From Mesorhizobium shangrilense (lineage in GTDB: Bacteria > Pseudomonadota > Alphaproteobacteria > Rhizobiales > Rhizobiaceae), in assembly GCF_028826155.1 (NCBI RefSeq), contig NZ_JAQGPN010000002.1, forward strand, positions 1 to 64,000: a stretch of DNA of 64,000 nt, in the 5' to 3' direction. Under the pieces are notes generated by a model. The model was not told the origin of the DNA. It saw nothing but the letters and a program-made list of their open reading frames with translations, and searched no databases. The translations under genes and the position numbers were made by a program. This document shows, piece after piece, positions 1 to 64,000 of the stretch (positions within the stretch are counted from its first letter, which is position 1; each line of letters starts with the position of its first letter).

Positions 1-249
1 ATGATGGATGAGATGCAGCACAGGCGGATTGCGGATGAGTTCAGCGAAGTCGTCGTTCACCTGAAGGGCGGGCCTTCGCTTCTCGGCCTGGTCGGGCTTT
101 GGCGGGATGGTGATCTGTCGGATGGCGAGCTGGCCGATCTGCTGAACGTCTGGAACCAAGCCGTGCGGCGGCGTGATCCTGTGGCATGGATTAAATATGA
201 GCGCGCCAAGGCGGTGTATTTTGAGCGGCGCGACTGGCACTCGGAATAG
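1..249 (+). CDS. hypothetical protein, backbone copy 1
   Basis: An 82-residue acidic, helical-looking protein with no recognised domain. The frame is open from base 1, so the true start may lie before the window. The last 16 codons, together with the following gene, match a stretch near 19867-19916, where only this C-terminal end survives. The ORF therefore belongs to the duplicated backbone segment. It lies just upstream of the small Cys-rich ORF in both copies, which suggests an old linkage. Function is unknown. It could be a plasmid accessory protein, but nothing in the sequence decides this. Confidence 0.5.
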   Translation: MMDEMQHRRIADEFSEVVVHLKGGPSLLGLVGLWRDGDLSDGELADLLNVWNQAVRRRDPVAWIKYERAKAVYFERRDWHSE

Positions 250-272
250 GGCGAGCATGCACGATTTTTCCG

Positions 273-581
273 TTGCCCGAGATCATGTATCCGCTGGTCA
301 TCGATACGCTCGGCATACATCTGGCGCTTGGCTACGGCATTCACGCCTATTGTGAGACGCAGGGCGGCAGGCGCAATGCCAGGGTGAACCTCGTCCGCTT
401 GGGGCGGCGGGTCGGGCGCGACTACGAGCTGAGCAGCGAGAATCTGCAGAAGCATCTGGCCTGCGCGGCGTGTCGGTGGGCCGGTCGCGACGCGAACAAT
501 GTGAGCTTTCGGCTGCACGGCTGTACGCTGCCGTACAGCGATGTCGCCAGCCGCGCCTCTTTCCTTGCCGGGCAGCGCTAA
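273..581 (+). CDS. small Cys/His-rich protein, copy 1 (degenerate start and metal site)
   Basis: About 98-102 residues, near-identical over most of its length to the protein encoded from 19924. The family shows a CxxxxC pair followed by a CAAC motif and a later Cys, which looks like a small zinc ribbon. In this copy the second Cys of the first pair is replaced (CETQGG against CETQDC), and the later Cys-Thr-Leu region is kept. Two bases are missing just after the ATG at 257 relative to copy 2, so translation would have to start at the TTG at 273 or the ATG at 285. It overlaps the convergent relaxase tail by a few bases. It may no longer be functional. Confidence 0.45.
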
Positions 582-1030
582 TCGTCGCGGCTCGGACCGC
601 CGCGGCCGAGGCCTTTGTCGCCGCGGTCGACTTTGAAGTCATCGGCAGTGTCGGGCTTTTGGCCGTCGTCGCTCTTGGTCGTGCTCTGGCCTTTGTCGGG
701 ATGGCCGTAGATGTTGGGATCATCGGTGGGTGTGACCTCCGGCGCCGGCTTGTTTTCGGGTTGGGCGGCGGGGTCTTTGTTGGCGGGTGATGCGGACTCG
801 TCGGGGGAACGCTGGCGCTCGCCGATGCGGTCGAGGAAGCTGCGCTCGGGCTCTTTTTTCGGACCGACGCCCTTGGCCGCCTGATCGAATTCGAATGCGG
901 AACGGTCTTTGCCTTGACGGGTGATGCGCGCCTGGTCGTCGCGCTGCTGTTGTTGGGTCCGGGTCTGCTCCTGTCGTGGGGCGAGCTGGCGAACGGCGAG
1001 TTCCTTGCGCGCCTGATCGTGCCGGGCCTT
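578..1030 (-). pseudogene. relaxase C-terminal fragment (copy 1 of relaxase 1 tail)
   Basis: Reads in frame as the last ~150 residues of the relaxase encoded at 20248-21834: the Gln/Arg-rich linker, one copy of the motif FLDRIGER, the Pro/Asp-rich tail and the terminal GGPSRDD. The N-terminal nuclease domain is absent, and upstream the frame runs directly into bioZ coding sequence. Only one FLDRIGER repeat unit is present, against two in the full gene. This is a recombination scar rather than a functional gene; the open chimeric frame spans 578-1351. Confidence 0.8.
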
Positions 1031-1314
1031 CAGCGGCGCGCTTGGCGGCAGCAGGTGGTCAGGCATCGAGGTGGCGAGGAAGAGCAGGCCGATTTCGTCG
1101 CGCGCGATGCCGGCAGCCTCGAGCGCCATCTCGCCGTCCTTGGCCGCGAGTTCCGACAGTGTGTCGCTTGGCTCTGCCCAGAAGCGCGAACGGATACCGG
1201 TGCGGCCTTCGATCCAGCCGGCCTTAAGACCGAGATTCGCCTCGATCTCGTCGTTGTCTACCCTGCGGCTCGGGACATGATGGCCGAAGCCGCTATGCGC
1301 GCGGTGCGGCTCAT
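1031..1314 (-). pseudogene. bioZ: bioZ 5' fragment (KAS III-like, biotin pathway), truncated
   Basis: Encodes the first ~90 residues of a beta-ketoacyl-ACP synthase III-like protein, including [17 protein letters not shown] and [10 protein letters not shown], which match the rhizobial BioZ/FabH family. BioZ makes a pimeloyl-ACP precursor for biotin. The ATG at 1314 overlaps the bioA stop as ATGA, the normal operon arrangement, but the frame shifts by one base within the first ten codons. Homology stops abruptly at about 1030, where relaxase tail sequence begins; the catalytic Cys/His/Asn part is gone. Non-functional. Confidence 0.75.
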
Positions 1315-2555
1315 CCGGTGCCCGCCAATTCGGCGGCCTCATCGACAGCATCGTAGAGCCGGTCGAGTTCGCCTGATGTCACGCAGTAGAGCGGCAATAC
1401 ATAGATGACGTTGCCGAGCGGCCTGACCAGCAGCCCGCGTTCGAGGAAGAACGCCCTCAACTTCGGGCCAACTTCGGCGAGATAGCCTGATTTGCCGACG
1501 CGCAGGTCGAGCGCGGCGATGGTGCCCGCGGTGCGCAGATTCTCGAAGGGTGGATCGTCGCGGAACCGAGCGACCTTTTGCGCTTACATCCGCGACAGTG
1601 CCGCCATGCGCCCGGCCACCGGTTTGTCGCGCCAGATCGCGACATTGGCGAGCGCGGCCGCACAGGCGATACGATTCGCCGTGTAGGAGCTCGAATGGAA
1701 GAAGGCTTGGCGCGGTCGCTGGAGAAATACGCGCGGAATACCGCGTCGGGTGCCAGCGTCGCCGCCAGCGGCATCGAGCCGCCGGTCAGGTCCTTCTACG
1801 TGCAGAGGATGTCCGGTGATATCCCTGCCTGTTCCCAGGCGAACATCGTCCCGATGCGCCCCAGCCGGTCATCACCTCGTCGGCTATGAGCAGCGTTCCC
1901 GATTTCTCGGCGATGCGTTTGAGCTCGATCAGGACCCAGGTCGGGTACATCAGCATGCCGCCGGCGCCGAGCACCAGCGGCTCGATGATCAGTGCCGCGG
2001 CGTTTTCGTCGCGCGTCAACGCCTCGAAGCTGTCGAGCGTTTCCTGCTCGCGTCCCGCCGCGGGGAACGGGATGGTGTCGACCTCGAAGAGCAGCGGGTC
2101 GTAGGCGGCGTTGAACCCCGCGCGCGCCGACGCTCATCGTGCCAATGGTGTCGCCGTGGTAGCTGTGCTCCATGACGACGACGCGCGAGCGTGGCAACCC
2201 ATTGTTGCGGTGGAAGCCGAGCCATCTTCAGCGCCACCTCGACGCTAGTCGAGCCGCTGTCGGAATAGAACACGCAGTCGAGGCCAGCAGGCGCCATCTC
2301 GACCAGCGCCGTCGCCAGCTGCTCTGCCGGCTCGTGGGTCAGGCCGGCGAAGATCACCTGGTCGAGCGTTTCGGTGGGGTCACGGATCGCCTCGACGATT
2401 TGCGGATGCCTGTGGCCGTGGGTGATGACCCACCAGGACGAGATCGCATCGAGGGTGCGCTTGCCGTCAGACGTCCCGACATAAGAACCCTCGGTGCGCG
2501 CGATCATGGGTGGCACAGACTCGGTGGCATGCTGGATGAAGGGATGCCATGCCAT
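1311..2555 (-). pseudogene. bioA: bioA (adenosylmethionine-8-amino-7-oxononanoate aminotransferase), decayed
   Basis: All three minus frames must be joined to recover the protein. The N-terminal part (WHPFIQHATESVPPMI, WWVITHGHRHP, FYSDSGSTSVEVALKMA) lies at 2555-2200, the middle (EHSYHGDTIGTMSVG, ALIIEPLVLGAGGMLMYP, LLIADEVMTGWG) at 2190-1860, and the C-terminus (TAGTIAALDLRVGKSGY, RGLLVRPLGNVIYVLPLY) at 1560-1320. These are hallmarks of BioA, a class III PLP aminotransferase in biotin synthesis. Several indels break the frame. The 5' end is fused at the WH codons to an IS6-type transposase remnant, so the promoter and the upstream bio genes are missing. Confidence 0.85.
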
Positions 2556-2568
2556 TTATCGGCAAAGC

Positions 2569-2790
2569 CGCTGGCGGATCGACGACGAATGCGCCGTTCA
2601 TATTCTCGCCCGAACTTGGAGGCCTACTCCGACACCGTCTGGAACGAGACATCGATCCCGCGTTCGGCGAGCAACTTCGACATGGCGCAGGCTGAGCGGA
2701 AACCGGAAATTCAGCCACACCGCATACGAAATGATCTCGGCCGGTGGCGCCTGTAGTGCAGGGCAGCGAGGTCATTTGCGGCTATGCTCA
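2569..2790 (-). mobile_element. IS6-family transposase remnant
   Basis: Joining two frames gives peptides typical of the N-terminal and early DDE region of IS6/IS26-like transposases: RHRPE..IISYAVWLNFRFPLSLRHVE, then LLAERGIDVSFQTVSE, a stop, and ASKFGREYERRIRRRS..FADKWH. It carries a frameshift and a nonsense codon and ends exactly where bioA begins, at the ADKWH motif that precedes the catalytic Asp. No terminal inverted repeats were recognised. Its position at the edge of cargo I suggests that IS6-type replicative fusion helped to assemble the region. Confidence 0.7.
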
Positions 2791-3007
2791 TGCCGATTAC
2801 CGAAGGCAACTTCATGAGTCCTAAGGCGACGCTATCTTGGATCGAACCCACTGAAATCGTGGGGTTTTCGCTATCACATTTCGCGACGACTGGCAAAGTC
2901 GGCTTTTCCGCTCGAACGTGTTGCCTGCCTAGTAGGAGACGATTCGTCCTTACGAGGTATGAGTTTGTATTGGATGCTTAGAAAATTCGCCGGTTGATTG
3001 TCACTCG

Positions 3008-3661
3008 TTAGCGTCGGTCAAACTGGAATCGACATTTGTCGTCACCCGCAGCCAATGTGGTGGGTCGTGTGAAGTCCAGATTGTACCGCTTATGGGTCAC
3101 CTCCTGTGCCCACACTATGTCCATAGCGCAAAAGACAGGGATGACCTGCGGGTATCCAGCTGCTCTCAATAGGTCGTTGAATAGGCAGCGTGTTATGCCG
3201 AAATGCGCGCGTTTGTCGTCCGCCACGTCAACCTGATAGCGAAACTGGCTGCCAAAACGCGCTTCTCCTCGCGTCTTGAAATTCGCCCGTGCGTTTTCGA
3301 ATGCTTGGTCGGGCTGATCTCGCCTAATGCCCAGCCGCGCCTCGGCGTAGCTTTCTGCGTTCTCACGAACCCAGATCGAAAGCGCGCCCACTAGCGCGTC
3401 GCGCACAGCACCATCATCCAGACCTTTATCTTTCAGAGCCAACCAGCTTCCCAAAACCTCGCCGACATACTCGACAATTCCCGCGGAGGCCTGATCGGCT
3501 CCAAAGCCGGAGTGCTTCTCGGCGAACTGAACAGCCATCTTGTCGATGGCTGCGTCGAATGCCCCGGAATCGACTTCAGATCGAAATCCGGCTCCGGATG
3601 CAAACTCTCGAACTTCCCTGCGGAGAATCCGGGAACGCTCTTCGGGCGTGTCACTACTCAT
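3008..3661 (-). CDS. L-2-amino-thiazoline-4-carboxylic acid hydrolase-like protein
   Basis: 217 residues. The C-terminal half has the features I associate with the ATC hydrolase family (Pfam ATC_hyd): a conserved FGITRCLFNDLLRAAG stretch, a Cys in FCAMDIVWAQ, and the terminal DDKCRFQF. In Pseudomonas the ATC hydrolase opens the thiazoline ring to N-carbamoyl-L-cysteine. The N-terminal half is unassigned and helical. The ATG overlaps the stop of the upstream PLP enzyme (ATGA), so the two are co-translated and probably act on related sulfur-containing amino acids. It is the last gene of the GntR-PLP-hydrolase operon. The substrate is inferred, not shown. Confidence 0.7.
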   Translation of the reverse strand: MSSDTPEERSRILRREVREFASGAGFRSEVDSGAFDAAIDKMAVQFAEKHSGFGADQASAGIVEYVGEVLGSWLALKDKGLDDGAVRDALVGALSIWVRENAESYAEARLGIRRDQPDQAFENARANFKTRGEARFGSQFRYQVDVADDKRAHFGITRCLFNDLLRAAGYPQVIPVFCAMDIVWAQEVTHKRYNLDFTRPTTLAAGDDKCRFQFDRR

Positions 3662-4701
3662 GAGGCGAGTTCCTTGTCGCGCAGAATGGTATTGAAGGCC
3701 TCGGCGTAGGCGAATACCCCTGGAATGCCTCCCGTGTGAACGAACACGATGGTGCCATCGTTATCGTGCCGTCCCTCCGCAATGCGGGCTAAAAGGCAGT
3801 GCATCGCCTTGCCTGTGTACACCGGATCAAGAAGGGTTCCGGTCTGCCTTGCAAAGTGGGCTATTGTCTCAAGCATGGCGTCGTAGGTCAGTCCATAGCC
3901 TGCACCCACAAACCGATCGTCGCATTCTAGCCGCGGGTGGTTTCCGGCGATTCCAAGTGCCTGGAACGCTTGAGCACAAAGGGGTGCAACGATTTCCCTC
4001 AAGTTTGGACTCCGGTGCAAAATGCTGACGCCTACAACGGTGGTCGTCGCTGAGCTCATCGCACTTCCGACAACCAGGCCGGCCTGCGTCGAGCCGCTTC
4101 CACTAGCTGTAATGATCGAGCCGGGAGAAATCTCCTGCGCGCCCAACTGCTTGTGGATTTCCACTGCTACGCGTGCAATCCCTATCGCGCCGTCTCGGTC
4201 TGAGCCGCCAAAGGGGATAATGCGCACATTCCGGCCGGAATCTCGCAATCGTAGGGATAGCTGCTCGCTGTATGCCAGCACATCGAGGCCAGCGTCGAGA
4301 CGATGTATCGTGGCACCGAAAAGTTCCGCGAGTAGCAAATTGCCGCTGATCTCATACGAAGGGCCCTGCCCAGTTACACGCTCGGAGAGTATGAGTTCGC
4401 ACCTTAGTCCTAGCTTCGCGGCTGCCGCGGCGGTCAGCCTTGCATGATTGGATTGAAGGGCACCGAAAGTAACAACGGTATCAACGCCCGCATTTCGCGC
4501 GGATGCCAGCGCAACCTCCAGCTTACGAAGTTTGTTGCCTCCTCCCCCGAGAGGACCAAGGTCTTCTCTCTTGAGAAAAAGCCGCAGGCCACGCCTACCC
4601 AACTCAGGCAAGGAAACTTCTATCAGTGGGGTCGGCGCTTCGACAAACTCAATCCTGTCGAACTTGTCCAGCCGACCCATTGCATCGGTCGTCGACATCA
4701 T
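3658..4701 (-). CDS. PLP-dependent D-cysteine desulfhydrase / ACC deaminase family protein
   Basis: 347 residues, the usual length for this fold-type II PLP family. The PLP lysine lies in GGGGNKLRKLE (about residues 52-62), followed by the substrate-binding QSNHARLTAAAAAKLG, a Gly/Ser-rich phosphate loop near TASGSGSTQAG, and the C-terminal DPVYTGKAMHCL and HTGG motifs. Family members split D-cysteine to pyruvate, sulfide and ammonia, deaminate ACC, or desulfonate cysteate. The gene overlaps GntR upstream and the ATC-hydrolase-like gene downstream by 4 bp each, so the three form one operon. It differs clearly from the second family member at 15172. Confidence 0.85.
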   Translation of the reverse strand: MMSTTDAMGRLDKFDRIEFVEAPTPLIEVSLPELGRRGLRLFLKREDLGPLGGGGNKLRKLEVALASARNAGVDTVVTFGALQSNHARLTAAAAAKLGLRCELILSERVTGQGPSYEISGNLLLAELFGATIHRLDAGLDVLAYSEQLSLRLRDSGRNVRIIPFGGSDRDGAIGIARVAVEIHKQLGAQEISPGSIITASGSGSTQAGLVVGSAMSSATTTVVGVSILHRSPNLREIVAPLCAQAFQALGIAGNHPRLECDDRFVGAGYGLTYDAMLETIAHFARQTGTLLDPVYTGKAMHCLLARIAEGRHDNDGTIVFVHTGGIPGVFAYAEAFNTILRDKELAS

Positions 4702-5414
4702 TTTCTGAGGTCTCCGAGCGCGACTGAATCAAACATGTCGTTCAGGGCATCCATGACGACACGTTCTGAGTTCTGGAGCTGACGGAGCGCGATCTCTGCC
4801 GCCTTTTCGCCGTCACCATCGGTCAGCGCTGCGATCAGATCCCGGTGTCCGTGCTGCCAGTTTCTGCTCCAGTTGGTGTAGCGCATGCCAACTCGCAAAA
4901 TGCGCTGGCTTTCATCATGGAGCTTCTCTATCAGCATGGCGGCCCGTGCATTGCCGGCCGCGCGCGCAATGGCAACGTGAAGTTTCGCGTTCGCCTTGAA
5001 GAACTCCGCTTCTTCCGAAGGATCGTTGGGGTTGTAGTTGCCGGCCGTCTGATCATCCAATTGGTTTAGCAGATCGGCGTCGACTCGGCCTGCAGCGCGT
5101 CTGGCCGCCTCGGGTTCAAGCTGCATTCTCAGATCAAACACTTCGCGTACGTCGCGCAGGGTGATGGGACGTACGACAATTCTGCGTCTGGACTGAGCCA
5201 CCAGCCAGCCCTCCTGAACGAGACGCGAAACTGCCGCGCGTGCCGGAGCACGTGTCAGTCCAAAACGCTCGACCAATTCGATTTCGACGACCGACGTACC
5301 AGGTTGGAGTTCTCCACCAAGAATCGCAGCATGCAACCGAGCAAAAGCCCGATCGGTGAGCCCCTCCGCGACAGCCGGCCCACTTTCACCATCCAAATTT
5401 TCCATCCTTGACAT
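4698..5414 (-). CDS. GntR family transcriptional regulator (FadR/FCD subfamily)
   Basis: About 238 residues from the ATG at 5414 (the frame is open to 5474). It has an N-terminal winged helix-turn-helix (GLTRAPARAAVSRLVQEGWL) and a C-terminal all-helical FCD ligand-binding domain with the expected Asp/His metal ligands around LHVAIARAAGNARAAMLIE and GHRDLIAAL. I prefer 5414 because starting at 5474 would leave only 20 bp to the divergent M81 gene. It is divergent from the peptidase/ABC operon and heads the PLP/ATC-hydrolase operon, so it probably controls both in response to a pathway metabolite. Confidence 0.85.
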   Translation of the reverse strand: MSRMENLDGESGPAVAEGLTDRAFARLHAAILGGELQPGTSVVEIELVERFGLTRAPARAAVSRLVQEGWLVAQSRRRIVVRPITLRDVREVFDLRMQLEPEAARRAAGRVDADLLNQLDDQTAGNYNPNDPSEEAEFFKANAKLHVAIARAAGNARAAMLIEKLHDESQRILRVGMRYTNWSRNWQHGHRDLIAALTDGDGEKAAEIALRQLQNSERVVMDALNDMFDSVALGDLRK

Positions 5415-5494
5415 TTTCTTTTGACACCTCGTCGCATTTGGATATGTTGTAATGGATAAATGTAGAGAAGTCACATGTCAATTGGAGTGGTTGC
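5415..5494. promoter_or_regulatory. divergent promoter/operator region, GntR versus M81 operon
   Basis: An 80-bp AT-rich gap, unlike the surrounding coding DNA, separates the GntR start from the M81 start. It contains a GGAG Shine-Dalgarno 8 bp before the ATG at 5495, and an imperfect dyad around TGACATGTGAC (minus-strand reading, near 5470-5480) that could serve as an operator. No confident -35/-10 pair was assigned. Autoregulation is inferred from the divergent arrangement. Confidence 0.45.
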
Positions 5495-6988
5495 ATGCGA
5501 ATAGCCATCGGTGGATTTATCCACGAAACCAATACCTTCGCGCCGGCTCCGACGGTATTCGAGGACTTCGGTGATTGGCTTGGCAACGGAATTCCCGTTG
5601 GCAAAGAGATATTCGAGCGCACTCCGAAGACCATAGCGCTGAGAGGCGTAAGCGCGCGGGCCCGAGATGACGGGCATGAGCTTGTCCCGCTGATTCATGC
5701 GCCGGCTTCGCCAGCGAACAAGCTCACTGAGGATTGCTTCGAACGCATTTCGGCGATGCTAATCGAGCGGATTGGGGATCCTACGCGCCTCGATGGAGTC
5801 ATCCTGGATCTTCACGGTGCGATGGTTGCTAAGCATCACTCTGATGCCGACGCGGAGATTCTTCGTCGCGTACGAAGTCATGTCGGTCCGAATGTACCCG
5901 TGGTTGCATCCCTCGATCTGCACGGCAACGTAACCCCGGAAATGATCACGATTGCTGACGGTCTGGTCGGCTACCGGACCTATCCACACGTCGACATGTA
6001 CCAGACAGGCGAACGGGCATACGAACTATTCCTGGCACTAAAGTCGGACGCTCCTCCCAAGGCGCGCGGCTTCAGGAGCATTCCCTTTCTAATGCCGATC
6101 CACCGTCAGACCACGATGAATTCCCCCTGCAGCGAGCTTTATGCCAGCCTCGCGCGCCACGAGGCCGAGTGTGGCGACGGTGCGAAGCTCTCCTTCATGA
6201 TGGGTTTCACGTTAGCTGATGTGAACCAGTGCAGGCCGAGCCTGTATGGCTTTGGAGCCGACCAACAAAAACTCGACCGTGCTCTTGATGCGATGCTCGA
6301 GGAGATTCTTGACTGCGAAGCAGAGTTTCACGCAGCCCTCCCGAGCGCTGACGAAGCTGTGGCCGAAGCACTGAGGCAGCCGGAGGGCGTTACTGTTCTC
6401 GCCGACGTTCAAGACAATGCGGGCGGAGGCGGGACATCCGACACCATTTGGGTTTTGGAGAGCCTCCTGAAGGCAAAGGCTAAGGACGCCGTGGTTGGGC
6501 TTATGTTCGACCCTGAAGCCGCCAAGGCGGCTCACGCTGCAGGCCTTGGAGCTGACATTGAGATACCGCTCGGTGGCAAAGGCATGCCTGGACACGCGCC
6601 ATTGGTGCGGTCGTTCCGTGTGGCCGGCCTTCACGATGGGGTCTTTCGGCTCAAAGGTCCCATGATGGCGGGCTCCGATCAAAACCTCGGCAAAATGGCC
6701 TGGCTCGTCTGCGACGGCGTTGGCGTGGTCGTGACCAGCGTTCGGACTTGGTACGTCGAGCGTGAGAGCTTTGCAATTACTGGCGCGGTGCCCGAAGAGC
6801 ACCGCATCGTATCGGTCAAAAGCACAAACCACTACCGCGCCGACTTCACGGAACTGTCTTCACGGATCATCGAACTGGGGGCCCCAGGCGCTGTCACGCT
6901 CGACCCTTCGAAGCTTTCCTACAAAAACCTGCAGCCCGGAACGCGTTTGTACGGAACCGGCCCGGCATTTCAGCCGGCAAAGGTGTAA
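5495..6988 (+). CDS. M81 family metallopeptidase (MlrC-like)
   Basis: 497 residues, typical for the M81/MlrC family (DUF1485 + MlrC C-terminal). Motifs are the N-terminal AIGGFIHETNTF, DGVILDLHGAMV, SLDLHGNVTPEMI, GYRTYPHVDMYQTGERA, and the C-terminal ADVQDNAGGGGTSD. The His/Asp/Glu residues in these are the likely metal ligands. MlrC itself hydrolyses linearised microcystin; most relatives are uncharacterised and often lie beside dipeptide ABC importers, as here. It is the first gene of an operon that continues through a hydrolase and a Dpp-type transporter, so it probably acts in the cytoplasm on an imported small peptide or amide. Confidence 0.9.
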   Translation: MRIAIGGFIHETNTFAPAPTVFEDFGDWLGNGIPVGKEIFERTPKTIALRGVSARARDDGHELVPLIHAPASPANKLTEDCFERISAMLIERIGDPTRLDGVILDLHGAMVAKHHSDADAEILRRVRSHVGPNVPVVASLDLHGNVTPEMITIADGLVGYRTYPHVDMYQTGERAYELFLALKSDAPPKARGFRSIPFLMPIHRQTTMNSPCSELYASLARHEAECGDGAKLSFMMGFTLADVNQCRPSLYGFGADQQKLDRALDAMLEEILDCEAEFHAALPSADEAVAEALRQPEGVTVLADVQDNAGGGGTSDTIWVLESLLKAKAKDAVVGLMFDPEAAKAAHAAGLGADIEIPLGGKGMPGHAPLVRSFRVAGLHDGVFRLKGPMMAGSDQNLGKMAWLVCDGVGVVVTSVRTWYVERESFAITGAVPEEHRIVSVKSTNHYRADFTELSSRIIELGAPGAVTLDPSKLSYKNLQPGTRLYGTGPAFQPAKV

Positions 6989-6992
6989 CGTC

Positions 6993-7931
6993 ATGAAACT
7001 AGCAAGAATGGGAGACCATGCCGCAGCGATTGGCGTGGTCGCCGGGATCGCGGCAACGCAGTCGCAAGCCGCGGAGAGGTCGGGCTTTGTGGAACGCGAC
7101 GGCTATCGGCTCAATTTCAGCGTCGAGGGTGAAGGTGACATCCGTCTGCTCATCATCGGTAGTATTCCCTACTATCAGCGAACTTTCGCACCCGAATTGC
7201 GGAAGAAAATGCAAATCGCCTTCATCGACCATCGTGGTTTTGTCGAGGCGCCCGCCGGTCAAACTGTCGATGATGTGAAGCTGGCAAAAGTACTCGGAGA
7301 TATCGAGGCCTTGCGCACCGAAATCGGCTGGGAAGCGCCCATTGTGTTGGGGCATTCGGGCCACGGATTCATGGCAATCGAATACGCGAAGCTCCACGCT
7401 GACAACGTTTCCGGTGTCGTGTTGATGAATCACGGCCCGAGCAATAGCGAAGAAGATCGGGCTGTAACGGAACGTAATTGGTCGGAACTAGTTGCGCCGG
7501 CACGCCAGGCCATCGAGGCCGGCCAAATGGCTCAGCTCGGAATGAGAATTGAGAAGAATCCGCAGGATCGCTTCCTCCTCTTCACGCTTGCGATGGGAGC
7601 ACGAAGCTGGGCCGATGCGAGCTATGACGCGAGGCCGCTCTGGGAAGGTGTGCCTATCAACCTTCCGGCAATCGATCAGATGTGGGGTATCGAATTCGCG
7701 GAACTGAATATCGCGGCCGGCCTTGGTTCGTTCGACAGGCCGGTGCTCATGCTTGCAGGCAAGTGGGACTATCTCGTCCCCGCACTGTCCACCTGGGATC
7801 GCGTTCGCGGAGACTTCAGAGATTTAACTGTCCGGGTCTTCGCCAACAGCGGACACACGCCGATGCTCGAAGAGCCCGAAGCATTTGAACAGGTACTTTT
7901 CAGTTGGATCAGCGAGAAGGTCGGCAACTGA
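6993..7931 (+). CDS. alpha/beta hydrolase fold protein
   Basis: 312 residues from the ATG 5 bp after the M81 stop. The nucleophile elbow is GHSGHG (Ser at about residue 122), an oxyanion region precedes it (SIPYYQRTF), and the catalytic acid and His are in the AGKWDYLVPAL and NSGHTPMLEEPEAF segments, resembling proline iminopeptidase-like enzymes. The N-terminus is mildly hydrophobic (AAIGVVAGIAATQSQAAE) and could be a signal peptide with an AxA-type cleavage site, so a periplasmic location is possible. Its place between a metallopeptidase and a peptide importer suggests ester or amide hydrolysis of the same nutrient. Confidence 0.8.
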   Translation: MKLARMGDHAAAIGVVAGIAATQSQAAERSGFVERDGYRLNFSVEGEGDIRLLIIGSIPYYQRTFAPELRKKMQIAFIDHRGFVEAPAGQTVDDVKLAKVLGDIEALRTEIGWEAPIVLGHSGHGFMAIEYAKLHADNVSGVVLMNHGPSNSEEDRAVTERNWSELVAPARQAIEAGQMAQLGMRIEKNPQDRFLLFTLAMGARSWADASYDARPLWEGVPINLPAIDQMWGIEFAELNIAAGLGSFDRPVLMLAGKWDYLVPALSTWDRVRGDFRDLTVRVFANSGHTPMLEEPEAFEQVLFSWISEKVGN

Positions 7932-7985
7932 GACAAGATAGCTTCTGACAGGCCCCTTGTTCTGAGACCCCGAAAGATTGAGTCC

Positions 7986-9647
7986 ATGGTCGCATCCGCA
8001 GTTCTTAAGCCCGACTTGTCCGAGCCCATACTGACGCTCGATGGCGTCAGCATAGGTCTGGTGATCGGTGGACATACAAAACGTCTCGTCGAAGACATCT
8101 CTCTGACGCTTCACAGAAACGAAATTCTGTGTCTGGTTGGTGAGTCAGGATCGGGCAAAACCCTCACCGCGCGCGCGCCAATTGCACTGTATTCGTCGCA
8201 GGCGCTCTCCGTCACCGGCGGCCGCATACTCTACGACGGGGAAGAGCTTACTCGACTCACAAAAGGCCGCATGCGCTCGATCCGCGGCGCAAAAATCGCA
8301 ATGATTTTTCAGGAGCCAATGACCGCGCTCAATCCGCTAATGCGAGTTGGCGAACAGGTCGAAGAGATAATGATCGCTCACGGCCGAGGTTCGCAGGGTG
8401 AACGCAGGAAGCGGGTCCTTGAACTGTTCGAGGAGGTTCGGCTACCAAATCCCGAAAAGGCACTCGACGCCTTTCCGCACCAGCTTTCCGGTGGTCAGCG
8501 TCAGCGTGTCATGATCGCGATGGCGTTGGCATTGGACCCCGATGTGCTGCTGGCTGATGAACCAACGACGGCGCTCGATGTGACGACGCAGAAGCAGATT
8601 CTCTCGCTGATCAAGTCCCTGCAGGCGCGACACGGGACGGGGATACTGTTCATTACGCACGACTTCGGCGTTGTCTCCGAAATCGCCGATCGTGTGATCG
8701 TCATGCAGCACGGCAAACTGATTGAGCAAGGGGCATGTGATCAGGTTCTGAAAGCGCCGACGCATGCCTACACGAGACACCTCATCGCTGCGATACCACA
8801 TGCGCACGGGGCCGGCAAGGAGCGCCCGTCGGGACCGAGCATTCTTGAGGCCAGCAATATTAGAAAGACGTATGTGTCGCAAGGAACGTTCTCGAACAAG
8901 TCTATCGAAAAACATGTCCTGTTCGATGTCTCCACGGAGGTGCGACAGGGGGAAACCTTTGGAATTGTCGGAGAATCCGGCTCTGGTAAGACGACGCTCG
9001 GGCGCATACTGGCCGGCCTCCTGCCGCATGATGCCGGGCAGGTTTTGTTTTGCGGCAAGGAGATCGGCACATCTAATGCTGAACGACGCGAGTTCAGGAA
9101 GAAGGTTCAGATCATCTTCCAGGATCCATATGGATCGTTGAACCCACGACGTCGCGCTTGCGAACTGATCGCCGCCGGACCTGTTGCGATGGGCGCAAGT
9201 CGTGACGAGGGTCGCAACATCGCGACCCGAATGCTCGACATGGTCGGGTTGCCGCCGGAGGCGATCGATCGCTGGCCGCACGAGTTTTCAGGGGGGCAGC
9301 GGCAGCGCATTGCCATAGCGCGTGCTTTGGCCATGAAGCCCGAGCTCATCATCGCAGATGAAGCGACTTCGGCACTTGATGTCTCGGTACAGGCGCAAGT
9401 TCTTGAGCTTCTAAAAGACCTGAAGAAACAGCTGGGCCTGACACTTGTGCTCATAACTCACGACTTGCGGCTCGCAGCCGGCATCTGCGAAGGCGTCGCC
9501 GTCATGAAGGACGGACGCATTGTCGAACAGGGCAGCATAGCGTCCGTATTCGGAAACCCGGAGCATGCCTACACCCGGGAACTTCTGTCGGCGGTGCCGG
9601 GCAGGGATAGGCCGCTCAGATCCACAATCCAAAGACAAGACGATTAG
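7986..9647 (+). CDS. dipeptide/oligopeptide-type ABC transporter, fused dual ATP-binding protein
   Basis: 553 residues with two complete ABC cassettes, equivalent to DppD-DppF fused. Cassette 1 has Walker A GESGSGKTLTARA, signature LSGGQRQRV and Walker B DVLLADEPTTALD. Cassette 2 has Walker A GESGSGKTTLGRI, signature FSGGQRQRI and Walker B LIIADEATSALD. Both have H-loops (ITHDFG, ITHDLR) and the C-terminal oligopeptide-type extension (THAYTRHL, EHAYTRELL). It energises import through the two permeases at 11315 and 12305. The gap to the hydrolase is 54 bp, consistent with one operon. Confidence 0.95.
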   Translation: MVASAVLKPDLSEPILTLDGVSIGLVIGGHTKRLVEDISLTLHRNEILCLVGESGSGKTLTARAPIALYSSQALSVTGGRILYDGEELTRLTKGRMRSIRGAKIAMIFQEPMTALNPLMRVGEQVEEIMIAHGRGSQGERRKRVLELFEEVRLPNPEKALDAFPHQLSGGQRQRVMIAMALALDPDVLLADEPTTALDVTTQKQILSLIKSLQARHGTGILFITHDFGVVSEIADRVIVMQHGKLIEQGACDQVLKAPTHAYTRHLIAAIPHAHGAGKERPSGPSILEASNIRKTYVSQGTFSNKSIEKHVLFDVSTEVRQGETFGIVGESGSGKTTLGRILAGLLPHDAGQVLFCGKEIGTSNAERREFRKKVQIIFQDPYGSLNPRRRACELIAAGPVAMGASRDEGRNIATRMLDMVGLPPEAIDRWPHEFSGGQRQRIAIARALAMKPELIIADEATSALDVSVQAQVLELLKDLKKQLGLTLVLITHDLRLAAGICEGVAVMKDGRIVEQGSIASVFGNPEHAYTRELLSAVPGRDRPLRSTIQRQDD

Positions 9648-9659
9648 GAGGAGAAACCG

Positions 9660-11249
9660 ATGACTTACAGAATTGCCAGAAGATCACTTTTGCTGGGCGC
9701 TTCCTCGATCGCCACGCTGACTGCCTTCGGCTCACGCCCGTCCCTCGCAAGGCTGGGCGGGGAGATTACCGTTGTACACAACATCGAACCGCGCTCACTG
9801 GTCGGTGCGCTGGGCGGCGGCTCGACCGTGGCAGAACATTCGGCCAAGTTGCACGATTCACTTTTTTTTCACAACGGCACCGACATCGAGCCGCGCCTCG
9901 GAACCGAGGTGAGAAACACTGCAGACGCCTTGGAGTTCACCGTCAGACTCCAAGAAGGCGTGACTTGGCATGATGGTCAGCCCTTTACGTCGGCCGATGT
10001 TGCATTCACGGCTTTGGAAATCTGGAAGCCCCTGTCGGGCAATGTCGCGTACCGGCGGATCGCATCGGTTGAAACACCTGACGATCTGACGGTGGTGTTC
10101 AAGATGAGCGAACCCGTTTCGCCGGAGTTTTTCATGAACTCCATTAGCTCCGGCTTTGGTCAGGTAATACCCAAGCACATCTATGAAGGAACCGACTATC
10201 ATGCCAATCCGGCAAATAAGGCGCCGGTCGGTACCGGGCCGTTTATGTTCAAGGAGTGGAAAGCCGGCCAGTACCTAATATATGAACGTAATCCGAGATA
10301 TTACCGCGACGGATTCCCCTACGCCGACCGTATTCTCTATCGTTTCGAGAAGAGTGAAGCCAACGTCGCCGCCGTTCTGGAAAGTGGCGAAGCAGATGTC
10401 TCGGTGCGCAATGCGGTACCGTTGAGCGACATCGAGCGGCTTAAGACCATGGAAGGGCTTTCGGTCACGTCTGAAGGAAACGATGCGGTCGCCGGGTTCT
10501 TGCACATGGAGTTGAACACCCGCCGAGAGGCGACCGGGAAATCGGAGGTGCGCCAGGCCATCGCACATGCGCTCGACATGCGGGCGCTAATCGACATTGT
10601 CTATCTCGGCTATGCTCGGCCAGTATCAGGCCCACTGCCCAATGGCTCGGTCTATCGCAAGCGTGGGCTGCCGGCCTATGAGTTCGACCCGGCCAAGGCC
10701 GAGGCAATGCTCGACGTGGCCGGTTATCCGCGCGGTGCCAACGGCATACGGTTAACGCTCGATTTCGTATGCGCCACCTGGTACCCGGCGACGCGCCAGG
10801 CCGGCGATGTCGTACGCCAGCAGCTGTCCGACGTCGGTATCGAGACAAATCTCGTGACACCAGATTTTGGCGGCATGGTTACACGTGTTTACAAGGACTA
10901 CGACTACGACATCGCGTTGTCGAATTCGGCACATTTTTCTGACCCCGGTCTCACAACCTTCGATTGGTACTGGTCAAAGGCCGCCATCCCTGGCGTACCT
11001 TTCCGCAATACGATGGGATACATGAACCCGGAGCTAGATGCAGCGATTGAAACCGCGCTATCGACGGGAGATGCAGATGCCCGCCGGGCAGCGATCGACA
11101 AGTTCCAGGATCTAGCCGTGCAGGATCTGCCGCTGATTCCGCTCGCGGAAACGACGATCTTCACCGTATACCGCTCGGACCTGCAGAATGTTGCAGACAA
11201 CCCGCAGTGGAGCCAAACGAGCTGGGACAACGTTGGCCGCGACATCTAG
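9660..11249 (+). CDS. ABC transporter substrate-binding protein, family 5 (peptide type)
   Basis: 529 residues, the usual length for SBP family 5. The N-terminus carries a twin-Arg export-like signal (ARRSLLLGAS, about residues 6-15) followed by a hydrophobic stretch, so it is probably secreted to the periplasm. Family hallmarks include FTVRLQEGVTWHDGQPFTSADV and VGTGPFMFKEWKAGQYL. A strong Shine-Dalgarno (AGGAGGAG) lies before the ATG, 12 bp after the ATPase stop. It captures the substrate for the fused ATPase and the permeases downstream. The ligand is unknown; neighbouring enzymes suggest a peptide or amide, perhaps sulfur-containing. Confidence 0.92.
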   Translation: MTYRIARRSLLLGASSIATLTAFGSRPSLARLGGEITVVHNIEPRSLVGALGGGSTVAEHSAKLHDSLFFHNGTDIEPRLGTEVRNTADALEFTVRLQEGVTWHDGQPFTSADVAFTALEIWKPLSGNVAYRRIASVETPDDLTVVFKMSEPVSPEFFMNSISSGFGQVIPKHIYEGTDYHANPANKAPVGTGPFMFKEWKAGQYLIYERNPRYYRDGFPYADRILYRFEKSEANVAAVLESGEADVSVRNAVPLSDIERLKTMEGLSVTSEGNDAVAGFLHMELNTRREATGKSEVRQAIAHALDMRALIDIVYLGYARPVSGPLPNGSVYRKRGLPAYEFDPAKAEAMLDVAGYPRGANGIRLTLDFVCATWYPATRQAGDVVRQQLSDVGIETNLVTPDFGGMVTRVYKDYDYDIALSNSAHFSDPGLTTFDWYWSKAAIPGVPFRNTMGYMNPELDAAIETALSTGDADARRAAIDKFQDLAVQDLPLIPLAETTIFTVYRSDLQNVADNPQWSQTSWDNVGRDI

Positions 11250-11314
11250 CTGAGGACAGACAATACGCGCGGATGGAGAGCTTTGCTCCACCGTGCACTT
11301 TCTGAAAAACCAAC

Positions 11315-12289
11315 ATGATCCGAATCGTAAATGCACTTTTATTGCGCGTTTTCAACGCGCTCCCGGTACTTATCGGTGTGGTTACACTGACCTTTTTCCT
11401 GCTGCAGCTCGCTCCAGGCGACATTGTCGACGTTTATGCAGCTGAGACCAATCTTGCGGACCCAGGTGAGCTTGAACGCCTGCGCAGGGAATACGGTCTG
11501 TATCAACCCATCTGGCTGCAGTATTTATCATATCTGGCTGGAAGCCTGACGTTCGACTTCGGTTTCTCGCTCCGCGAAGGTGCGCCCGTAATCGAGATGA
11601 TTCTTGATCGCCTTCCGGCCACCTTGCTGCTGAATTTCCTGGCCCTGACTTTCGCCTTCATAGTTGGCGTGACGCTGGGCACTCTGGCGGCATTGCGCGT
11701 TGGTACCTGGGCTGACGCTGCTCTGTCCGTCCTCATGATAGTGTTTTTTGCAGCGCCGAGCTTCTGGGTCGGCCTGATGTTCATCGTTGTCTTTTCGGTC
11801 AACTTTGGCTGGCTCCCGGTTTCAGGGATGGTCACCGTTGGCGCGGAGTATGGCATGCTCGGCTATTTGTGCGACGTGGCGCTTCACCTCATCCTTCCGA
11901 CTCTCGCGCTGGGGCTATTCTATGCATCGATGTTTGCTCGCGTAATGCGAGCATCAGTTCTCGAAGTGCACGGAATGGACTTCGTGCAGACCGCAGAGGC
12001 GAAAGGACTACGCGGCGGGCGGATTGTGCTGAAGCACATCCTGCCGAATGCGATCCTGCCAGTCGTCACGCTGTTGGGTTTGAATGTGGGCACCGCACTC
12101 GCGGGCTCGGTCGTGATCGAAAGCGTATTCTCATGGCCAGGCATCGGATCAATGCTGTTCAGTGCCGTTCAGGCGCGCGACATACCGATCGTTACCGGCA
12201 TCCTGTTCCTTTCAACATTCCTCGTCATCGTAGCCAACATTCTGGTCGATCTTTTCTATGTCTGGATCGATCCCAGGATCGAAGTCTGA
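11315..12289 (+). CDS. ABC transporter permease, DppB-like
   Basis: 324 residues with about six membrane segments: a first helix at residues 10-30 (LPVLIGVVTLTFFLLQLAPG), a periplasmic loop, then a core of five. The EAA loop (EAKGLRGGRIVLKHILPNAILP) contacts the ATPase. The GDIVDVY/LRREYGL region after helix 1 is typical of DppB. It forms the membrane channel together with the next gene. Confidence 0.93.
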   Translation: MIRIVNALLLRVFNALPVLIGVVTLTFFLLQLAPGDIVDVYAAETNLADPGELERLRREYGLYQPIWLQYLSYLAGSLTFDFGFSLREGAPVIEMILDRLPATLLLNFLALTFAFIVGVTLGTLAALRVGTWADAALSVLMIVFFAAPSFWVGLMFIVVFSVNFGWLPVSGMVTVGAEYGMLGYLCDVALHLILPTLALGLFYASMFARVMRASVLEVHGMDFVQTAEAKGLRGGRIVLKHILPNAILPVVTLLGLNVGTALAGSVVIESVFSWPGIGSMLFSAVQARDIPIVTGILFLSTFLVIVANILVDLFYVWIDPRIEV

Positions 12290-12304
12290 AAGAGCGCGAA
12301 CGAA

Positions 12305-13141
12305 ATGAACCAACTGTTCCTCGCCTTCTCCAGAAACCGCGCCGCACTATTCGGGTGCGGCATCGTAGCGCTCGTTGTCGTGACCGCGCTGCTTGCGCCG
12401 GTGATTTATCCCAGCGATCCCCTTCGCATCGTCACCCGGCCGGGCCTTTGGCCATTCACGGATCCGCGCTATCCGCTCGGAAGTGACGCGCTTGGCCGGG
12501 ACATCGCTGCCGTCATGGCCTACGGGGCACAAAATGTACTCTTCATTTCGATGGGTGCGAGCCTGCTGGCGACGCTCATTGGTGTGGTGATAGGGGCAAT
12601 TGCAGGCTACAATGGCGGTGTGGTCGATAAGGTGCTGATGCGCCTCACCGAGATTTTTCAGACCATCCCAAACTTGATCTTCTTAATTGTGATTGTCACT
12701 GTCCTGGGACCCAAGATGCACAACGTCCTAATCGGCATCGGTTTGGTGACGTGGACCGGCATTGCACGGCAAACACGCGGCCAGTTTCTTGCAATCAAAG
12801 CTCGCGACTTCGTTCAGGCAAGCCGGGCCGTCGGAATGTCCGATTTTGCAATTGCCACTCGGGAAATGTTGCCGAACGCCCTGCCGCCGGTGGTTATTCT
12901 CAGTTCGCTTCTGGTAGCCGGCGCCGTGTTGTTCGAAAGTGCGCTGTCATTTCTCGGTCTGACCGATCCAGATGTAGCAACCTGGGGGCGACTTATTGGC
13001 GAGGGGCGCTCACTCCTTCGAACATCGTGGTACGTCACGGCTATTCCCGGCATCGCCATATTCTTTACCGTCCTTGCCCTGAACCTGATTGGAGATGGGC
13101 TCAATGACGCGATGAACCCAAGGCTTCGCAAGCGCCAATAG
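12305..13141 (+). CDS. ABC transporter permease, DppC-like
   Basis: 278 residues. The N-terminal membrane helix is followed by the DppC-type periplasmic loop (FTDPRYPLGSDALGRDI) and the BPD permease core with an EAA loop (ASRAVGMSDFAIATREMLPN) and the SFLGLTDPDVATWGRLIGEG motif. It starts 15 bp after the DppB-like gene and is the last gene of the operon that begins at 5495. A perfect 10-bp hairpin follows 19 bp after the stop. Confidence 0.93.
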   Translation: MNQLFLAFSRNRAALFGCGIVALVVVTALLAPVIYPSDPLRIVTRPGLWPFTDPRYPLGSDALGRDIAAVMAYGAQNVLFISMGASLLATLIGVVIGAIAGYNGGVVDKVLMRLTEIFQTIPNLIFLIVIVTVLGPKMHNVLIGIGLVTWTGIARQTRGQFLAIKARDFVQASRAVGMSDFAIATREMLPNALPPVVILSSLLVAGAVLFESALSFLGLTDPDVATWGRLIGEGRSLLRTSWYVTAIPGIAIFFTVLALNLIGDGLNDAMNPRLRKRQ

Positions 13142-13160
13142 CGTCCACGATCGAACAAAC

Positions 13161-13184
13161 CAGGCGCACCAGGAGGTGCGCCTG
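13161..13184 (+). terminator. hairpin after the Dpp-type operon
   Basis: Perfect inverted repeat CAGGCGCACC / GGTGCGCCTG with a 4-nt loop, 19 bp after the last permease stop. There is no T-run, so it is either a Rho-assisted terminator or an mRNA 3' stabiliser. Confidence 0.5.
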
Positions 13185-13189
13185 CCCGG

Positions 13190-13755
13190 CTAACCTACGC
13201 TCTTCCCCTCAGCAAGTCGCCGACCGACAAAATAGTCGGTGAGACCCGCTGAGCAGCGAGTTTCATCAAGAGCACATTGGATCAACGCAGAGCCGGTTGA
13301 AGACGAGCAGCGCTACGGGTCATCTTTTTTCAGTGCTAGAGCGGCGGGCTTGTAGTCGGACGCATAGCCTGGGGCCGCGTGCCTACGATCGATCTCGATA
13401 GTTTGACGGTCCAAAAGGTGGATGGCGTAAGCCTCTAATGCCACACGCTCGTTTCGATAGGAATCGCTTGCGCATGACCGCATCTAGACAAGGAAACAGG
13501 ACCGCTTAGTGACCGACTCGAGCGCGATTGCGTGCATGACTAGCAAACCGATCGCGAAGAGGGCCGCACGTGCGATCGCCTTTTTTTGCTCTCGGCCTAG
13601 CGCGAATCCTGCGCACTCGCGCGCCACCTGGATCGCCTCTTCCTGGAACAGCTTGCGCAGGTGTTGCTATTGGGTGCTTTGCGCACGAGGTACGCAGGGA
13701 AGTATTCGCCGTGCTGAAGTGCGGGCAACGGTGCGGTAGCCATTGGAGACACCAA
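13190..13755. other. intergenic stretch without an intact gene; minus-strand ORF remnants
   Basis: About 560 bp separate the ABC operon from the MFS gene. On the minus strand, short open pieces read ALFAIGLLVMHAIALESV (near 13590-13510) and NERVALEAYAIHLLDRQ (near 13460-13400), each ended by stops. They look like fragments of one or two older genes that I cannot identify. A GGAGAC Shine-Dalgarno for the MFS gene lies at 13745-13750. Confidence 0.4.
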
Positions 13756-14988
13756 ATGAAGATAATTGGCTCGCGCCAGCTTGTAGGGCGTCTAACACTG
13801 TTTGCCGCACTTGCATCATTTTTTGCACTAAGCCAGGCGTTTCGCACGCTGCCGAGCATCATTTTGCCCGCGCTCGCCGACGAGTTTGACGCCAGCCCAG
13901 CCGCGCTGGCGAAAATCGGAATGATATTCCACATTTCATTCGCTTTGCTTCAGCTGCCCTGCGGGATTGCATTGGACCGCTTTGCACTGAGATCGGTATT
14001 CACGCTTGCTCTGACGATAGTCGTCCTGGGAGCGTTGGTTTCGGCATACGCAGGCTCTATTGAAGAGCTGTATGCCGGACAACTGTTGCTTGGGGCAGGG
14101 TGTGCGCCCGCATTGGTGGGCGCGATGGTGCAGATCGCCCGTACGGAGCCTCCACAGTCGTTCCCGTTCCTTATCGGTATGGTCATGAGCGTTGGCAGCG
14201 TTGGAATCCTAGCTACGTCGGCTCCCTTTGCGTGGCTCGTATCAGTCTGCTCATGGTCCGCGACATTCTTCGTTTTAGGTTCTGCCACCGTAGTGGTCCT
14301 CATCCTTTCCACGGCGATCTTACCGGCGTGCAATGCCAACCAACGGCCCAACGCATTGTCACAAGCAAAGGGGTCTCGTCGGCTTCTCCGTGAACCTGCG
14401 CTTTGGGGCCTCTTGACCGTTGCCTTTGTGAGCTATTCAAGTGTGCTGACGATCCGCGCGTTGTGGATAGTACCGCTTTTCAGAGATCGGTACGAGTTAT
14501 CGCTTAACGCAACTGGTGGCATCGCGTTTGTGTTTTCCCTGGCAATCGCGTTTTCCCCCATGTTTATGGGCTGGATCGCCCGTCGTGGTGCAAACCTGAA
14601 CGTGGCGGTCCTCACAGCTGGAATTGCGATCGCGGCATCAAGCGCCCTGCTTGGCGCTCAACTACCCCTTGGGATGGCCGCTGACATCGCATTGGTGTTG
14701 CTGCTGGGTCTGATGTCGGCAATCAACATTCAGATCTATTCCATTGCAAAAAGCACAACGATTCGCAGTGGCGAGGGTCGGCTGCTCTCCTTGGTGAACC
14801 TTGCTACCTTTGCCGGAATCGCCTTCGCGCAGTGGGGAAGCGGTGTGGTTGGTGACGCCGCGCTCTCGGCCGGGATGAACTACGCTAATGTGATCTGTCT
14901 TGCGATCGCCTCCTTTTGTCTAATCGGCGTGTCGATTTTTGCCTTTCTGCCAAAGCTCCGAAACGAGACCAACGGTCCCAAGAACTGA
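13756..14988 (+). CDS. MFS transporter
   Basis: 410 residues with about 12 predicted membrane helices. The short Met-Lys-Ile N-terminus leads into LTLFAALASFFALSQAF, and a cytosolic loop with an RFALRS-type motif lies between helices 2 and 3. I start it at the ATG at 13756 because it has a GGAGAC ribosome site; the frame stays open upstream, but that extension is not hydrophobic and not MFS-like. It is a single-component carrier, either an exporter or a second uptake route for the cargo I substrate. It lies upstream of the second PLP lyase, suggesting co-expression. Confidence 0.85.
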   Translation: MKIIGSRQLVGRLTLFAALASFFALSQAFRTLPSIILPALADEFDASPAALAKIGMIFHISFALLQLPCGIALDRFALRSVFTLALTIVVLGALVSAYAGSIEELYAGQLLLGAGCAPALVGAMVQIARTEPPQSFPFLIGMVMSVGSVGILATSAPFAWLVSVCSWSATFFVLGSATVVVLILSTAILPACNANQRPNALSQAKGSRRLLREPALWGLLTVAFVSYSSVLTIRALWIVPLFRDRYELSLNATGGIAFVFSLAIAFSPMFMGWIARRGANLNVAVLTAGIAIAASSALLGAQLPLGMAADIALVLLLGLMSAINIQIYSIAKSTTIRSGEGRLLSLVNLATFAGIAFAQWGSGVVGDAALSAGMNYANVICLAIASFCLIGVSIFAFLPKLRNETNGPKN

Positions 14989-15171
14989 GCATTCCCGCAA
15001 TCGTGTGTGTTTCTGCCATCGCCGATGCGGCCATGGCGTTGGTCCATTCGCGCACCAGCTGCCCCGAATGACTATTCGAGCCCAATTCGCCCATCTTCGA
15101 ACCGCTCCTGACTACCTGACTGCCCCGTCTTGCGCGACACTGATGTGACAGCATAGATCGAGGTAAGCGCG

Positions 15172-16221
15172 TTGGAGCAGCATTTTAGGAACCGGTCGGA
15201 GCTTGGTTCGCTTGCATTTCCGCGGACCAGATTGGCTCATCTCCCCACGCCATTTGAGCGGCTCGATAGACTTCGCGATGCACTTGGACCGCACGCACCG
15301 GAGATATGGATCAAACGTGACGATTGCACTGGGCTTGCCACCGGAGGAAACAAGACGCGCAAGCTCGAATTCCTGATCGGACAAGCGCTCTCCGAAGGAG
15401 CCGATACGGTTATCACGGTTGGAGCGGTGCAATCGAATCATGTCCGACAGACAGCTGCAGCTGCTGCCCGGACAGGCCTCCGCTGCGAGGCAATACTGAT
15501 GACGGCCGTGGCGCGAAACGATGTCGCCTATACAAGCTGCGGAAATATTCTTTTGGATCGCCTGTTCGGCGCCAACATTCACAGCGTCGAACCTGCCCAG
15601 GTGGACGTATTCGCCTCTGATCTTGTCGAGCGTCTGAAATCTGCGGGGCGTACTCCCTACCTCGTGCCATATGGTGGATCTTCGGCGATTGGCGCCTTGG
15701 GATATGTCGAGGCCTTTTGCGAGATAGCTTGCGAGAACAAGGGTAAGCCGGTTGCTGCAATCGTGCACGCATCGTCGTCTGGTGCCACGCAAGCTGGGCT
15801 TAGTGTCGGCGCTGAGCGCGAAGGCAGCGACACGCGCATCCTGGGCGTGAATGTCTTGAAGCCGCGCGTGCACGACCTGCACGAGGATGTAAGAAGGCAG
15901 GTCCGCGAGCTCGCACAAATCCTCTCGGTCAACGAGGATAGCGCTGCCAACCGGGTCGAGATGGTCGATGGATATCTCGGATCGGCATATGGCGAACCAA
16001 CCCCGTTGATGGTGGAGGCCCTCACGCTTGCTGCGAGGACCGAGGGCTTGGTGCTTGATCCCGTCTATTCCGCTAAAGCGTTTGCAGGGCTGCTCGGCGA
16101 AGTCCGGCGTGGCCGCTTCGCGTCAGATGAAAAGGTCATCTTCCTGCATACCGGCGGTGCAGTTGCGCTGCACGCCTACCCGGACCTCTTTCCATCAACC
16201 GAATCCACCGCGTTCTCGTAA
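15172..16221 (+). CDS. PLP-dependent D-cysteine desulfhydrase / L-cysteate sulfo-lyase (CuyA)-like protein
   Basis: 349 residues. It has the fold-type II PLP motifs IKRDDCTGLATGGNKTRKLE (PLP Lys in GGNKTRK), QSNHVRQTAAAAARTG, a PYGGSSAIGALGYVE phosphate-binding segment and the terminal DPVYSAKAFAGLL and HTGGAVALH. The CTGLATGGNK wording is the one I associate with D-cysteine desulfhydrase and the cysteate lyase CuyA, and differs from the paralogue at 3658. The start is the TTG at 15172, preceded by AGGTAA. Its product would be pyruvate plus ammonia plus sulfide or sulfite. It is followed at once by a broken RidA gene, a common partner of PLP lyases that release reactive enamines. Confidence 0.82.
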   Translation: MEQHFRNRSELGSLAFPRTRLAHLPTPFERLDRLRDALGPHAPEIWIKRDDCTGLATGGNKTRKLEFLIGQALSEGADTVITVGAVQSNHVRQTAAAAARTGLRCEAILMTAVARNDVAYTSCGNILLDRLFGANIHSVEPAQVDVFASDLVERLKSAGRTPYLVPYGGSSAIGALGYVEAFCEIACENKGKPVAAIVHASSSGATQAGLSVGAEREGSDTRILGVNVLKPRVHDLHEDVRRQVRELAQILSVNEDSAANRVEMVDGYLGSAYGEPTPLMVEALTLAARTEGLVLDPVYSAKAFAGLLGEVRRGRFASDEKVIFLHTGGAVALHAYPDLFPSTESTAFS

Positions 16222-16233
16222 GAGTCAGGCGAG

Positions 16234-16516
16234 ATGCCTGAAGGTATCGTGGCGCAGGCACGACTTTGCCTGGACAATGTAGAAGCGGTGTTGAAAGCAC
16301 GAAACGCGTCTGTGGAAGAAGCTATCAAAGTGGTGCTGTTTCTCAACGATTATTGCGCACTTCGCCGCCGTCAACGAGAGTTATGCTCGTCGATTCCAGG
16401 AGCCCTATCCGGTGCGTACGCTAATCAGCTGGCCTGTTTGCCAAAGAGGGCCACTCATTGAGATCGAAGTAACGCGAGCCAATCATAGACCCGCTTTCTT
16501 GCGTGCGTCGTTCTAG
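16234..16516 (+). pseudogene. RidA/YjgF family remnant
   Basis: Reads PEGIVAQARLCLDNVEAVLK, then ASVEEAIKVVLFLNDY in one frame, and after a shift near 16350 FAAVNESYARRFQEPYPVRT and PLIEIEVTRANH in another. Together this is the C-terminal two thirds of a RidA-type enamine deaminase. The N-terminal strand and helix are missing, and the Arg in the PVRT region is kept. It is broken by truncation and a frameshift, so it is non-functional unless the shift is a sequencing error. It follows directly on the CuyA-like gene. Confidence 0.7.
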
Positions 16517-16664
16517 GTGTGAAGCGGTCCCGTCCGTGCCGAGCGGCGTCAACAATGATCACCTGGAATTAAGCTGCACCTGCACCGCACGAGATCGCGA
16601 CGCTTCCGAGTGACCGTCCTCGTGTTTTGTTTTGGCACTGTGACGGTTCTGCTAATCTGCTTTG

Positions 16665-17633
16665 ATGGAACCGACCCGAAGCGTACCAGTGCTTATTGAT
16701 CAATCTGAGTGCCTCGCGGCAGGTTCAGCGCGGCTTGGCGGTCGTGTCGAGTTTGATATCATGCACGCGCGGGATCTGGGCGCGGTATCGGTTCTCACGC
16801 TGGCCTATAGGTCCCCCCGGCCGCAGTTGCTTTCTTTCCAGCACCAGCCCGGATTGCATGTGCATTTTCGGTTGGCGGGTACCGGTCGTTACAGGGTAAA
16901 CGGGTCGGACACCATAAACGGCGGTCGAACCCAGTTGCAGGTCTTTTACGCAAGAAACAGCTGGACAAAAGAGGTCTTCGAGCGCGGAGGCAGTAATTCG
17001 CTTTCCGTTCTGTTCAGTGTACCAGCAATACGCACGCAAGGTTTCCTTAAGGATCACGATCTCGGCCCCCTCGATACGCTGAGCAACGGGTTTGTCCATC
17101 TTCACCGCGCCCTGGGCCCGGAGCTTGCGCGCGAGCTGAGCCAGGCTACACAGATGTGCGATGACGGGGTCGATGGCCTGCTCAAACAAGCCCGGTTGCT
17201 GAAGGCATTGGCCGAGAGCTTCTCTGCGATACGCAGAATTGATGATGTCGTGGCCGGCACCTACCGCGTGCGGCGCGCCGACCGGGAGCGTATTGCTGAC
17301 GTGAGGATATATTTAGAGCGCACGCTCGACGCAGATCATAAGGTGGAGCTTCTGGCACAGCGTGCCAACATGAGCGCAAGCCGCTTCAAAGGCGTCTTTC
17401 GTGCAGTGACCGGTCAGCCGGTGCGATCGTGGCTTCGGCAGCGCCGTATGGAGAAAGCGGCCGAACTTCTTGCCCAAAACGTAACCGTGGCCGAGGTTGC
17501 CACTGCGGTGGGCTACGCGCATTTCGGTCATTTTGCACGCGTGTTTCGTGACACTTATGGCCTAAATCCCGGCGACTACCGGTGCGGTACCAAAGGCACC
17601 GATGACGCTGGCTCACATAACTACGACCTTTAG
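16665..17633 (+). CDS. AraC family transcriptional regulator
   Basis: 322 residues. The N-terminal half is a cupin-like sensor region (LHVHFRLAGTGRYRVNG), and the C-terminal ~100 residues carry the double helix-turn-helix: LAQRANMSASRFKGVFRAVTG, then AAELLAQNVTVAEVATAVGYAHFGHFARVF and the YGLNPGDYR tail. The ATG at 16665 is preferred over the overlapping TTG. It sits between the PLP lyase and the M20 hydrolase on the same strand and probably activates one or both. It is distinct from the GntR control of the first half of the cargo. Confidence 0.9.
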   Translation: MEPTRSVPVLIDQSECLAAGSARLGGRVEFDIMHARDLGAVSVLTLAYRSPRPQLLSFQHQPGLHVHFRLAGTGRYRVNGSDTINGGRTQLQVFYARNSWTKEVFERGGSNSLSVLFSVPAIRTQGFLKDHDLGPLDTLSNGFVHLHRALGPELARELSQATQMCDDGVDGLLKQARLLKALAESFSAIRRIDDVVAGTYRVRRADRERIADVRIYLERTLDADHKVELLAQRANMSASRFKGVFRAVTGQPVRSWLRQRRMEKAAELLAQNVTVAEVATAVGYAHFGHFARVFRDTYGLNPGDYRCGTKGTDDAGSHNYDL

Positions 17634-17826
17634 AAAGCACATCCTTCTCCTTTAAGACCAAAGCGACGAATGTTGGTCCGTTTGTGACTTCGTGCTCGCG
17701 ACAGTTTGGGGAACTCTGTGCCGTTCAACGAGACGGCAATTTGAGAGCGCTGCAACGACGCGGCGATGTTCCCGCAACGCGGCTGGACAAAGAACCAGCT
17801 GCGAGCAATTCAATCGGAGGCTAAGG

Positions 17827-18999
17827 ATGCTTGAGGGAAACCTGCTGAACCGGGACGATCTGCTTGAGCTGACCGTTCTTCGACGTGACCTTCACAGGCA
17901 TCCGGAACTTCTTTACGACCTGCCGCGCACGTCGGGAAAAGTAGCCGACGAACTGTCAGCGATCGGATGTGACGAGATTCGCCGCGAATTCGGTGAAACG
18001 GGCGTTGTCGCGACTATCCGGGGAAGTAAAGGCGGCGGTCGCATGATTGGTTTGAGGGCCGATATGGATGCGCTACCTATCTCCGAAACGACAGGAGCCG
18101 AATGGCAGTCGGAAAGGCAGGGACTCATGCACGCGTGCGGGCATGACGGACATACGTCAACCCTCCTTGGTGCTGCGAGGGTTCTAGCCCGACATCGCGA
18201 CTTCGAGGGGACCGTGGTACTGATCTTTCAACCGGCAGAAGAGGGCGGCGCCGGTGCAAAACGAATGATCGACGACGGCTTTCTCGACGCATTTCCACTG
18301 AATGAAGTTTACGGGATGCACAATCTGCCGGGGCTGGACGTCGGCTCGTTCGCAATAACGGCAGGCCCAGCGATGGCTTCGATTGATTCGATTTCTGTAA
18401 CCTTGAAAGGGCGAGGTGGACACGCAGCCTCTCCTCATCTTTGCGACGATGTGATCGTCGCGATGGGAGCCTTGGTTCAGGGCCTGCAAACGATCGTGGC
18501 ACGGAGGAAGGAAGCGATCCGCCCGGCTCTTCTCTCGCTTACTAGCCTTAGCGGCGGGAACGCATTCAACGTGATGCCTGAGGCCGTCACGGTCGTTGGA
18601 ACCAGTCGTTGCCTTGATGAGGGCGTTAGAGGGCTGATCGAGCAGCGGTTGCGCCTCATGGCTGAATCCGTCGCGGCTGCACATGAAATAGCGGCTGAGG
18701 TTGTCTACGAGCGGCTTTACCCTGTTACCGTGAACGAGCTTGCCTGCACGGCAAATGCCGTGAGGGCTGCAAGTGCGGTATCGGGGCAAGGACGGGTCAA
18801 TGCGGAGCTACCGCCAACAATGGCGGGAGAAGATTTCGCCTTTTTTCTTCAGCATGTTCCTGGTGCCATGATCCGATCCGGAAATGGGCCGAGCAAACCC
18901 CTTCACAATCCCGGCTATGATTTCAACGACGCTGCACTAGAGCCTGGTATCGCCTTCTGGAACGCCCTAGTTGCAGATCGTCTGGGAGGAAATGCGTGA
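17827..18999 (+). CDS. M20D family amidohydrolase (hippurate/IAA-amino acid hydrolase type)
   Basis: 390 residues from the ATG at 17827, which has a GGAGG site 6 bp upstream; the frame is open to 17692 but that part is not family-like. Metal-site motifs are MIGLRADMDALPI, LMHACGHDGHTSTLLGAA and IFQPAEEGGAGA, and the dimerisation segment is GRGGHAASPH; MAGEDFAFF completes the M20D set. Such enzymes release amino acids from N-acyl or N-carbamoyl-type conjugates using two metal ions. In this setting it could deacylate or decarbamoylate a cysteine-type compound before the PLP lyase. Last intact gene of cargo I. Confidence 0.9.
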   Translation: MLEGNLLNRDDLLELTVLRRDLHRHPELLYDLPRTSGKVADELSAIGCDEIRREFGETGVVATIRGSKGGGRMIGLRADMDALPISETTGAEWQSERQGLMHACGHDGHTSTLLGAARVLARHRDFEGTVVLIFQPAEEGGAGAKRMIDDGFLDAFPLNEVYGMHNLPGLDVGSFAITAGPAMASIDSISVTLKGRGGHAASPHLCDDVIVAMGALVQGLQTIVARRKEAIRPALLSLTSLSGGNAFNVMPEAVTVVGTSRCLDEGVRGLIEQRLRLMAESVAAAHEIAAEVVYERLYPVTVNELACTANAVRAASAVSGQGRVNAELPPTMAGEDFAFFLQHVPGAMIRSGNGPSKPLHNPGYDFNDAALEPGIAFWNALVADRLGGNA

Positions 19000-19009
19000 G
19001 CTGAGAAGT

Positions 19010-19125
19010 CGTTCTCCTTCAGAATCCAAACGACGCCGCCCACATCCGCGAAGCCGGTCCATTCATACAGTTCCCTCAACAGGGCCAGAACCTCGACCAT
19101 CGGATACATATCGCTGATTTCGAGT
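19010..19125 (-). pseudogene. unassigned ORF fragment at the right edge of cargo I
   Basis: An open minus frame reads LEISDMYPMVEVLALLRELY, then EWTGFADVGGVVWILKEND, directly against the end of the M20 gene. Its composition looks like genuine protein, but it has no proper start or end and I do not recognise the family. It is most likely a piece of a backbone gene cut by the cargo boundary. Confidence 0.35.
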
Positions 19126-19553
19126 TTAGTTCCTCGGCTGCAGCGGGAACCTCACGGGCGGCGGCGTGACAACGAAGGTACCGGCCTCGAGGCGAACACC
19201 TTCGAGCTTTCCGGACCGTGCTCTGTGCGCCAGGCGCTTCAGGTTGAAGCCGAGCATCTGGCGAGCGCCCGCGAGCCAGGCCGCGCCGTCTCCTTGAACC
19301 CGAACGGAGGGGCGAGTTGCCAGTCGATGGCGAGGTCGTCCTGGATGGCGGTGAGCAGCGGCGCATAGGCGGCGCTGTACTTCGGATCGCTTTTCGGCGC
19401 GTTCATCTGATGATTATAGCAGAGGTCGAAGATGTCTTCCGGCGTTTGCGCCCGGAACGCTTCGGTGGCGACGAAATACAGGAAGAACGGAAGTGTGATG
19501 AAAAAAAGGATCGTGAGGGTGCGGTCGGCTTCCTTCCAGATCTTTCGCCACAT
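19126..19553 (-). pseudogene. small membrane protein, probably frameshifted
   Basis: Starts at 19553 after a G-rich site. The N-terminal amphipathic helix and one membrane segment (ILFFITLPFFLYFVATEAF, residues 15-33) are followed by a soluble part with CYNHQMNAPKSDPKYSAAYA. The annotated frame stops at 19239, but another frame from about 19290 continues with AAWLAGARQMLGFNLKRLAH and GVRLEAGTFVVTPPPVRFPL to a stop at 19126. Overlapping protein-like sequence in two frames suggests one indel near 19290. Function unknown; element backbone gene. Confidence 0.45.
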
Positions 19554-19614
19554 GTTTGCCCCCGACGTTTGTTGGTCCAGGCTGGCCTAGAATGCGGGGG
19601 ATTTTGCCTGCCGT

Positions 19615-19854
19615 CTAGTAGCGGCGTTTGCTGGCGCTGACGACGCGTATCGTGTCTGCTTGCGAGAGCGACCGGTGCTGCGGTTCCGCATGGTGCATGA
19701 TCTAGGCGAGGTCCCGCGTGTCGTAGCCTGGGCCGCAGATGGGGCAGGGCTCGAACTATTTGCTTTCGTCCAGCACCAGTGCATCCGGGGTGCCGATGAT
19801 GTCGAGATCGCTTTTGATCATGACTGCTTGATCAGCGTGGCGATCCTGTGTCAT
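19615..19854 (-). pseudogene. small CPxC zinc-motif protein with two in-frame TAG codons
   Basis: From the ATG at 19854 the frame reads a 32-residue part ending ALVLDESK, then TAG, then FEPCPICGPGYDTRDLA, then TAG, then IMHHAEPQHRSLSQADTIRV to a final TAG at 19615. The protein-like text continues through both stops in the same frame, so these look like point mutations (CAG/GAG/AAG to TAG) in a 79-codon gene. CPIC with HH and QH downstream suggests a small zinc-binding protein. It lies next to the duplicated backbone segment. Confidence 0.5.
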
Positions 19855-19923
19855 CGGCGGAGGATGAGCGCGCCAAGGCTGTGTATTTTGAGCGGCGGGA
19901 TTGGCAGGCGGAATAGGGCGGGC

Positions 19924-20466
19924 ATGCACGACATTTTTCCCTTGCCCGAAATCACCTATTCGCTGGTCATCGATACGCTCGGCATACATCTGGCGCTTGG
20001 CTACGGCATTCACGCGTACTGTGAGACGCAGGACTGCAGGCACAATGCCAGGGTGAACCTCGTTCGCTTGGGGCGGCGGGTAGGTCGCGACTACGAGCTG
20101 AGCAGCGAGAATCTGAAGAGGCATCTGGCGTGCGCGGCATGTCGGCGGGCCGGGCGCGACGCGAACAATGTGAGCTTTCGGCTCCATCCCTGTACGCTGC
20201 CCTATAGCGATGTCGCCAGCCGCCGCTCCTTCCTTTGCCGGGGAGCGCTAGTCGTCGCGGCTTGGACCGCCACGGCCGAGGCCCTTGTCGCCGCGTTCGA
20301 CTTTGAAGTCATCGGCAGTGTCGGGTTTCTGATTTGGGCTGTCGTCGTTCCTGGTCGTGCTCTGGCCCTTGTCGCGTTGGCCGTAGATGTTGGGATCATC
20401 GGTGGGCGGGACCTCCGGCGCGGGCTTGTTTTCGGGCTGGGCGGCGGGGTCTTTGTCGGCGGGTGA
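19924..20466 (+). CDS. small Cys/His-rich protein, copy 2 (C-terminus frameshifted)
   Basis: From the ATG at 19924 (MHDIFPLPEITYSLVIDTLG) the first ~98 residues match copy 1 at 273 and keep the full CxxxxC ... CAAC ... C pattern, suggesting a zinc ribbon. After [20 protein letters not shown] a 1-base insertion relative to copy 1 removes the expected stop, so the frame runs on antisense through the relaxase 3' end to 20466. The functional product is probably the first ~100 residues. It is convergent with relaxase 1. Confidence 0.5.
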   Translation: MHDIFPLPEITYSLVIDTLGIHLALGYGIHAYCETQDCRHNARVNLVRLGRRVGRDYELSSENLKRHLACAACRRAGRDANNVSFRLHPCTLPYSDVASRRSFLCRGALVVAAWTATAEALVAAFDFEVIGSVGFLIWAVVVPGRALALVALAVDVGIIGGRDLRRGLVFGLGGGVFVGG

Positions 20467-21834
20467 TGGGGACTGGTCGGGGGTACGCTGGCGCTCGCCG
20501 ATGCGGTCGAGGAAGCTGCGTTGCGGGTCGTTTTTCGGGGCGGCGTCCTTGGCGGCCTGTTCGAAGCCGGCGGAGACGTCTTTGCCCTTCGGACTGCGTT
20601 CGCCGATGCGGTCGAGAAAGTTGCGCTCCGGCTCCTTTTTCGGGACGACGCCCTTGGCCGCCTGATCGAATTCGAAAGCGGAACGGTCGTTGCCTTGGCG
20701 CGCGATGCGCGCCTGGCCGTCGCGCTGCTGTTGTTGGGTCCGCGTTTGCTCCTGTCGTGCGGCGAGCTGCCGATCGGCAAGCTCCTTGCGCGCTTGATCG
20801 TGCTGCGCGGCGAGCGGCTTGATCTTGGTCTCGGTCATCGCTTTCAACTTGACCGCGAGTTCGCGGCGTTCGCGGACCTCCTTGGCGGCGACCTGATCGC
20901 GCATGATGTTGCCGTCAGACAGCACCTGGAATGCCCGCGTGACCATCGCCGGACGCTCCTCGCCGGCCTGGCCCCACCGATCGATTTCGCGGTTGTTGAG
21001 CCAGTAGCGGAGCCGGCCGAACGGCGTCTGCTGCGCTTTCTCGAATGCGTCGCGTTCCTTCTTCTGCTGTTTGTAGAGATCGGTCCAGTCGGCGCGCTGC
21101 ACCTCCTTTTGCGTCTTGCGTAGCGTTTCGATCTCGTCGCGGGCTTTGCGCTCGAGTTCGTCGCGCTCGCGCTTTTGTGCCTCGGTCAGATCCTGCTGCT
21201 GGCGGCGCCGCTGTTCTTCCGCGGCGCGCTCGCGCTGTTTCTGCCAGCGGCGGTAGGCGGCGGTGTCATCGCTGTCCTTGTCTTTCATGAAGCGCCCCCT
21301 GCGGCGTTCCTCGTTGTTGTCGACGCGGCGTTGGATGCGGATCAGGCCCTGTGCCTTTTCGTAGGCTTCGGCCCATTCAGACAACACCAGATGGTCTTTG
21401 GAAAGGGGGGCGGCGAGTCCGGTCGCCGGATGGACGCGGTTGGCGATGATGTGGATGTGCGGGTGCGGTGTGTCGTTGTGGGCGATCAGCACCGCCTCGT
21501 GGCTGGCGAGGCCGAGCTTGTGCATCGAAGCAAAGGCTGCCTCGAGCATTTCTTCCTTGGTCGGCGTCTCGTCCGGCGCCCAGGCGAGGCTGTAGGAGTA
21601 GACCGAGTTGACGAGCTTGCGGCCGGTGGCGACCGCGCCGGCGGCGCGCTTGATCTCGTCCTGGCGCAGGGCGGTATAGGCCATCCAGCCGAAGGCCTTG
21701 TCGGGATTGTCGGTCGGCAGATTGACGGTCATCGTGAACAGCACGCGGTCGCGCGTCTGGGCTCGTCTGTCGTGCAGGTAGTAGAGGCCGGCGCCTTTGA
21801 AGCTGCGGCCGCGTTTGGCGACTCTAGGGACCAC
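20248..21834 (-). CDS. relaxase / mobilization nuclease 1 (MOBP-like)
   Basis: About 528 residues from the GTG at 21834, which has a GGGAGG site 8 bp upstream and overlaps mobC by 11 bp (the frame is open to 21870). The N-terminal domain has GAGLYYLHD (candidate catalytic Tyr) and the metal-binding three-His motif HNDTPHPHIHIIANRVH. The middle is a long charged coiled-coil (KQRERAAEEQRRRQQQDLTE). The tail has two ~35-residue repeats ending FLDRIGER, then a Pro/Asp-rich end. It should nick oriT and pilot the strand to the TraG coupling protein encoded divergently. A shorter copy of its tail lies at 578-1030. Confidence 0.85.
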   Translation of the reverse strand: MVPRVAKRGRSFKGAGLYYLHDRRAQTRDRVLFTMTVNLPTDNPDKAFGWMAYTALRQDEIKRAAGAVATGRKLVNSVYSYSLAWAPDETPTKEEMLEAAFASMHKLGLASHEAVLIAHNDTPHPHIHIIANRVHPATGLAAPLSKDHLVLSEWAEAYEKAQGLIRIQRRVDNNEERRRGRFMKDKDSDDTAAYRRWQKQRERAAEEQRRRQQQDLTEAQKRERDELERKARDEIETLRKTQKEVQRADWTDLYKQQKKERDAFEKAQQTPFGRLRYWLNNREIDRWGQAGEERPAMVTRAFQVLSDGNIMRDQVAAKEVRERRELAVKLKAMTETKIKPLAAQHDQARKELADRQLAARQEQTRTQQQQRDGQARIARQGNDRSAFEFDQAAKGVVPKKEPERNFLDRIGERSPKGKDVSAGFEQAAKDAAPKNDPQRSFLDRIGERQRTPDQSPSPADKDPAAQPENKPAPEVPPTDDPNIYGQRDKGQSTTRNDDSPNQKPDTADDFKVERGDKGLGRGGPSRDD

Positions 21835-22162
21835 CGAGATCGACCTCCCGCATGAGGATGTCCTCGACATAGGCGGCGATGCGGGCGAGCTCCGGCGGGA
21901 TCTCGCCGGTGGCGTTGGCGACGTGCACGGCCTGGTTCAGGTTGATGCCGATCTTGCGGACTTGCTCGAGTGCGAGTGCGTCGAGCGCGCGCGATTTTTT
22001 CACGACAACACGGACACGCATGGAGCGGCGGCGGACGAGGTCGGTGACCGACAGGCCGGCGCGATCCGCGGCGGCGTGGATGCGGCGCATCTCGTCGAAG
22101 GTGAAGCGGACGTTGACCTGGTGGTCGCGGCGTTGGCGGTCGGGCATGGAAGGGCGAGCCAT
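21824..22162 (-). CDS. MobC-like relaxosome accessory protein 1
   Basis: About 112 residues from the ATG at 22162 (the frame is open to 22192). The N-terminal part RDHQVNVRFTFDEMRRIHAA followed by DRAGLSVTDLVRRRSMRVRV is a ribbon-helix-helix of the mobilisation-protein type. The C-terminal part (RKIGINLNQAVHVANATGEI) is the conserved GINLNQ segment of the MobC family (Pfam PF05713). It binds oriT DNA and helps the relaxase, whose gene overlaps its 3' end. An oriT is expected in the 22163-22348 gap between mobC and traG. Confidence 0.85.
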   Translation of the reverse strand: MARPSMPDRQRRDHQVNVRFTFDEMRRIHAAADRAGLSVTDLVRRRSMRVRVVVKKSRALDALALEQVRKIGINLNQAVHVANATGEIPPELARIAAYVEDILMREVDLGGP

Positions 22163-22348
22163 GGCGAGTGTGCTCCGATCCGGGGAATCCAAAGGGGGCG
22201 GGGCCCCCGTGGCGAGAGAGTTTTTGCTAGCAAAAACATATCTCGCTACCCGCTCCTGACGTCACGGGTAAGGTGCCTCCGTTCGGCGGTGGTTACAAGA
22301 GCCAAAGCAACGCGTATGATGAGAAATCCGTGAGCAAGGGGGGCTTCT
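22163..22348. promoter_or_regulatory. mobC/traG divergent intergenic region, candidate oriT
   Basis: About 190 bp between divergent mobilisation and coupling genes. It is the usual position of oriT and of transfer promoters. A short stretch around TTTTTGCTAGCAAAAACAT (22220-22238) contains a dyad (TTTTTGCTAGCAAAAA, near-perfect) that is AT-rich against the GC-rich surroundings and is a good candidate for relaxosome binding. No nic site was identified. Confidence 0.4.
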
Positions 22349-24100
22349 TTGGCGCGTGGGGTTCCGACAGTTGTTGGCCGTTTCGTAGCGGGCTTTTTAC
22401 TGGTCGGCCTGATGCGTAACGGCATTATTTTGCTTGTCGCCGGCGTCGTTGCAGCGGCATTCGGACTGGCGTTGCGCGGCCTGTTCGGTCCTTATTTTCC
22501 GACCGATGACACCATCTTCGTCGCCGACTGGTTTCCGTTTCTTGGCGACCGCAACAGTGTCTTCGGCGGCACCCCCGTATGGGTGGCGGTCGTCCTGGGC
22601 GTCCCGGGTTTTTGGCTGGTGTCGCGTCTGGTCGACTGGTCGGAGAGCGACGACTTCAAGATGATGATGGCCGAAAGCAGCAAGACGTCGCGGCTGTGGA
22701 GTCGGTCGGAAAAATTCGGCAAGGGCGGTTCGGCGGCGTTCGGCGGATTGCTCGACGAATGGGACGATCTCTATAAGCCGGGCGACGTGTTTCTGGGCCG
22801 GTCGATGTATGACCGCTCGCGGATTGGCAGCAGCGATCCGCGCGGCGTTCTGACCATCGCCTCGTCGCGTAGCGGCAAGGGGCGAAGCGCCATCATGCCC
22901 AATCTTCTGATGTGGCCGGGGTCGGCGTTGATCATCGATCCGAAGGGCACGAATGCTGCGGTCACCGCGTTGGCCAGAGGTCAAGGCGGAGGACGCCTGA
23001 CGCACTGGCTGGGTCAGGACGTTCATGTCGTCGACCCGTTCGGCATCGTCAAAGACGTCGAAGGCGCGGGCTTCAATCCGCTTGCGGATATCGATATCGA
23101 CAGCCTGACCGCCAACGAGGACATCGAGCTGCTTGCCGAGGCGCTGGTGGAGCCGGAGCGGGAGGGCGGCAGCAACACCAAGCATTTCGAGGAATCGGCG
23201 CGCATCATCATTGGCGGGGTGATCGCCTTCGTGCTCGAGACGTTCAACAATCCGACCTTGATGGATGTCCGGGCGGGTTTGGTGCAGCCCGATGACAGGC
23301 GTGCCGAGATGTTCAAGCGGATGATGGACAGCACCGCCGCGGGGGGTATGCCGCGCAATGCGGCGACGCTCGTGCGGTCGGCCGGCAATCAGGAGCTGGG
23401 TGGGATGATGACCACGGTCCTGCGTCATACCGCGTGGCTCGACGCGCCGGCTATGCGGCAGGTGCTGACGCGGTCGAGCTTTGTGATGGGTGACCTCAAG
23501 AAGCGGCCGACGTCGGTCTATCTGGTGTTGCCGCCCGAGATGCTGAAGATCCATGGCCGCTTTCTGCGCATGTTCGTCAACATGACCTTGAGCGCGGTGC
23601 CGCGGGGCGGCCGCAGCGAGACTCCGATCCTCATGCTGATGGACGAGTTCTATGCGCTCGGCCGTCTGGACTCGCTGGTCAAGGCGTCGGGGGCGCTTGC
23701 CGGTTACAATCTGCGGCTGTGGCCGATGCTGCAGAATATCAGCCAGCTGAAGGAGCTCTATCCGCAAAACTGGCAGAGCTTTTTCGCCAATGCCGGGGCG
23801 GTGCAGGTGTTCGGCGTCAACGACACCGAGACGGCCCGTGAGGTCGCCAGGATGCTTGGGCGCCGGGCGGTGGAGGAGGTGCGGGACGGCAAGACGTTCC
23901 GCACCATGGTCAACCTGATCGAGGAGGAGGAGCTGGGTGAGGCGCTGTCGATCGACGATGGCCGCCAGCTGATCTTGCGCTCGGGCAGGACGCCGCTGCT
24001 CCTGAAGAAGCTGAACTACGACCGGGCGTTCAAGCGCAGCGAGTACATGCCGGATCCGGACTACCGCGAGGAGGTCGGGTGGTGGGAGTATTGGAAATAG
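22349..24100 (+). CDS. type IV secretion coupling protein (VirD4/TraG family ATPase)
   Basis: 583 residues from the TTG at 22349 (an ATG at 22412 is an alternative but would cut into the first membrane helix). Two membrane helices (residues ~10-45 and ~75-90) are followed by the cytosolic NTPase: Walker A in ASSRSGKGRSAIMPN, ALIIDPKGTNAA, and Walker B ILMLMDEFYALGRL, then QVFGVNDTETAREVARMLG. It recruits the relaxase-DNA complex to the conjugation channel. No other channel genes (VirB-like) are in the window, so it either works with an apparatus elsewhere or belongs to a mobilizable element carrying its own coupling protein. Confidence 0.92.
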   Translation: MARGVPTVVGRFVAGFLLVGLMRNGIILLVAGVVAAAFGLALRGLFGPYFPTDDTIFVADWFPFLGDRNSVFGGTPVWVAVVLGVPGFWLVSRLVDWSESDDFKMMMAESSKTSRLWSRSEKFGKGGSAAFGGLLDEWDDLYKPGDVFLGRSMYDRSRIGSSDPRGVLTIASSRSGKGRSAIMPNLLMWPGSALIIDPKGTNAAVTALARGQGGGRLTHWLGQDVHVVDPFGIVKDVEGAGFNPLADIDIDSLTANEDIELLAEALVEPEREGGSNTKHFEESARIIIGGVIAFVLETFNNPTLMDVRAGLVQPDDRRAEMFKRMMDSTAAGGMPRNAATLVRSAGNQELGGMMTTVLRHTAWLDAPAMRQVLTRSSFVMGDLKKRPTSVYLVLPPEMLKIHGRFLRMFVNMTLSAVPRGGRSETPILMLMDEFYALGRLDSLVKASGALAGYNLRLWPMLQNISQLKELYPQNWQSFFANAGAVQVFGVNDTETAREVARMLGRRAVEEVRDGKTFRTMVNLIEEEELGEALSIDDGRQLILRSGRTPLLLKKLNYDRAFKRSEYMPDPDYREEVGWWEYWK

Positions 24101-24651
24101 AGGTCGACGACGACGTCGCGGCCGAGCTCGAGGCGCTGTTCGCCGCGCATCCGGAGTGGAGCGAGGCTGAACGCTGGCGGGCGGTGTTGTGGGACGGCAT
24201 CGACCGGCTGACGCGCGAGCCGCCTGAGTTGGATGATGACGATCGCATGCCGACCGAGGCGGAGGTGCGGGCCGCCGAAGCCGAGCGGCGCGCCGCACGC
24301 GAGCAGAAGCTGGGCGCTGACCTCGCGTGGGCGGTGGATGTGTTTTTGGGCCGTCGCCCGGGCGAGCGTCGAAAGCGTGAGCCGCGCTTTGTCGATATGC
24401 GTCTGGATGTGTCGGTGGCGGCCGACTTGGCCGTCGTCGCGGTCTGGCTCGAGAAGGCGCGCCGTCTGCGTTATGGCGCCGATCCGGAGGCTGTCGACGT
24501 GTCGATCGACATGAGCGAGCGCGATGATCTGCGGCTGGCGCGCCAGCATGTGCGCGACATCGTGCGCCGCAGTCTGACGGATCGCCTGGCGTGGCTGCAC
24601 TGGGGTTGGCATCCGGGGTCGGGGAGGGAGAGCGACGATGCCCGTGTATAA
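24079..24651 (+). CDS. hypothetical protein, first of a paralogous pair
   Basis: 190 residues, starting at the GTG at 24079 and overlapping the traG stop by 22 bp, so translationally coupled to it. It begins with LEIEVDDDVAAELEALFAAH and has a charged helical middle with RAAEAERRAAREQKLGADL. A C-terminal block, VDMRLDVSVAADLAVVAVWL, follows. The N-terminal pattern (two short strands, two helices, ERWRAVLWDGIDRL) resembles the DNA-binding ribbon-helix-helix style and recurs in the next gene. Function unknown; possibly a regulator or accessory of transfer. Confidence 0.7.
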   Translation: MVGVLEIEVDDDVAAELEALFAAHPEWSEAERWRAVLWDGIDRLTREPPELDDDDRMPTEAEVRAAEAERRAAREQKLGADLAWAVDVFLGRRPGERRKREPRFVDMRLDVSVAADLAVVAVWLEKARRLRYGADPEAVDVSIDMSERDDLRLARQHVRDIVRRSLTDRLAWLHWGWHPGSGRESDDARV

Positions 24652-25204
24652 GGTAGAGGTCGACGACGAGACCGCCGAGGCCGTGACTCAGTTGCGGGCC
24701 CGGAGCAATCGTGCCGGCGCGCGTGATTTCTGGCGGACGACGTTGCATGAGGGCCTCGATTTTGCGCTGGTGTTTCCGGAGGCGACGGTCGAGGAGGCCG
24801 CCCGAGACGCTGCACGATGGGCAGCGGAAGAGGCCGCCGGGGCGGCGGCGAAGGCCAGGCGCCGCGCGCAGGTCGAGCGGTTCCTGCCGCAGCTGAAAGC
24901 GTGGGCGGCGGCGATGCCGGAGCCGGCGGGCGACGCGCGTGTCGTCGCCAGCGTTCATCTGCGGTCGCACGAGGCGCGGCTGGCGGGATTTCTCGGCTGT
25001 GTCAGCGCGCTGCAGGCGCGCGGCTTACCGGTCGGACGGCTCGAAGTTGATCTTGGTAGCGCCGCCGACCGCCGCGCCGCGCGGGACTACGTCCGGCATC
25101 TTGTCGTGGATGAACTGCGCGGCGAGCAGGCGAAGCTGCGTGACGGCAGTCATTCCTTTCTTCAGCCCGGCGAATGGGAGGACGACGAGGAGCTGCCGTT
25201 CTGA
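24638..25204 (+). CDS. hypothetical protein, second of a paralogous pair
   Basis: 188 residues, overlapping the preceding gene by 14 bp. It repeats the same design: VYKVEVDDETAEAVTQLRAR, then ARDFWRTTLHEGLDFALVFP, a coiled-coil middle rich in Ala/Arg, and a C-terminal block DARVVASVHLRSHEARLAGF with a final acidic DDEELPF. The shared VEVDD start and RxxLxxGxD motif indicate an old tandem duplication. Third gene of the traG operon; function unknown. Confidence 0.7.
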   Translation: MPVYKVEVDDETAEAVTQLRARSNRAGARDFWRTTLHEGLDFALVFPEATVEEAARDAARWAAEEAAGAAAKARRRAQVERFLPQLKAWAAAMPEPAGDARVVASVHLRSHEARLAGFLGCVSALQARGLPVGRLEVDLGSAADRRAARDYVRHLVVDELRGEQAKLRDGSHSFLQPGEWEDDEELPF

Positions 25205-25208
25205 GCGC

Positions 25209-25243
25209 AAAAAAAGAACGGCCCGGTTTGACCCGGGCCGTTC
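25209..25243 (-). terminator. Rho-independent terminator of the 42-codon gene
   Basis: Perfect 11-bp stem GAACGGCCCGG / CCGGGCCGTTC with a 6-nt loop. On the minus strand it is followed by seven T residues (25215-25209). It lies 5 bp after the stop of the minus-strand gene at 25249, and also faces the end of the plus-strand traG operon. Confidence 0.85.
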
Positions 25244-25248
25244 GGCGA

Positions 25249-25377
25249 TCAGTCGTAGAGGGCTTCGTCAGGCAGCCCGTCGGCGGTGTCGATGCCGAAC
25301 AGGCGCGTCAGCGCCGCATCGACGTCTGACCAGTAGGCCGGGTGTTCCGTGCCGGTGAAGCGTTCGTCGCAAGCCAT
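25249..25377 (-). CDS. 42-residue acidic protein behind a structured leader
   Basis: From the ATG at 25377, with AAGGAG 6 bp upstream. The sequence begins MACDERFTGTEHPAYWSDVD and ends GLPDEALYD. It is a short, acidic, single-domain protein with no recognised family. Three things argue that it is real: a strong ribosome site, its own terminator, and the same ~230-nt structured leader that precedes the DUF736 and DUF2493 genes. Its acidity and size would fit an inhibitor or DNA-mimic role, but that is speculation. Confidence 0.7.
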   Translation of the reverse strand: MACDERFTGTEHPAYWSDVDAALTRLFGIDTADGLPDEALYD

Positions 25378-25610
25378 GTCATTCTCCTTGGTTTTTGTTT
25401 TGAGACTGCGGCCATCGCAGCCTCCTTGCCGATTGTTTGCGGCAGGCCGATCCGGCCCGCAGCCGAAGGCCCGCAACGTCAGTGGAGGATGACCGACGGC
25501 GATTTTTTCCGTGGTGGTGCGGCGCGGCACGCGCCTGCCGGAAAAAATCGACGGGTCATTGCGGGATGGAGGAACGGAGGCCTTGGCCGGCCTGCCGCAT
25601 GATCGGCAAG
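25378..25610 (-). promoter_or_regulatory. structured leader element, copy A
   Basis: Non-coding leader of the 42-residue gene. Plus-strand coordinates of the nested stems: CCCGCA 25470-25475 / TGCGGG 25560-25565; ATGACC 25489-25494 / GGTCAT 25554-25559; CGATTTTTTCCG 25500-25511 / CGGAAAAAATCG 25539-25550; apical GGCGCG 25521-25526 / CGCGCC 25530-25535 with a GCA loop. A one-sided bulge holds the conserved CAGTGGAGG (CCTCCACTG in the transcript). A conserved GATCAT box marks the far end (near 25600). Two further copies, at 26167 and 62647, share the architecture with compensatory base changes. Confidence 0.7.
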
Positions 25611-25810
25611 GGTGAAGGCGTCGATGGCGTGCAGGTTCAAGGAGAGGAAAAACCGGGGAGAATGGCGCGGTGACAGAGCGGACCGGCGCTGAGGCGGCAT
25701 GGTGGTCGCGTTGTTCTGCGGCGACGGAAAGATTGTGCAGGTTTTCGGCAACATTGTTCCGGCTGTGCCGGCGCGTGCGTATGTCGGCGGAGAAGAGCGA
25801 TGCGGAAAGC

Positions 25811-25846
25811 AAAAAAGAAACCGCCCCGCCGACAAGGCGGGGCGGT
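25811..25846 (-). terminator. Rho-independent terminator of the DUF736 gene
   Basis: Perfect 11-bp stem ACCGCCCCGCC / GGCGGGGCGGT with a 5-nt loop, followed on the minus strand by TTTCTTTTTT. It is 14 bp after the DUF736 stop. A closely similar ACCGCCCCGC stem follows the DUF2493 gene at 61676. Confidence 0.85.
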
Positions 25847-25860
25847 GGGTCAGCGGGATC

Positions 25861-26166
25861 TCACTTGGGCTGCGAGCGGCTCCAGATGAGATTGTGCTGG
25901 TCCTGCTCGTCTTCGACCAGGGTGGCGTAGATGGGAGCCGGGAGGCTCGGGTCGTCCAGCTTGACCGAGACGTAGGGGCGGTCCTGCTGCGAGGTGCGCT
26001 TCCAGGCGGCGCCGATTTCGACGTTGCCCGCGTAGACGCGGTAGTCGGGGCCGTTGGCGGTCGCCTCGATGGGGACGAACTTCGCCTTGGTGTTCAGCGC
26101 CAGGGTCTTGATCGCGCCGCTGAAAACGCCGTCTTCTGCCTTTGCGAAAGTGCCGATGTTAGCCAT
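25861..26166 (-). CDS. DUF736 family protein
   Basis: 101 residues from the ATG at 26166 (another ATG lies 6 bp upstream but is too close to AAAGGAG). It begins [20 protein letters not shown] and contains [34 protein letters not shown] and the final LIWSR, which are the hallmarks of DUF736 (Pfam PF05284), an all-beta protein common on alphaproteobacterial plasmids. Its function is unknown; it is often near antirestriction and replication genes. It is expressed as a single gene with its own structured leader and terminator. Confidence 0.93.
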
Positions 26167-26203
26167 TGTCATTCTCCTTTGTTTGTTCAGGGACCGCGAC
26201 CAT
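26159..26203 (-). CDS. 14-codon upstream ORF coupled to DUF736
   Basis: Within leader copy B an AGAGG site precedes ATG at 26203. The frame [14 protein letters not shown] ends with TAA at 26159-26161, just past the DUF736 start at 26166. The DUF736 Shine-Dalgarno lies inside this frame, a layout that allows translational coupling. A similar AUG with AAGGAGG is present in copy A (25415), but there the frame is longer. Whether it is translated is unknown. Confidence 0.3.
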
Positions 26204-26397
26204 CGCAGCCTCTATGGCGATCGGTTGCAGCAGGCCGCTCCGGCCCTCACTCGCCCGCAACGCAGTGGAGGATGACGAAGGGCGATTTTTTTTTGTGGTG
26301 AAGCGGCGCGGCACGCGCCTGCCAAAAAAAATCGAACCGTCATTGAGGGCCAAGGAGCGGAGGCCGCTTGCGGCCGGTCTGCGGCATGATCCGCCAT
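26167..26397 (-). promoter_or_regulatory. structured leader element, copy B
   Basis: Leader of the DUF736 gene. Stems (plus coordinates): GGCCCTCA 26242-26249 / TGAGGGCC 26344-26351; ATGACG 26272-26277 / CGTCAT 26338-26343; CGATTTTTTTT 26283-26293 / AAAAAAAATCG 26324-26334; apical GGCGCG 26305-26310 / CGCGCC 26314-26319. Compared with copy A, ATGACC/GGTCAT has become ATGACG/CGTCAT (both sides changed), and the outer stem differs while still pairing. The GATCAT box is at about 26388-26393. Confidence 0.7.
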
Positions 26398-26399
26398 AG

Positions 26400-26840
26400 T
26401 TTTGAGGCAGCGATGCTGTCGCTGGTGCCTGTTCATCGACAAACAAACGGGGAATGAGCGGTGGCTGTTCTGACATCGGGGGCAACGCGGCAAGGCAGTC
26501 GGCGGTGAAGGAATGTGGCGGGATGGTCCTGAGCGTCGTGCTGAACATAGGCGATGGGCGCGCGGTCGCGTGGCGGCGGTAATGGTATTCGATGTGCCGG
26601 ACGGGGTCCGGGCAACGGCTTCGGAGCCGGTGAGAGAAAGGGCGCACTTTGCGGCAGGTCGCGACACCGCAACTGTCTTGGTCGAGCGCGAGGCGCAGGT
26701 CTTGCCTGCGTTCATCAGCCTCCGGTCGGGAGAGCAGGGGCGTGCCGATCAGGTCGGAGTGGGGTGTCGCACCAGCGATGACGTCGCCAAATGTCGTGCC
26801 GACAAGGCGGGGTGGTTTTGTGCGTGAGGCGCTTGATCTA
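26400..26840. other. no recognisable gene
   Basis: About 440 bp beyond leader copy B. Open frames exist on both strands but have poor, Arg/Pro-rich composition and no family resemblance. Near 26800 the sequence CCGACAAGGCGGGG repeats one arm and loop of the DUF736 terminator, so part of this stretch may be a decayed duplicate of the DUF736 region. It probably holds the promoter for the leader-DUF736 transcript. Confidence 0.4.
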
Positions 26841-26847
26841 TGGGAGA

Positions 26848-27141
26848 TCAGCGAGCGGGCGTTGGGTCGAGGCGCAGTGATGGCGGGAGATGGAAAGTTC
26901 TGCACATGGTGCCGGAAACCTCCTTGCCCTGCTCGGTTTTGGCGGTGAATTTGGTTCTCCACATGTCGCCGGCGTTGCAGCCGAACCAGGAATAGCCGCG
27001 GGGCTGGACGTCGGTGAGGCCATGCTGGGTGGCTGTGTCGATGGTGCCCTGTGGATCGACCCAGAGCGGATTCCAGACAGCGGCAACGATTCCGACCATG
27101 AGCCCGATGGAGACAAGATTAAATTTGGTTTTTACATCCAT
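26848..27141 (-). CDS. small membrane-anchored protein, unknown
   Basis: 97 residues. It has a short cytosolic start (MDVKTKF), one membrane segment or uncleaved signal (LVSIGLMVGIVAAVWNPLWV, residues 9-28), then an extracytoplasmic part with two Cys (FGCNAGDMWRTKF, GTMCRTFHL) that could form a disulfide. Upstream is an AT-rich promoter-like gap (27142-27287). No family recognised. It resembles the anchored proteins at 32195 and 60556 only in size and topology. Confidence 0.6.
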   Translation of the reverse strand: MDVKTKFNLVSIGLMVGIVAAVWNPLWVDPQGTIDTATQHGLTDVQPRGYSWFGCNAGDMWRTKFTAKTEQGKEVSGTMCRTFHLPPSLRLDPTPAR

Positions 27142-27287
27142 GAATCGCCTGCTTATTCTGCGCCTTTTCTATAACCATCCATACTCGCAATGTAATTCAT
27201 TGACCCGATGCAACGCAAACTTTATGTGCGCTGCATGTTATCTTGTTGAAGTGGCCTAGTTTTTCCTGGGTGACGCGAACGGGTGTT

Positions 27288-27542
27288 CTATTTGTCGTTG
27301 TCGGTTTCCGCCTTCGGCTCGCGCAGCACGATGCGGCCGCCGCTGGCCGGCAGCAGTTCGAGGTCGAGCGTCATGCCCTTGCCGTCCTCGTGGCTGAAGG
27401 CCGCGCCGATCTTGGTCCAGTACGGCTTTTCGCGGTCGGGGACGTAGTAGGCAAGCAGCGCGGGCTGTTTCTTGGTTTTTGGCGCGGGCGCGGTCGTCGG
27501 TTTTTTGTCGGCGGCGGCGTCGGTTGTCTTCTTGCGTGGCAT
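27288..27542 (-). CDS. conserved plasmid-type protein, 84 residues
   Basis: A Lys/Ala/Pro-rich N-terminus (about 28 residues, disordered) precedes a compact domain with YYVPDREKPYWTKIGAAFSH, then GKGMTLDLELLPASGGRIVL. The WTKIGAAF...DGKG..L.L..LP..GRIVLR pattern is one I associate with small conserved proteins of alphaproteobacterial plasmids next to relaxase genes. Function unknown. It lies 27 bp downstream of the relaxase 2 stop on the same strand, so it is probably the third gene of that operon. Confidence 0.75.
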   Translation of the reverse strand: MPRKKTTDAAADKKPTTAPAPKTKKQPALLAYYVPDREKPYWTKIGAAFSHEDGKGMTLDLELLPASGGRIVLREPKAETDNDK

Positions 27543-27569
27543 GGTCTGTCCTCTCTGGTTGTCGGTTGT

Positions 27570-29231
27570 TCAGCTGTTCGGTCGTTTCGTCGGGCGGCTG
27601 GGGTCTTGCGGGTCGGACGGCGGCGGCTCGACGGGCGCGGCGTCGCGGGGCATCGTCAGTTTGGCGTTGCGGATCAGGTCGACGGCGCTGTGGTGGGTCG
27701 CGCTGAGTTGCGGCGCGCGCGTGTCGCGGGCCGCGTTCGGGCTTTCCCGGCGGGTGACGATGTCGGTTGCGTTGACTGTGAAAGCCTGTCGTTTGTGGCC
27801 GCGGGTGTCGTGGTTGGATTTGACGGCCGGCGTGTGCTGGTCGGTGATGTCGTGGCCGTTCTGGCGGCAGTGACGATACCATTCGCGGGGGTTGAGCCGG
27901 TCGGGGTTGACGAGGTCGGTAATGTCGTCGGGCGTCATGTGCCCGGCCGCCAGGGCGGCGCGGTTGGCGACAGCCGCCATGCGCATGGCTCGGCTCATCG
28001 TCCGGAAGGCCTGGGCGCGGTCTTCGCGCTGCTCGAGTTTTCTGCGGTAGGCGTCGGTGATGTCGTCGCGGCAGGCGCGGAGTTCCTGCTGGCGGCGGAG
28101 CGCCTCGGCTTCCTCGCGCTGGCGGCGCAGGAGATCGAGGTCGGTCTGGCGTTCGTAGTAGCGGATGATGGCGGCAACGGCGGGAAGGCGTCGCAGCATG
28201 CGGCGTAAGGGTCGGTCGCGGAGCCGCATTAGGTGTTCGAATTCGGCCTTGTGCCTGGCCTTGAGGGCGAGCCGCTCCTCGATGTTCCGCAGCTCCTGTT
28301 TGAGGCGGGCGAGAAGCAGCATCAGGGCGTGTTTGCGACGGCGCTTGTCGGTTGCGGCGCGCAGTCGGGCGGCGTCGGTTTCGGCCTGCTGGTGGAGACG
28401 GGCAAGGCGGACGGCGGCGCGTTCCTTGAGGATGGCTTTGGCTTTCTGCACGTCGGGGACGCCGGCGAGGCTGGTCAGTTTGGCCTTGACGTCGCGGCTG
28501 CTGGCCCCGTCGATCTGGCGGGCCAGGCTGAAGATCTCGGCGTTGTCGTCGAGCACGACGAAGGCGCGCTTGTCGCCGATCGCCAGCGTGAAGCCGGCCG
28601 CCTCGAGCGCGGCGCGGAAGGCGTCGGCCGTGTCGGAGCCGCGGAACGCCTCGGTCAGGATCTGGCGGCGTTCCTTGACGGTCATGCCGGTCGCTTCCGA
28701 CTGGATCTTTTCGGCGCGGGTGTAGTCCTGCCCGGGACGGGTGTGGCGGTCCGGATTCTTGGCCGCCCACGCCTGGAGGCCGAAGGGCAGGGGAACCTCG
28801 AGCTCGCGGAAGAACTGCACCGATAGGTCGGTCAGCTTGGCATGGTCGTGGCTCATGTGAACCGACTTGAGGCGGTCGCCGTCGGCATAGATGCGAGACC
28901 AGACGACATGGCAGTGCTCGCGGCCGTCCTTGACGTGGAAGATGACGGCACGCGGCTGCCCGGACAGCTTGAGCGTCTGCTCGATGCGCTCGATGGCGGC
29001 GAAATAGGCGGCCCGGTCGACGCGCACGGGCGGGTTGATCGACAGGCTGTAGAACGGCTCCTTGCAGCGGGTGCCGGCCGCCGTCGCTTCATATTCGGCG
29101 AACGCCCCGAACAGGTCGGCCGCGGTGGTGCCGCGCAGCTCGGCGATCGACACGTCTTCGTTGTCGACGCCGTTCATCAGATGGGCGGCAAGGTCGGTGG
29201 CGCCGGTGCGCTGTGAGCCTTTGAGGATCAT
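27570..29231 (-). CDS. relaxase / mobilization nuclease 2
   Basis: 553 residues. It begins MILKGSQRTGATDLAAHLMN (GSQRTGA is typical of one relaxase clade), and has the metal-binding segment IFHVKDGREHCHVVWSRI with the His residues expected for relaxase motif III. Long charged helices follow (residues 250-420) and a Pro-rich end (PPPSDPQDPSRPTKRP). It is only remotely related to relaxase 1. The ATG overlaps the MobC 2 stop as ATGA. It should nick a separate oriT, so the element may carry two transfer origins. Confidence 0.85.
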   Translation of the reverse strand: MILKGSQRTGATDLAAHLMNGVDNEDVSIAELRGTTAADLFGAFAEYEATAAGTRCKEPFYSLSINPPVRVDRAAYFAAIERIEQTLKLSGQPRAVIFHVKDGREHCHVVWSRIYADGDRLKSVHMSHDHAKLTDLSVQFFRELEVPLPFGLQAWAAKNPDRHTRPGQDYTRAEKIQSEATGMTVKERRQILTEAFRGSDTADAFRAALEAAGFTLAIGDKRAFVVLDDNAEIFSLARQIDGASSRDVKAKLTSLAGVPDVQKAKAILKERAAVRLARLHQQAETDAARLRAATDKRRRKHALMLLLARLKQELRNIEERLALKARHKAEFEHLMRLRDRPLRRMLRRLPAVAAIIRYYERQTDLDLLRRQREEAEALRRQQELRACRDDITDAYRRKLEQREDRAQAFRTMSRAMRMAAVANRAALAAGHMTPDDITDLVNPDRLNPREWYRHCRQNGHDITDQHTPAVKSNHDTRGHKRQAFTVNATDIVTRRESPNAARDTRAPQLSATHHSAVDLIRNAKLTMPRDAAPVEPPPSDPQDPSRPTKRPNS

Positions 29232-29752
29232 GGCGAGGCCATCCGGTTGGGGCTGGGTGTGTCGGTTGACGCGGCCGGCATCGACGCGTCGGTTGGCGCG
29301 GTCGGTTCGGGCCAGGCCTCGGGCGGGTTGGCGGCCGGTTGCCAGATGGCGACGAGCGGTTCGGCAAGAACGACGGGCTGAGGCGCGGGCCGGACTGGCC
29401 GGGGGGTGCGGCCCATCGCCTGCAGGCAGAGGAAGCTCATGTCGGCGAGGTGATCGAGGGCGGCGGACAGGCGGGCATCGTCGGGATGCTTGGCGTCGGG
29501 GTGGGCTGCGATGAGGCGCAGCTGGTCAGCGACGGGGCCGAGGTCGCGGATCAGCCGGGCGACAAGCGTGGTGTCGGCCGCCGGCCGGCGGGTCGCCCGC
29601 GCCCTGGGTTCGTCGAGCAGCGCCATGCGGATCAGCGAGGCGACGGAGACGCCGGCCTGGTCGGCGTTGTCGCGCACCAGCGCGGCTTCCTCGTCGCTGA
29701 AGCGGGCCGAGAGCGAAATGCTGCGTTGCCGTGTGTCCGTGCCGCTCGTCAT
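29228..29752 (-). CDS. MobC-like protein 2 (ribbon-helix-helix)
   Basis: 174 residues from the ATG at 29752, with AAGGAGGGG just upstream. N-terminal ISLSARFSDEEAALVRDNAD and AGVSVASLIRMALLDE form a ribbon-helix-helix; then comes LIRDLGPVADQLRLIAAHPD, and a Pro-rich tail. It is the typical relaxosome accessory encoded before a relaxase, with a 4-bp overlap. The long structured non-coding region upstream (29779-30188) could contain its oriT or a regulatory leader. Confidence 0.8.
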   Translation of the reverse strand: MTSGTDTRQRSISLSARFSDEEAALVRDNADQAGVSVASLIRMALLDEPRARATRRPAADTTLVARLIRDLGPVADQLRLIAAHPDAKHPDDARLSAALDHLADMSFLCLQAMGRTPRPVRPAPQPVVLAEPLVAIWQPAANPPEAWPEPTAPTDASMPAASTDTPSPNRMASP

Positions 29753-29778
29753 GTCCCCTCCTTGGTCGGGCGGTGGGT

Positions 29779-30188
29779 CTGGTGGCCCCTGCCACGCGCC
29801 AGTGCCATCTGTGCAAGAGGGCGGGAGCGCAGCAGGGGCCACCAGAAAGACAGAGAGATACGCGCGCGAAGGGCCAGGCAACGGGCGAAGGTTCAGGGGA
29901 GCGCCATCCCCTGACCAGGTATCCAAAGGGCTCGGAGGCCCTTGGCCCGCGTCCAGCCCGGGCAGGGCTGGTGCATGGGTCGGTCCAGATGGGAGAGGCA
30001 AATCTCCCGGCTCTGGTCGATGGGGTCCATGGGGAGCGCGAATGCTCCCCTGGTCCGGTGCAGCGGGATACGCTGCCGGCGCCTGCCCCTGCCCTCGACG
30101 GGCTGGGCGGGGCGCCCTGCGGGGATGCAACGGGGCCGGCTACGGAGGCCCCTTGCCAAGATGGCGCGGCGAGTCCGCGCACATCTTG
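29779..30188. other. array of consecutive hairpins upstream of MobC 2
   Basis: No credible ORF. Inverted repeats in order: CTGGTGGCCCCTGC 29779-29792 / 29832-29845 (14 bp perfect); CAGGGGA 29894 / TCCCCTG 29907; CCAA(A)GGGC 29923 / GCCCTTGG 29938; CCAGCCC 29953 / GGGCTGG 29965; CCAGA-n-GGGAGA 29985 / TCTCCC-n-TCTGG 30003; GGGGAGC 30031 / GCTCCCC 30044; GCAGCG 30060 / CGCTGC 30071; GGGGCC 30132 / GGCCCC 30147; CAAGATGGCGCGG 30157-30169 / CCGCGC-A-CATCTTG 30175-30188. It could be a structured mRNA leader, a ncRNA, or an oriT with multiple protein sites. Confidence 0.5.
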
Positions 30189-30503
30189 AAACCCCCCCTA
30201 TCGTGAAACTAGCACGCAGAGGTTAGAAAAAGATGAACCTACGGTTGCGGCGGGCATAAGCCTTTCAACCGAATATGGAAAGTTCCAACAGGCCAGAACA
30301 GGGCGCAGGTCAAGAGACGCCGGTCGGAGCCGGACTCCTGCCCTTGAAGGGGGAGCTAAGGGAAGAAATGGGGGAAGGCATGCCGGGGTGTGTCGGGGCA
30401 ATTCTGCTGGTGGAGGGGCGGCGTTCGGGCATGATGTGGGGAAGGGGAAAGGGAGGGCGGATGGAGAAGGATCGGGAGAAGACAAGGACAGGGGAGAAAG
30501 GCG

Positions 30504-30526
30504 CCGAGGATCTGGAAGATCCTCGG
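30504..30526. terminator. isolated strong hairpin
   Basis: Perfect 10-bp inverted repeat CCGAGGATCT / AGATCCTCGG with a 3-nt loop in a gene-free stretch (30190-30675). No T-run. The rest of this gap is purine-rich on the plus strand and holds no convincing ORF; the 3' end (30640-30675) is AT-rich and carries the promoter-like CCGTAATACTTGTATCTTG. Confidence 0.35.
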
Positions 30527-30675
30527 GTGAACGAGGTCGGGTTGTGGGCCTTGGCGGGCCTGGCCTGTGTCGACGAAGGCGGTCGGTTGGTGACGTGCTG
30601 GGCTGTCAGCCGCGCGACCGTTCATTGATCCGGGCGCGACTGATAGAATAAAAGTTTGCTGTCTTTCCGTAATAC

Positions 30676-32160
30676 TTGTATCTTGCGGGTGCCGGACTTG
30701 CCGACATTGCGGCCTGGCAGAAATATTGCGTGGGTTACAACGTATTTGATGACGGTTCTATAAGATCTTTTCTTCTGCAATGTTGTGACGGCGATGCCGC
30801 CCTGACGGAGCTGCTCGTCACTTGTCTGGAGCGCCCGTTGCGCAAGGGGCCTGACGGGCTGGTTCCGTTGAGGTCATTGCCCGTCGATGCGCCGACCTGG
30901 CTGGTCGAGCAGTTGAAGGCCGGGGTGGGGGTGCATCGTTTTCGTCCCGACGCCAGGCTGGCGGACCGGGTTGGCCGTGTTGCGTGCTGGATCATGACGG
31001 CGATGGCTCACGACGAGGCGTGGCTGCGCGATGTGGATGCGCAGGGCCGGCCGAGGAAGCTCCTGAAGATCGGGTCGCTGGCGCAGGCCGAAGCGGAGGC
31101 GGATAAGGCCATGCGGCGGTTTGCCTTCAACGCGGCGGCCGCGCCTTATGTTGACGGCGAGGGCGAGGCGACGGTGCAGACCTTTGCGAATGGCTACCGG
31201 ATCGTCCAGCTGCTGACGCCGGCGGCGCTTGATCGTGAGAGCGCTGCGATGGGCAGTTGTGCTGGTGGGGGCGGCTATGATCGAGGCGTGGAAACGCAAT
31301 ACAAGCTCATCTATTCGCTGCGTGACGCCAAGGGCCTGTCGCATGTGACGCTGGAGGTGGATCCGGCGGAGAACAGCCTGGTGCAGTGTCTGGGCAAGCA
31401 GAACGTGGCGCCAGTTGCCCGGTATCTGCCGATGGTGCGGAGCTTTGTTAGACAGTGGCAGTTGCAGGTGACGGCGGCGGCGGCGCGGTGCGGGTTTGTC
31501 CAGGACGCGCTGACTCACGAACTGCATTCGCTATCGGCGTTGCCGCGGGGGTTGCATGTCGGGAAAGGCGGGCTCTGGTTGCATGACACGAAGATCGACG
31601 CGCTGCCCGAGGATCTGCGGGTGGACGGCAATTTGTATCTGGGCGGATCGGCGATTAAGCGGCTGCCGCGGGGGCTGATCGTCAGCGGCGGTATTGATCT
31701 GAGACGGAGTGCGGTCCGCGAGCTGCCGGCGCATTTGTCGGCGGAATGGTTGAGTCTGGAGGGAACGGCGATCGCTGCGTTGCCGCGCGGGCTGAGGATC
31801 GGCGGGGCGGCGGATTTGAGGGGGACGGAGATCACGGCTTTGCCGGATGACCTGCAGGTCGGCGGCGATCTGAATCTGTGGGGGACCGATGTCGCGGCGC
31901 TGCCCGAAGGGCTGCGCGTCGGCGGTCGGTTGGTTCTGGCTTGCACCAAGGTGATGAAGCTGCCGAGCGGCTTGTCGGCGCGGTCGCTGGATCTCCGGGG
32001 AACGCAGATTAGGGAGTTGCCGGACGACCTGAAGGTTTTGGGCGGGATCAGGCTGCCGAATGGCGAGGAAGGCGGGACGGTTGAGATGGCGCGGGCGGCG
32101 TTGGCGGCGCCCGCGACGTCTGGGGCGCGGCCTGGATTGCTGCGGCCGCGGGTGGGTTAG
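30676..32160 (+). CDS. protein with PcfJ-like centre and leucine-rich repeats
   Basis: 494 residues. A stop codon at 30670 means the frame can start no earlier than the TTG at 30676; the start is uncertain. Residues ~150-270 include GYRIVQLLTPAALDRESAAM, the segment MGSCAGGGGYDRG and KLIYSLRDAKGLSHVTLEVD, which resembles the PcfJ-like domain of conjugative and phage elements. Residues ~285-470 are about nine ~20-residue repeats of the form LPxxLxVxGxLxLxGTxIxxLP, a short LRR that builds a curved binding surface. The role could be recognition of another protein. It is flanked by unrelated hypothetical genes in the backbone. Confidence 0.75.
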   Translation: MYLAGAGLADIAAWQKYCVGYNVFDDGSIRSFLLQCCDGDAALTELLVTCLERPLRKGPDGLVPLRSLPVDAPTWLVEQLKAGVGVHRFRPDARLADRVGRVACWIMTAMAHDEAWLRDVDAQGRPRKLLKIGSLAQAEAEADKAMRRFAFNAAAAPYVDGEGEATVQTFANGYRIVQLLTPAALDRESAAMGSCAGGGGYDRGVETQYKLIYSLRDAKGLSHVTLEVDPAENSLVQCLGKQNVAPVARYLPMVRSFVRQWQLQVTAAAARCGFVQDALTHELHSLSALPRGLHVGKGGLWLHDTKIDALPEDLRVDGNLYLGGSAIKRLPRGLIVSGGIDLRRSAVRELPAHLSAEWLSLEGTAIAALPRGLRIGGAADLRGTEITALPDDLQVGGDLNLWGTDVAALPEGLRVGGRLVLACTKVMKLPSGLSARSLDLRGTQIRELPDDLKVLGGIRLPNGEEGGTVEMARAALAAPATSGARPGLLRPRVG

Positions 32161-32194
32161 TTTTATCAATAGAGGAGTGACGCAGGAGGGCGTG

Positions 32195-32566
32195 ATGGGA
32201 CAAAGGCTGAACTATGAGGGGATTGTGAATGTAGGTGCCGTGACGTGGCTGGCAGTGACTTTTGCGACGCTGGCGAGCGCCGGGATCGGGGTGATGAATC
32301 ATGCCAAGCAGCAATGGGTCGATGCGGTCAAGGCGACGATCGATGCGCCGGTGGTGGGCCGCGGTCAGAGCGAGCTGCGCATGGGCCCGTTGAAATACTT
32401 GTTCGATTTCGAGTCGGGCGTCGTCTTCATCGAAAACGGCGGTCACCAGGCCACGGTCGGGATGGACGATTTCGACAATCAGACGCTGCTCGAGGCGGTC
32501 AGGCAGCGCGGTTGTGCGGCGCCGGCGGCGGGTGCGCGGGCACTGGATCAGCTCGTGTGCGAGTGA
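32195..32566 (+). CDS. small membrane-anchored protein, unknown
   Basis: 123 residues from the ATG at 32195 (a GTG lies one codon upstream) with a CAGGAGGG site. One membrane helix at residues ~10-30 (VGAVTWLAVTFATLASAGIG) is followed by an extracytoplasmic part: SELRMGPLKYLFDFESGVVF and DDFDNQTLLEAVRQRGCAAP. The single-helix topology suggests a membrane-tethered accessory. It converges on the gene at 32568 with a 1-bp gap. No family recognised. Confidence 0.6.
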   Translation: MGQRLNYEGIVNVGAVTWLAVTFATLASAGIGVMNHAKQQWVDAVKATIDAPVVGRGQSELRMGPLKYLFDFESGVVFIENGGHQATVGMDDFDNQTLLEAVRQRGCAAPAAGARALDQLVCE

Positions 32567-32567
32567 G

Positions 32568-33008
32568 CTAGCAGGGGCTGAAGCGGCTGAGCACCATGTT
32601 GAGTGCCGGGGTCACGTCGAGGGCGCGGCCGACGGTGTCTTCGACCCAGTCATGCGCGGCGGGATGCACGTCGTGGGCGGCGGCAAGCGTGTGCTTCATC
32701 ATCGCCAGGTTCTGGACTTCGGGACTGTCGGTGCGCTGCCGGATTTCAGGTGCGCCGAGGTCGAGTAGGTTGTTGGTGGCATAGACGAGTTTGGCCCCGT
32801 CGAGATCCGGCTCCTGGAGCCGGGTCAGGAATTCGTTGACCAGGCGCTGTGTGTCGGGGTGCTTGTCGAGTAGGTCGAGCGCCGCCTGTTCCATATGATC
32901 GCGCGCGTCGGCGATTTGTGTCGGGTCGAATGGGATGTTGCGATTGCGCAGTTCCTGCAGGCGCTCGTTGTTTATCTTGTCGGCGCAACTCGGCGTGTTC
33001 TCGGTCAT
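32568..33008 (-). CDS. hypothetical helical protein
   Basis: 146 residues, all-helical composition: ADKINNERLQELRNRNIPFD, RLVNEFLTRLQEPDLDG, LVYATNNLLDLGAPEIRQRT. Two Cys only, one at each end. Cytosolic, unknown function. It is divergent from the gene at 33237 across an AT-rich promoter region. Confidence 0.65.
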   Translation of the reverse strand: MTENTPSCADKINNERLQELRNRNIPFDPTQIADARDHMEQAALDLLDKHPDTQRLVNEFLTRLQEPDLDGAKLVYATNNLLDLGAPEIRQRTDSPEVQNLAMMKHTLAAAHDVHPAAHDWVEDTVGRALDVTPALNMVLSRFSPC

Positions 33009-33236
33009 GCAATCCCCCCTGATGATCGTCAGTTATACTTGCATTGTACCGGACGTGATTTAAGCAACGCTTAAGTTTATTTTCGGCGTACACTTTATTA
33101 ACAGCCTACATTTTCCCTGCTTTATGCGTTTTGCAATTATCGTTCATTGCATTATGCAGATCAGACTTTGCTAATATTAGGTAATACCGCCGTAATATAT
33201 TCTTGCTATAGTTGCAATGTTACAGAAAGGATTTTC
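33009..33236. promoter_or_regulatory. AT-rich divergent promoter region
   Basis: About 230 bp of AT-rich DNA in a GC-rich neighbourhood, between divergent genes. It contains TTTGCTAATATTAGGTAATA and CCGTAATATATTCTTGCTAT, and ATTGCA/TTGCAAT words near 33120-33220 occur several times. The CGTAATA word is also found in the promoter gaps at 30668 and 39262, suggesting one shared regulator or sigma factor. AAAGGA at 33223 precedes the start at 33237. Confidence 0.5.
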
Positions 33237-33521
33237 ATGTCGGGGAATGTTGCAGCGGAGAATGGGGCTAGCGCCCTGAGCGGGGAGTTTGCGCGGGGCG
33301 GTCTGCCGCAGGTGGATGGATTGAGCGACGAGCAGTTGCGCGAGCTGGCGGATGAGTGCGCAGCGCTGTTGAGCCAGCGTGACAAGGTACGCAAGCGCGA
33401 GGCGCTGGAGCAGATCCGGGCGCTGGCGCGGGCGCATCAGCTGGAGATCGAGGTAAAGCCGCCGGGGCGGGTGAGACGCAAGGGCGGTGACGAGGCAGAC
33501 GCCGGCAGGGGGGCCGGATGA
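33237..33521 (+). CDS. small coiled-coil protein (H-NS-like oligomerisation segment)
   Basis: 94 residues. The middle (DEQLRELADECAALLSQRDK, then REALEQIRALARAHQLEIEV) resembles the N-terminal coiled coil of H-NS/MvaT-type proteins, but the usual C-terminal AT-hook motif is not seen; instead there is a short basic tail (PPGRVRRKGGDEAD). It could be a truncated H-NS-like modulator or an unrelated coiled coil. It overlaps the next gene by 4 bp (ATGA). Confidence 0.55.
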   Translation: MSGNVAAENGASALSGEFARGGLPQVDGLSDEQLRELADECAALLSQRDKVRKREALEQIRALARAHQLEIEVKPPGRVRRKGGDEADAGRGAG

Positions 33522-33859
33522 AACGGCGGCGGAGCTATCCGGCCAAGGCGCCGCGGCCGACGGATGCCGACGGGGCTGCGCCGATCGTGCGCAAGTTCAT
33601 GATCGACCTGTTCGATCGCGAGGACGGTCGCGCTGCCGACTGGGGGCTGCTGGCCGAGACGGTGTTTCGGGTCGGTTTCGAAATGGCCGACGAGGTGGCC
33701 GGGTCGGAGCGGGCGACGGCGCTGATGCGGGTGGTGCACGACCACGCCTATAACCGGTTGGTGGGCAATGAGAGCGAGGCGGGCGGCGCTAGCCGGGGAC
33801 CGGCGCAGTCGCCGCCGCCGGGACGCAGCCCGGCGACGGCGCCGCAGCTGAAGCCGTAG
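33518..33859 (+). CDS. hypothetical protein, 113 residues
   Basis: Basic N-terminus (MKRRRSYPAKAPRPTDADG), then a predicted helical domain with VRKFMIDLFDREDGRAADWG and TVFRVGFEMADEVAGSERAT, and a Pro-rich disordered end. Coupled to the preceding coiled-coil gene by an ATGA overlap, so the two probably work together. Function unknown. It converges on the 50-codon gene at 33860 with no gap. Confidence 0.55.
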   Translation: MKRRRSYPAKAPRPTDADGAAPIVRKFMIDLFDREDGRAADWGLLAETVFRVGFEMADEVAGSERATALMRVVHDHAYNRLVGNESEAGGASRGPAQSPPPGRSPATAPQLKP

Positions 33860-34012
33860 TCAGGGCGCTGGCCGGGGGGTGGTCGGCTTCGGGGGCTTCG
33901 GCCCCTTTTCGGCTTCATCGAGAGAGGCGATGGCCTGGTCGAGGAGTTTCTTGATTTCGGCAATTCGCGGATCGTGGGGGAAGAGCCTGTCGAAAACAGC
34001 CTTGAGGATCAT
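33860..34012 (-). CDS. 50-residue protein, last gene of the HRxDGPA operon
   Basis: MILKAVFDRLFPHDPRIAEI, then KKLLDQAIASLDEAEKGPKP, ending in a Pro/Thr-rich tail. It starts at the ATG at 34012, which overlaps the stop of the upstream gene as ATGA, the third such overlap in this operon. A short amphipathic helix with a disordered tail. It is too short to place in a family. Confidence 0.6.
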   Translation of the reverse strand: MILKAVFDRLFPHDPRIAEIKKLLDQAIASLDEAEKGPKPPKPTTPRPAP

Positions 34013-34614
34013 GGCGCGGGCCCGGGTGGCGCGGGTTTGCCTTTTCCGATCGTGGCCCAGTTCGGAGCCGGCGCGCCATATTGGTAGTAATGTTCATCGG
34101 TCTCGCCGGTGGCTGGGTTTTGGTGGATGATGGCCGGGCCGCCGTCGCGGTGGACGCGGTCGTTCTGGTACCAGACCATGCGCGAGACGCTGCCGAGCGC
34201 TGGCTCGTGAACGGTGAAGGCCGGTCCGCCGTCGCGGTGAATCTGGCCGTGACGGAGCCATAGCTCAGAAAGGGTTCGCCCGGCTGCGTCGCGCAAGGTG
34301 TGAGCAGGACCGTCGTCGCGGTGGAGCCGGTCGTTCTTGTACCAGCGTTCGTCGATGATCGCCTCTGTGCTGGGGTTCCACTGTATGATGGCGGGGCCGT
34401 CGGCGCGGTGACGTTGGCCGCGGCGATACCATTCCACGGTGAGAGGGAGGGAGCCCTTTTTGGGGGCGTGCCAAGTGATTTTGGCCGGTGCGTCGTCGCG
34501 GTGCAATCGGCCGGCTTTTGTCCATGTGTCGTAAATCATCCCCGTTTCGGGATCCTTGACGGTCGTGCGCCATTGCGGGCACAGGCTTTCGAATATGGCG
34601 ATGAGCAGGCTCAT
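34009..34614 (-). CDS. HRxDGPA-repeat (MORN-like) protein 2
   Basis: 201 residues from the ATG at 34614, which overlaps the stop of the preceding repeat gene. About six units of ~24 residues follow the pattern WYxxGxxHRxDGPAxIxxxP, e.g. EWYRRGQRHRADGPAIIQW and ERWYKNDRLHRDDGPAHTL. This is a variant of the MORN_2-like 'W-x-G-x-H-x-DGPA' repeat seen in phage and plasmid proteins of unknown role. Units alternate with conserved Arg/Trp pairs, suggesting a beta-hairpin ladder. Cytosolic. Confidence 0.75.
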   Translation of the reverse strand: MSLLIAIFESLCPQWRTTVKDPETGMIYDTWTKAGRLHRDDAPAKITWHAPKKGSLPLTVEWYRRGQRHRADGPAIIQWNPSTEAIIDERWYKNDRLHRDDGPAHTLRDAAGRTLSELWLRHGQIHRDGGPAFTVHEPALGSVSRMVWYQNDRVHRDGGPAIIHQNPATGETDEHYYQYGAPAPNWATIGKGKPAPPGPAP

Positions 34615-35111
34615 GGCGCAGGTCCGTTGATAGCGGGCGGTTTCGACGGGCTGTTGGTGACCTTGTCGAGATGGCCGCGCGTGAACCACTGCTCCGACAG
34701 GAGCTCGCCGTCGGATCGGGTCAGGATCTTGGCCGGAGCGTCCTTGCGGTGAAACTGGCCGGCCTCGGCCCAAGCTTGATAGGTGGTGGTGCCGTTGGGA
34801 TCGCGGACGATCGCGGCGGGGCCGCCGTCGGTGCGGTGCAGGACGCCGTTGGCGTACCAGCCTTCGGTGGTGACGACGCCGGTGGTCGCGTCGCGCAGGA
34901 GGAAGGCGGGAGCGCCTTCGCGATGGCGATCCCCATGGCGATACCAGCTCTCATAGAGAACGACGCCGTTGCGGTCATGTTCGATGTAGGCGGGACCGTC
35001 TTCGCGATGGTACTGGCCGGCTTGCGTCCAGATTTCGCGGGTGACGCCGGTGGCCGCGTCGGTGTTTTTGCTGTGGACCTTCCGGAGGAAGATGTCTGCC
35101 GGGCTTTTCAT
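34611..35111 (-). CDS. HRxDGPA-repeat (MORN-like) protein 1
   Basis: 166 residues and first gene of a three-gene overlapping operon. Repeats such as EIWTQAGQYHREDGPAYIE, ESWYRHGDRHREGAPAFLL and EGWYANGVLHRTDGGPAAI are homologous to those of the next gene. The start at 35111 is followed by a non-repeat leader of ~25 residues (PADIFLRKVHSKN). Promoter in the AT-rich gap 35112-35282. Function unknown; the pair looks like tandem duplicates that diverged. Confidence 0.75.
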   Translation of the reverse strand: MKSPADIFLRKVHSKNTDAATGVTREIWTQAGQYHREDGPAYIEHDRNGVVLYESWYRHGDRHREGAPAFLLRDATTGVVTTEGWYANGVLHRTDGGPAAIVRDPNGTTTYQAWAEAGQFHRKDAPAKILTRSDGELLSEQWFTRGHLDKVTNSPSKPPAINGPAP

Positions 35112-35282
35112 GTCCGCTCCCTAAGTCGTCGTATGTATATCTACGCGGATATTATCGAAAATAGGGCTGTTTTCGCAAGGTTTTCGTATTTCTCGTTGTA
35201 ATTACTGGAATATTCGCCGCTTTTCGAGGTAAGATGATCATAGGGGGTTTATGCTTTAGAATGTTTTTGAGGGGTATTGCGC
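35112..35282. promoter_or_regulatory. AT-rich divergent promoter region
   Basis: 170 bp between the repeat operon (minus) and the secreted-protein operon (plus). It is rich in TATC, TTTTCG and AATATT words, and a GAGGTAAG site lies well upstream of the plus start, followed by GAGGGG just before the ATG at 35283. No confident promoter boxes were assigned. Confidence 0.4.
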
Positions 35283-35579
35283 ATGCGTCGTTTGTTTCTT
35301 TTCGGGTTACTGGGCATCTGTTTGACTCTGCCGCGGGCCGGGTGGGGGGAGGGTGCTGCTGGCATGGCTGCTGATGGCGGCAAGCCGGGGAGCGTCGAGA
35401 TCGTCGAAGACCAGGAGGCGAAGGCGTTCCGGTTCATGATCGACGGGCGCGAGGTCGCGCGCATTGACGCGATCGGTCTGCAGGTGCGGGATAGTATTGG
35501 CTACGGCGGGGCGATTACCGATGTCGGCCCGGGCCGGCTGGATCCGGCTGCCGACGGTGCGGAGAGCCACCATGAGTAA
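35283..35579 (+). CDS. small exported protein, unknown
   Basis: 98 residues from the ATG at 35283. The N-terminus is a signal peptide (MRRLFLFGLLGICLTLPRAG, cleavage likely near WGEGA). The mature part has EIVEDQEAKAFRFMIDGREV, then ARIDAIGLQVRDSIGYGGAI, resembling short linkers before tail-fibre-like repeats (FxIDGxxVARIDxxGLxV). It overlaps the start of the next, larger secreted protein by 8 bp, so the two are co-translated and may form one surface assembly. Confidence 0.6.
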   Translation: MRRLFLFGLLGICLTLPRAGWGEGAAGMAADGGKPGSVEIVEDQEAKAFRFMIDGREVARIDAIGLQVRDSIGYGGAITDVGPGRLDPAADGAESHHE

Positions 35580-36882
35580 TGTGCGTGGCTTTCTCGCAGT
35601 GGCGGTGTCGATTATCGCGTTGGTGGCGGCGCTGCCGGCGGCGGGGCAGGAAACGCTGCCTGGCGACGCCTGCGTCGCCGGACAGCTCGACCATATCCGG
35701 CTCAGCGGCGGTCCCGAAACCTCCGGCGTCGCCGACATCCTTCGCTGCAACGGCGCCACCTGGCAGTCGCAAATCCGCTTCATGTCCACCGGATCGGTCG
35801 GCGTCGGCAACCTCGCCCCGACAGCCGCGTTCGACGTAACCAAGGGCTTTGCGGCCGGCTCGACCGGCTGGGGCGAAAACGCCCAGTTCCTGGCCTACAG
35901 CACGGGCAACTCGGCCAGCTATCTCGGCGTCTCCGCGCTGACGGCGACGGCCAACGCCGGCGCCACCGGCGCCGCGCACGAGGCCTACGGCATTAGCGCC
36001 AACGTGCGGACCGGCAACGACGCCACCGCGCAAAAGGCGTTCGGCGTTACGTCCCAGCTGCGTCTGTTCAACACCGACACCGGCTACGGCGTCGTCGTCG
36101 ACGACGACAACGCCTCCGCCGCGGGCGGCACCGCATACGGTGTCTACATCAACCTCGACGACGCCGATCTGACGCGCTACGGCATCTACCAGATCTCGGC
36201 CAATCCGAACTACTTCGCCGGGACTGTCGGCGTCGGAACGCCCAGCCCGCAGGCCCCGCTGCATGTCGCCGGCGAGGCCATCATCGGCAAAGGGACGCTT
36301 GCCTGCGGCGCCGCCCAGGATGGCGCGCTGCGCTTCACCTCCTCGACCGATGCCTGGGAATTCTGCAATGGGTCAGCGTGGGTCCCTTTTGAGCAAAATC
36401 TCTCCGGTCCGCCCGGCTGCGTCAGTATCGGCGACCTCTGCGCCGACGGCACAGTCTTCGCCGGCTGGCACCCGATTACCCATGAAAATTTATTCATCGC
36501 AACGACGGATCAGGGCACGACCAGCCAATGGAAGACGACGGTCGGCGCGAACGACATTGCAACGGATTCCGTCGATGACGGGCGAGCCAACACCAATCAG
36601 GTGGCGAACAGCACGACCTTTCCGGCTTTTAAACTGTGCAAGGATTTAGCAACGGGCGGGCATAGCGATTGGTATCTGCCCTCGCGAGTGGAAGCATATT
36701 ATCTTTGGTCTGTTCGGGACACGATCGACGCAGCAGGGAATATCACCGATTTCCAGAACGCTTATTATTGGTCTTCGAGTGAGCAAAATAATAACCTTGT
36801 GTGGACCCAGCAATTTTCCGGCGGCAATCAGGACGTCAATAGTAAGACCAACGCGTACAGGGTGAGGTGTGTCAGGCGATGA
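35572..36882 (+). CDS. secreted fibre-like protein with Lcl (DUF1566) C-terminal domain
   Basis: 436 residues with a signal peptide (RGFLAVAVSIIALVAALPAA). The middle consists of fibre/phage-tail-like text (VGVGTPSPQAPLHVAGEAII, GTVGVGT) and a cysteine segment (CNGSAWVPF). The last ~150 residues carry an Lcl/DUF1566 domain: HSDWYLPSRVEAYYLW, YYWSSSEQNNN and the final NAYRVRCVRR. Such domains occur in surface adhesins and tail fibres. The CNG-W module also occurs in the propeller protein encoded convergently at 37027, so the two may act together outside the cell. Confidence 0.75.
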   Translation: MSNVRGFLAVAVSIIALVAALPAAGQETLPGDACVAGQLDHIRLSGGPETSGVADILRCNGATWQSQIRFMSTGSVGVGNLAPTAAFDVTKGFAAGSTGWGENAQFLAYSTGNSASYLGVSALTATANAGATGAAHEAYGISANVRTGNDATAQKAFGVTSQLRLFNTDTGYGVVVDDDNASAAGGTAYGVYINLDDADLTRYGIYQISANPNYFAGTVGVGTPSPQAPLHVAGEAIIGKGTLACGAAQDGALRFTSSTDAWEFCNGSAWVPFEQNLSGPPGCVSIGDLCADGTVFAGWHPITHENLFIATTDQGTTSQWKTTVGANDIATDSVDDGRANTNQVANSTTFPAFKLCKDLATGGHSDWYLPSRVEAYYLWSVRDTIDAAGNITDFQNAYYWSSSEQNNNLVWTQQFSGGNQDVNSKTNAYRVRCVRR

Positions 36883-37026
36883 ACAACCCGCCAATACCTA
36901 ACGATCAAATGCAGGCATAGAAGGTGGACGACAATGCAATCATGCTTGCATGATTGCATGTAAAGTCGGCGAGGTTGGTGGGCGGGCCGCTGGCGGACCC
37001 TGCCTTCTCAAAAAAATGAGAGAGAT

Positions 37027-39198
37027 CTAGGGTGCGACGCACTTGGCCCGCATGACGCGGTTGGTGCCGCTGCGGGCGACGCCGACGAAGGTGTTGTCGC
37101 CGTAACCGATGGCCTCCCATGCGTTGGCCTCGGTGCCGGTCATCGGCGTCCAGGTGATGCCGTCGGGCGATTTGATGACCGCCGTGGTGCCGGAATCGAC
37201 GGCGATGAACTGGCCGCCGCCGAAGCTGATGGTGTCCCAGCCGTTGGCCGCTGGCGGCGTCTGTGCCGTCCAGGTGATGCCGTCTGGTGAGGTCATGGCG
37301 CGGTCGGTGCTGTTGGGGGCGACGGCGACGAAGGTGTTGTTGCCGAAGGCGATGCCCTGCCATTGGCGCGCGTGGGAGGCGGCGCGGGCGGTCCAGGTGA
37401 TGCCGTCCGGCGAGGTCATGACCTGGTTGGTGCCGGTGGTGGTGACGGCGGCAAAGACGCCGTTGCCGTAAGCGACGGCAAACCAGTCGTTGGCCTCGGC
37501 CGCCGGGTGGGCGGTCCAGGTGACGCCGTCGGTCGAGCGCATGGTGCGGTTGGTGCCGTCATGGGCGACGGCGACGTAGATGCCGTTGCCGTAGGTGACG
37601 GAGGACCAGCCGCTGGCCTCGGGGATCGTATGGCCGGTCCAGGTGATGCCGTCGGGCGAAGTGGCGACGCGGTTGTGCTGGTAGGCGATGGCGACGAACT
37701 GACCATTGCCGAAGGTGACGGCGTTCCAGGAGCCGGCTTCGATCGTGCGGAGGGTCCAAATGATGCCATCGGGCGAGGTCATGACGTGGCCGTCGTCGGC
37801 GACGGCGACGAAAGTGCCGTTGCCGTAGGCGATGCCGGTCCACCAATGGCTGGGGGTGGCGTGGGCGGTCCATGTGCCTGAAGCGCAGGCGCAGGGGCTG
37901 GAGGAACCAACGCCGCGCCAGACGGTGCCGTCGCAATACTGCAGCTGGCAGTGAGCGTCGTTGAAGAGGGTGTAGCCTGCGTCTCTGGTGGGATTGGTGC
38001 AGCCGGTGTTGGGGCCGCCGGGATCGACCGGACCGGCGGCGTGCCAGGTGGCGCCGTCGCACCATTGCAGGACGCGGTGATCGCCATTGTAGAGGACGTG
38101 CCCTGCTTCGCGGGTCGGGTTGCTGCAGCCGGGGCCGAGACACAGCGCGGTCATGACGCGGTTGGTGCCGGTGCGCGCGAGGGCGACGAACGAGCCCCCG
38201 CCATAGGCGAGGCTTTTCCAGTCATTGGCTTCGGTGCCGGTCCGGGTGGTCCAGCTGATGCCGTCGGCCGAATACATGGTGGCGGTGGAGCCGGTGTCGG
38301 TGGCGACGAACAGGCCGTTGCCGAAGGTGATCCTGTCCCAGCCGCCGCCCGGTACGACGCGCGGCGTCCAGGTGGCGCCGTCCGGCGAGGTCATGACGTT
38401 GTTGGGGCCGTTGGGCGCGACGGCGACGAAAGTGTTGTTGCCGAAGGCGATGCCCTGCCACTGCTTGGCGGTCACCGCGTGGGGCGTCCAGGTGATGCCG
38501 TCCGGGGAGGTCATGACCTGGTTGGTGCCGGTGGTGGTGACGGCAGCGAAGACGCCGTTGCCGAAGGCGATGCCGAACCAGTCGTTGGCCTCGGGCGACG
38601 AATGGGTCGTCCAGGTGATGCCGTCGGTCGAGCGGGTGATGTTGTTGGTCGGCTCGCGGGTGACGCCGACATAGGCGCCGTTGCCGTAGGTGAGCGAATA
38701 CGCCCCGTTGGGGTTGCTGCCGGTGAAGACGGTCCAGTTGATGCCGTCGGGGGAGCGCAGCATGCGGTTGCTGGCGTTGGCGGCGACGATGAACTGGCCG
38801 TTGGCGTAGGTGATGGCGGCCCAGTTGCGGTTTTCGGGCGCGAGACGCGGTGTCCAGGTTTTGCCGCCGTCGGCGGAGGTCATGATCTGGTGGGTGCCGT
38901 CCTCGGCGACGGCGACGAAGACGCCGTTGCCGTAGGCGACGCCGGTCCAGAGGTTCTGCTGCGCGGCCGCGCGCGCTGTCCAGGGGCTGATGGTCGTGCA
39001 GACCGGCGCGGTGCCGCCGTGGCGCGGAAAACCGACCCACTGGCTGCCGTTGCAATATGCGAGGACGGCGGTGTCGGCGCCGAAGGCGATCATGCCGGCG
39101 TCGCCGGCCGGGGCGGTGCAGGCGGCGCGGGCCGGGGCGGCGAGAAGGAGAGCCGCCGCCACGGTTGCTAAAACAACAATTTTGGTAATACTTCTCAT
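37027..39198 (-). CDS. secreted double beta-propeller repeat protein
   Basis: 723 residues with a signal peptide (KIVVLATVAAALLLAAPARA). I count 14 repeats of ~40 residues with the core WTxxxxxxxxWxxIAFGNGxFVAVAxxGTNxVMTSPDGIT, arranged as two sets of seven. They are separated by a Cys-rich linker with two modules (CSNPTREAGHVLYNGDHRVL and CTNPTRDAGYTLFNDAHCQL). Seven repeats per set fits two seven-bladed propellers. Blades 4-7 of the second set match blades 4-7 of the first in order, so the protein arose by internal duplication. It is probably a surface or periplasmic binding protein; the ligand is unknown. Confidence 0.8.
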   Translation of the reverse strand: MRSITKIVVLATVAAALLLAAPARAACTAPAGDAGMIAFGADTAVLAYCNGSQWVGFPRHGGTAPVCTTISPWTARAAAQQNLWTGVAYGNGVFVAVAEDGTHQIMTSADGGKTWTPRLAPENRNWAAITYANGQFIVAANASNRMLRSPDGINWTVFTGSNPNGAYSLTYGNGAYVGVTREPTNNITRSTDGITWTTHSSPEANDWFGIAFGNGVFAAVTTTGTNQVMTSPDGITWTPHAVTAKQWQGIAFGNNTFVAVAPNGPNNVMTSPDGATWTPRVVPGGGWDRITFGNGLFVATDTGSTATMYSADGISWTTRTGTEANDWKSLAYGGGSFVALARTGTNRVMTALCLGPGCSNPTREAGHVLYNGDHRVLQWCDGATWHAAGPVDPGGPNTGCTNPTRDAGYTLFNDAHCQLQYCDGTVWRGVGSSSPCACASGTWTAHATPSHWWTGIAYGNGTFVAVADDGHVMTSPDGIIWTLRTIEAGSWNAVTFGNGQFVAIAYQHNRVATSPDGITWTGHTIPEASGWSSVTYGNGIYVAVAHDGTNRTMRSTDGVTWTAHPAAEANDWFAVAYGNGVFAAVTTTGTNQVMTSPDGITWTARAASHARQWQGIAFGNNTFVAVAPNSTDRAMTSPDGITWTAQTPPAANGWDTISFGGGQFIAVDSGTTAVIKSPDGITWTPMTGTEANAWEAIGYGDNTFVGVARSGTNRVMRAKCVAP

Positions 39199-39320
39199 GT
39201 ATTATGAGTGTAACTTATATTCATTAAGCTTTGGTAGAGAGCTTTTTTCGGTATATTTGACGTAATATTGCTGTTGTTATAACATATCCTGACGGCCTTA
39301 TACATATCGGGGGGTATGGG
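39199..39320. promoter_or_regulatory. AT-rich divergent promoter region
   Basis: Between the propeller gene (minus) and the coiled-coil gene (plus). It contains GACGTAATATTGCTGTTGTTATAAC-like text (written here only to 20 bases: ACGTAATATTGCTGTTGTTA, 39262 onward), sharing the CGTAATA word with the gaps at 30668 and 33188. GGGGGG precedes the ATG at 39321. Confidence 0.45.
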
Positions 39321-40169
39321 ATGGCGCTGACGATTTTCGACGAGTTCAATGTCAAGGCGCTGTCGCCGCAGGCGCTGGCGACGCTGGTGGCGCGCCAGGC
39401 GACGACGCGGTCCTACGCGGTGCAGAAGAACGAGGCGGACAATATCCGTCGCCGGGATGACGAGAGACGCCGGCGCGAGGAGGGTCAGGACGCCGAGGAC
39501 ATCGTGTTCCTGATGGCCGCCGTCTATCACGAGACGCAGATGCGGATGATCGCGCGCTTCGACGAGGACGCGGAGGCGTCGCGTCTGGCGATGGCGAAGA
39601 TCGACAAGCGCCTGGCCGAGCTGGAGCAGGAGCGGCTGGCGATGGTCGAGCGTGCGGTGAAGCTGCCGGACGGCCGGGCCGTGTTCCTCAGCGAGGACGG
39701 GAAATCGATCTTTACCGAAGATGGGGAGAAGCTGCCGGAGGCAGAAGCGGAGAGGTTGCTGGAGGAGCGGGGGGATGAGCTCAGGGCTGGATATAGCTCG
39801 GAACGCTGGAAGGCGGTCGGAGATGAGCGAGGGGCCCTTGTGGCGGAGAAGGCGGCGCTGGCGGAGTGGGACGCGTACCGCGAAGAGCTGAAGGCCAGGG
39901 TCGCGGGCGGAGAGATGACGCAGGACGAGTTGGAAGAGGCAGAGCGGGATTACGAGGAAAGCGTGCCCGAAACGGTGAAAGAGATGCGCGCGAAACGCGA
40001 CGCGGCGGAGCTGTTGTCGGAGAAGCAGACCGCTACGCGCGACGACGGAATCGCGAAGCAAGCGCACGCGGCGCCGGCGGACGACGCGATCGATCTGACA
40101 GGTACGAGCGTGGAAAGAGAGGCCCCGGCTGCGGGAGCACCGCGCGGGGTGCCTAAATTCGGTATGTAG
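39321..40169 (+). CDS. charged coiled-coil protein, unknown
   Basis: 282 residues. It starts MALTIFDEFNVKALSPQALA, then has a long charged helical region (RRRDDERRRREEGQDAEDIV; ELEQERLAMVERAVKLPDGR), a short beta segment (VFLSEDGKSIFTEDGEKLPE), and a second coiled coil and acidic end. The composition suggests a scaffold or packaging accessory like those near phage and plasmid structural genes, but no family is recognised. Good start: G-rich ribosome site directly upstream. Confidence 0.6.
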   Translation: MALTIFDEFNVKALSPQALATLVARQATTRSYAVQKNEADNIRRRDDERRRREEGQDAEDIVFLMAAVYHETQMRMIARFDEDAEASRLAMAKIDKRLAELEQERLAMVERAVKLPDGRAVFLSEDGKSIFTEDGEKLPEAEAERLLEERGDELRAGYSSERWKAVGDERGALVAEKAALAEWDAYREELKARVAGGEMTQDELEEAERDYEESVPETVKEMRAKRDAAELLSEKQTATRDDGIAKQAHAAPADDAIDLTGTSVEREAPAAGAPRGVPKFGM

Positions 40170-40172
40170 CCG

Positions 40173-40496
40173 CTATTTGTATTCGCCACAGCGCTTTTTC
40201 ATCAGCGCCTCCATCACCGCAGCGGCTTGTATGTTGGGGTTTTTCTGCATGGCGAAATCGACGTCTTTGACGCTGTCAGCTGTCTCGAGCCAACGGATAA
40301 TGCAGTCGGCGCGTTCAGGATCGCCCATGCGGATGAACAGCTGGGCGGCCATATCGGCAATGCCGATGCTGTAGGCGGTTTGCTCAGTTGGGGTTCGGGC
40401 GGTGTACTCGCTGCCGGTGATGGCGTAAGCGGGCTGGGCCGCAATGAACAACCCGGCGGCAATCGCAGCAATGGCGGCGGCTTTCAGCGTGTGCAT
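40173..40496 (-). CDS. small secreted protein, unknown
   Basis: 107 residues from the ATG at 40496 with GGGAGAA upstream (the frame is open to 40520). A clear signal peptide (LKAAAIAAIAAGLFIAAQPAYA, cleavage after AYA; residues 4-24) is followed by a helical mature part with one Cys pair (RADCIIRWLETADSV, KKRCGEYK). Size, signal and helical mature part resemble small periplasmic proteins of plasmid entry or exclusion systems, but I cannot name the family. It converges with the coiled-coil gene. Confidence 0.65.
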   Translation of the reverse strand: MHTLKAAAIAAIAAGLFIAAQPAYAITGSEYTARTPTEQTAYSIGIADMAAQLFIRMGDPERADCIIRWLETADSVKDVDFAMQKNPNIQAAAVMEALMKKRCGEYK

Positions 40497-40676
40497 CGAA
40501 ATTCTCCCTTGTTGAATCACGACAGGCGAAAAGCAACAACGGTGATGCGGGAAGGAGAGAGCCGTACAGATGTAGAAGCTTTGCCGTTATACTCTCTCGG
40601 CTCGCATACGTCATCCGATGAACGGACTTTTCCTCTCACTCTTGACGCCGGCGGGGCGCGCCAGCGCCGGCGATGA

Positions 40677-40877
40677 TCAGCCGGTGTCCTGTTCGGCCGA
40701 CTGGACGAGGAGGAGATGGGCGGCGAGGAACAGCATCGCGACGCCGTGTTGTTCTTCGCGCGACTGGCGCGGGTTGGTGAAGGCGATGGCTTCGCCGTCG
40801 AGATAGATGGTGAAGGCCGGGATTTCCTCGCCGTGGTTGCCGGTGGCCGGCTCGTAGACGAAATAGCAGAGCGACAT
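40677..40877 (-). CDS. 66-residue protein, unknown
   Basis: MSLCYFVYEPATGNHGEEIP, then FTIYLDGEAIAFTNPRQSRE and a hydrophobic helix (VAMLFLAAHLLLVQ). It starts at 40877 with AAAGGAGACC upstream. A perfect 10-bp inverted repeat, CGGCTGCGCC/GGCGCAGCCG (40919-40941), lies between it and the next upstream gene and could be a terminator for that gene. No family recognised; typical small backbone protein. Confidence 0.6.
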   Translation of the reverse strand: MSLCYFVYEPATGNHGEEIPAFTIYLDGEAIAFTNPRQSREEQHGVAMLFLAAHLLLVQSAEQDTG

Positions 40878-40952
40878 GACGGTCTCCTTTGTGTCGGGCG
40901 GTTGGGGCGAAAGGGCCCGGCTGCGCCCGGGGCGCAGCCGGTAGAGGGGCCA

Positions 40953-41120
40953 TCAGGCGTACGGATCGTATTCGCAGATGACGCTGGCGGGATCGCCGTC
41001 GAACTCGTCCGACGTCACGACGCTGAACCCCAGTTCACTGCGAAAGAGCGTGACGCAGGTCATCAGCGTGAGGGCGAGCGTGTAGGCGTACTGCTGCGCC
41101 AGGGCGAGGTTCTGTGACAT
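40953..41120 (-). CDS. 55-residue acidic protein, unknown
   Basis: Starts at the ATG at 41120 behind GGGAGCCGGAAG. It has an N-terminal hydrophobic helix (AQQYAYTLALTLMTCVTLF) and an acidic C-terminus (TSDEFDGDPASVICEYDPYA). It could be membrane-associated. It is the last backbone gene before cargo II and precedes the 66-residue gene on the same strand, so the two may be one transcription unit. Confidence 0.55.
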   Translation of the reverse strand: MSQNLALAQQYAYTLALTLMTCVTLFRSELGFSVVTSDEFDGDPASVICEYDPYA

Positions 41121-41640
41121 CTTCCGGCTCCCATTCTGGGCGGGGAACCATTCCCCGCTTGACGGGACCCGAGTTGTTTGGGGCGGGACGCGATCACCGA
41201 AGCGTTTCAGCGCACGGCCGCACGCTTGCGTAGCGGACCCTTCACGGGTTGATCGAAAGGCCAGATCCCAAACCGAGGATCGGTCCCATGAAAGCGGGGG
41301 TTTTCTCGCAGAGTCGCTTGGAGCCGGGGGTGGCGCAGATCGCCGTTGTTGGCGCAGCAATGCCGGGTCGTTGTCGCAGGCGCCGTGATGATCGTGTCTG
41401 TGTCGCGCTCGCGGTGAACGGACTGGGTTTTTGCGCAGGCGTAGCTGGTTCAGACGAGTTTGATGGCGTGGCGGGGTGTTGGTCAGCCGAACGGGCCAAT
41501 TAAGCTGATGGCGGCTCTTCCTTTGTGCGGGTCGGGTGCAGGCGCTTCGCGTCAACCGTCGAAAGGAGGGAGAGGGTGGAGGATCCGTTTACGGCGACGG
41601 GCCTGGATTCAGAGACGAGCGAAGGCGAAAAGTCGCGGTC
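41121..41640. other. gene-free left junction of cargo II
   Basis: About 520 bp without a convincing gene. Short open frames have random-looking, Arg/Ser-rich composition. A local dyad GGGGAACCATTCCCC occurs at 41142-41156. This is where element-type genes give way to remnants of chromosomal-type genes (cheB/cheR, pcm), so a recombination junction is likely here. Confidence 0.4.
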
Positions 41641-41670
41641 TACCGGCGCGCCTGAATGCCAGTAATGATC

Positions 41671-41880
41671 TTATTGCATTCGTGCGTGCGGACGCCCTGC
41701 GCCCGTCAGAATGCGATGCGATTTCGTATCGTGTTCGGCGTCCAGATGCTGGATCACCACATATGCGAATCCACTGTCGGCAGGAACCTCGGGGAAGAAT
41801 CTCTGGAGTGCGGCTATGCCGCCCGCCGAAGCCCCTTTGCCGATCATCGGATGGTTGGCGTCCCGTCTCTCGACATCCCC
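41671..41880 (-). pseudogene. CheB/CheR-type chemotaxis methylesterase, N-terminal fragment
   Basis: Reads IGKGASAGGIAALQRFFPEV, PADSGFAYVVIQHLDAEHDT, which is the start of a CheB methylesterase domain (G-x-S-A-G-G with the catalytic Ser; QHLD). This wording is typical of CheB-CheR-PAS fusion sensor proteins. Only ~70 residues remain before a stop at 41671; the rest of the gene is absent. Confidence 0.65.
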
Positions 41881-42079
41881 GGGTGACTCAGTGGGCGACT
41901 CCGGTTCCGTCGTCTTTTTTTCGATCGCGCCATTGTCTGCTACCGTCACCCCCTGCTTTCCGGGATGCGTTCGATCACATCTGCGTCTGTTTGATGCTCC
42001 GCAGCCCGTTCGCGCAACATCGCGGCAAGCTCGGAGCGATTCATGCCTCTTTCCCGCTCCGCCATCCGGTGCAAAAATG

Positions 42080-42260
42080 CGGCGCGTTGCTGATGTGCGC
42101 GCAGTGAGCAGCGCGGCGCGGAAAACTCCTTCTTCGACAAGGGGGACGGCGAACTCCGCGGGGACGTAGCGCAGTGTTGATAGGTGTGCTCGTCGCGCAC
42201 GCCGCGCCTGCCGACATGCGTTTCGACCAAACGATGTCTGGCGTGTTTCCAGTCGAGCAT
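42080..42260 (-). pseudogene. pcm: protein-L-isoaspartate O-methyltransferase (pcm), N-terminal fragment
   Basis: From 42260, ARHRLVETHVGRRGVRDE in one frame and LRYVPAEFAVPLVEEGVF in the next match the conserved start of PCMT enzymes (…VxxxIxxRGIxDxxVLxAxxxVPRExFVP). One frameshift lies near 42180, and the SAM-binding part is missing. Together with the cheB/cheR fragment it marks old chromosomal debris at the cargo II edge. Confidence 0.55.
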
Positions 42261-42308
42261 CGCCCTTCGGCAGCAGTTGAAGCATCGTCTGGGACCGGGC
42301 TATGGCGA

Positions 42309-43976
42309 TCATGGTGTCCGAGTTGCGGTCTGCGACCTAATCGCGGAAAGTGTCTGCGCAGGGGTCAAGGCCTCAGGATCGACGATCACATGCAAAAGTG
42401 CCGGGCGACCGGCATCCATTGCACGCGTCAGAGCGGGAAAAAACTGATCGGTCGACACGACGGTTTCCCCGAAACATCCGTATGCTTTCGCAATCATCGC
42501 GAAATCGGGGTTTTCGAGACCCGTGGCCTGAACGCGGCCCGGATACTCCCTCTCCTGATGCATCCGGATGGTGCCGTACATGGCATTATCCACGACGACA
42601 CAGATGATGTTCGCCCCGGCCTGTGCGGCGGTGCCAAACTCCTGACAGGTCATCTGAAAATCGCCGTCGCCGGCGACGCAGACAACGGTCCGATCCTTGA
42701 ATCGAAGTTTCGCGGCCACCGCGGCCGGCAGGCCATACCCCATCGAACCACTGGTCGGCGCAAGCTGGCTGCCCAACGCCTCGAAGCGGTGAAAACGGTG
42801 CACCCACGTCGCGAAATTCCCTGCACCGTTCGTGATGATTGCATCGTGCGGGAGTTGCTTGCGGAACTCACTGACGATTTCGGACATGTTTACTGTCCCA
42901 GGAGCAGGCAAAGGTTGCTGCCACTTTTCATAGGACGCGCGAAGTCTCGCGGTCTCAGTCGCCCTGGAAAGCTTCCCGGCGCCGCTGTTTGGCAGCATAG
43001 CGGCAAAACCCCGCGGTGTCGCGACGATCGCGAGATTGGTGCGGTAGACCTTGCCCAGTTCCTCGGCGCTTGGAAATACGTGGACGATCTTCTGTCCTGG
43101 CGTCGGAACGGCGAGCCTCGAATAGCCGGCGGTCGTCAGATCGTCCAGCCGCGCGCCGACAACAACCAGGAGATCGACCGAGGCCAGGTAGGCCAGAAGA
43201 TCGGGGTTGGTCCCGATTCCCATATCACCGACATAGCAAGGGTTGGTGTTGTCAAAGCGATCCTGCCGCCTGAAGGCGGTAACCACCGGAAGCTCGCGGG
43301 CCGCGGCCCATAGCTGCAGAGACTCGCGAGCCGACGCATCCCAGCGAGATCCTCCCACAAGCAGCAAAGGCCTCTCGGAGACTTCGATCATGCGGTCGAG
43401 TTCCGCCAGTTGATCCAGCGAGGGATAAATCTCGACGGGCGCATTCGGCAGCAAATCAACTGCCTCTACGCTCTCCTCCAGCATGTCCTCGGGCAGGACG
43501 ATGACGACCGGGCCGGGCCGGCCTGATGTCGCAGTTCGAAAGGCGCGACCGACAATCTCGGGAACCCGTTCGGCGCTGTCGATCTCTATCGTCAGTTTCG
43601 ACAGTTGCCCGAGCATTCGCCTGTAATCTAGCTCCTGGAATGCTTCGCGTTCGCGCGAAGCGCGTGCAATCTGGCCGATGAAGAGAACCATGGGTGTCGA
43701 ATCCTGCATCGCCACGTGCAAGCCCGCCGTTGCGTTTGTCGCTCCGGGTCCGCGTGTCACGAAGGCGATGCCGGGACGACCGGTGAGCTTGCCATCAGCC
43801 TCGGCCATCATGGCAACGCCGCCCTCGTGGCGGCAGACGACGGTCTCTATCTCCCGCGTGTCATGGAGCGCGTCCAGGACGGCGAGATAGCTCTCCCCCG
43901 GCACGCAGAACACGCGGTCCACACCGTTCGCCGTCAGCACGTCGACAAGCAGCTGAGCGCCTGACTTGAACGTCAT
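42309..43976 (-). CDS. thiamine pyrophosphate-dependent enzyme, acetolactate synthase large-subunit-like
   Basis: About 555 residues from the ATG at 43976 (GGAG 8 bp upstream; the frame is open to a GTG at 43985). The N-terminal Pyr domain has the activating Glu in CRHEGGVAMMAEADGKLTG and RGPGATNATAGLHVAMQDST. The C-terminal PP domain has the cofactor motif GDGDFQMTCQEFGTA ... NAMYGTI. This fits acetolactate synthase-like or related 2-oxoacid decarboxylases or lyases; the true reaction is undetermined. It is the last gene of the minus-strand operon that starts with the aminotransferase at 50292. Confidence 0.88.
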   Translation of the reverse strand: MTFKSGAQLLVDVLTANGVDRVFCVPGESYLAVLDALHDTREIETVVCRHEGGVAMMAEADGKLTGRPGIAFVTRGPGATNATAGLHVAMQDSTPMVLFIGQIARASREREAFQELDYRRMLGQLSKLTIEIDSAERVPEIVGRAFRTATSGRPGPVVIVLPEDMLEESVEAVDLLPNAPVEIYPSLDQLAELDRMIEVSERPLLLVGGSRWDASARESLQLWAAARELPVVTAFRRQDRFDNTNPCYVGDMGIGTNPDLLAYLASVDLLVVVGARLDDLTTAGYSRLAVPTPGQKIVHVFPSAEELGKVYRTNLAIVATPRGFAAMLPNSGAGKLSRATETARLRASYEKWQQPLPAPGTVNMSEIVSEFRKQLPHDAIITNGAGNFATWVHRFHRFEALGSQLAPTSGSMGYGLPAAVAAKLRFKDRTVVCVAGDGDFQMTCQEFGTAAQAGANIICVVVDNAMYGTIRMHQEREYPGRVQATGLENPDFAMIAKAYGCFGETVVSTDQFFPALTRAMDAGRPALLHVIVDPEALTPAQTLSAIRSQTATRTP

Positions 43977-44002
43977 CTCAATCACTCCAGTTTGAATATC
44001 GG

Positions 44003-44959
44003 TCAGGTCTTGCGCAGCAAACGGCGCAGCAGAACCAGGTCGTCGGGTTTGGGTGTTCCGGGGTTGTATCGGGGCCAGGCCGCTGCCGCGACCTCACCGA
44101 CGTAGATGGTGCCCCGTGAGTCGACCGCTATGCCATGTGGCGCGATGAAATGTTCAGGCCCTCGCCCCGGGACACCCTTGCCAAAGCGTTCTATGGTATT
44201 GCCGTCTTGATCGAGGACGCTTACCCGCAGACCGAGATTTGGCGTCCTCACGTTGACCGGCATGGATGGTCCAAGCTCGCCCACGATAAACACCGGATTG
44301 CTCCCTCGCGTCGCGCACAACGCGCAGGGCCGGTGGATATTGTTCCATTGCCCGAGATAGCGGCCATTGCCATCGAACCGCTGGACGCGGTGGTTTTCGC
44401 GATCGGCGACGTAAACGATGCCGAGATCGTCGCACACGATGTTGTGGGCAACATTGAAATTGCCGGGCTCGATCCCTGGAGCCCCCCAAGAGAAGAGGTG
44501 CTTTCCCTCCTGGGCGTATTTGTGGACGCACGCATTGCCATAACCGTCGGAGACATAGATATCACCTTCCGGTGAGAGTGCTGTATGCGTGCAGCGGTTG
44601 AACGGAAGACCGCTCATGTGGGGCGAAGGCTGGTTCGGAAGCCCTATCTCGAGCAGCACGCGGCCTTCCGGTGTGCACTTGCGAACCGTGTGGTCGCCCT
44701 CGTCGGTACAGTACACCATGCCATCATGGCCGACATGCAGCCCATGTGGCCTCGAAAAAACGCCCTCGCCCCACGACCGCAGGAAATTTCCCTCTCGGTC
44801 AAAGACGATGACGGGATGTTCGCCGCGGTTGAAGACGTAGACATTGTCGGCCACATCGACGCCGACGCCGGCCACCTCGACATAGTCCCAGCCGTCGGGA
44901 AGACGGCCCCAGTTCGTATCAGCGACCAGAGGTTCGGTCGCATCCCAAGTCCGGCTCAC
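44003..44959 (-). CDS. NHL-repeat beta-propeller protein (peptidylglycine lyase-like)
   Basis: 318 residues from a GTG with GGAGA upstream. NHL repeats such as VGVDVADNVYVFNRGEHPVI, FSRPHGLHVGHDGMVYCTDE and GIVYVADRENHRVQRFDGNG predict a six-bladed propeller of the type annotated as peptidyl-alpha-hydroxyglycine alpha-amidating lyase. No signal peptide, so it is cytosolic. Related proteins often accompany amino acid or dicarboxylate catabolic operons; the function here is unknown, possibly a lactonase or lyase. Confidence 0.85.
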   Translation of the reverse strand: MSRTWDATEPLVADTNWGRLPDGWDYVEVAGVGVDVADNVYVFNRGEHPVIVFDREGNFLRSWGEGVFSRPHGLHVGHDGMVYCTDEGDHTVRKCTPEGRVLLEIGLPNQPSPHMSGLPFNRCTHTALSPEGDIYVSDGYGNACVHKYAQEGKHLFSWGAPGIEPGNFNVAHNIVCDDLGIVYVADRENHRVQRFDGNGRYLGQWNNIHRPCALCATRGSNPVFIVGELGPSMPVNVRTPNLGLRVSVLDQDGNTIERFGKGVPGRGPEHFIAPHGIAVDSRGTIYVGEVAAAAWPRYNPGTPKPDDLVLLRRLLRKT

Positions 44960-45001
44960 GATTGTCTCCAGGTTTCGAATGGCAGTGGATGGCAGCGCCG
45001 G

Positions 45002-46714
45002 TCAGGCGTCCTGCCGACGTGCCGAAATCAGCTGCAGGGGTATGACGAATGCCATCATGGCCACCACGAGCAGGACGGCCAGCGCGGCTGCGCCAGGGAG
45101 ATCCGGATAGTCCCACATCGTCCAGATCGCCGACGCAGCGACCACGTTGCTTGTACTGAGCATGATCAGGGGGAAGGTCAGATCACGGGCGCTGTGGGCG
45201 AGCACCCAGAGCCATCCGTTCATGACTTGGCCCTTCAACAGCGGAAACACCACCGTCCTGAGACTGGTCAGCCATCCCGCACCGCTGATCAGCGCGGCGT
45301 CCTCCAGTTCCTTGTGCAACTGGAGCATGGCGCTCGTCATGGTCCGCGATCCAAAGGCGATGTAGACGGAAACGTGACCGATCAGCAGGATCCATATCGT
45401 CCCGTAGAGGGGTGTCCGCAGATAGAGCAGCAAGACGGCGATCGCCATCACGATTGGCGGCACGGCGACAGGCGCGAACGAAAGCGTGTCGATCCAACGA
45501 CTCCCCGCGCTGCGACGGCGTACGGAGAACCAACTCACGAAGAAGCAGATCACCATCACGGCCGTCGCGCTGAGGATCATCAGTACCGCTGTGTTGGCGA
45601 TGGATCGCAACACCATCGAACTCGACAGGATCCGCTCGTACGATGCCAGGGAGACCTTCTCCAAGGCAGCCATCGACGGTGCTTGATAGAAGGGCAGCAA
45701 GCTTGCCCACAATAGGGTCAGCACCGGCATCAGCATCACCAGCACATAGGCAAGCACGAGTGCGAGGGCGGCGTAGCGGAAGCCGCCCAGCCTGACCGGC
45801 CGCGGTCGGTATGCCTTGCCGGTGACCACGCGGAAACGTTCGCTGATACGGGTCGCCCGGAAGTAGAACAGCATCATGATCATCGCGATCACGAGCAGGA
45901 AGACACCGAAAGCCGCAGCCAGCCCATAGTTTGGCAGTGTTCCGACTTCTGGCGAGGCAAGCGTATAGATGCGGGTGCTGAGCACCGGAATCCGTGCCGA
46001 CAGGCCGATGATCAGCGGCAGGTCGAATGTCTGCACCATGCCCATGATGAGGTACATTCCCACGGCCAGCATGCCGGGCGTCATCAGCGGCAAGGTGATC
46101 GTGCGCAGAACCGTCCAGCGCTTCGCACCCAAGACCTGGCCCGCCTGCTCCAGCACGGGGTCCATGTTACGCAGCAAGCCGCTTATCATCACGAACGCGG
46201 TGGGCGTCAGTCCAAGCGCGCTGATGACGATGAGCGCAGACATCGAATAGGGCGAGAACGGAGACCAGGTAATGTCGAACAGCGCTTTGGCGACGTTGTT
46301 GGCAACGCCGTTGCTCGGATTGATGCTGAGGACCCAGCCGTAGCCGAAGACCAGCGGCGGGATCGCCATCCACGAGAACATGATCACCCGGATCGTCGTC
46401 TTGAACGGCATATCCGTTCGCTCGGTGAGCCAGGCGATGCAGAGCGCGATCAATCCGCCGAGTAGCACGCTCCCCAGAGCGAACTGCAGGGTGTTGAGTA
46501 CGATCTTCCAAGTATCCGAAAGCGCGAGAATATCACGGAAGTTCTGGAGGGTGAGATTCCATTCGGTGAGCGGTACGCTTCCCGGCGGACTGACGCTGGT
46601 TATGAGGAGCACCAGCAAAGGACCCAAGACGAGGACCAACAGCAAGGCGAGCAGCCCGTACTGGAAGACATCCTGGATCGATGTGCCGCTCCTGGGAGAA
46701 GTGGCCCCGCTCAA
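45002..46714 (-). CDS. ABC transporter permease, fused two-domain (iron/thiamine/phosphonate type)
   Basis: 570 residues with about 12 membrane helices in two BPD permease domains: LVLGPLLVLLITSVSPPGSV at the start, an EAA loop in QAGQVLGAKRWTVLRTITLP (domain 1) and AALISGAGWLTSLRTVVFPL (domain 2). This fused layout is characteristic of the Fe(III)/thiamine/2-aminoethylphosphonate transporter group. Its ATG overlaps the stop of the upstream ATPase gene by 4 bp. The neighbouring catabolic enzymes argue for an organic substrate rather than iron. Confidence 0.9.
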   Translation of the reverse strand: MSGATSPRSGTSIQDVFQYGLLALLLVLVLGPLLVLLITSVSPPGSVPLTEWNLTLQNFRDILALSDTWKIVLNTLQFALGSVLLGGLIALCIAWLTERTDMPFKTTIRVIMFSWMAIPPLVFGYGWVLSINPSNGVANNVAKALFDITWSPFSPYSMSALIVISALGLTPTAFVMISGLLRNMDPVLEQAGQVLGAKRWTVLRTITLPLMTPGMLAVGMYLIMGMVQTFDLPLIIGLSARIPVLSTRIYTLASPEVGTLPNYGLAAAFGVFLLVIAMIMMLFYFRATRISERFRVVTGKAYRPRPVRLGGFRYAALALVLAYVLVMLMPVLTLLWASLLPFYQAPSMAALEKVSLASYERILSSSMVLRSIANTAVLMILSATAVMVICFFVSWFSVRRRSAGSRWIDTLSFAPVAVPPIVMAIAVLLLYLRTPLYGTIWILLIGHVSVYIAFGSRTMTSAMLQLHKELEDAALISGAGWLTSLRTVVFPLLKGQVMNGWLWVLAHSARDLTFPLIMLSTSNVVAASAIWTMWDYPDLPGAAALAVLLVVAMMAFVIPLQLISARRQDA

Positions 46715-47823
46715 CGCCCCGCTCCATCTTCACGAGGCACGACCACCAGCCTTTCGCCGGGGATCCGGAGACACAAGTCCTGCCCAGGCAGGAACTCGCC
46801 ATAGGGGTCGAGAAGAAGCCGATAGTCCACACCGTTCGTCGTCACGTCGAGTTCGACGTTGTCTCCCAGGAAGTGCACTTCCCTCACCTTGCAGGAGAAG
46901 GTGTTCGCCGCGGGCATGGATTGCGGGCCGAGGAGTTCTGCGGCCTGCTGGCGGAAAACCAGGTAGGCCGAGTGTCCCGGCAAAAGCGCCGGATCGATCT
47001 CGCATTCGAACTCTCCGAGCGGCGATCGGACGATGCGCCCGTTCGCGCCGGCGACAATTTCTGCAGGAACAAGATTGCTCCGTCCCATGAACGCGGCGGT
47101 AAAGGCATCTCTCGGAGAAAGATAAAGTTCCCGCGGCGTGCCGCGCTGGACGATCTTGCCAGAGCGCATGAGGACGATCTGATCGGACATCGCCATCGCC
47201 TCGATCTGATCATGCGTGACAAAGATCGTGGTAATGCCGAGTTCCTTGACCAGACGCCGGAGTTCGACCCGCATCTCATCGCGAAGTTTCGCATCGAGGT
47301 TGCTCAGCGGCTCGTCGAGCAAGAGGAGGCGCGGCCTGTGCACCACGGCGCGCGCTAGCGCCACGCGCTGCTGCTGCCCGCCGCTCAGGAAGGGTGACGG
47401 TCGATCCGCAAGGTCTGCGAGTTTCACTAAGTCCAGCGCGTCCATCACACGACGACGCACCTCCTCACGACCGACCCGCTGCTGACCGTGAACGAGGGGA
47501 AATGCCACATTCTCGAAAACGGTCTTGTGCGGCCAGATCGCGTAGGACTGGAAGATCATGCCCAGATTGCGACGGTTCGGCGCCACGATCGTCCGGCTCG
47601 CCGAACTGTAGACGACGTCGCCGCCCATCAGGATTTCGCCGCCCGTTGGCTGCTCCAACCCCGCGATACACTGCAGGGTGGTCGTCTTCCCGCAGCCGCT
47701 TGGCCCCAGGAGGGTGAAAAAATCACCCTTCGCCACGTCGAACGAGATCGTGTCTATGGCCTTCATCACCGGTCGGGAACTGCTCGACGGGTAATGCTTC
47801 TCGAGATTGCGGATTTGTAGCAT
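46711..47823 (-). CDS. ABC transporter ATP-binding protein (PotA/FbpC type)
   Basis: 370 residues. Walker A GPSGCGKTTTLQCIAGLE, signature LSGGQQQRVALARA, Walker B RLLLLDEPLSNLDAKLR, H-loop FVTHDQIEAMAMSD, and a C-terminal TOBE regulatory domain (VREVHFLGDNVELDVTTNGV). The stop overlaps the permease start. It energises uptake by the fused permease and the binding protein at 47883. Confidence 0.93.
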   Translation of the reverse strand: MLQIRNLEKHYPSSSSRPVMKAIDTISFDVAKGDFFTLLGPSGCGKTTTLQCIAGLEQPTGGEILMGGDVVYSSASRTIVAPNRRNLGMIFQSYAIWPHKTVFENVAFPLVHGQQRVGREEVRRRVMDALDLVKLADLADRPSPFLSGGQQQRVALARAVVHRPRLLLLDEPLSNLDAKLRDEMRVELRRLVKELGITTIFVTHDQIEAMAMSDQIVLMRSGKIVQRGTPRELYLSPRDAFTAAFMGRSNLVPAEIVAGANGRIVRSPLGEFECEIDPALLPGHSAYLVFRQQAAELLGPQSMPAANTFSCKVREVHFLGDNVELDVTTNGVDYRLLLDPYGEFLPGQDLCLRIPGERLVVVPREDGAGR

Positions 47824-47882
47824 CGCCTGGTCCAGAAATACGGGCCACGGCGTTGCCGCGGCCCGCCGAATTGCGTGGGAGC

Positions 47883-48959
47883 CTATTGGGCTGCGGTCAT
47901 GAGCGACTGCAGTTCCTTGCGAAGCTCCATGACATCCGCAATGCCCTTGGCCGAGTCCGGCTTGGAGACCTTGGCCCCTGTCTCAGCCAGATGGTCGCTT
48001 ACCGCCTTCGCAAAGTCAGAATCCTTGTTTCTCAGCGACGGAATGGGCTCGTGCTCTGCGGCGATGGCTAGACCCTCGGTGACGAACCACGCCGAGAACA
48101 GGCGCGCCGTATTCGGATTGGACGATTTTTCGACAACGTAGAGGCACAGGGGCGAATGCGGGATGATGTCGGAAAAGAACTTGAACTTCACCGGCTCGCC
48201 ATTGTTGATGGCTCGCATCGCGTGATGGTAGCCCGACACACCAAAGGGGACGGTGCCCGCCGAGACGGCCATCGCCACCGCCGGGGTACCGTTTTCGAGC
48301 CGCGGCTTGTTCGCGAGAAGCTTCTTTGCAAGTTCCAGCGTCTCTGCGGTGCCCCGCACATAGGCGGTCTGGTCCAAAGGCGTAAGCAGGAGTGCGTTCA
48401 TCCCGACCTGGCCCTGGTATTTCGGGTCGGCCAGTTCGCCCCAGGTGCTCGGAACGTCGCCATCGGCAATCAGGCCGGTATTCCAGGCAATCCCCGACAT
48501 GCCGTCGAGGTAGGTCAGGGCAGCCCCATCGAGTTCGGGAACGCCAAAATACGACGCCTCGATGTTCCCAAGCTTTTCCCCGAACACCTGCTGCCAAGGA
48601 TAAGGCTTGATGTGGCCCGACTGGACCAGCAGCATCGAACCGTCCGCCGATTCACCCATCACAATGTCGACCGAGACCTTACCTGCGGCCGACTCGGCGA
48701 TGATCCGGGGTCTCGCCTTGGCACCATTGATGGGGAGGAACTCCGCCTGGATATCGAGGCCAAACCGTTTGTTGAAAGCGTCGAAGAGCGCCTGATAGGT
48801 CTCGGGCTTGTTCGGCGACGAACCCCATACGATGAGCTTGCCCTCCTCCTTTGCCCCGGCGAGGACCTGGTCGAAGGTCGGAGCTTCCTGCGCGACCGCT
48901 GCGCCTACCGCCGCTCCGACCACCATTGCCACAGACAGTGCCAACTGCTTGAACATCAT
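47883..48959 (-). CDS. ABC transporter substrate-binding protein, family 1
   Basis: 358 residues with an AxA-type signal peptide (LALSVAMVVGAAVGAAVAQE). The mature protein begins PTFDQVLAGAKEEGKLIVWG, typical of the Fe3+/AEP/spermidine-putrescine group; later GMSGIAWNTGLIADGDVPST lines the ligand site. No conserved Tyr-Tyr iron motif is obvious. It is paired with the ATPase and fused permease downstream. Confidence 0.9.
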   Translation of the reverse strand: MMFKQLALSVAMVVGAAVGAAVAQEAPTFDQVLAGAKEEGKLIVWGSSPNKPETYQALFDAFNKRFGLDIQAEFLPINGAKARPRIIAESAAGKVSVDIVMGESADGSMLLVQSGHIKPYPWQQVFGEKLGNIEASYFGVPELDGAALTYLDGMSGIAWNTGLIADGDVPSTWGELADPKYQGQVGMNALLLTPLDQTAYVRGTAETLELAKKLLANKPRLENGTPAVAMAVSAGTVPFGVSGYHHAMRAINNGEPVKFKFFSDIIPHSPLCLYVVEKSSNPNTARLFSAWFVTEGLAIAAEHEPIPSLRNKDSDFAKAVSDHLAETGAKVSKPDSAKGIADVMELRKELQSLMTAAQ

Positions 48960-48993
48960 CTCTCCCTATGTGTGTTTGGTTATTTCTGTCGGA

Positions 48994-50292
48994 TCAGCCG
49001 AAGTGCCCGGCATCTCTCATCGCTGACATTGCCTGGAACCCCGCCTCGACAGTCGATGAGACGATGTTCTCGTCGTGCTCGGTCGAAATATAGACTTTGC
49101 CGCCAACGACGAGGTTCTGTCCGCGCTTGATCATCTCGACGCCAAAGCGCCTTGCGAGCTGGAAATCGGCTGCCGCGAAATCCGCGTAGTTCCGAATGCG
49201 GCCCTCACGGAAGACGGGCTGCGCGAAGGTGGGGTGGCCGACCATCTGGAATGGGATCGACAACTTGCGGGCATTCTCCTCCAACCCGCGCCGCAATGCC
49301 TCGCCGGTCTTTGCAATCTTCTCTTGGGCTCCGATCTGCTGGAGGGTGTCGAGGGTAGCAATGCCCGCGGCGGCGCAGAGGGGATTCCCGTTCAACGTTC
49401 CGCTGAGGAAGATCGACCGGCCATCTGCAGCGCGATAGGGGACGCTCAGCTCGATGAGATCGCGTCGACCGGCGACAGCGGCAATCGGGAGACCGCCCCC
49501 AAGAATCTTGCCGAGTGCGCAGAGGTCGGGCGTCACTCCGTAAAGTTCCTGAGCGCCACCGGGCGCCACTCGAAAGCCGGTAACGATCTCATCGAAGACG
49601 AGGATCGATCCATTCTGGTCGCACAAATCCCGCAGTCCCTGCAGGAAGCCGCCCTCCGGCAGAAGGGCCCGCTGTATCGGCTCGACGATGATCGCCGCCA
49701 GATCGGGTCCATACTCTGCCACCAGTCTCCTCGCCGCCTCCAAATCGTTGAAGGGCGAAAGGAGCACGTCCTCCGAGATGGCCTGGGGAATACCCGCATT
49801 GTCCGGGCCCAGAGACAGGCCCGATCGGCCCGATGCGTCGAACACCCCCTGCTGGACGTAGTCATGATGACCGTGGTAGCCGCCGGCAAACTTGAGGATC
49901 TTGCTGCGCCCCGTGAACGCCCTCGCCAGCCGAAGGGAGTAGAAGGTCGCTTCAGCGCCATCCCCCACGAACTTGACGGTTTCCGCACACGGAACGAGGC
50001 GACAGACACGCCTCGCAAGTTCAGGTGCAACCTCGTTCATGAGATAGAACTGCGTTCCTCGCGCCGCCTGCGCGGTAATCGCATCTACGACAGCAGGATG
50101 GGCATGACCCAGCACCATCGGACCCGATCCAAGAACATAGTCGGTGTATTCATGCCCCGAACTCGACCAGAGCTTCGCACCCTTGCCATGGCTGACGACG
50201 AACGATGCCTCGTCCGGATTCTTGCTTGAGCCAAGAACGCCACCCACGATGATTTCGTCGATAGTCGTCATAGTCTGCAGCATGAGTGTCAT
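48994..50292 (-). CDS. class III aminotransferase, glutamate-1-semialdehyde aminomutase-like
   Basis: About 432 residues from the ATG at 50292 (GGGAGAGG site; the frame is open to 50355). PLP-fold motifs are KFVGDGAEATFYSLRLARAF, KFAGGYHGHHDYVQQG, ILVFDEIVTGFRVAPGG and the PLP-Lys region DLCALGKILGGGLPIAAVAG, as in GSA-2,1-aminomutase and beta-transaminases. It is the first gene of the operon with the importer and the TPP enzyme, so it probably transaminates the imported amine or amino acid to an aldehyde or ketone. It is not in a heme biosynthesis context. Confidence 0.88.
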   Translation of the reverse strand: MTLMLQTMTTIDEIIVGGVLGSSKNPDEASFVVSHGKGAKLWSSSGHEYTDYVLGSGPMVLGHAHPAVVDAITAQAARGTQFYLMNEVAPELARRVCRLVPCAETVKFVGDGAEATFYSLRLARAFTGRSKILKFAGGYHGHHDYVQQGVFDASGRSGLSLGPDNAGIPQAISEDVLLSPFNDLEAARRLVAEYGPDLAAIIVEPIQRALLPEGGFLQGLRDLCDQNGSILVFDEIVTGFRVAPGGAQELYGVTPDLCALGKILGGGLPIAAVAGRRDLIELSVPYRAADGRSIFLSGTLNGNPLCAAAGIATLDTLQQIGAQEKIAKTGEALRRGLEENARKLSIPFQMVGHPTFAQPVFREGRIRNYADFAAADFQLARRFGVEMIKRGQNLVVGGKVYISTEHDENIVSSTVEAGFQAMSAMRDAGHFG

Positions 50293-50635
50293 CCTCTCCC
50301 ACTCGGCAGCGCGGCCGCTAGCACCAAGCGCTTGACCGAGTGCCCTAGTTGGCAACTCTATTGAACGTTGTCAGCGGCCAACGAAAGACCAATTTTTCGC
50401 TCCCAGACATCTTGGAATTCGATAGAACTCGTCCTGATCCCACCTTCAGATCAACAAAACGTCACGAATCCAACGAACCCATTCATACGATCGATGTTCG
50501 CCATCTAAAAACACGCTGACATCCAACGCAAAATTGTGTTGGCCTCGGTGGAGACGTCTCGAATAGCAAAATTGGCGAAGCGACAGCCAGCAAATGACCG
50601 CTGTCGGCATGCGATCCTAGAATGCGGAGGCCCGA
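50293..50635. promoter_or_regulatory. divergent promoter region, aminotransferase operon versus SDR
   Basis: About 340 bp, AT-richer than the genes on both sides, with no ORF of note. It drives the importer/TPP operon on the minus strand and the SDR at 50636, which has a GGAGG site 6 bp before its GTG start. Probable binding region for the LysR regulator at 51622 or another regulator; no operator was assigned. Confidence 0.45.
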
Positions 50636-51445
50636 GTGCTCAATCGTCGCCATGATGACCAACAAGCGGATTTCGAGTTGGTGGACATTCCTCTTTTCAA
50701 GCCGGGCTTGCGAGACAAGAGCGTTCTCATTCTCGGGGGAGGCAGCGGGATCGGGTTCGCAACCGCTAGAATTGCGCATGCCCTGGGCGCCAATGTCCTG
50801 GTCGCAGGACGCACACGCGAAGCGCTGGAGCGGGCAAGTATCGAGATCGGCGGTTGCGACTTCGCGGTCGCTGATGTCACTCGCAGCGAGGACCTTCAGG
50901 CTGTTTTCGAAAGCCGTCAAAAATTCGATCACATTCTGTTGGCGGCCGGAACACACCTCTTCGGAAAACTCGCAGAATTGACGCGCGCCGAGATTTCCGT
51001 GCTCGTCGAGGAGCGACTTTGGGCTCCGATCAATATCGGCAAACTTGCCGCCAAACATATGACTGAAGGGTCCATCACTTTCCTATCGGGCGGGCTGGGA
51101 TCACGTCCGGTGCCTGGCGCGGCTCTCAAGCATGCCGTCCTTTGCGCGACGGAAGGGTTGACACGAGGCCTTGCGCTGGATCTCGCACCCATCCGTGTAA
51201 ATGCCGTCGCGCCAGGCTACACACGAACACCGCTCTTCGAATCCCTTCTCGGTCCCGATCCGTCTTCCAAGATGAAACAGATGGCGGCGACGATCCCAGT
51301 CAAGCGGTTGGGAGACGCGATGGACGCCGCGTACGCCGCAATTCACCTGATGACGAATGGCTTCATGAGCGGCGAAGTCATGCATGTGGATGGCGGCGGT
51401 CGATTTGTTCCCCCAAGCCTCGCATTCGTGGACAATACCAAGTAG
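50636..51445 (+). CDS. SDR family oxidoreductase lacking the catalytic Tyr
   Basis: 269 residues from a GTG start. The Rossmann NAD(P) motif GGGSGIGFATARIAHALG is intact, and the end carries VMHVDGGGRFVPP as in classical SDRs. However, the YxxxK motif is altered to GAALK (in PVPGAALKHAVLCATEG), so the catalytic Tyr is absent while the Lys remains. It may be a non-oxidoreductase SDR (binding, dehydratase or lyase role) or use another residue. Transcribed alone on the plus strand, convergent with LysR. Confidence 0.8.
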   Translation: MLNRRHDDQQADFELVDIPLFKPGLRDKSVLILGGGSGIGFATARIAHALGANVLVAGRTREALERASIEIGGCDFAVADVTRSEDLQAVFESRQKFDHILLAAGTHLFGKLAELTRAEISVLVEERLWAPINIGKLAAKHMTEGSITFLSGGLGSRPVPGAALKHAVLCATEGLTRGLALDLAPIRVNAVAPGYTRTPLFESLLGPDPSSKMKQMAATIPVKRLGDAMDAAYAAIHLMTNGFMSGEVMHVDGGGRFVPPSLAFVDNTK

Positions 51446-51621
51446 CCACCCTGACGCGAAACCTCGGCCCGTGCGACGCTCATCGTTCGGGCGGGGCGCG
51501 TCTGAGGCCCCGTCCAGCGAGGCGAATGGCTGCCGCGCGCGACACTCTGTGGAGTTCCGGTCCGCTCCGGATGCCGAACGCCAGCCGGTCCGGAAGCCTG
51601 AGCGCAGTTACATGGCTGAAG

Positions 51622-52551
51622 TCAGTTGTTTCGAAGGGATTCCATTTCGAGCTTTGCCACCTCTTCGGAGATGATCCGCTGAAGTTCTCGTGACGCGACG
51701 GAAACGGGTCGGTTGGCCGCTCTCACAAGGTTCAGGGTGACGGGTATGCGGAGCCCCGCAAGCGCCATCGCCCATACTTCGCCGCTTGCAAGCTCGGGAT
51801 ACAATACCGATTGCGGCAGTATGGAATACGCGAAATTCCGCCTGACGAGTTCCCGAATGGTGGCGAGCGAATTCACTTCGGCGCTCACGTTCAGCCGGAT
51901 CTGCCGATCCGCCAACGCCCTCTCCACCGTCAGGCGCCATTCATAGCTTCGCTCGGTGAGAACCAGGGGCAGCGCCAGGATTTCCTCGATCGACGCGCCT
52001 TCCGGGGGACGGCTGGCACCTGCGGCGCCGACAAAGTGCATTTCCTCCGTAAGGAGCACAACGGCGTTCGTCTTCTCGCCGATGGCGAAATCATACAGTA
52101 GTCCTACGTCGATGGTGCCGCTTGCCAGCCAGTCGCGAACCGCTCCCGACGGCCCCTCGCGCACGACCAGCCGCACGTTGGGAAATTGCTGTCGGAACCG
52201 TTCGACCACTTGCGGGACGACCAGCTTTGCGGGTGTCGGCGGCGCCGCAAAAGTGACGGTCCCGGAAGGAAACCGACTGCTCGCGCTAACTTCGCTGCGC
52301 AGCGCGTTTATCTCGCTGATGATGACGCTCGCACGCTCCAGAACGGCCCTGCCGGCTTCGGTCAGCGATACACCCTGGCGATGACGGACGAGCAATTGCG
52401 CGTGTAGCGCGGCTTCCATCTCACGCACCTGGTAGCTCAAGGCCGATTGCGCAATTCCGAGATCCACCGAAGCCTTTGAAAACGATCCCGTCTCGACGAT
52501 CCGCACAAAGTAACGAAGCTGGCGGATATCGACGTTCAAGATACTTGCCAT
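51622..52551 (-). CDS. LysR family transcriptional regulator
   Basis: 309 residues. N-terminal helix-turn-helix: IRQLRYFVRIVETGSFSKAS and LGIAQSALSYQVREMEAALH, then the coiled linker helix and a periplasmic-binding-like co-inducer domain (GTVTFAAPPTPAKLVVPQVV onward). Divergent from the cupin/RidA/oxidase operon; a T-N11-A box within ATC-N9-GAT lies in the gap (52600-52618), so it probably controls that operon and itself. Confidence 0.93.
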   Translation of the reverse strand: MASILNVDIRQLRYFVRIVETGSFSKASVDLGIAQSALSYQVREMEAALHAQLLVRHRQGVSLTEAGRAVLERASVIISEINALRSEVSASSRFPSGTVTFAAPPTPAKLVVPQVVERFRQQFPNVRLVVREGPSGAVRDWLASGTIDVGLLYDFAIGEKTNAVVLLTEEMHFVGAAGASRPPEGASIEEILALPLVLTERSYEWRLTVERALADRQIRLNVSAEVNSLATIRELVRRNFAYSILPQSVLYPELASGEVWAMALAGLRIPVTLNLVRAANRPVSVASRELQRIISEEVAKLEMESLRNN

Positions 52552-52599
52552 ACGAGGTCTCGCGAATTGAGGCGGCGGTTGGAGAGCAGCCCACCCATA

Positions 52600-52618
52600 C
52601 CATCAGATTTCTAGATGG
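52600..52618. promoter_or_regulatory. candidate LysR operator
   Basis: CCATCAGATTTCTAGATGG: arms CCATC and GATGG, with the LysR-type T-N11-A pattern (TCAGATTTCTAGA) at the centre. It lies between the LysR start (52551) and the cupin start (52697), the expected place for such an operator. Confidence 0.55.
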
Positions 52619-52696
52619 CGCGTATCTGGTAATTGTTATTTTTTTGGCCCCTCCGGTGCCCTACCAGTGATGCCGAGAACATCGGAGGACTCCCAA

Positions 52697-53107
52697 GTGT
52701 CGATCAAGCCCAATCCGCGAGTCGTTGTCAGCAGCCTGCTGGGAAGCGAGTTCAAGACGCATACTCATCGTCCGAATCTCGCAATGCGCGATCTCGGCAT
52801 CGGGGACGCCACGAACGGTGCGATCGGGATCCATATCGTTCGGGCCATCAAACCATATGACAAGGCGGACGATATCGGCGAGCATCACCACATCGCCGAG
52901 TTCCAGTACTTCTTTGTGCTCAAAGGCTGGCAACGGATGCACATCGACGATGTGGGCGAAGTCACGGTGCACGCCGGTGAAGGCTGGTTGCAATCGGGAG
53001 AGGTAGACCACGAAGTTTTGGACTACTCCGACGATCTGGAAGTCCTGTGCATCAACATGCCCCAGAAGTTCCAGACGGTTTCCTCGTCCCGATCGGCTGA
53101 GAGCTGA
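52697..53107 (+). CDS. cupin domain protein
   Basis: 136 residues from the GTG at 52697, 8 bp after GGAGG (an ATG at 52670 is possible). The first cupin motif is GEHHHIAEFQYFFVLKGW (three His and a Glu for a metal), the second GEGWLQSGEVDHEVLDYSDD. Small single-domain cupins act as dioxygenases, isomerases or ligand sensors. It heads an operon with RidA and an FAD oxidase, suggesting ring or enamine chemistry. The RidA start is 1 bp beyond its stop. Confidence 0.8.
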   Translation: MSIKPNPRVVVSSLLGSEFKTHTHRPNLAMRDLGIGDATNGAIGIHIVRAIKPYDKADDIGEHHHIAEFQYFFVLKGWQRMHIDDVGEVTVHAGEGWLQSGEVDHEVLDYSDDLEVLCINMPQKFQTVSSSRSAES

Positions 53108-53108
53108 C

Positions 53109-53486
53109 ATGCATCGCGACGTTCCTGCCGCCATTCCATCGCGAATTCGGCCCGGCGCTCGCAAAAGCGAGGCGGTTGTGGCTGGCGGGCTTGTCTTCAT
53201 CTCCGGGCAGGTTTGCCCGGACGCTGAATGCAAGGGGACGGAGCAACAGACCGTCGCAATCCTGGCGATTATCGACCAGATCCTGTCGGAGGCCGGAACC
53301 GACAAATCCCTCCTCGTCTCGAGCACGGTCTGGCTTCGTGACATAGGGGAGATCGCCGAGATGAATCGCGCCTGGCAGGCTTGGGTCACGCCCGAGAATG
53401 CCCCTGCACGCGCGACCGTCCAGGCAACGCTCGGCGGACCGCACTATCGGATCGAGATTGCGGCCGTCGCAGCGGCCCGCACGTGA
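53109..53486 (+). CDS. RidA/YjgF family protein
   Basis: 125 residues with the family fold: AVVAGGLVFISGQVCPDAEC, then LVSSTVWLRDIGEIAEMNRA and PARATVQATLGGPHYRIEIA. The Arg in PARATVQ is kept; it binds the carboxylate of enamine/imine substrates in active RidA. RidA proteins hydrolyse reactive 2-aminoacrylate-type imines released by PLP enzymes, and a class III aminotransferase is encoded nearby. Intact, unlike the RidA remnant at 16234. Confidence 0.88.
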   Translation: MHRDVPAAIPSRIRPGARKSEAVVAGGLVFISGQVCPDAECKGTEQQTVAILAIIDQILSEAGTDKSLLVSSTVWLRDIGEIAEMNRAWQAWVTPENAPARATVQATLGGPHYRIEIAAVAAART

Positions 53487-53506
53487 ACACACAGCTGTGA
53501 TCTCAC

Positions 53507-54703
53507 ATGAAATTCGACTTCTGTGTCATAGGGGGCGGCATCGTCGGCCTTTCAACGGCTTGCGCGTTGGTGGATCGCTTCCCCGGCAGGTCGATCCTTC
53601 TGCTCGAAAAGGAGGAGAAGGTCGCCATTCATCAAACCAGCCACAACAGCGGCGTCATTCATGCCGGCATCTACTACAAGGCGGGAAGCCTGAAAGCCCG
53701 CTTCTGCCGGGAGGGCGCGATAGCCCTTCACCAATTCTGCACCGAGAACGAAATCCCCTTCGAGACGCGCGGCAAGCTGGTCGTGGCGACGCGTCAGGAA
53801 GAGGTCGATCGTCTTCCCGCGCTTCAGCGCAATGCGGCCGAGAATCAAATTGACAGCCGATTGCTCGACGCTGGGGAACTCCGCTCGCGAGAACCGAATA
53901 TCGCCGGTCTGGCTGCGCTCCTCGTGCCCGATAGCGGCATCGTCGACTATAGTCGCGTCGCCGAGGCGCTGGCGGCGCGCTTCATCGCGGCGGGCGGCGC
54001 AATAGAGACTGGCGCCCGGATCCACGGACTGCGCGAAACAACCGATTCCGTCGTGATCAGCGGAGCAGCGCGGAATTGGGAGGCCCGTCAGCTTGTCGCT
54101 TGCGCCGGCCTTCAATCCGATCGCCTGGCGCGGTTGGCGGGACTCGACCCAAAGGGTCGTATCGTTCCCTTTCGCGGCGAGTACTATCTGCTACCGCGCT
54201 CGCGCAGCGATGTCGTGCACCACATGATCTATCCGGTTCCCGATCCGAACCTCCCGTTCCTGGGTATCCATCTCACTCCGACCATCGGCGGTGACATGAC
54301 GGTCGGTCCCAACGCGGTTCTCGGCTTCGCCCGTGAGGGTTACAAGCGCCGGTCCTTCACACCCAGCGATGCGCTCGAGATCATCGGCCATGCTGGACTC
54401 TGGAGGCTTGCCCGGAAGCATTGGCGCTCCGGTCTCGCGGAGATGGCGAACTCCCTCTCGAGGACGCGCTACCTTCAGGAATGCCGTCGCTATTGCCCTT
54501 CGCTCAATATCGACGACCTGTTGCCGAAAGAGGCCGGGATCCGCGCCCAGTTCGTTACCGACGAAGGTGAACTGTTCCACGATTTTCTCTTTCTCCGCAC
54601 CAGGCGAATGCTCCACGTCTGCAATGCACCGTCGCCAGCGGCGACATCATCCCTTCCCATAGGGGTCTACATCGCGGATCAGCTTTCCCGACAGCAAGTC
54701 TAA
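53507..54703 (+). CDS. FAD-dependent oxidoreductase, L-2-hydroxyglutarate oxidase (LhgO)-like
   Basis: 398 residues. The N-terminal dinucleotide motif CVIGGGIVGLSTACALVDRF is followed by SHNSGVIHAGIYYKAGSLKA (the LhgO family hallmark), and the C-terminal FAD segment is kept (HVCNAPSPAATSSLPIGVYI). LhgO removes electrons from L-2-hydroxyglutarate; in this setting it may oxidise another 2-hydroxy acid. Third gene of the cupin-RidA operon (20-bp gap). Confidence 0.88.
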   Translation: MKFDFCVIGGGIVGLSTACALVDRFPGRSILLLEKEEKVAIHQTSHNSGVIHAGIYYKAGSLKARFCREGAIALHQFCTENEIPFETRGKLVVATRQEEVDRLPALQRNAAENQIDSRLLDAGELRSREPNIAGLAALLVPDSGIVDYSRVAEALAARFIAAGGAIETGARIHGLRETTDSVVISGAARNWEARQLVACAGLQSDRLARLAGLDPKGRIVPFRGEYYLLPRSRSDVVHHMIYPVPDPNLPFLGIHLTPTIGGDMTVGPNAVLGFAREGYKRRSFTPSDALEIIGHAGLWRLARKHWRSGLAEMANSLSRTRYLQECRRYCPSLNIDDLLPKEAGIRAQFVTDEGELFHDFLFLRTRRMLHVCNAPSPAATSSLPIGVYIADQLSRQQV

Positions 54704-54751
54704 ACGCTGGGATATGTGTTCGGGGGGCTTGCTCGGAATTTGGTAGGGAGA

Positions 54752-55507
54752 ATGAGCATGGACGGTGGCGCTGCATTGATCACGGGCGCCTCATCGGGGT
54801 TGGGCGCGCATTTCGCGCGGCTGCTTGCGAAGAGGGGCTGGCATGTCGTGCTTGCGGCCCGACGGTTGGAAGCACTGGTCGCACTGACAGCCGACATGGA
54901 AGGCGCCGGCGGACGAGCTGAAACGCTTGCACTGGACGTCGTTGATGAGGCCTCGGTGGATGCAGCGTTTGCCGAGATGGATCGGCGTGAAGTTCGCCTC
55001 GACCTGGTCATCAACAATGCCGGCGTTTCGGATGCACGTCCCGCGCTCGATATCGAACCCGGCGACTGGGACCGTGTCCTCGATACCAACCTCAGGGGCG
55101 TGTTCCTGGTTGCGCAGGCTGCGGCGCGGCGGATGAAGGGCGAGGGTAAGGGCGGATCGATCGTCAACGTGGCTTCGATCCTCGGCCACCGGATTGCCGG
55201 AGGCGTCGCCTCCTATGCCGCGAGCAAGGCCGGTGTCGTGCGGCTGACGGAAGCGCTGGCGCTCGAATGGGCGCGCTACGGCATCCGCGTCAACGCACTC
55301 TGCCCGGGCTACATCCGAACCGACCTCAACCAGGATTTCTTCGAGACCGACGCAGGGATGGCGCTCGTCAAGCGCATCCCACAGCGGCGGCTCGGCCGGC
55401 CGGAGGAGCTCGACGGTGCACTCCTGCTGCTCGCCTCGGATGCCGGCAGCTACATCACTGGCGCCTCGCTCGTCGTCGACGGCGGCCATCTCGTCTCCTC
55501 GCTCTAG
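54752..55507 (+). CDS. SDR oxidoreductase (FabG-like)
   Basis: 251 residues from the ATG at 54752 with GGGAGA upstream (the frame is open to 54716). Complete classical SDR: TGASSGLGAHFARLLAKRGW, NNAG, Ser in VNVASI, YAASK with catalytic Tyr/Lys, and the C-terminal VDGGHL. It oxidises or reduces a hydroxyacyl or ketoacyl (CoA) substrate. Together with the next three genes it forms a set like levulinate operons (LvaD-type step). Confidence 0.9.
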   Translation: MSMDGGAALITGASSGLGAHFARLLAKRGWHVVLAARRLEALVALTADMEGAGGRAETLALDVVDEASVDAAFAEMDRREVRLDLVINNAGVSDARPALDIEPGDWDRVLDTNLRGVFLVAQAAARRMKGEGKGGSIVNVASILGHRIAGGVASYAASKAGVVRLTEALALEWARYGIRVNALCPGYIRTDLNQDFFETDAGMALVKRIPQRRLGRPEELDGALLLLASDAGSYITGASLVVDGGHLVSSL

Positions 55508-55517
55508 GGGTTTTACC

Positions 55518-56723
55518 ATGGACTTCACCATCTCCTCGCGCATCGAAGGTTTTCGCGCCCGCATCGCTGACTTCGTGAATGAACGGGTGCTGCCCCTCGA
55601 GGCGGATCCCGCCAGCTACGACGCGCACGAGAACATCCGCCTGGATCTCGCGGCCAGCCTGCGGGCGGAGGCGCGTGCTGCCGGCCTGTGGTGCCTGCAG
55701 CTCAAGCCCGAGAACGGCGGCCAGGGGCTCGGCAAGGTCGGCATGGCCGCCTGCTACGAGGCGATGAACCGCTCGATCTTCGGACCCGTCATCTTCAACT
55801 CGGCGCCGCCGGACGACGGCAACATGATGCTCTTGGAGGCGGTTGCCACCGCCGAGCAGAAGGCGCGCTGGCTGGAGCCGATCGCCTCCGGCAAGGTGCG
55901 CTCCGCCTTCGTGATGACCGAGCCCATGCCTGGTGGCGGCTCGGATCCGTCGATGATCCGCACACGCGCCGAGAAGCGCAGCGACCGCTATGTCGTCTCC
56001 GGCCGCAAATGGTTCATCACCGGCGCCGAGGAAGCCGAACACTTCATCCTGGTCGCCAAGACATCGGACGACCCGCGCAAGGGCCTCACCGCGCTGCTGT
56101 TCGACCGCAGCCAGCCTGGCTGGCGCATCGAGCGGCGCATCCCGATCATGGGCCCGGAGGAGCACGGCGGCCACTGCGAGATCTCCTTCGACGGCCTCGA
56201 GGTTCCCTTCGAGAACGTGCTCATGAAGGAAGGCGACGGCCTCAAGGCGACGCAGATCCGGCTCGGGCCGGCCCGCCTCACCCACTGCATGCGCTGGCTG
56301 GGTCTCTCGAAGCGCTGCGTGGAGATCGCCCGCGCCTATGCCGCCGAGCGCACCGGCTTCGGCGTGCGCCTGGCCGACCGGGAGTCCGTCCAGCTGATGC
56401 TGGGCGACCTCGCCATGAAGATCGAGATCGGCCGGCTGCTGGTCATGAAGGCGGCATGGGCGATTGATCAGGGCTCCTTCGCGCGCAAGGAGGTTTCGAT
56501 GGCCAAGATCCATGTCGCCAACCTGCTGCACCAGGCCGCCGACACCGCTATCCAGATCAACGGCGCGCGGGGATACTCCAAGGACACGGTGCTGGAGTGG
56601 ATCTACCGCTACGCCCGGCAGGCCCGCCTGGTCGACGGCGCCGACGAGGTCCACAAGATGGTCCTCAACAACCACCTCAATACGGAAGGCGACGCCTTCT
56701 GGTCGTGGAACGCTGCCGAGTAG
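55518..56723 (+). CDS. acyl-CoA dehydrogenase family protein (ACAD10/11- or LvaC-like)
   Basis: 401 residues from the ATG at 55518, 11 bp after the SDR stop. Typical ACAD motifs: GLGKVGMAACYEAMNRS, FVMTEPMPGGGSDPSMI, KWFITGAEEAEHFILVAK, and the FAD/CoA end QINGARGYSKDTVLEWIYR. The C-terminal ARQARLVDGADEVHKM is typical of the long-chain/ACAD10-11 group. In levulinate operons the equivalent LvaC handles phosphorylated 4-hydroxyacyl-CoA. That assignment is inference from gene neighbours. Confidence 0.88.
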   Translation: MDFTISSRIEGFRARIADFVNERVLPLEADPASYDAHENIRLDLAASLRAEARAAGLWCLQLKPENGGQGLGKVGMAACYEAMNRSIFGPVIFNSAPPDDGNMMLLEAVATAEQKARWLEPIASGKVRSAFVMTEPMPGGGSDPSMIRTRAEKRSDRYVVSGRKWFITGAEEAEHFILVAKTSDDPRKGLTALLFDRSQPGWRIERRIPIMGPEEHGGHCEISFDGLEVPFENVLMKEGDGLKATQIRLGPARLTHCMRWLGLSKRCVEIARAYAAERTGFGVRLADRESVQLMLGDLAMKIEIGRLLVMKAAWAIDQGSFARKEVSMAKIHVANLLHQAADTAIQINGARGYSKDTVLEWIYRYARQARLVDGADEVHKMVLNNHLNTEGDAFWSWNAAE

Positions 56724-56743
56724 AGGCTGCCAGGGAGGGGATA

Positions 56744-58357
56744 TTGCGCGTCGAGCCGCATCTAGCGCCGCGAGCGGCGAACCACGTGCCGCTCACACCG
56801 GTCGAGTTTCTGGTGCGTTCGGTGGAGGTCTATCCGCAACGGCCGGCCGTCGCATGGAACGGCCGGCAATGGAGCTACCGGGATTTCGGCCGGATGGTCG
56901 CCCGCTTCGCGCGCTTCCTGCGCGCCAGCGGCGTGGCCGAGGGGGAGGTCGTCTCGGTCATGGCGTCGAACCGGCCGGAGATGCTTGCCGCGCACTATGC
57001 CGTGCCGATGATCGGAGCGGTGCTCAACACGATAAACACGCGGCTCGACACCGATACGGTGAGCTACATCCTCTCGCACTCCGAGAGCAGGCTCGTCGTC
57101 GCCGATCCGGCGAGCGTCGCGGTCGCGTCCGAGGCGGCCAGCGCCGCCGGCACCAAGTGCATCGCTCTTGCGGGCGGCGAGGGCACTGGGGGAACGCCCG
57201 AGCTCGACCTTCTCAGCGACGACGACATGCCCTTCGAACCCGACCTCTCGGCGATCAGGGAAGAATGGCAGCCGCTCTGCCTCAACTACACGTCGGGGAC
57301 CACGGGTCGGCCGAAGGCCGTCGTCTATCATCATCGCGGCGGCTACCTGAACGCGCTCGGCAACGTGCTTGCGCTGGGGCTGACGTCACGCTCGGTCTAT
57401 CTCTGGAGCCTGCCGATGTTCCACTGCAACGGCTGGTGCCACACCTGGGCGGTCACCGCGGCAGGCGGCCTGCATGTGTGCCTCGACCGGCCCGACCCGG
57501 CGCTGATTTTCCCGGCGATCGAAGCCCATGGCGTGACCCACATGTCCTGCGCACCCGTGGTGCTCTACATGATGCTCAACCATCCGGCGCGCGCGACCCG
57601 CGACGCAGGCCGGCGCATCATGGTTGCGACGGGAGGTGCAGCGCCCACCAGCGCCCTCATCGCGCAGCTCGATGCGCTGGGCTTCGACCTCACCCATCTC
57701 TACGGGCTGACGGAATCCTTTGGTCCCGCCACGCTGCGCGAACTGTCGGATGAGCAGCGCGCCGAGCCGGCCGGCGTGGTTGCGGCCGAGCTTGCCAAGC
57801 AGGGCGTGCGTCATGTCGCCGCCGGGCGCGCGCGCGTCATCGGTGAGGAGGGCGAGGATGTCCCGATGGACGGCACGACGATGGGCGAGATCGTGCTGAA
57901 GGGCAACACGCTGATGGCCGGCTACTACCGCGACGCCGAGACCACCGAACAGGCGTTCAGGGGCGGCGTCTTCCACACCGGCGACCTCGCCGTGCGCCAT
58001 CCCGACGGCAACATCGAAATCCGCGACCGGTCGAAGGACATCATCATCTCGGGCGGCGAGAACATCTCGAGCCTCGAGATCGAAGCCGTGCTGCATCAGC
58101 ATCCCGCGGTGCTGCTGGCGGCGGTCGTGGCGGCTCCGCACGAGAAGTGGGGCGAGACGCCGGTGGCGTTCGTCGAGCTGCGCGGCGACGCCGAGCCGAA
58201 CGAGGCGGAGCTGCGCGCCTTCTGCCGCGACCGGCTCGCCGGCTACAAGGTGCCGTCACGTTTCGTGCCGCAGGAACTCCCGAAAACGGCCACCGGCAAG
58301 ATCCAGAAATTCGCGTTGCGCGAGGCGGCCCGCAGGCTGTCCGGTAACGAAGGCTGA
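56744..58357 (+). CDS. acyl-CoA synthetase (AMP-forming)
   Basis: 537 residues from the TTG at 56744, with GGGAGGGG just upstream (the frame is open further up over the ACAD gene). AMP-binding motifs: NYTSGTTGRPKAVVYHH (A3), LYGLTESFGPATL (A5), HTGDLAVRHPDGNIEIRDRS (A7), IIISGGENISSLEIEAVLH (A8) and the C-terminal Lys in LPKTATGKIQKFALR (A10). It activates a fatty or short acid to its CoA thioester and would feed the SDR/ACAD/kinase steps. Confidence 0.92.
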   Translation: MRVEPHLAPRAANHVPLTPVEFLVRSVEVYPQRPAVAWNGRQWSYRDFGRMVARFARFLRASGVAEGEVVSVMASNRPEMLAAHYAVPMIGAVLNTINTRLDTDTVSYILSHSESRLVVADPASVAVASEAASAAGTKCIALAGGEGTGGTPELDLLSDDDMPFEPDLSAIREEWQPLCLNYTSGTTGRPKAVVYHHRGGYLNALGNVLALGLTSRSVYLWSLPMFHCNGWCHTWAVTAAGGLHVCLDRPDPALIFPAIEAHGVTHMSCAPVVLYMMLNHPARATRDAGRRIMVATGGAAPTSALIAQLDALGFDLTHLYGLTESFGPATLRELSDEQRAEPAGVVAAELAKQGVRHVAAGRARVIGEEGEDVPMDGTTMGEIVLKGNTLMAGYYRDAETTEQAFRGGVFHTGDLAVRHPDGNIEIRDRSKDIIISGGENISSLEIEAVLHQHPAVLLAAVVAAPHEKWGETPVAFVELRGDAEPNEAELRAFCRDRLAGYKVPSRFVPQELPKTATGKIQKFALREAARRLSGNEG

Positions 58358-58365
58358 AGGGCCCC

Positions 58366-59406
58366 ATGATCACCGAATTCTCCATCGATCGCCTCGACGC
58401 GTTTCTCGCCGGACAGTTCGGCCATGCGGAACTCCGCATCGAGCGCGTCGGCGGCGGGCAGTCCAATCCCACCTTCTTCGTCGATCACGGCGCGCGGCGC
58501 ATGGTGCTGCGCAAGAAGCCGGCTGGCCACATCCTGCCCGGCGCCCACGCGGTGGAGCGCGAGTACCGGGTGCTGAAGGCGCTGGAGGCGACCGATGTGC
58601 CGGTGCCGAAGACCGTGCTGCTGTGCGAGGACGACGGGATCGTCGGCACGCCGTTCTACCTGATGGAGCGTGTGGAGGGCCGCGTCTTCCACGACTGCGC
58701 GCTCCGCGACATCGCGCCGGGCGAGCGCCGCGGCATCTACCTCGCGATGGCCGACGCCATGGCCAGGCTGCATGCTATCCGTCCCGACGCGATCGGCCTC
58801 GCCGACTACGGGCGCCCCGGCAACTATTTCGAGCGGCAGATCGCCCGCTGGTCGCGGCAATACGACGAGTCGCCTGGCCAGCGCATCCCAGCGCTCGACC
58901 GCGTCATCGCGTGGCTGCGGGCCAACCAGCCCGCGGACGACGGCCGCGTGGCGATCGCGCATGGCGACTTCCGGCTCGGCAACATGCTCTTTCACCCGAC
59001 CGAACCGAAGGTCGTCGCGATCCTCGACTGGGAGCTCTCTACTCTCGGGCATCCGCTCGCCGATCTCGGCTTCTGCTGCATGCCCTGGCACTCCGCACCC
59101 GACGAGTATGGCGGCATACTGGGCCTCGACCGCGCAGCGCTCATGCTTCCCGACGAGGCGGAGTTCGTCGCCCGCTACTACGCCTCCGCGATCCCCACGC
59201 CGACGCTGACACCCTTCCACGTCGCCTTCGCACTCTTCCGCTTCGCGGTCATCTTCGTCGGCATCGCCGACCGCGCAAGGGCAGGAAATGCAGCCGAGGA
59301 TGCCGGCAAGCTTGGAGGTCTGGCCGGCTGCTTCGCCAATCGAGCTGAGGATGTGATCCGCGAATGCATCGACCGTAACCTGCTGCCGTTACGCTCTTCC
59401 AGGTGA
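58366..59406 (+). CDS. phosphotransferase family protein (APH-fold, ACAD11/LvaA-like kinase)
   Basis: 346 residues. ATP-binding Lys region RMVLRKKPAGHILPGAHAVE, catalytic loop IAHGDFRLGNMLFHP (HGD-x-R-x-x-N), and metal Asp in VVAILDWELSTLGHPLADLG. This is the APH-type kinase fused to or paired with ACAD10/11 in animals and named LvaA in Pseudomonas levulinate operons, where it phosphorylates the 4-hydroxyacyl-CoA. The small partner LvaB was not found here. Last gene of cargo II. Confidence 0.88.
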   Translation: MITEFSIDRLDAFLAGQFGHAELRIERVGGGQSNPTFFVDHGARRMVLRKKPAGHILPGAHAVEREYRVLKALEATDVPVPKTVLLCEDDGIVGTPFYLMERVEGRVFHDCALRDIAPGERRGIYLAMADAMARLHAIRPDAIGLADYGRPGNYFERQIARWSRQYDESPGQRIPALDRVIAWLRANQPADDGRVAIAHGDFRLGNMLFHPTEPKVVAILDWELSTLGHPLADLGFCCMPWHSAPDEYGGILGLDRAALMLPDEAEFVARYYASAIPTPTLTPFHVAFALFRFAVIFVGIADRARAGNAAEDAGKLGGLAGCFANRAEDVIRECIDRNLLPLRSSR

Positions 59407-59631
59407 TAGAACCGCGAAAGGTCTCCGCCGACGGATCGCATTGAGCCAAGTCTACCCACATGCCAGCCAGAGAGGGTCGCCCAGCTGGTTGCTCGACCGA
59501 GAGGGTTATGAGTAGAGCCCGCTTCGACACCGCGATCCTACGCTGCGTTGATCGGCGACCTGGCATTCGTGGGTTCGCGTGTTCAATCCAAGGTTAGGTT
59601 AGGGTAGAGTCCAACCAAAAACATTCTGAAA

Positions 59632-59844
59632 TCACATTTGGCGCGCTGCCGGCTTGGCAAACTGGACGCCGCGGTGGCTGGCGTCGCCCCTCGATGGCGA
59701 CGCTTTGGAACGGACCAGTGACGGGGCGTCGATGTCGCGCTCGACGGTGTCGATTGTGGCGATCCCGAAAGTCTGGTTGTGGACGATGCCGCGGGCCAGC
59801 TGCTGGCGCGTTGACCATGTCGCAGGCCTATCTCGCGCACCCAC
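59632..59844 (-). pseudogene. truncated backbone gene at the right edge of cargo II
   Basis: The minus frame reads ATWSTRQQLARGIVHNQTFG, then IATIDTVERDIDAPSLVRSK and ends AKPAARQM. It looks like the C-terminal part of a genuine protein whose start is cut off or lies further up in another frame. I do not recognise the family. The stop at 59632 sits ~225 bp from the end of cargo II, so it probably belongs to the element side. Confidence 0.4.
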
Positions 59845-59963
59845 GATACCCGCAACGCCCGCCTGCAGGCATGATGGGGCCGCCGACAGCGGTCGCGGAA
59901 AGGCAGAGGCAGGCGCGTGTTGTCGCGTTGCGGGCGGCGCGGATGGGCATGGACTAGCTCCTT

Positions 59964-60371
59964 CTAGAAGAAATCGAGTGATGGGCCGCGGCCGCGGTCG
60001 CGACGGTTGAAGACCTTGAAGTCGTCGGCGTCGGCTTGCGAGCGCGGGAGATCGGGCTGCGCGCCTGGCGGCCGGGCGCGCACTCGGCCGCGGCCAAAGA
60101 TGCGTTCGAGCGTCTGCACGCGTTGGCGCTCAAGCTCGGCGGCGGCTGGCAGGTCTTCGTCGGGACGGATGGCGAGGAAGCGGCCCTCGTTTTCATCATC
60201 AGGCGGCTTGTGGGTGAAGGCATCGAATTTGTCGGGGGCTTCCCGGCAGCCGAAGCGAAGAAAGTCGCCGCTGCAGGTGCAGCCATAGCGCTGGCGGTGG
60301 TCTGCCTGCTGGCGGGCGGCGACGCGCGCAAAGGCGTCAAATGTTTTTTCGGCATCATCTGTGTTTTTCAT
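59964..60371 (-). CDS. hypothetical protein, element backbone
   Basis: 135 residues from the ATG at 60371 with AAAGGAATGAC upstream. N-terminal helix (DAEKTFDAFARVAARQQADH), a Cys pair in YGCTCSGDFLRFGCREA that could bind zinc, a central PPDDENEGRFLAIRPDEDLP, and an end DDFKVFNRRDRGRGPSLDFF that recalls the [16 protein letters not shown] tail of relaxase 1. The similarity of the two tails suggests a shared partner. Function unknown. Confidence 0.65.
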   Translation of the reverse strand: MKNTDDAEKTFDAFARVAARQQADHRQRYGCTCSGDFLRFGCREAPDKFDAFTHKPPDDENEGRFLAIRPDEDLPAAAELERQRVQTLERIFGRGRVRARPPGAQPDLPRSQADADDFKVFNRRDRGRGPSLDFF

Positions 60372-60555
60372 GTCATTCCTTTAGCATCTTTTCTGGTTGT
60401 TTCGCAAATTGTTGCTAAAACTGTTCTTTGCGTTTCTATACCTTACTTGCTGAAATTTGATTTCTTCGGTGTATTGTGTTATGACAATAGCACTTTTGTT
60501 AATATTTTTTGGCCGGGACGAAGCCCGCCCGGTTCAACGATTGGAGAGGTGGCGG
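60372..60555. promoter_or_regulatory. AT-rich divergent promoter region
   Basis: About 185 bp, AT-rich (TTGTTGCTAAAAC, TTGTTAATATTTTTTGG), between the 135-residue gene (minus) and the 130-residue gene (plus). It resembles in composition the gaps at 33009, 35112 and 39199. GAGAGGTGGCGG precedes the plus start. Confidence 0.4.
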
Positions 60556-60948
60556 ATGGCGAAATACAGTTTCAACGCGAAGGCGGCGAACGCGGCGGCG
60601 CTCTATCTGCTGATGTTTGTCGGCATGCCGGTGGCCGGTTATCTGATGGCGCGGGCCGAGGGGCGGACATGGTTTCCGGCCCCGGCGGAGGAGCTGAAGG
60701 CCCATGCCGTCGGGCCGGGCCAGGCCGCCGTGATGCGGCCCGAAGAGGTCGGCTATGTGTTCGACTTCGAGAAAAACGAGGTCCGGATCGCCAGCGACTG
60801 GATGCAGGCGGCGGTGCCGATGACGCGGTTTCTTGAGCTCGACGTGGTCGAGCGGGTAAAGGCAGCGGCCTGCGCTGACGCCAAGGAGCAGTCGGGCGAT
60901 GTCCCGGAAAAGTTTGTGCGCGCCGTGTGCTGGGAACGGGGGCTTTAG
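60556..60948 (+). CDS. small membrane-anchored protein, unknown
   Basis: 130 residues from the ATG at 60556 (the frame is open to 60457). One membrane helix (ALYLLMFVGMPVAGYLMARA, residues ~15-35), then an extracytoplasmic domain with GYVFDFEKNEVRIASDWMQA and a Cys pair (AAACADAKEQSGD, AVCWERG). The topology matches the genes at 26848 and 32195, so the element carries at least three anchored proteins of this kind. Fully overlapped on the other strand by the run-on frame of the DUF3085 gene. Confidence 0.6.
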   Translation: MAKYSFNAKAANAAALYLLMFVGMPVAGYLMARAEGRTWFPAPAEELKAHAVGPGQAAVMRPEEVGYVFDFEKNEVRIASDWMQAAVPMTRFLELDVVERVKAAACADAKEQSGDVPEKFVRAVCWERGL

Positions 60949-61243
60949 AAGACGCTGTAAGGCTAGAAACGCCGTCGTCGCCGCCGAAGCTGGCCTGCTT
61001 GTTGGCCCACCATTCATCGAAGTCGAGCCTATGGGGATCGCATTCCAGGGCGTAGACGACCGGCTGCGCTTTCATGCCTTCGTGCGGCTTGCCGTTGTGT
61101 AATAGATAGACGCCCTGATCGCCGACGATCCAGAACCCGGGGCCGGTGACTTTGCCGTAGAGCGGGCGGATTTCGAGCGGCCATTGCTGCATGGCCTGAG
61201 CCAGCAAGCCCTTGAGGGCGGCGTGGGGAAAGGTCAGTTTCAT
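60572..61243 (-). CDS. DUF3085 family protein with run-on 3' end
   Basis: Starts at the ATG at 61243 with AAGGAGAAC. Residues 1-90 match DUF3085 as I know it: LTFPHAALKGLLAQAMQQWP, YGKVTGPGFWIVGDQGVYLL, DFDEWWANKQASFGGDDG. The family normally ends soon after the GGDDG point (about 60960), but here the frame continues, rich in Pro/Arg/Ser, to 60572, antisense to the whole 130-residue gene. A lost stop or small indel near 60955 is likely. DUF3085 proteins are plasmid-borne and of unknown function; they sit with DUF2958 and DUF2493 as here. Confidence 0.7.
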   Translation of the reverse strand: MKLTFPHAALKGLLAQAMQQWPLEIRPLYGKVTGPGFWIVGDQGVYLLHNGKPHEGMKAQPVVYALECDPHRLDFDEWWANKQASFGGDDGVSSLTASSKAPVPSTRRAQTFPGHRPTAPWRQRRPLPLPARPRRAQETASSAPPPASSRWRSGPRFSRSRTHSRPLRAASRRPGPARRHGPSAPPPGPETMSAPRPAPSDNRPPACRQTSADRAPPRSPPSR

Positions 61244-61278
61244 GATGTTCTCCTTGGTTTTGAGGGGGAGCGGGACGG

Positions 61279-61635
61279 TCAGGCGCGGATGTAGCCCTGC
61301 CGGGAGGCCTCGGCGGCGTACTGGCTGATGGTCTGCCTGGCGACGAAATGCAGGTCGCGTTCGACCGGCATGCCGAGCTTGCCGCGCAGCGCCTCGAGTT
61401 CGGAGACACGCACGGAGCCGAGTTCGGGACAGCCGAGGCCGAGATCGCAGAGTCCGACGGCGATGTCGGGGTCTTCCGGATCCAGCTCGGTGAGCAGCCA
61501 GGTGCAGCCGGCGTCGGGGGTGAACAGTTTGATCAGCGGCTGGAAGTCGGGCTCGTCGGGGGTGCAGGCGAGGCGGGCCATGGCGCGGCCGTTTTCGAGC
61601 AGCTGGTCGCGGATGGCGTCGGGAATGAGGATCAT
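61279..61635 (-). CDS. DUF2958 family protein
   Basis: 118 residues from the ATG at 61635 with AAGGAGACA upstream (the frame is open to 61677). MILIPDAIRDQLLENGRAMA, PLIKLFTPDAGCTWLLTELD and LCDLGLGCPELGSVRVSELE are the DUF2958 hallmarks (Pfam PF11171). Function unknown; typical of alphaproteobacterial plasmids and ICEs, next to replication and antirestriction genes. It precedes DUF3085 by 35 bp in the same operon. Confidence 0.92.
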   Translation of the reverse strand: MILIPDAIRDQLLENGRAMARLACTPDEPDFQPLIKLFTPDAGCTWLLTELDPEDPDIAVGLCDLGLGCPELGSVRVSELEALRGKLGMPVERDLHFVARQTISQYAAEASRQGYIRA

Positions 61636-61665
61636 CGGGTTGTCTCCTTGGGGTTTGAGGGATGG

Positions 61666-61707
61666 TGAAAACGACACCGCCCCGCGTGTGGGGTTGCGCG
61701 GGGCGGT
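61666..61707 (-). terminator. terminator of the DUF2493 gene
   Basis: Perfect 11-bp stem ACCGCCCCGCG / CGCGGGGCGGT (61676-61686 / 61697-61707) with a 10-nt loop; on the minus strand GTCGTTTTC follows. It lies 24 bp after the DUF2493 stop and shares its ACCGCCCCGC arm with the DUF736 terminator. Confidence 0.65.
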
Positions 61708-61731
61708 GAAACCGGTCAGCGGTGGCCGCCG

Positions 61732-62646
61732 TCAGGCGGCGTCGTCGAACCGCCAGACCGGAATGCCGAGCCGGCGGGCCTTGTCGGCGAGGTTGCCGGT
61801 GATGCCGGAGCCGGGGAAGATGATGACGCCTTTGGGCATGGTTGCCAGGAGGACGTCGTTGCGCTTGAAGGGTGCCGCCTTGGCGTGCTTGCTCCAGTCG
61901 GGCTTGAAGGTGATCTGGGTGACGTGGCGGCTGTCGGCCCAGCAGGCGGCGATGCGTTCGGCCCCCTTCGGGCTGGCCCCGTGCAGCAGCACCATGTCGG
62001 GATAGCGGGCGAGCGTCTTGTCGAGCGTGTCCCAGATCAGCTGGTGATCGTTGCAGTCGACGCCGCCGGAGAAGGCGATCTTGGTGCCGGCGGGCAACAT
62101 CACTTCGGTCTCGGTGCGGCGTTTGGCGGCGATGAAGTCGCGGCTGTCGATGACGGCGGCAGTCATGTTGCGGTGATTGACCTTGGACCCGGAGAGCGGC
62201 CGCCAGGCGGAGCCGGTGTGCTGCTCGAAGAGGTCGCAGGCGAGGTCGGTGAGCGCTTCGAAGCAGTTGCGGCGTTCGAGCAGCGTGATGCCTTCGGCGG
62301 TGAGCTGTTCGAGTTCGACGGACTTGACCTCGGAACCGTCCTGTTCGTCCTGGCTGCGGCGCTGTGCGTGCTCGTTGTCGTCGAGCAGGCGCTGCGCGCG
62401 GTAGCCGGCGCGGTGGAACAGGTTGACCGCCGACCACAAGAGGTCCTCGAGGTCGGGCTCGAGGCGGGTGTCGGTGAAGGTCGAGACCAGCGCGTCGAAG
62501 ATGTCGATGATCGCGGCCTGGGCGTGGTCGGCGTCGGGCATCGGCCGCGGATCCGGCTCGTCGTGCGGGCGAAACCCGTAGAGCTGCAGTTCCGAAAGGG
62601 CGGCGGCGGTGAGCGAGGTGGCGGCGTGAGGCGAGGGCATGATCAT
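61732..62646 (-). CDS. DUF2493 / SLOG-family protein
   Basis: 304 residues from the ATG at 62646 with AAGGAG 7 bp upstream. The C-terminal ~120 residues are a Rossmann-like SLOG domain: TKIAFSGGVDCNDHQLIWDT, DMVLLHGASPKGAERIAACW and VIIFPGSGITGNLADKARRL, as in DUF2493 (YspA-like) proteins predicted to bind nucleotides. The N-terminal part is helical. These are frequent on alphaproteobacterial plasmids, possibly in nucleotide signalling or defence; unproven. It has the third copy of the structured leader. Confidence 0.9.
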   Translation of the reverse strand: MIMPSPHAATSLTAAALSELQLYGFRPHDEPDPRPMPDADHAQAAIIDIFDALVSTFTDTRLEPDLEDLLWSAVNLFHRAGYRAQRLLDDNEHAQRRSQDEQDGSEVKSVELEQLTAEGITLLERRNCFEALTDLACDLFEQHTGSAWRPLSGSKVNHRNMTAAVIDSRDFIAAKRRTETEVMLPAGTKIAFSGGVDCNDHQLIWDTLDKTLARYPDMVLLHGASPKGAERIAACWADSRHVTQITFKPDWSKHAKAAPFKRNDVLLATMPKGVIIFPGSGITGNLADKARRLGIPVWRFDDAA

Positions 62647-62881
62647 CGAATGGCTCCTTGGCTGGCTGTGGTGGGCCGCGACCTTCGCGGCCTTTTTCCG
62701 GGATCATCCCTGCGGCGGCGGGCGGGCCGTAGAACCGCGCGCCTCGGCGCGCGGCCGGAACGCCAGTGGAGGATGGCCGGGCGCAGATTTTTTGCTGGGC
62801 GAGGAGCGCCGGCCCTGCCGGCGCGGGGAAAAAATCTGCAGGACGGCCATTTCGAGGCCTGTCCCGGCGACGCTATGATCC
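62647..62881 (-). promoter_or_regulatory. structured leader element, copy C
   Basis: Leader of the DUF2493 gene. Stems (plus coordinates): ATGGCCG 62773-62779 / CGGCCAT 62844-62850; GCAGATTTTTT 62783-62793 / AAAAAATCTGC 62829-62839; apical GCGCCGGC 62806-62813 / GCCGGCGC 62817-62824 with a CCT loop. The bulge CCAGTGGAGG is kept, and the GATCAT-like box is at 62874-62879. The apical hairpin keeps its shape but its sequence differs completely from copies A and B, and the upper stem has an extra compensated pair. Confidence 0.7.
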
Positions 62882-62969
62882 CCTCTCGGAAAAGGCTGCG
62901 TGGAGGTCGTGAGCTGCGCCGGGACGAGAGCGCGGTCGAGGTCGCGCCGCTGGCCGCCGCCACTCTCCC

Positions 62970-64000
62970 CTAGCGGGGGACGAAACGGGCGGCGTCGGCG
63001 GCGGTGAGCTGGGCGCAGATGCGCAGGGTCAGGTCGGCGAGGCCGGCGCGGCGCAAATCGTCGTTGAAGTCGCCGAGCGCGGGCTTCAGGCGCATCGTCT
63101 CGATGCCGTCGTTGCAGGCGCGGGCGTGCAGGCGTTCGACGCCGCGGCGGCCGGCTCCGTCGGCATCCTCGGCGATGTAGAGCCGTTTGACGCCGGGCGG
63201 CAGCACGAGTGCGCCGAGATGGGCGGCGGACAATGCGGCGATCATCGGCATCAAGGGCATGATCTGACGCAGTGACAGCATCGTCTCGATGCCCTCGCCG
63301 GCGGTCATCACGTCGGCGGGGTGGTCGAAGCCGAAACGGACACCGTGGCCGAGCAGGGCGCCCATGGCGCGGCGCGGATGTTCGACATGTGCCTTGGCCG
63401 GATGGCGGGGATCGAGCCAGGTGCGGTGCAGGCCTTTGAGCGCCATGCGCTCGTCGGTGACAGCGGCGATCAGGGCGGGAAAGGTGGCGCGGGCGCCGTC
63501 GTCGCCGCGATAGTAGCAGCCGGGGTGGAAGCGGAGGCTGGCGGTCGTGCCGGTGAGATGGGTGAGGCAACGGGCGCGCAGATAGGCTTCGGCGTGGGTG
63601 CCGGAGAGCGTGCCGGACATCGCCCACAGGCGGCGGAAGGCGTCGGAGCGCTGCTTGCCGACGGCAGCGGCGGGTCGGGCGGGCAGCGGGTCGGGGCGCG
63701 GCAGGCTGAGGAATCGGCGGGCCTCGTCGGCAGCGTCGTGGACGGTTTTCAGGCCGCAGCTTTCGCGGATGAGATCGAGCAGATCGCCGTGGCTGCCTTG
63801 TGCGGCGTCGGTCCATTTCCCGGCCGCTCCCTTGCCGCTGTCGGGACCGGCGAGGCGGACGTAGAGCGAACGGCCGGGATTGTTGGCGGTGTCGCCGACC
63901 AGCCAGTAGCGGCCATGTTTCGAGCCGCTGGAGAGATAGTGGCGGCACACCGCCTCGGCGTTGCGGGCAAGAGAGCGCGACAGGTCATGGATGGCGTGGG
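62970..64000 (-). CDS. Toprim-domain primase-like protein (start beyond window)
   Basis: At least 343 residues; the frame is open to the window edge (HDLSRSLARNAEAVCRHYLS is near the usual N-terminus, so only a few residues are missing). A CHC2-type-like N-terminal region contains one Cys-His pair and RYWLVGDTANNPGRSLYVRL. In the middle is YLRARCLTHLTGTTASLRFH. A Toprim-like domain follows: MTAGEGIETMLSLRQIMPLM and KRLYIAEDADGAGRRGVERL (DxD metal site). Proteins of this type (DUF7146/Toprim) are common on plasmids and ICEs and may prime DNA after transfer. It lies ~90 bp upstream of leader copy C on the same strand. Confidence 0.88.
   Translation of the reverse strand, partial: HAIHDLSRSLARNAEAVCRHYLSSGSKHGRYWLVGDTANNPGRSLYVRLAGPDSGKGAAGKWTDAAQGSHGDLLDLIRESCGLKTVHDAADEARRFLSLPRPDPLPARPAAAVGKQRSDAFRRLWAMSGTLSGTHAEAYLRARCLTHLTGTTASLRFHPGCYYRGDDGARATFPALIAAVTDERMALKGLHRTWLDPRHPAKAHVEHPRRAMGALLGHGVRFGFDHPADVMTAGEGIETMLSLRQIMPLMPMIAALSAAHLGALVLPPGVKRLYIAEDADGAGRRGVERLHARACNDGIETMRLKPALGDFNDDLRRAGLADLTLRICAQLTAADAARFVPR

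Follow-up and report, generated by a model that had tools for sequence, protein, structure and literature searches.

Promoters that work on single-stranded DNA have been described in enterobacterial plasmids, along with related candidates. One of them, Frpo, reportedly also primes, to go by the title of Masai and Arai's 1997 paper. The F plasmid has two versions of it, Frpo1 and Frpo2, that lie before different leading-region genes, and a study of this plasmid describes both as necessary for the early expression of those genes in recipients, and Frpo as possessing canonical -35/-10 boxes (PMC9849209). A survey published in Nature in 2024 reports 13,089 Frpo-homologous promoters together with further candidates; a word count of its main text finds no occurrence of DUF736, Rhizobi-, ArdC, MobQ or Agrobacterium (PMC11541004). 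A second kind of described system, the cis-regulatory RNA families of Rfam, likewise presents a structured conserved stretch directly 5' of a coding start. We describe here an element from alphaproteobacterial plasmids that resembles both kinds and compare it with each.

The window analyzed is a stretch of 64,000 nucleotides of Mesorhizobium shangrilense (contig NZ_JAQGPN010000002.1, positions 1 to 64,000). It holds three copies of the element, A, B and C, each about 240 bases long and all on the minus strand. The copies, their conserved parts and the genes that they precede are as follows.

26167..26400, minus strand: element A, leader of the DUF736 gene (profile match 26151-26422, 173.9 bits; covariance model R1 score 112.6 bits), with the main structure at about 26213-26400 followed by a Shine-Dalgarno-proximal hairpin
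25378..25640, minus strand: element B, leader of the 42-aa acidic ORF (profile match 25373-25651, 135.5 bits; R1 score 110.6 bits)
62647..62900, minus strand: element C, leader of the SLOG/YspA-like gene (profile match 62642-62928, 106 bits; R1 score 79.3 bits)
26263..26274, minus strand: conserved CATCCTCCACTG of A, consisting of the bulge CCTCCACTG and the end of the paired arm
25480..25491, minus strand: conserved CATCCTCCACTG of B
62764..62775, minus strand: conserved CATCCTCCACTG of C
26192..26210, minus strand: Shine-Dalgarno-proximal hairpin of A, GGCTGCGA/TCGCGGTC
25402..25424, minus strand: Shine-Dalgarno-proximal hairpin of B, GAGGCTGCG/CGCAGTCTC
62674..62692, minus strand: Shine-Dalgarno-proximal hairpin of C, GGCCGCGA/TCGCGGCC
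25861..26166, minus strand: DUF736 protein, 101 aa (PF05284/DUF736, E 3.5e-33)
25249..25377, minus strand: 42-aa acidic ORF, matching no Pfam family
61732..62646, minus strand: SLOG/YspA-like protein, 304 aa (PF10686 YAcAr, E 6.6e-31)
25820..25846, minus strand: terminator-like hairpin after DUF736 and before element B, 11 pairs and a T-rich tail
25216..25243, minus strand: a second such hairpin, following the 42-aa ORF, likewise of 11 pairs with a T-rich tail

The start of the DUF736 gene was set at the ATG used by its relatives (26166), with the ORF list beginning at 26172. The 42-aa ORF is 0.8 kb away from it, and the terminator-like hairpin that stands between the gene of A and element B gives the two copies the look of separate units. 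When the covariance model was run against the window and the 40 kb that follow it on the contig, no stretch other than A, B and C reached E<=0.01; against a smaller search set, a plus-strand stretch at 5657-5825 gave E=0.015.

The initial annotation had reported near-parallel leaders in front of two minus-strand genes, and this is borne out by ungapped blocks of 68 nt at 81% identity and 63 nt at 84% identity that A and B have in common, with C as a third copy. The double-sided changes that it saw in the paired arms are likewise real: the arms read ATGACC/GGTCAT in B and ATGACG/CGTCAT in A, and C adds ATGGCC/GGCCAT, while the bulge CCTCCACTG beside these changing arms is conserved, as was claimed, and constant in all three copies. 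The outer stems of A and B differ in sequence yet are able to pair (CCCGCAA/TTGCGGG and GGCCCTCA/TGAGGGCC), as is the long-arm stem GATTTTTT/AAAAAATC, again in keeping with that first description.

The element is a large undescribed family. With element A as the query, 61 plasmid records were matched, and among the 40 matches listed, 39 were at an annotated DUF736 gene and 1 at no annotated gene. The DUF736 leader of an Agrobacterium plasmid, itself found through A, has matches in 804 of 72,556 plasmid records (520 of the 804 over at least 80% of the leader length; 538 of them typed as conjugative), and the leader of an Azospirillaceae plasmid retrieved 612 plasmid records. Element B as a blastn query found no plasmid. 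A covariance model built from 18 copies matched 32 of 385 genomes of the class (E<=1e-5), placing the conservation of the element far beyond the window. At E<=1e-6 it matched 41 of 199 genomes of the same order, 18 of 96 in a second order and 5 of 18 in a third, and 44 of 398 genomes of the phylum, 6 of these 44 being outside the class; the genome draws behind the class, order and phylum searches overlap. The aligned copies are built on one plan: an outer stem; CCGCAACGGC; an apical stem, CTTTCTT/AAGAAAG, whose cap is a GC hairpin that conserves CCCCTG and TTCCTCGCGA; a bulge CCTCCACTGCG that is missing from some copies; and a last hairpin resembling GGCCGCGA/TCGCGGCC that is placed before the Shine-Dalgarno sequence. 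Two cruder searches were discarded: an exact pattern, AAAAATC...CATCCTCCACTG, derived from the three window copies hit 24 loci of mixed phyla and, judging by the record titles, was taken as chance, and a 21-mer pattern allowing 3 mismatches hit 83 of 289 genomes, a yield judged to be mostly noise. Viral contigs gave 0 pattern matches.

Comparison with Rfam 15 at the gathering score recovered no family in the window, and none at element copies in four plasmid stretches or at 20 further loci. The three Rfam matches in the four plasmid stretches, Atu_Ti1, ar15 and ctRNA_p42d, lie away from the copies. We also found no published RNA motif named after DUF736, the word itself occurring in PMC8627217 and PMC8055020, and a search of the open-licence literature returned nothing on such elements in this plasmid group.

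The 186 distinct copies lie before DUF736 (97), SLOG-type genes (51), ArdC (11), other ORFs (23) or no ORF (4); these classes come from ad hoc short protein patterns and are rough, several of the "other" rows being visibly DUF736 or SLOG. Pfam confirms ArdC in a Ti-plasmid stretch (ArdcN plus a metallopeptidase domain) and an N6_N4_Mtase DNA methylase among the genes behind the copies. ArdC is described in PMC7213743 as binding ssDNA, countering restriction and being required in the recipient and not in the donor. Most copies end at the start codon of a DUF736, SLOG, ArdC, small acidic or DNA methylase ORF. Of 91 matches in an earlier set, 70 have the start codon at one fixed offset from the profile end, and among the 67 that score 50 bits or more, 61 do; a copy is therefore usually the immediate leader of one gene. 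Where a stretch holds at least two copies (38 stretches), 47 of 50 adjacent pairs are on the same strand; copies pointing the wrong way include one in the Ti-type locus L033 and one member of a pair in L214. A small antisense ORF within the element is not favored, as its three frames are about equally open in the DUF736 leaders (31, 30 and 29 of 50); these leaders also lack a clear codon phase in their variability, and their spacing is not fixed modulo 3. The single start-codon offset and the closing Shine-Dalgarno hairpin would suit an RNA leader in the 5' UTR that regulates translation or termination, perhaps by CCUCC binding the Shine-Dalgarno sequence, and the evidence on which strand folds bears directly on this reading.

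An RNA helix tolerates G.U pairs, and the same change on the other strand reads as A.C. We aligned the copies class by class and counted departures from Watson-Crick pairing by parsimony, using those pairs that are present in the RNAalifold predictions of both strands. After score and redundancy filters, these sets held 82 of the 97 DUF736, 39 of the 51 SLOG and all 11 ArdC leaders, the 23 "other" copies and the 4 lacking an ORF being left out. On the coding strand of the main structure, the ratio of A.C to G.U is 128:47 in DUF736, 42:24 in SLOG and 25:14 in ArdC leaders, or 195 to 85 in total (binomial p 4e-11), the A.C changes being G.T on the template strand. A.C is ahead in 10 of 12, 6 of 9 and 6 of 8 main helices of the three classes, respectively. 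Cobalamin riboswitches of the same bacterial class taken through the same pipeline (30 of 55 matches) show the reverse, with 15 A.C and 41 G.U (Fisher p 5e-9 versus the element). The direction for DUF736 and SLOG also held under three alternative aligner settings, in two random subsets, each of 30 sequences, and with pairs drawn from the coding-strand RNA fold alone. The main structure is thus of opposite wobble polarity to that expected of the cis-regulatory RNAs with which its position invites comparison.

Mutation bias is not favored as the source of this polarity. In unpaired columns of the DUF736 leaders, the rates per 1000 are 36.6 for C>T and 58.5 for A>G, versus 28.3 for G>A and 38.1 for T>C; the transitions that make G.U are likewise favored in ArdC leaders and in one of the two SLOG comparisons, G>A being slightly above C>T in the other. 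Since these rates mostly push toward G.U, such a bias does not explain the A.C excess. The Shine-Dalgarno hairpin behaves differently from the main structure, with 8 A.C and 22 G.U (Fisher p 7e-6), a lean that is weak or absent in random DUF736 subsets (4:4 and 9:7). The preference for G.U over A.C that marks an mRNA strand is therefore found in the terminal hairpin and not in the main structure; this lean is what an RNA leader would lead one to expect, and the rarity of G.U in the rest of the element counts against one. Reading the terminal hairpin as part of the mRNA, we predict a transcription start between the two structures.

Cruder ways of counting the wobbles yield a weaker or neutral result. 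In a mixed alignment of 67 copies, the raw cells at pairs common to both strands number 51 A.C and 57 G.U; in 32 strong copies, they number 73 and 34. The bootstrapped log ratio of observed over expected A.C to observed over expected G.U is 0.31 for DUF736 (0.00 to 0.65), 0.20 for SLOG (-0.23 to 0.71) and 0.26 for ArdC (0.00 to 0.62). The underlying observed/expected values are 0.64 for A.C, 0.55 for G.U and 0.42 for other mismatches in SLOG, and 0.81, 0.62 and 0.65, respectively, in ArdC. In DUF736 they are 0.55 for A.C, 0.54 for other mismatches and 0.41 for G.U, so that in this class, unlike in SLOG and ArdC, A.C does not exceed other mismatches once each is measured against expectation; set against the riboswitch values (G.U 0.51, other 0.33, A.C 0.23), the DUF736 figures for G.U and A.C again speak against an RNA leader.

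The fold energies add to this picture. The coding strand as RNA gives z scores of -3.55 for A and -6.17 for B, with 0 of 200 shuffles as good for each, a result in line with an RNA leader. The opposite strand folded as DNA, which would be the transferred strand (T-strand), gives z scores of -4.72 for A, -7.84 for B and -4.13 for C, with 0 of 200 shuffles as good in each case. Element C is telling here, since its coding-strand RNA is less unusual (z -1.71; 9 of 200 shuffles as good) than its complement as DNA, in which a T-rich arm pairs with an A-rich arm, and this counts against an RNA leader. The T-strands of A, B and C are thus predicted to fold as long stable hairpins, and covariation extends across the 82, 39 and 11 sequences of the three classes. 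When both strands are folded as RNA, the coding strand comes out the more stable in 1 of 67 element copies, 19 of 30 riboswitches and 0 of 18 Frpo copies, a further point against an RNA leader; in the element, the coding-strand deficit is mostly base composition, dinucleotide shuffling leaving a small excess of template-strand stability (mean z difference 0.36, p 0.025; direct z comparison p 0.09). On the basis of these observations, the main structure is very unlikely to have been selected as mRNA, and it probably acts as T-strand DNA. The initial annotation had taken the double-sided changes as direct evidence of selection on RNA structure, a reading that is probably wrong, as the main-structure counts, opposite to the riboswitch control (15:41) and like Frpo (10:3), do not support it. 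Its parenthetical mention of a cruciform comes nearer the mark insofar as DNA structure is concerned, and the RNA side of the claim is left with the weakly RNA-leaning short hairpin.

Assigning the T-strand requires the position of oriT relative to the element, and the Ti-type plasmids offer the clearest case. Their gene order is broadly constant, namely toprim, DUF1419, DUF3085, a 5-kb helicase/methylase gene, ParB, ArdC and DUF736, parts of it being absent in some, and the block points toward traG-traD-traC and the oriT that precedes traA. Two Ti-type stretches have, of this order, only DUF736 and tra genes annotated. At 5 of 12 plasmid loci, an inverted repeat in the interval from traC to traA is followed by a motif, TATAATTGCGCCCTT, which is on the other strand from the genes; two more of the 12 carry traC and traA and have no match to the nic pattern. 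By the rule for RSF1010, which we take to hold for the Ti-type nic, the T-strand has its start at CCCTT and passes traC and traG to reach the leading region. This rule, together with the strand of the motif, makes the T-strand the template for 12 of the 13 elements (E<0.001) of five Ti-type plasmids, all 12 being in the leading region, provided that the nic lies where we presume it to. The thirteenth is the inverted copy in L033. The RSF1010/Ti-type oriT with traCDG, having TATAATTGCGCCCTT on one strand and the leading-region genes on the other, thus supplies the polarity; it is the start of transfer and not the element itself. The window differs from this arrangement in possessing a NikA/MobA-type relaxosome and another oriT-like block.

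21824..22192, minus strand: NikA/MobC-like relaxosome protein (PF21983, PF05713)
20248..21870, minus strand: MobA/VirD2-type relaxase (PF03432, E 6.1e-21)
22349..24100, plus strand: TraG coupling protein (PF02534, E 2.1e-54)
22194..22251, plus strand: predicted oriT, an inverted repeat GTTTTTGC/GCAAAAAC followed by ATATCTCGCTACCC, common to a Pelagovum plasmid

The relaxase and NikA-like genes (20248-22192, minus strand) diverge from TraG (22349, plus strand), and the 58-bp block between them recurs in a 9.7-kb Pelagovum plasmid between its mobC-relaxase genes and TraG, as an inverted repeat and then a perfectly shared ATATCTCGCTACCC on the plus strand. The core of this block is absent from the 60 other genomes searched in the family. 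The oriT layout of RP4/R64, which we assume applies here, puts the nic of the window on the plus strand; the plus strand would therefore enter first as the T-strand and serve as the template for A, B and C. An RSF1010-like nic motif at 26649 on the minus strand was set aside in favor of the 22194-22251 block, which a second plasmid also carries between the same genes. Used as the nic, the 26649 motif would reverse the polarity here, and it counts against the plus-strand assignment.

The resemblance of this element to Frpo extends to several features. Frpo/ssi elements of F and ColIb-P9-type plasmids also form a long imperfect hairpin of a few hundred nucleotides, copies of which stand in front of various leading-region genes; both kinds have the T-strand as template and show the template-strand wobble polarity that we propose as a mark of such promoters, and one Frpo copy has an A/T-rich stem, as do A, B and C. 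A control set of 18 Frpo copies from 8 loci of F-like plasmids gave 10 A.C and 3 G.U at 77 pairs shared by both strands, counts that are small because the copies are closely related. Set against the riboswitch they are distinct (p 0.001); set against the new element they are not (p 0.76). In one locus (L277), Frpo1 and Frpo2 are 90% alike and about 5 kb apart. Unlike Frpo, the element is found mostly in alphaproteobacterial hosts, precedes genes of the DUF736, SLOG and ArdC kinds and has a Shine-Dalgarno hairpin of its own. Profile comparisons in both directions detected no sequence similarity between the two (best E 0.4 and 1.1). A scan of the family on both strands, within the element and upstream of it, gave no convincing -35/-10 consensus at any constant position: its best bin (z 6.0), 240-211 nt ahead of SLOG starts on the template strand, lacks a box-like look, and the next lies before DUF736 (z 2.8). 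Nor was a convincing -35/-10 found in 25150-26900. Lacking convincing boxes, the element is therefore filed not as Frpo but only as working like Frpo.

Since the fold seems to be one of ssDNA, the genes may be switched on while the plasmid enters as a single strand. We consider it reasonably likely, by analogy with Frpo, that the element is a T-strand (ssDNA) promoter of the leading region. During conjugation, the T-strand would enter the recipient 5' end first, and the element in it, as the complement of the coding strand, would fold as a long imperfect hairpin whose base is GC rich and which, in most copies, carries an unpaired bulge containing GGAGG; its stem, A/T rich in A, B and C, would have a GC-rich cap. 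RNA polymerase might bind this hairpin as a promoter and transcribe the oriT-proximal gene prior to second-strand synthesis, starting at a site that we infer to lie between the main structure and the Shine-Dalgarno hairpin. The early products in the recipient would be DUF736, ArdC, SLOG-family, DNA methylase and small acidic proteins. Conversion to double-stranded DNA would then dissolve the hairpin and turn the genes off. As a broader and more tentative proposal, which we rate a little short of even, the family could constitute a second widespread class of ssDNA promoters, of alphaproteobacterial conjugative plasmids including Ti, that is unrelated to Frpo in sequence, has no visible -35/-10 boxes and has an RNA start readable from the sequence as a flip in wobble polarity from template DNA to mRNA.

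Three other readings need to be weighed against such a T-strand promoter. The T-strand structure might have another role, as an ssi priming site or as a site for an ssDNA-binding protein such as ArdC, for which the T-strand polarity and the leading-region place are equally good fits and for which the priming credited to Frpo offers a precedent; this role is nevertheless unlikely, as it leaves unexplained why most copies end at a Shine-Dalgarno sequence and start codon, why many single genes have a copy of their own and why the terminal hairpin leans to RNA. A structured antisense RNA from the opposite strand that controls the adjoining gene would leave a wobble polarity identical to that of the template strand. 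In keeping with such an RNA, A.C stands to other mismatch events in the main structure (195:316) much as G.U does in the riboswitch (41:56), and beyond B the plus strand has a weak terminator-like site of 5 pairs (25694-25709). We nonetheless hold an antisense RNA to be improbable: the promoter scan, which covered both strands, found no convincing consensus, Frpo has the same polarity while being a DNA element, and both the leading-region genes and the single start-codon distance would need extra assumptions. The RNA leader is the least probable of the three, given its polarity and folds and the want of a convincing upstream promoter consensus in the family scan.

Promoters in ssDNA are a known kind, and the wobble-polarity test is the part of this work that is of the widest use. 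It is general in that it suggests the folded strand of a conserved structure from the sequence alone, and it could therefore sort the "RNA motifs" of mobile elements into those that act as RNA and those that act as ssDNA. If the T-strand promoter reading is true, early expression from the entering strand would extend to a large group of plasmids of soil and plant bacteria. DUF736, a SLOG family and several tiny ORFs would be assigned to the establishment of the plasmid in the recipient, and the clustering of these genes near oriT would be explained.

The window holds two sets of genes for a relaxase and a NikA-like protein, one at 20248-22192 and a second that lies near a small ORF:
27288-27542, minus strand, 84-aa ORF
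27570-29231, minus strand, second MobA/VirD2-type relaxase gene
29228-29740, minus strand, its NikA-like neighbor

A search of 72,556 plasmid records with the oriT-like block at 22194-22251, beside the first set, retrieved a sole match, a 9.7-kb Pelagovum pacificum plasmid. No element copy was detected at the 84-aa ORF by the model search of the window and the next 40 kb of the contig. By eye, this ORF resembles one in comparison sequence L153 (1609-1896), which has its own element copy.

Alignment revealed that the bulge CCTCCACTGCG is missing from some DUF736 leaders (L036 4987-5272, L101, L105, L113, and L118), which otherwise retain the element. Oppositely oriented copies separated by ~0.8 kb, found in L214 (1607 and 2382) and G832:C6 (229817- and 228993+), are possibly inverted or recombining segments.

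Weak copies were found in three Ti-type plasmids:
L270 17126-17248, weak element copy
L271 17142-17246, weak element copy
L274 17168-17253, weak element copy

Each lies 5' of a ~170-bp ORF, itself downstream of DUF736, which suggests that further tiny genes of the leading region, the plasmid part entering the recipient first, carry element-type leaders.
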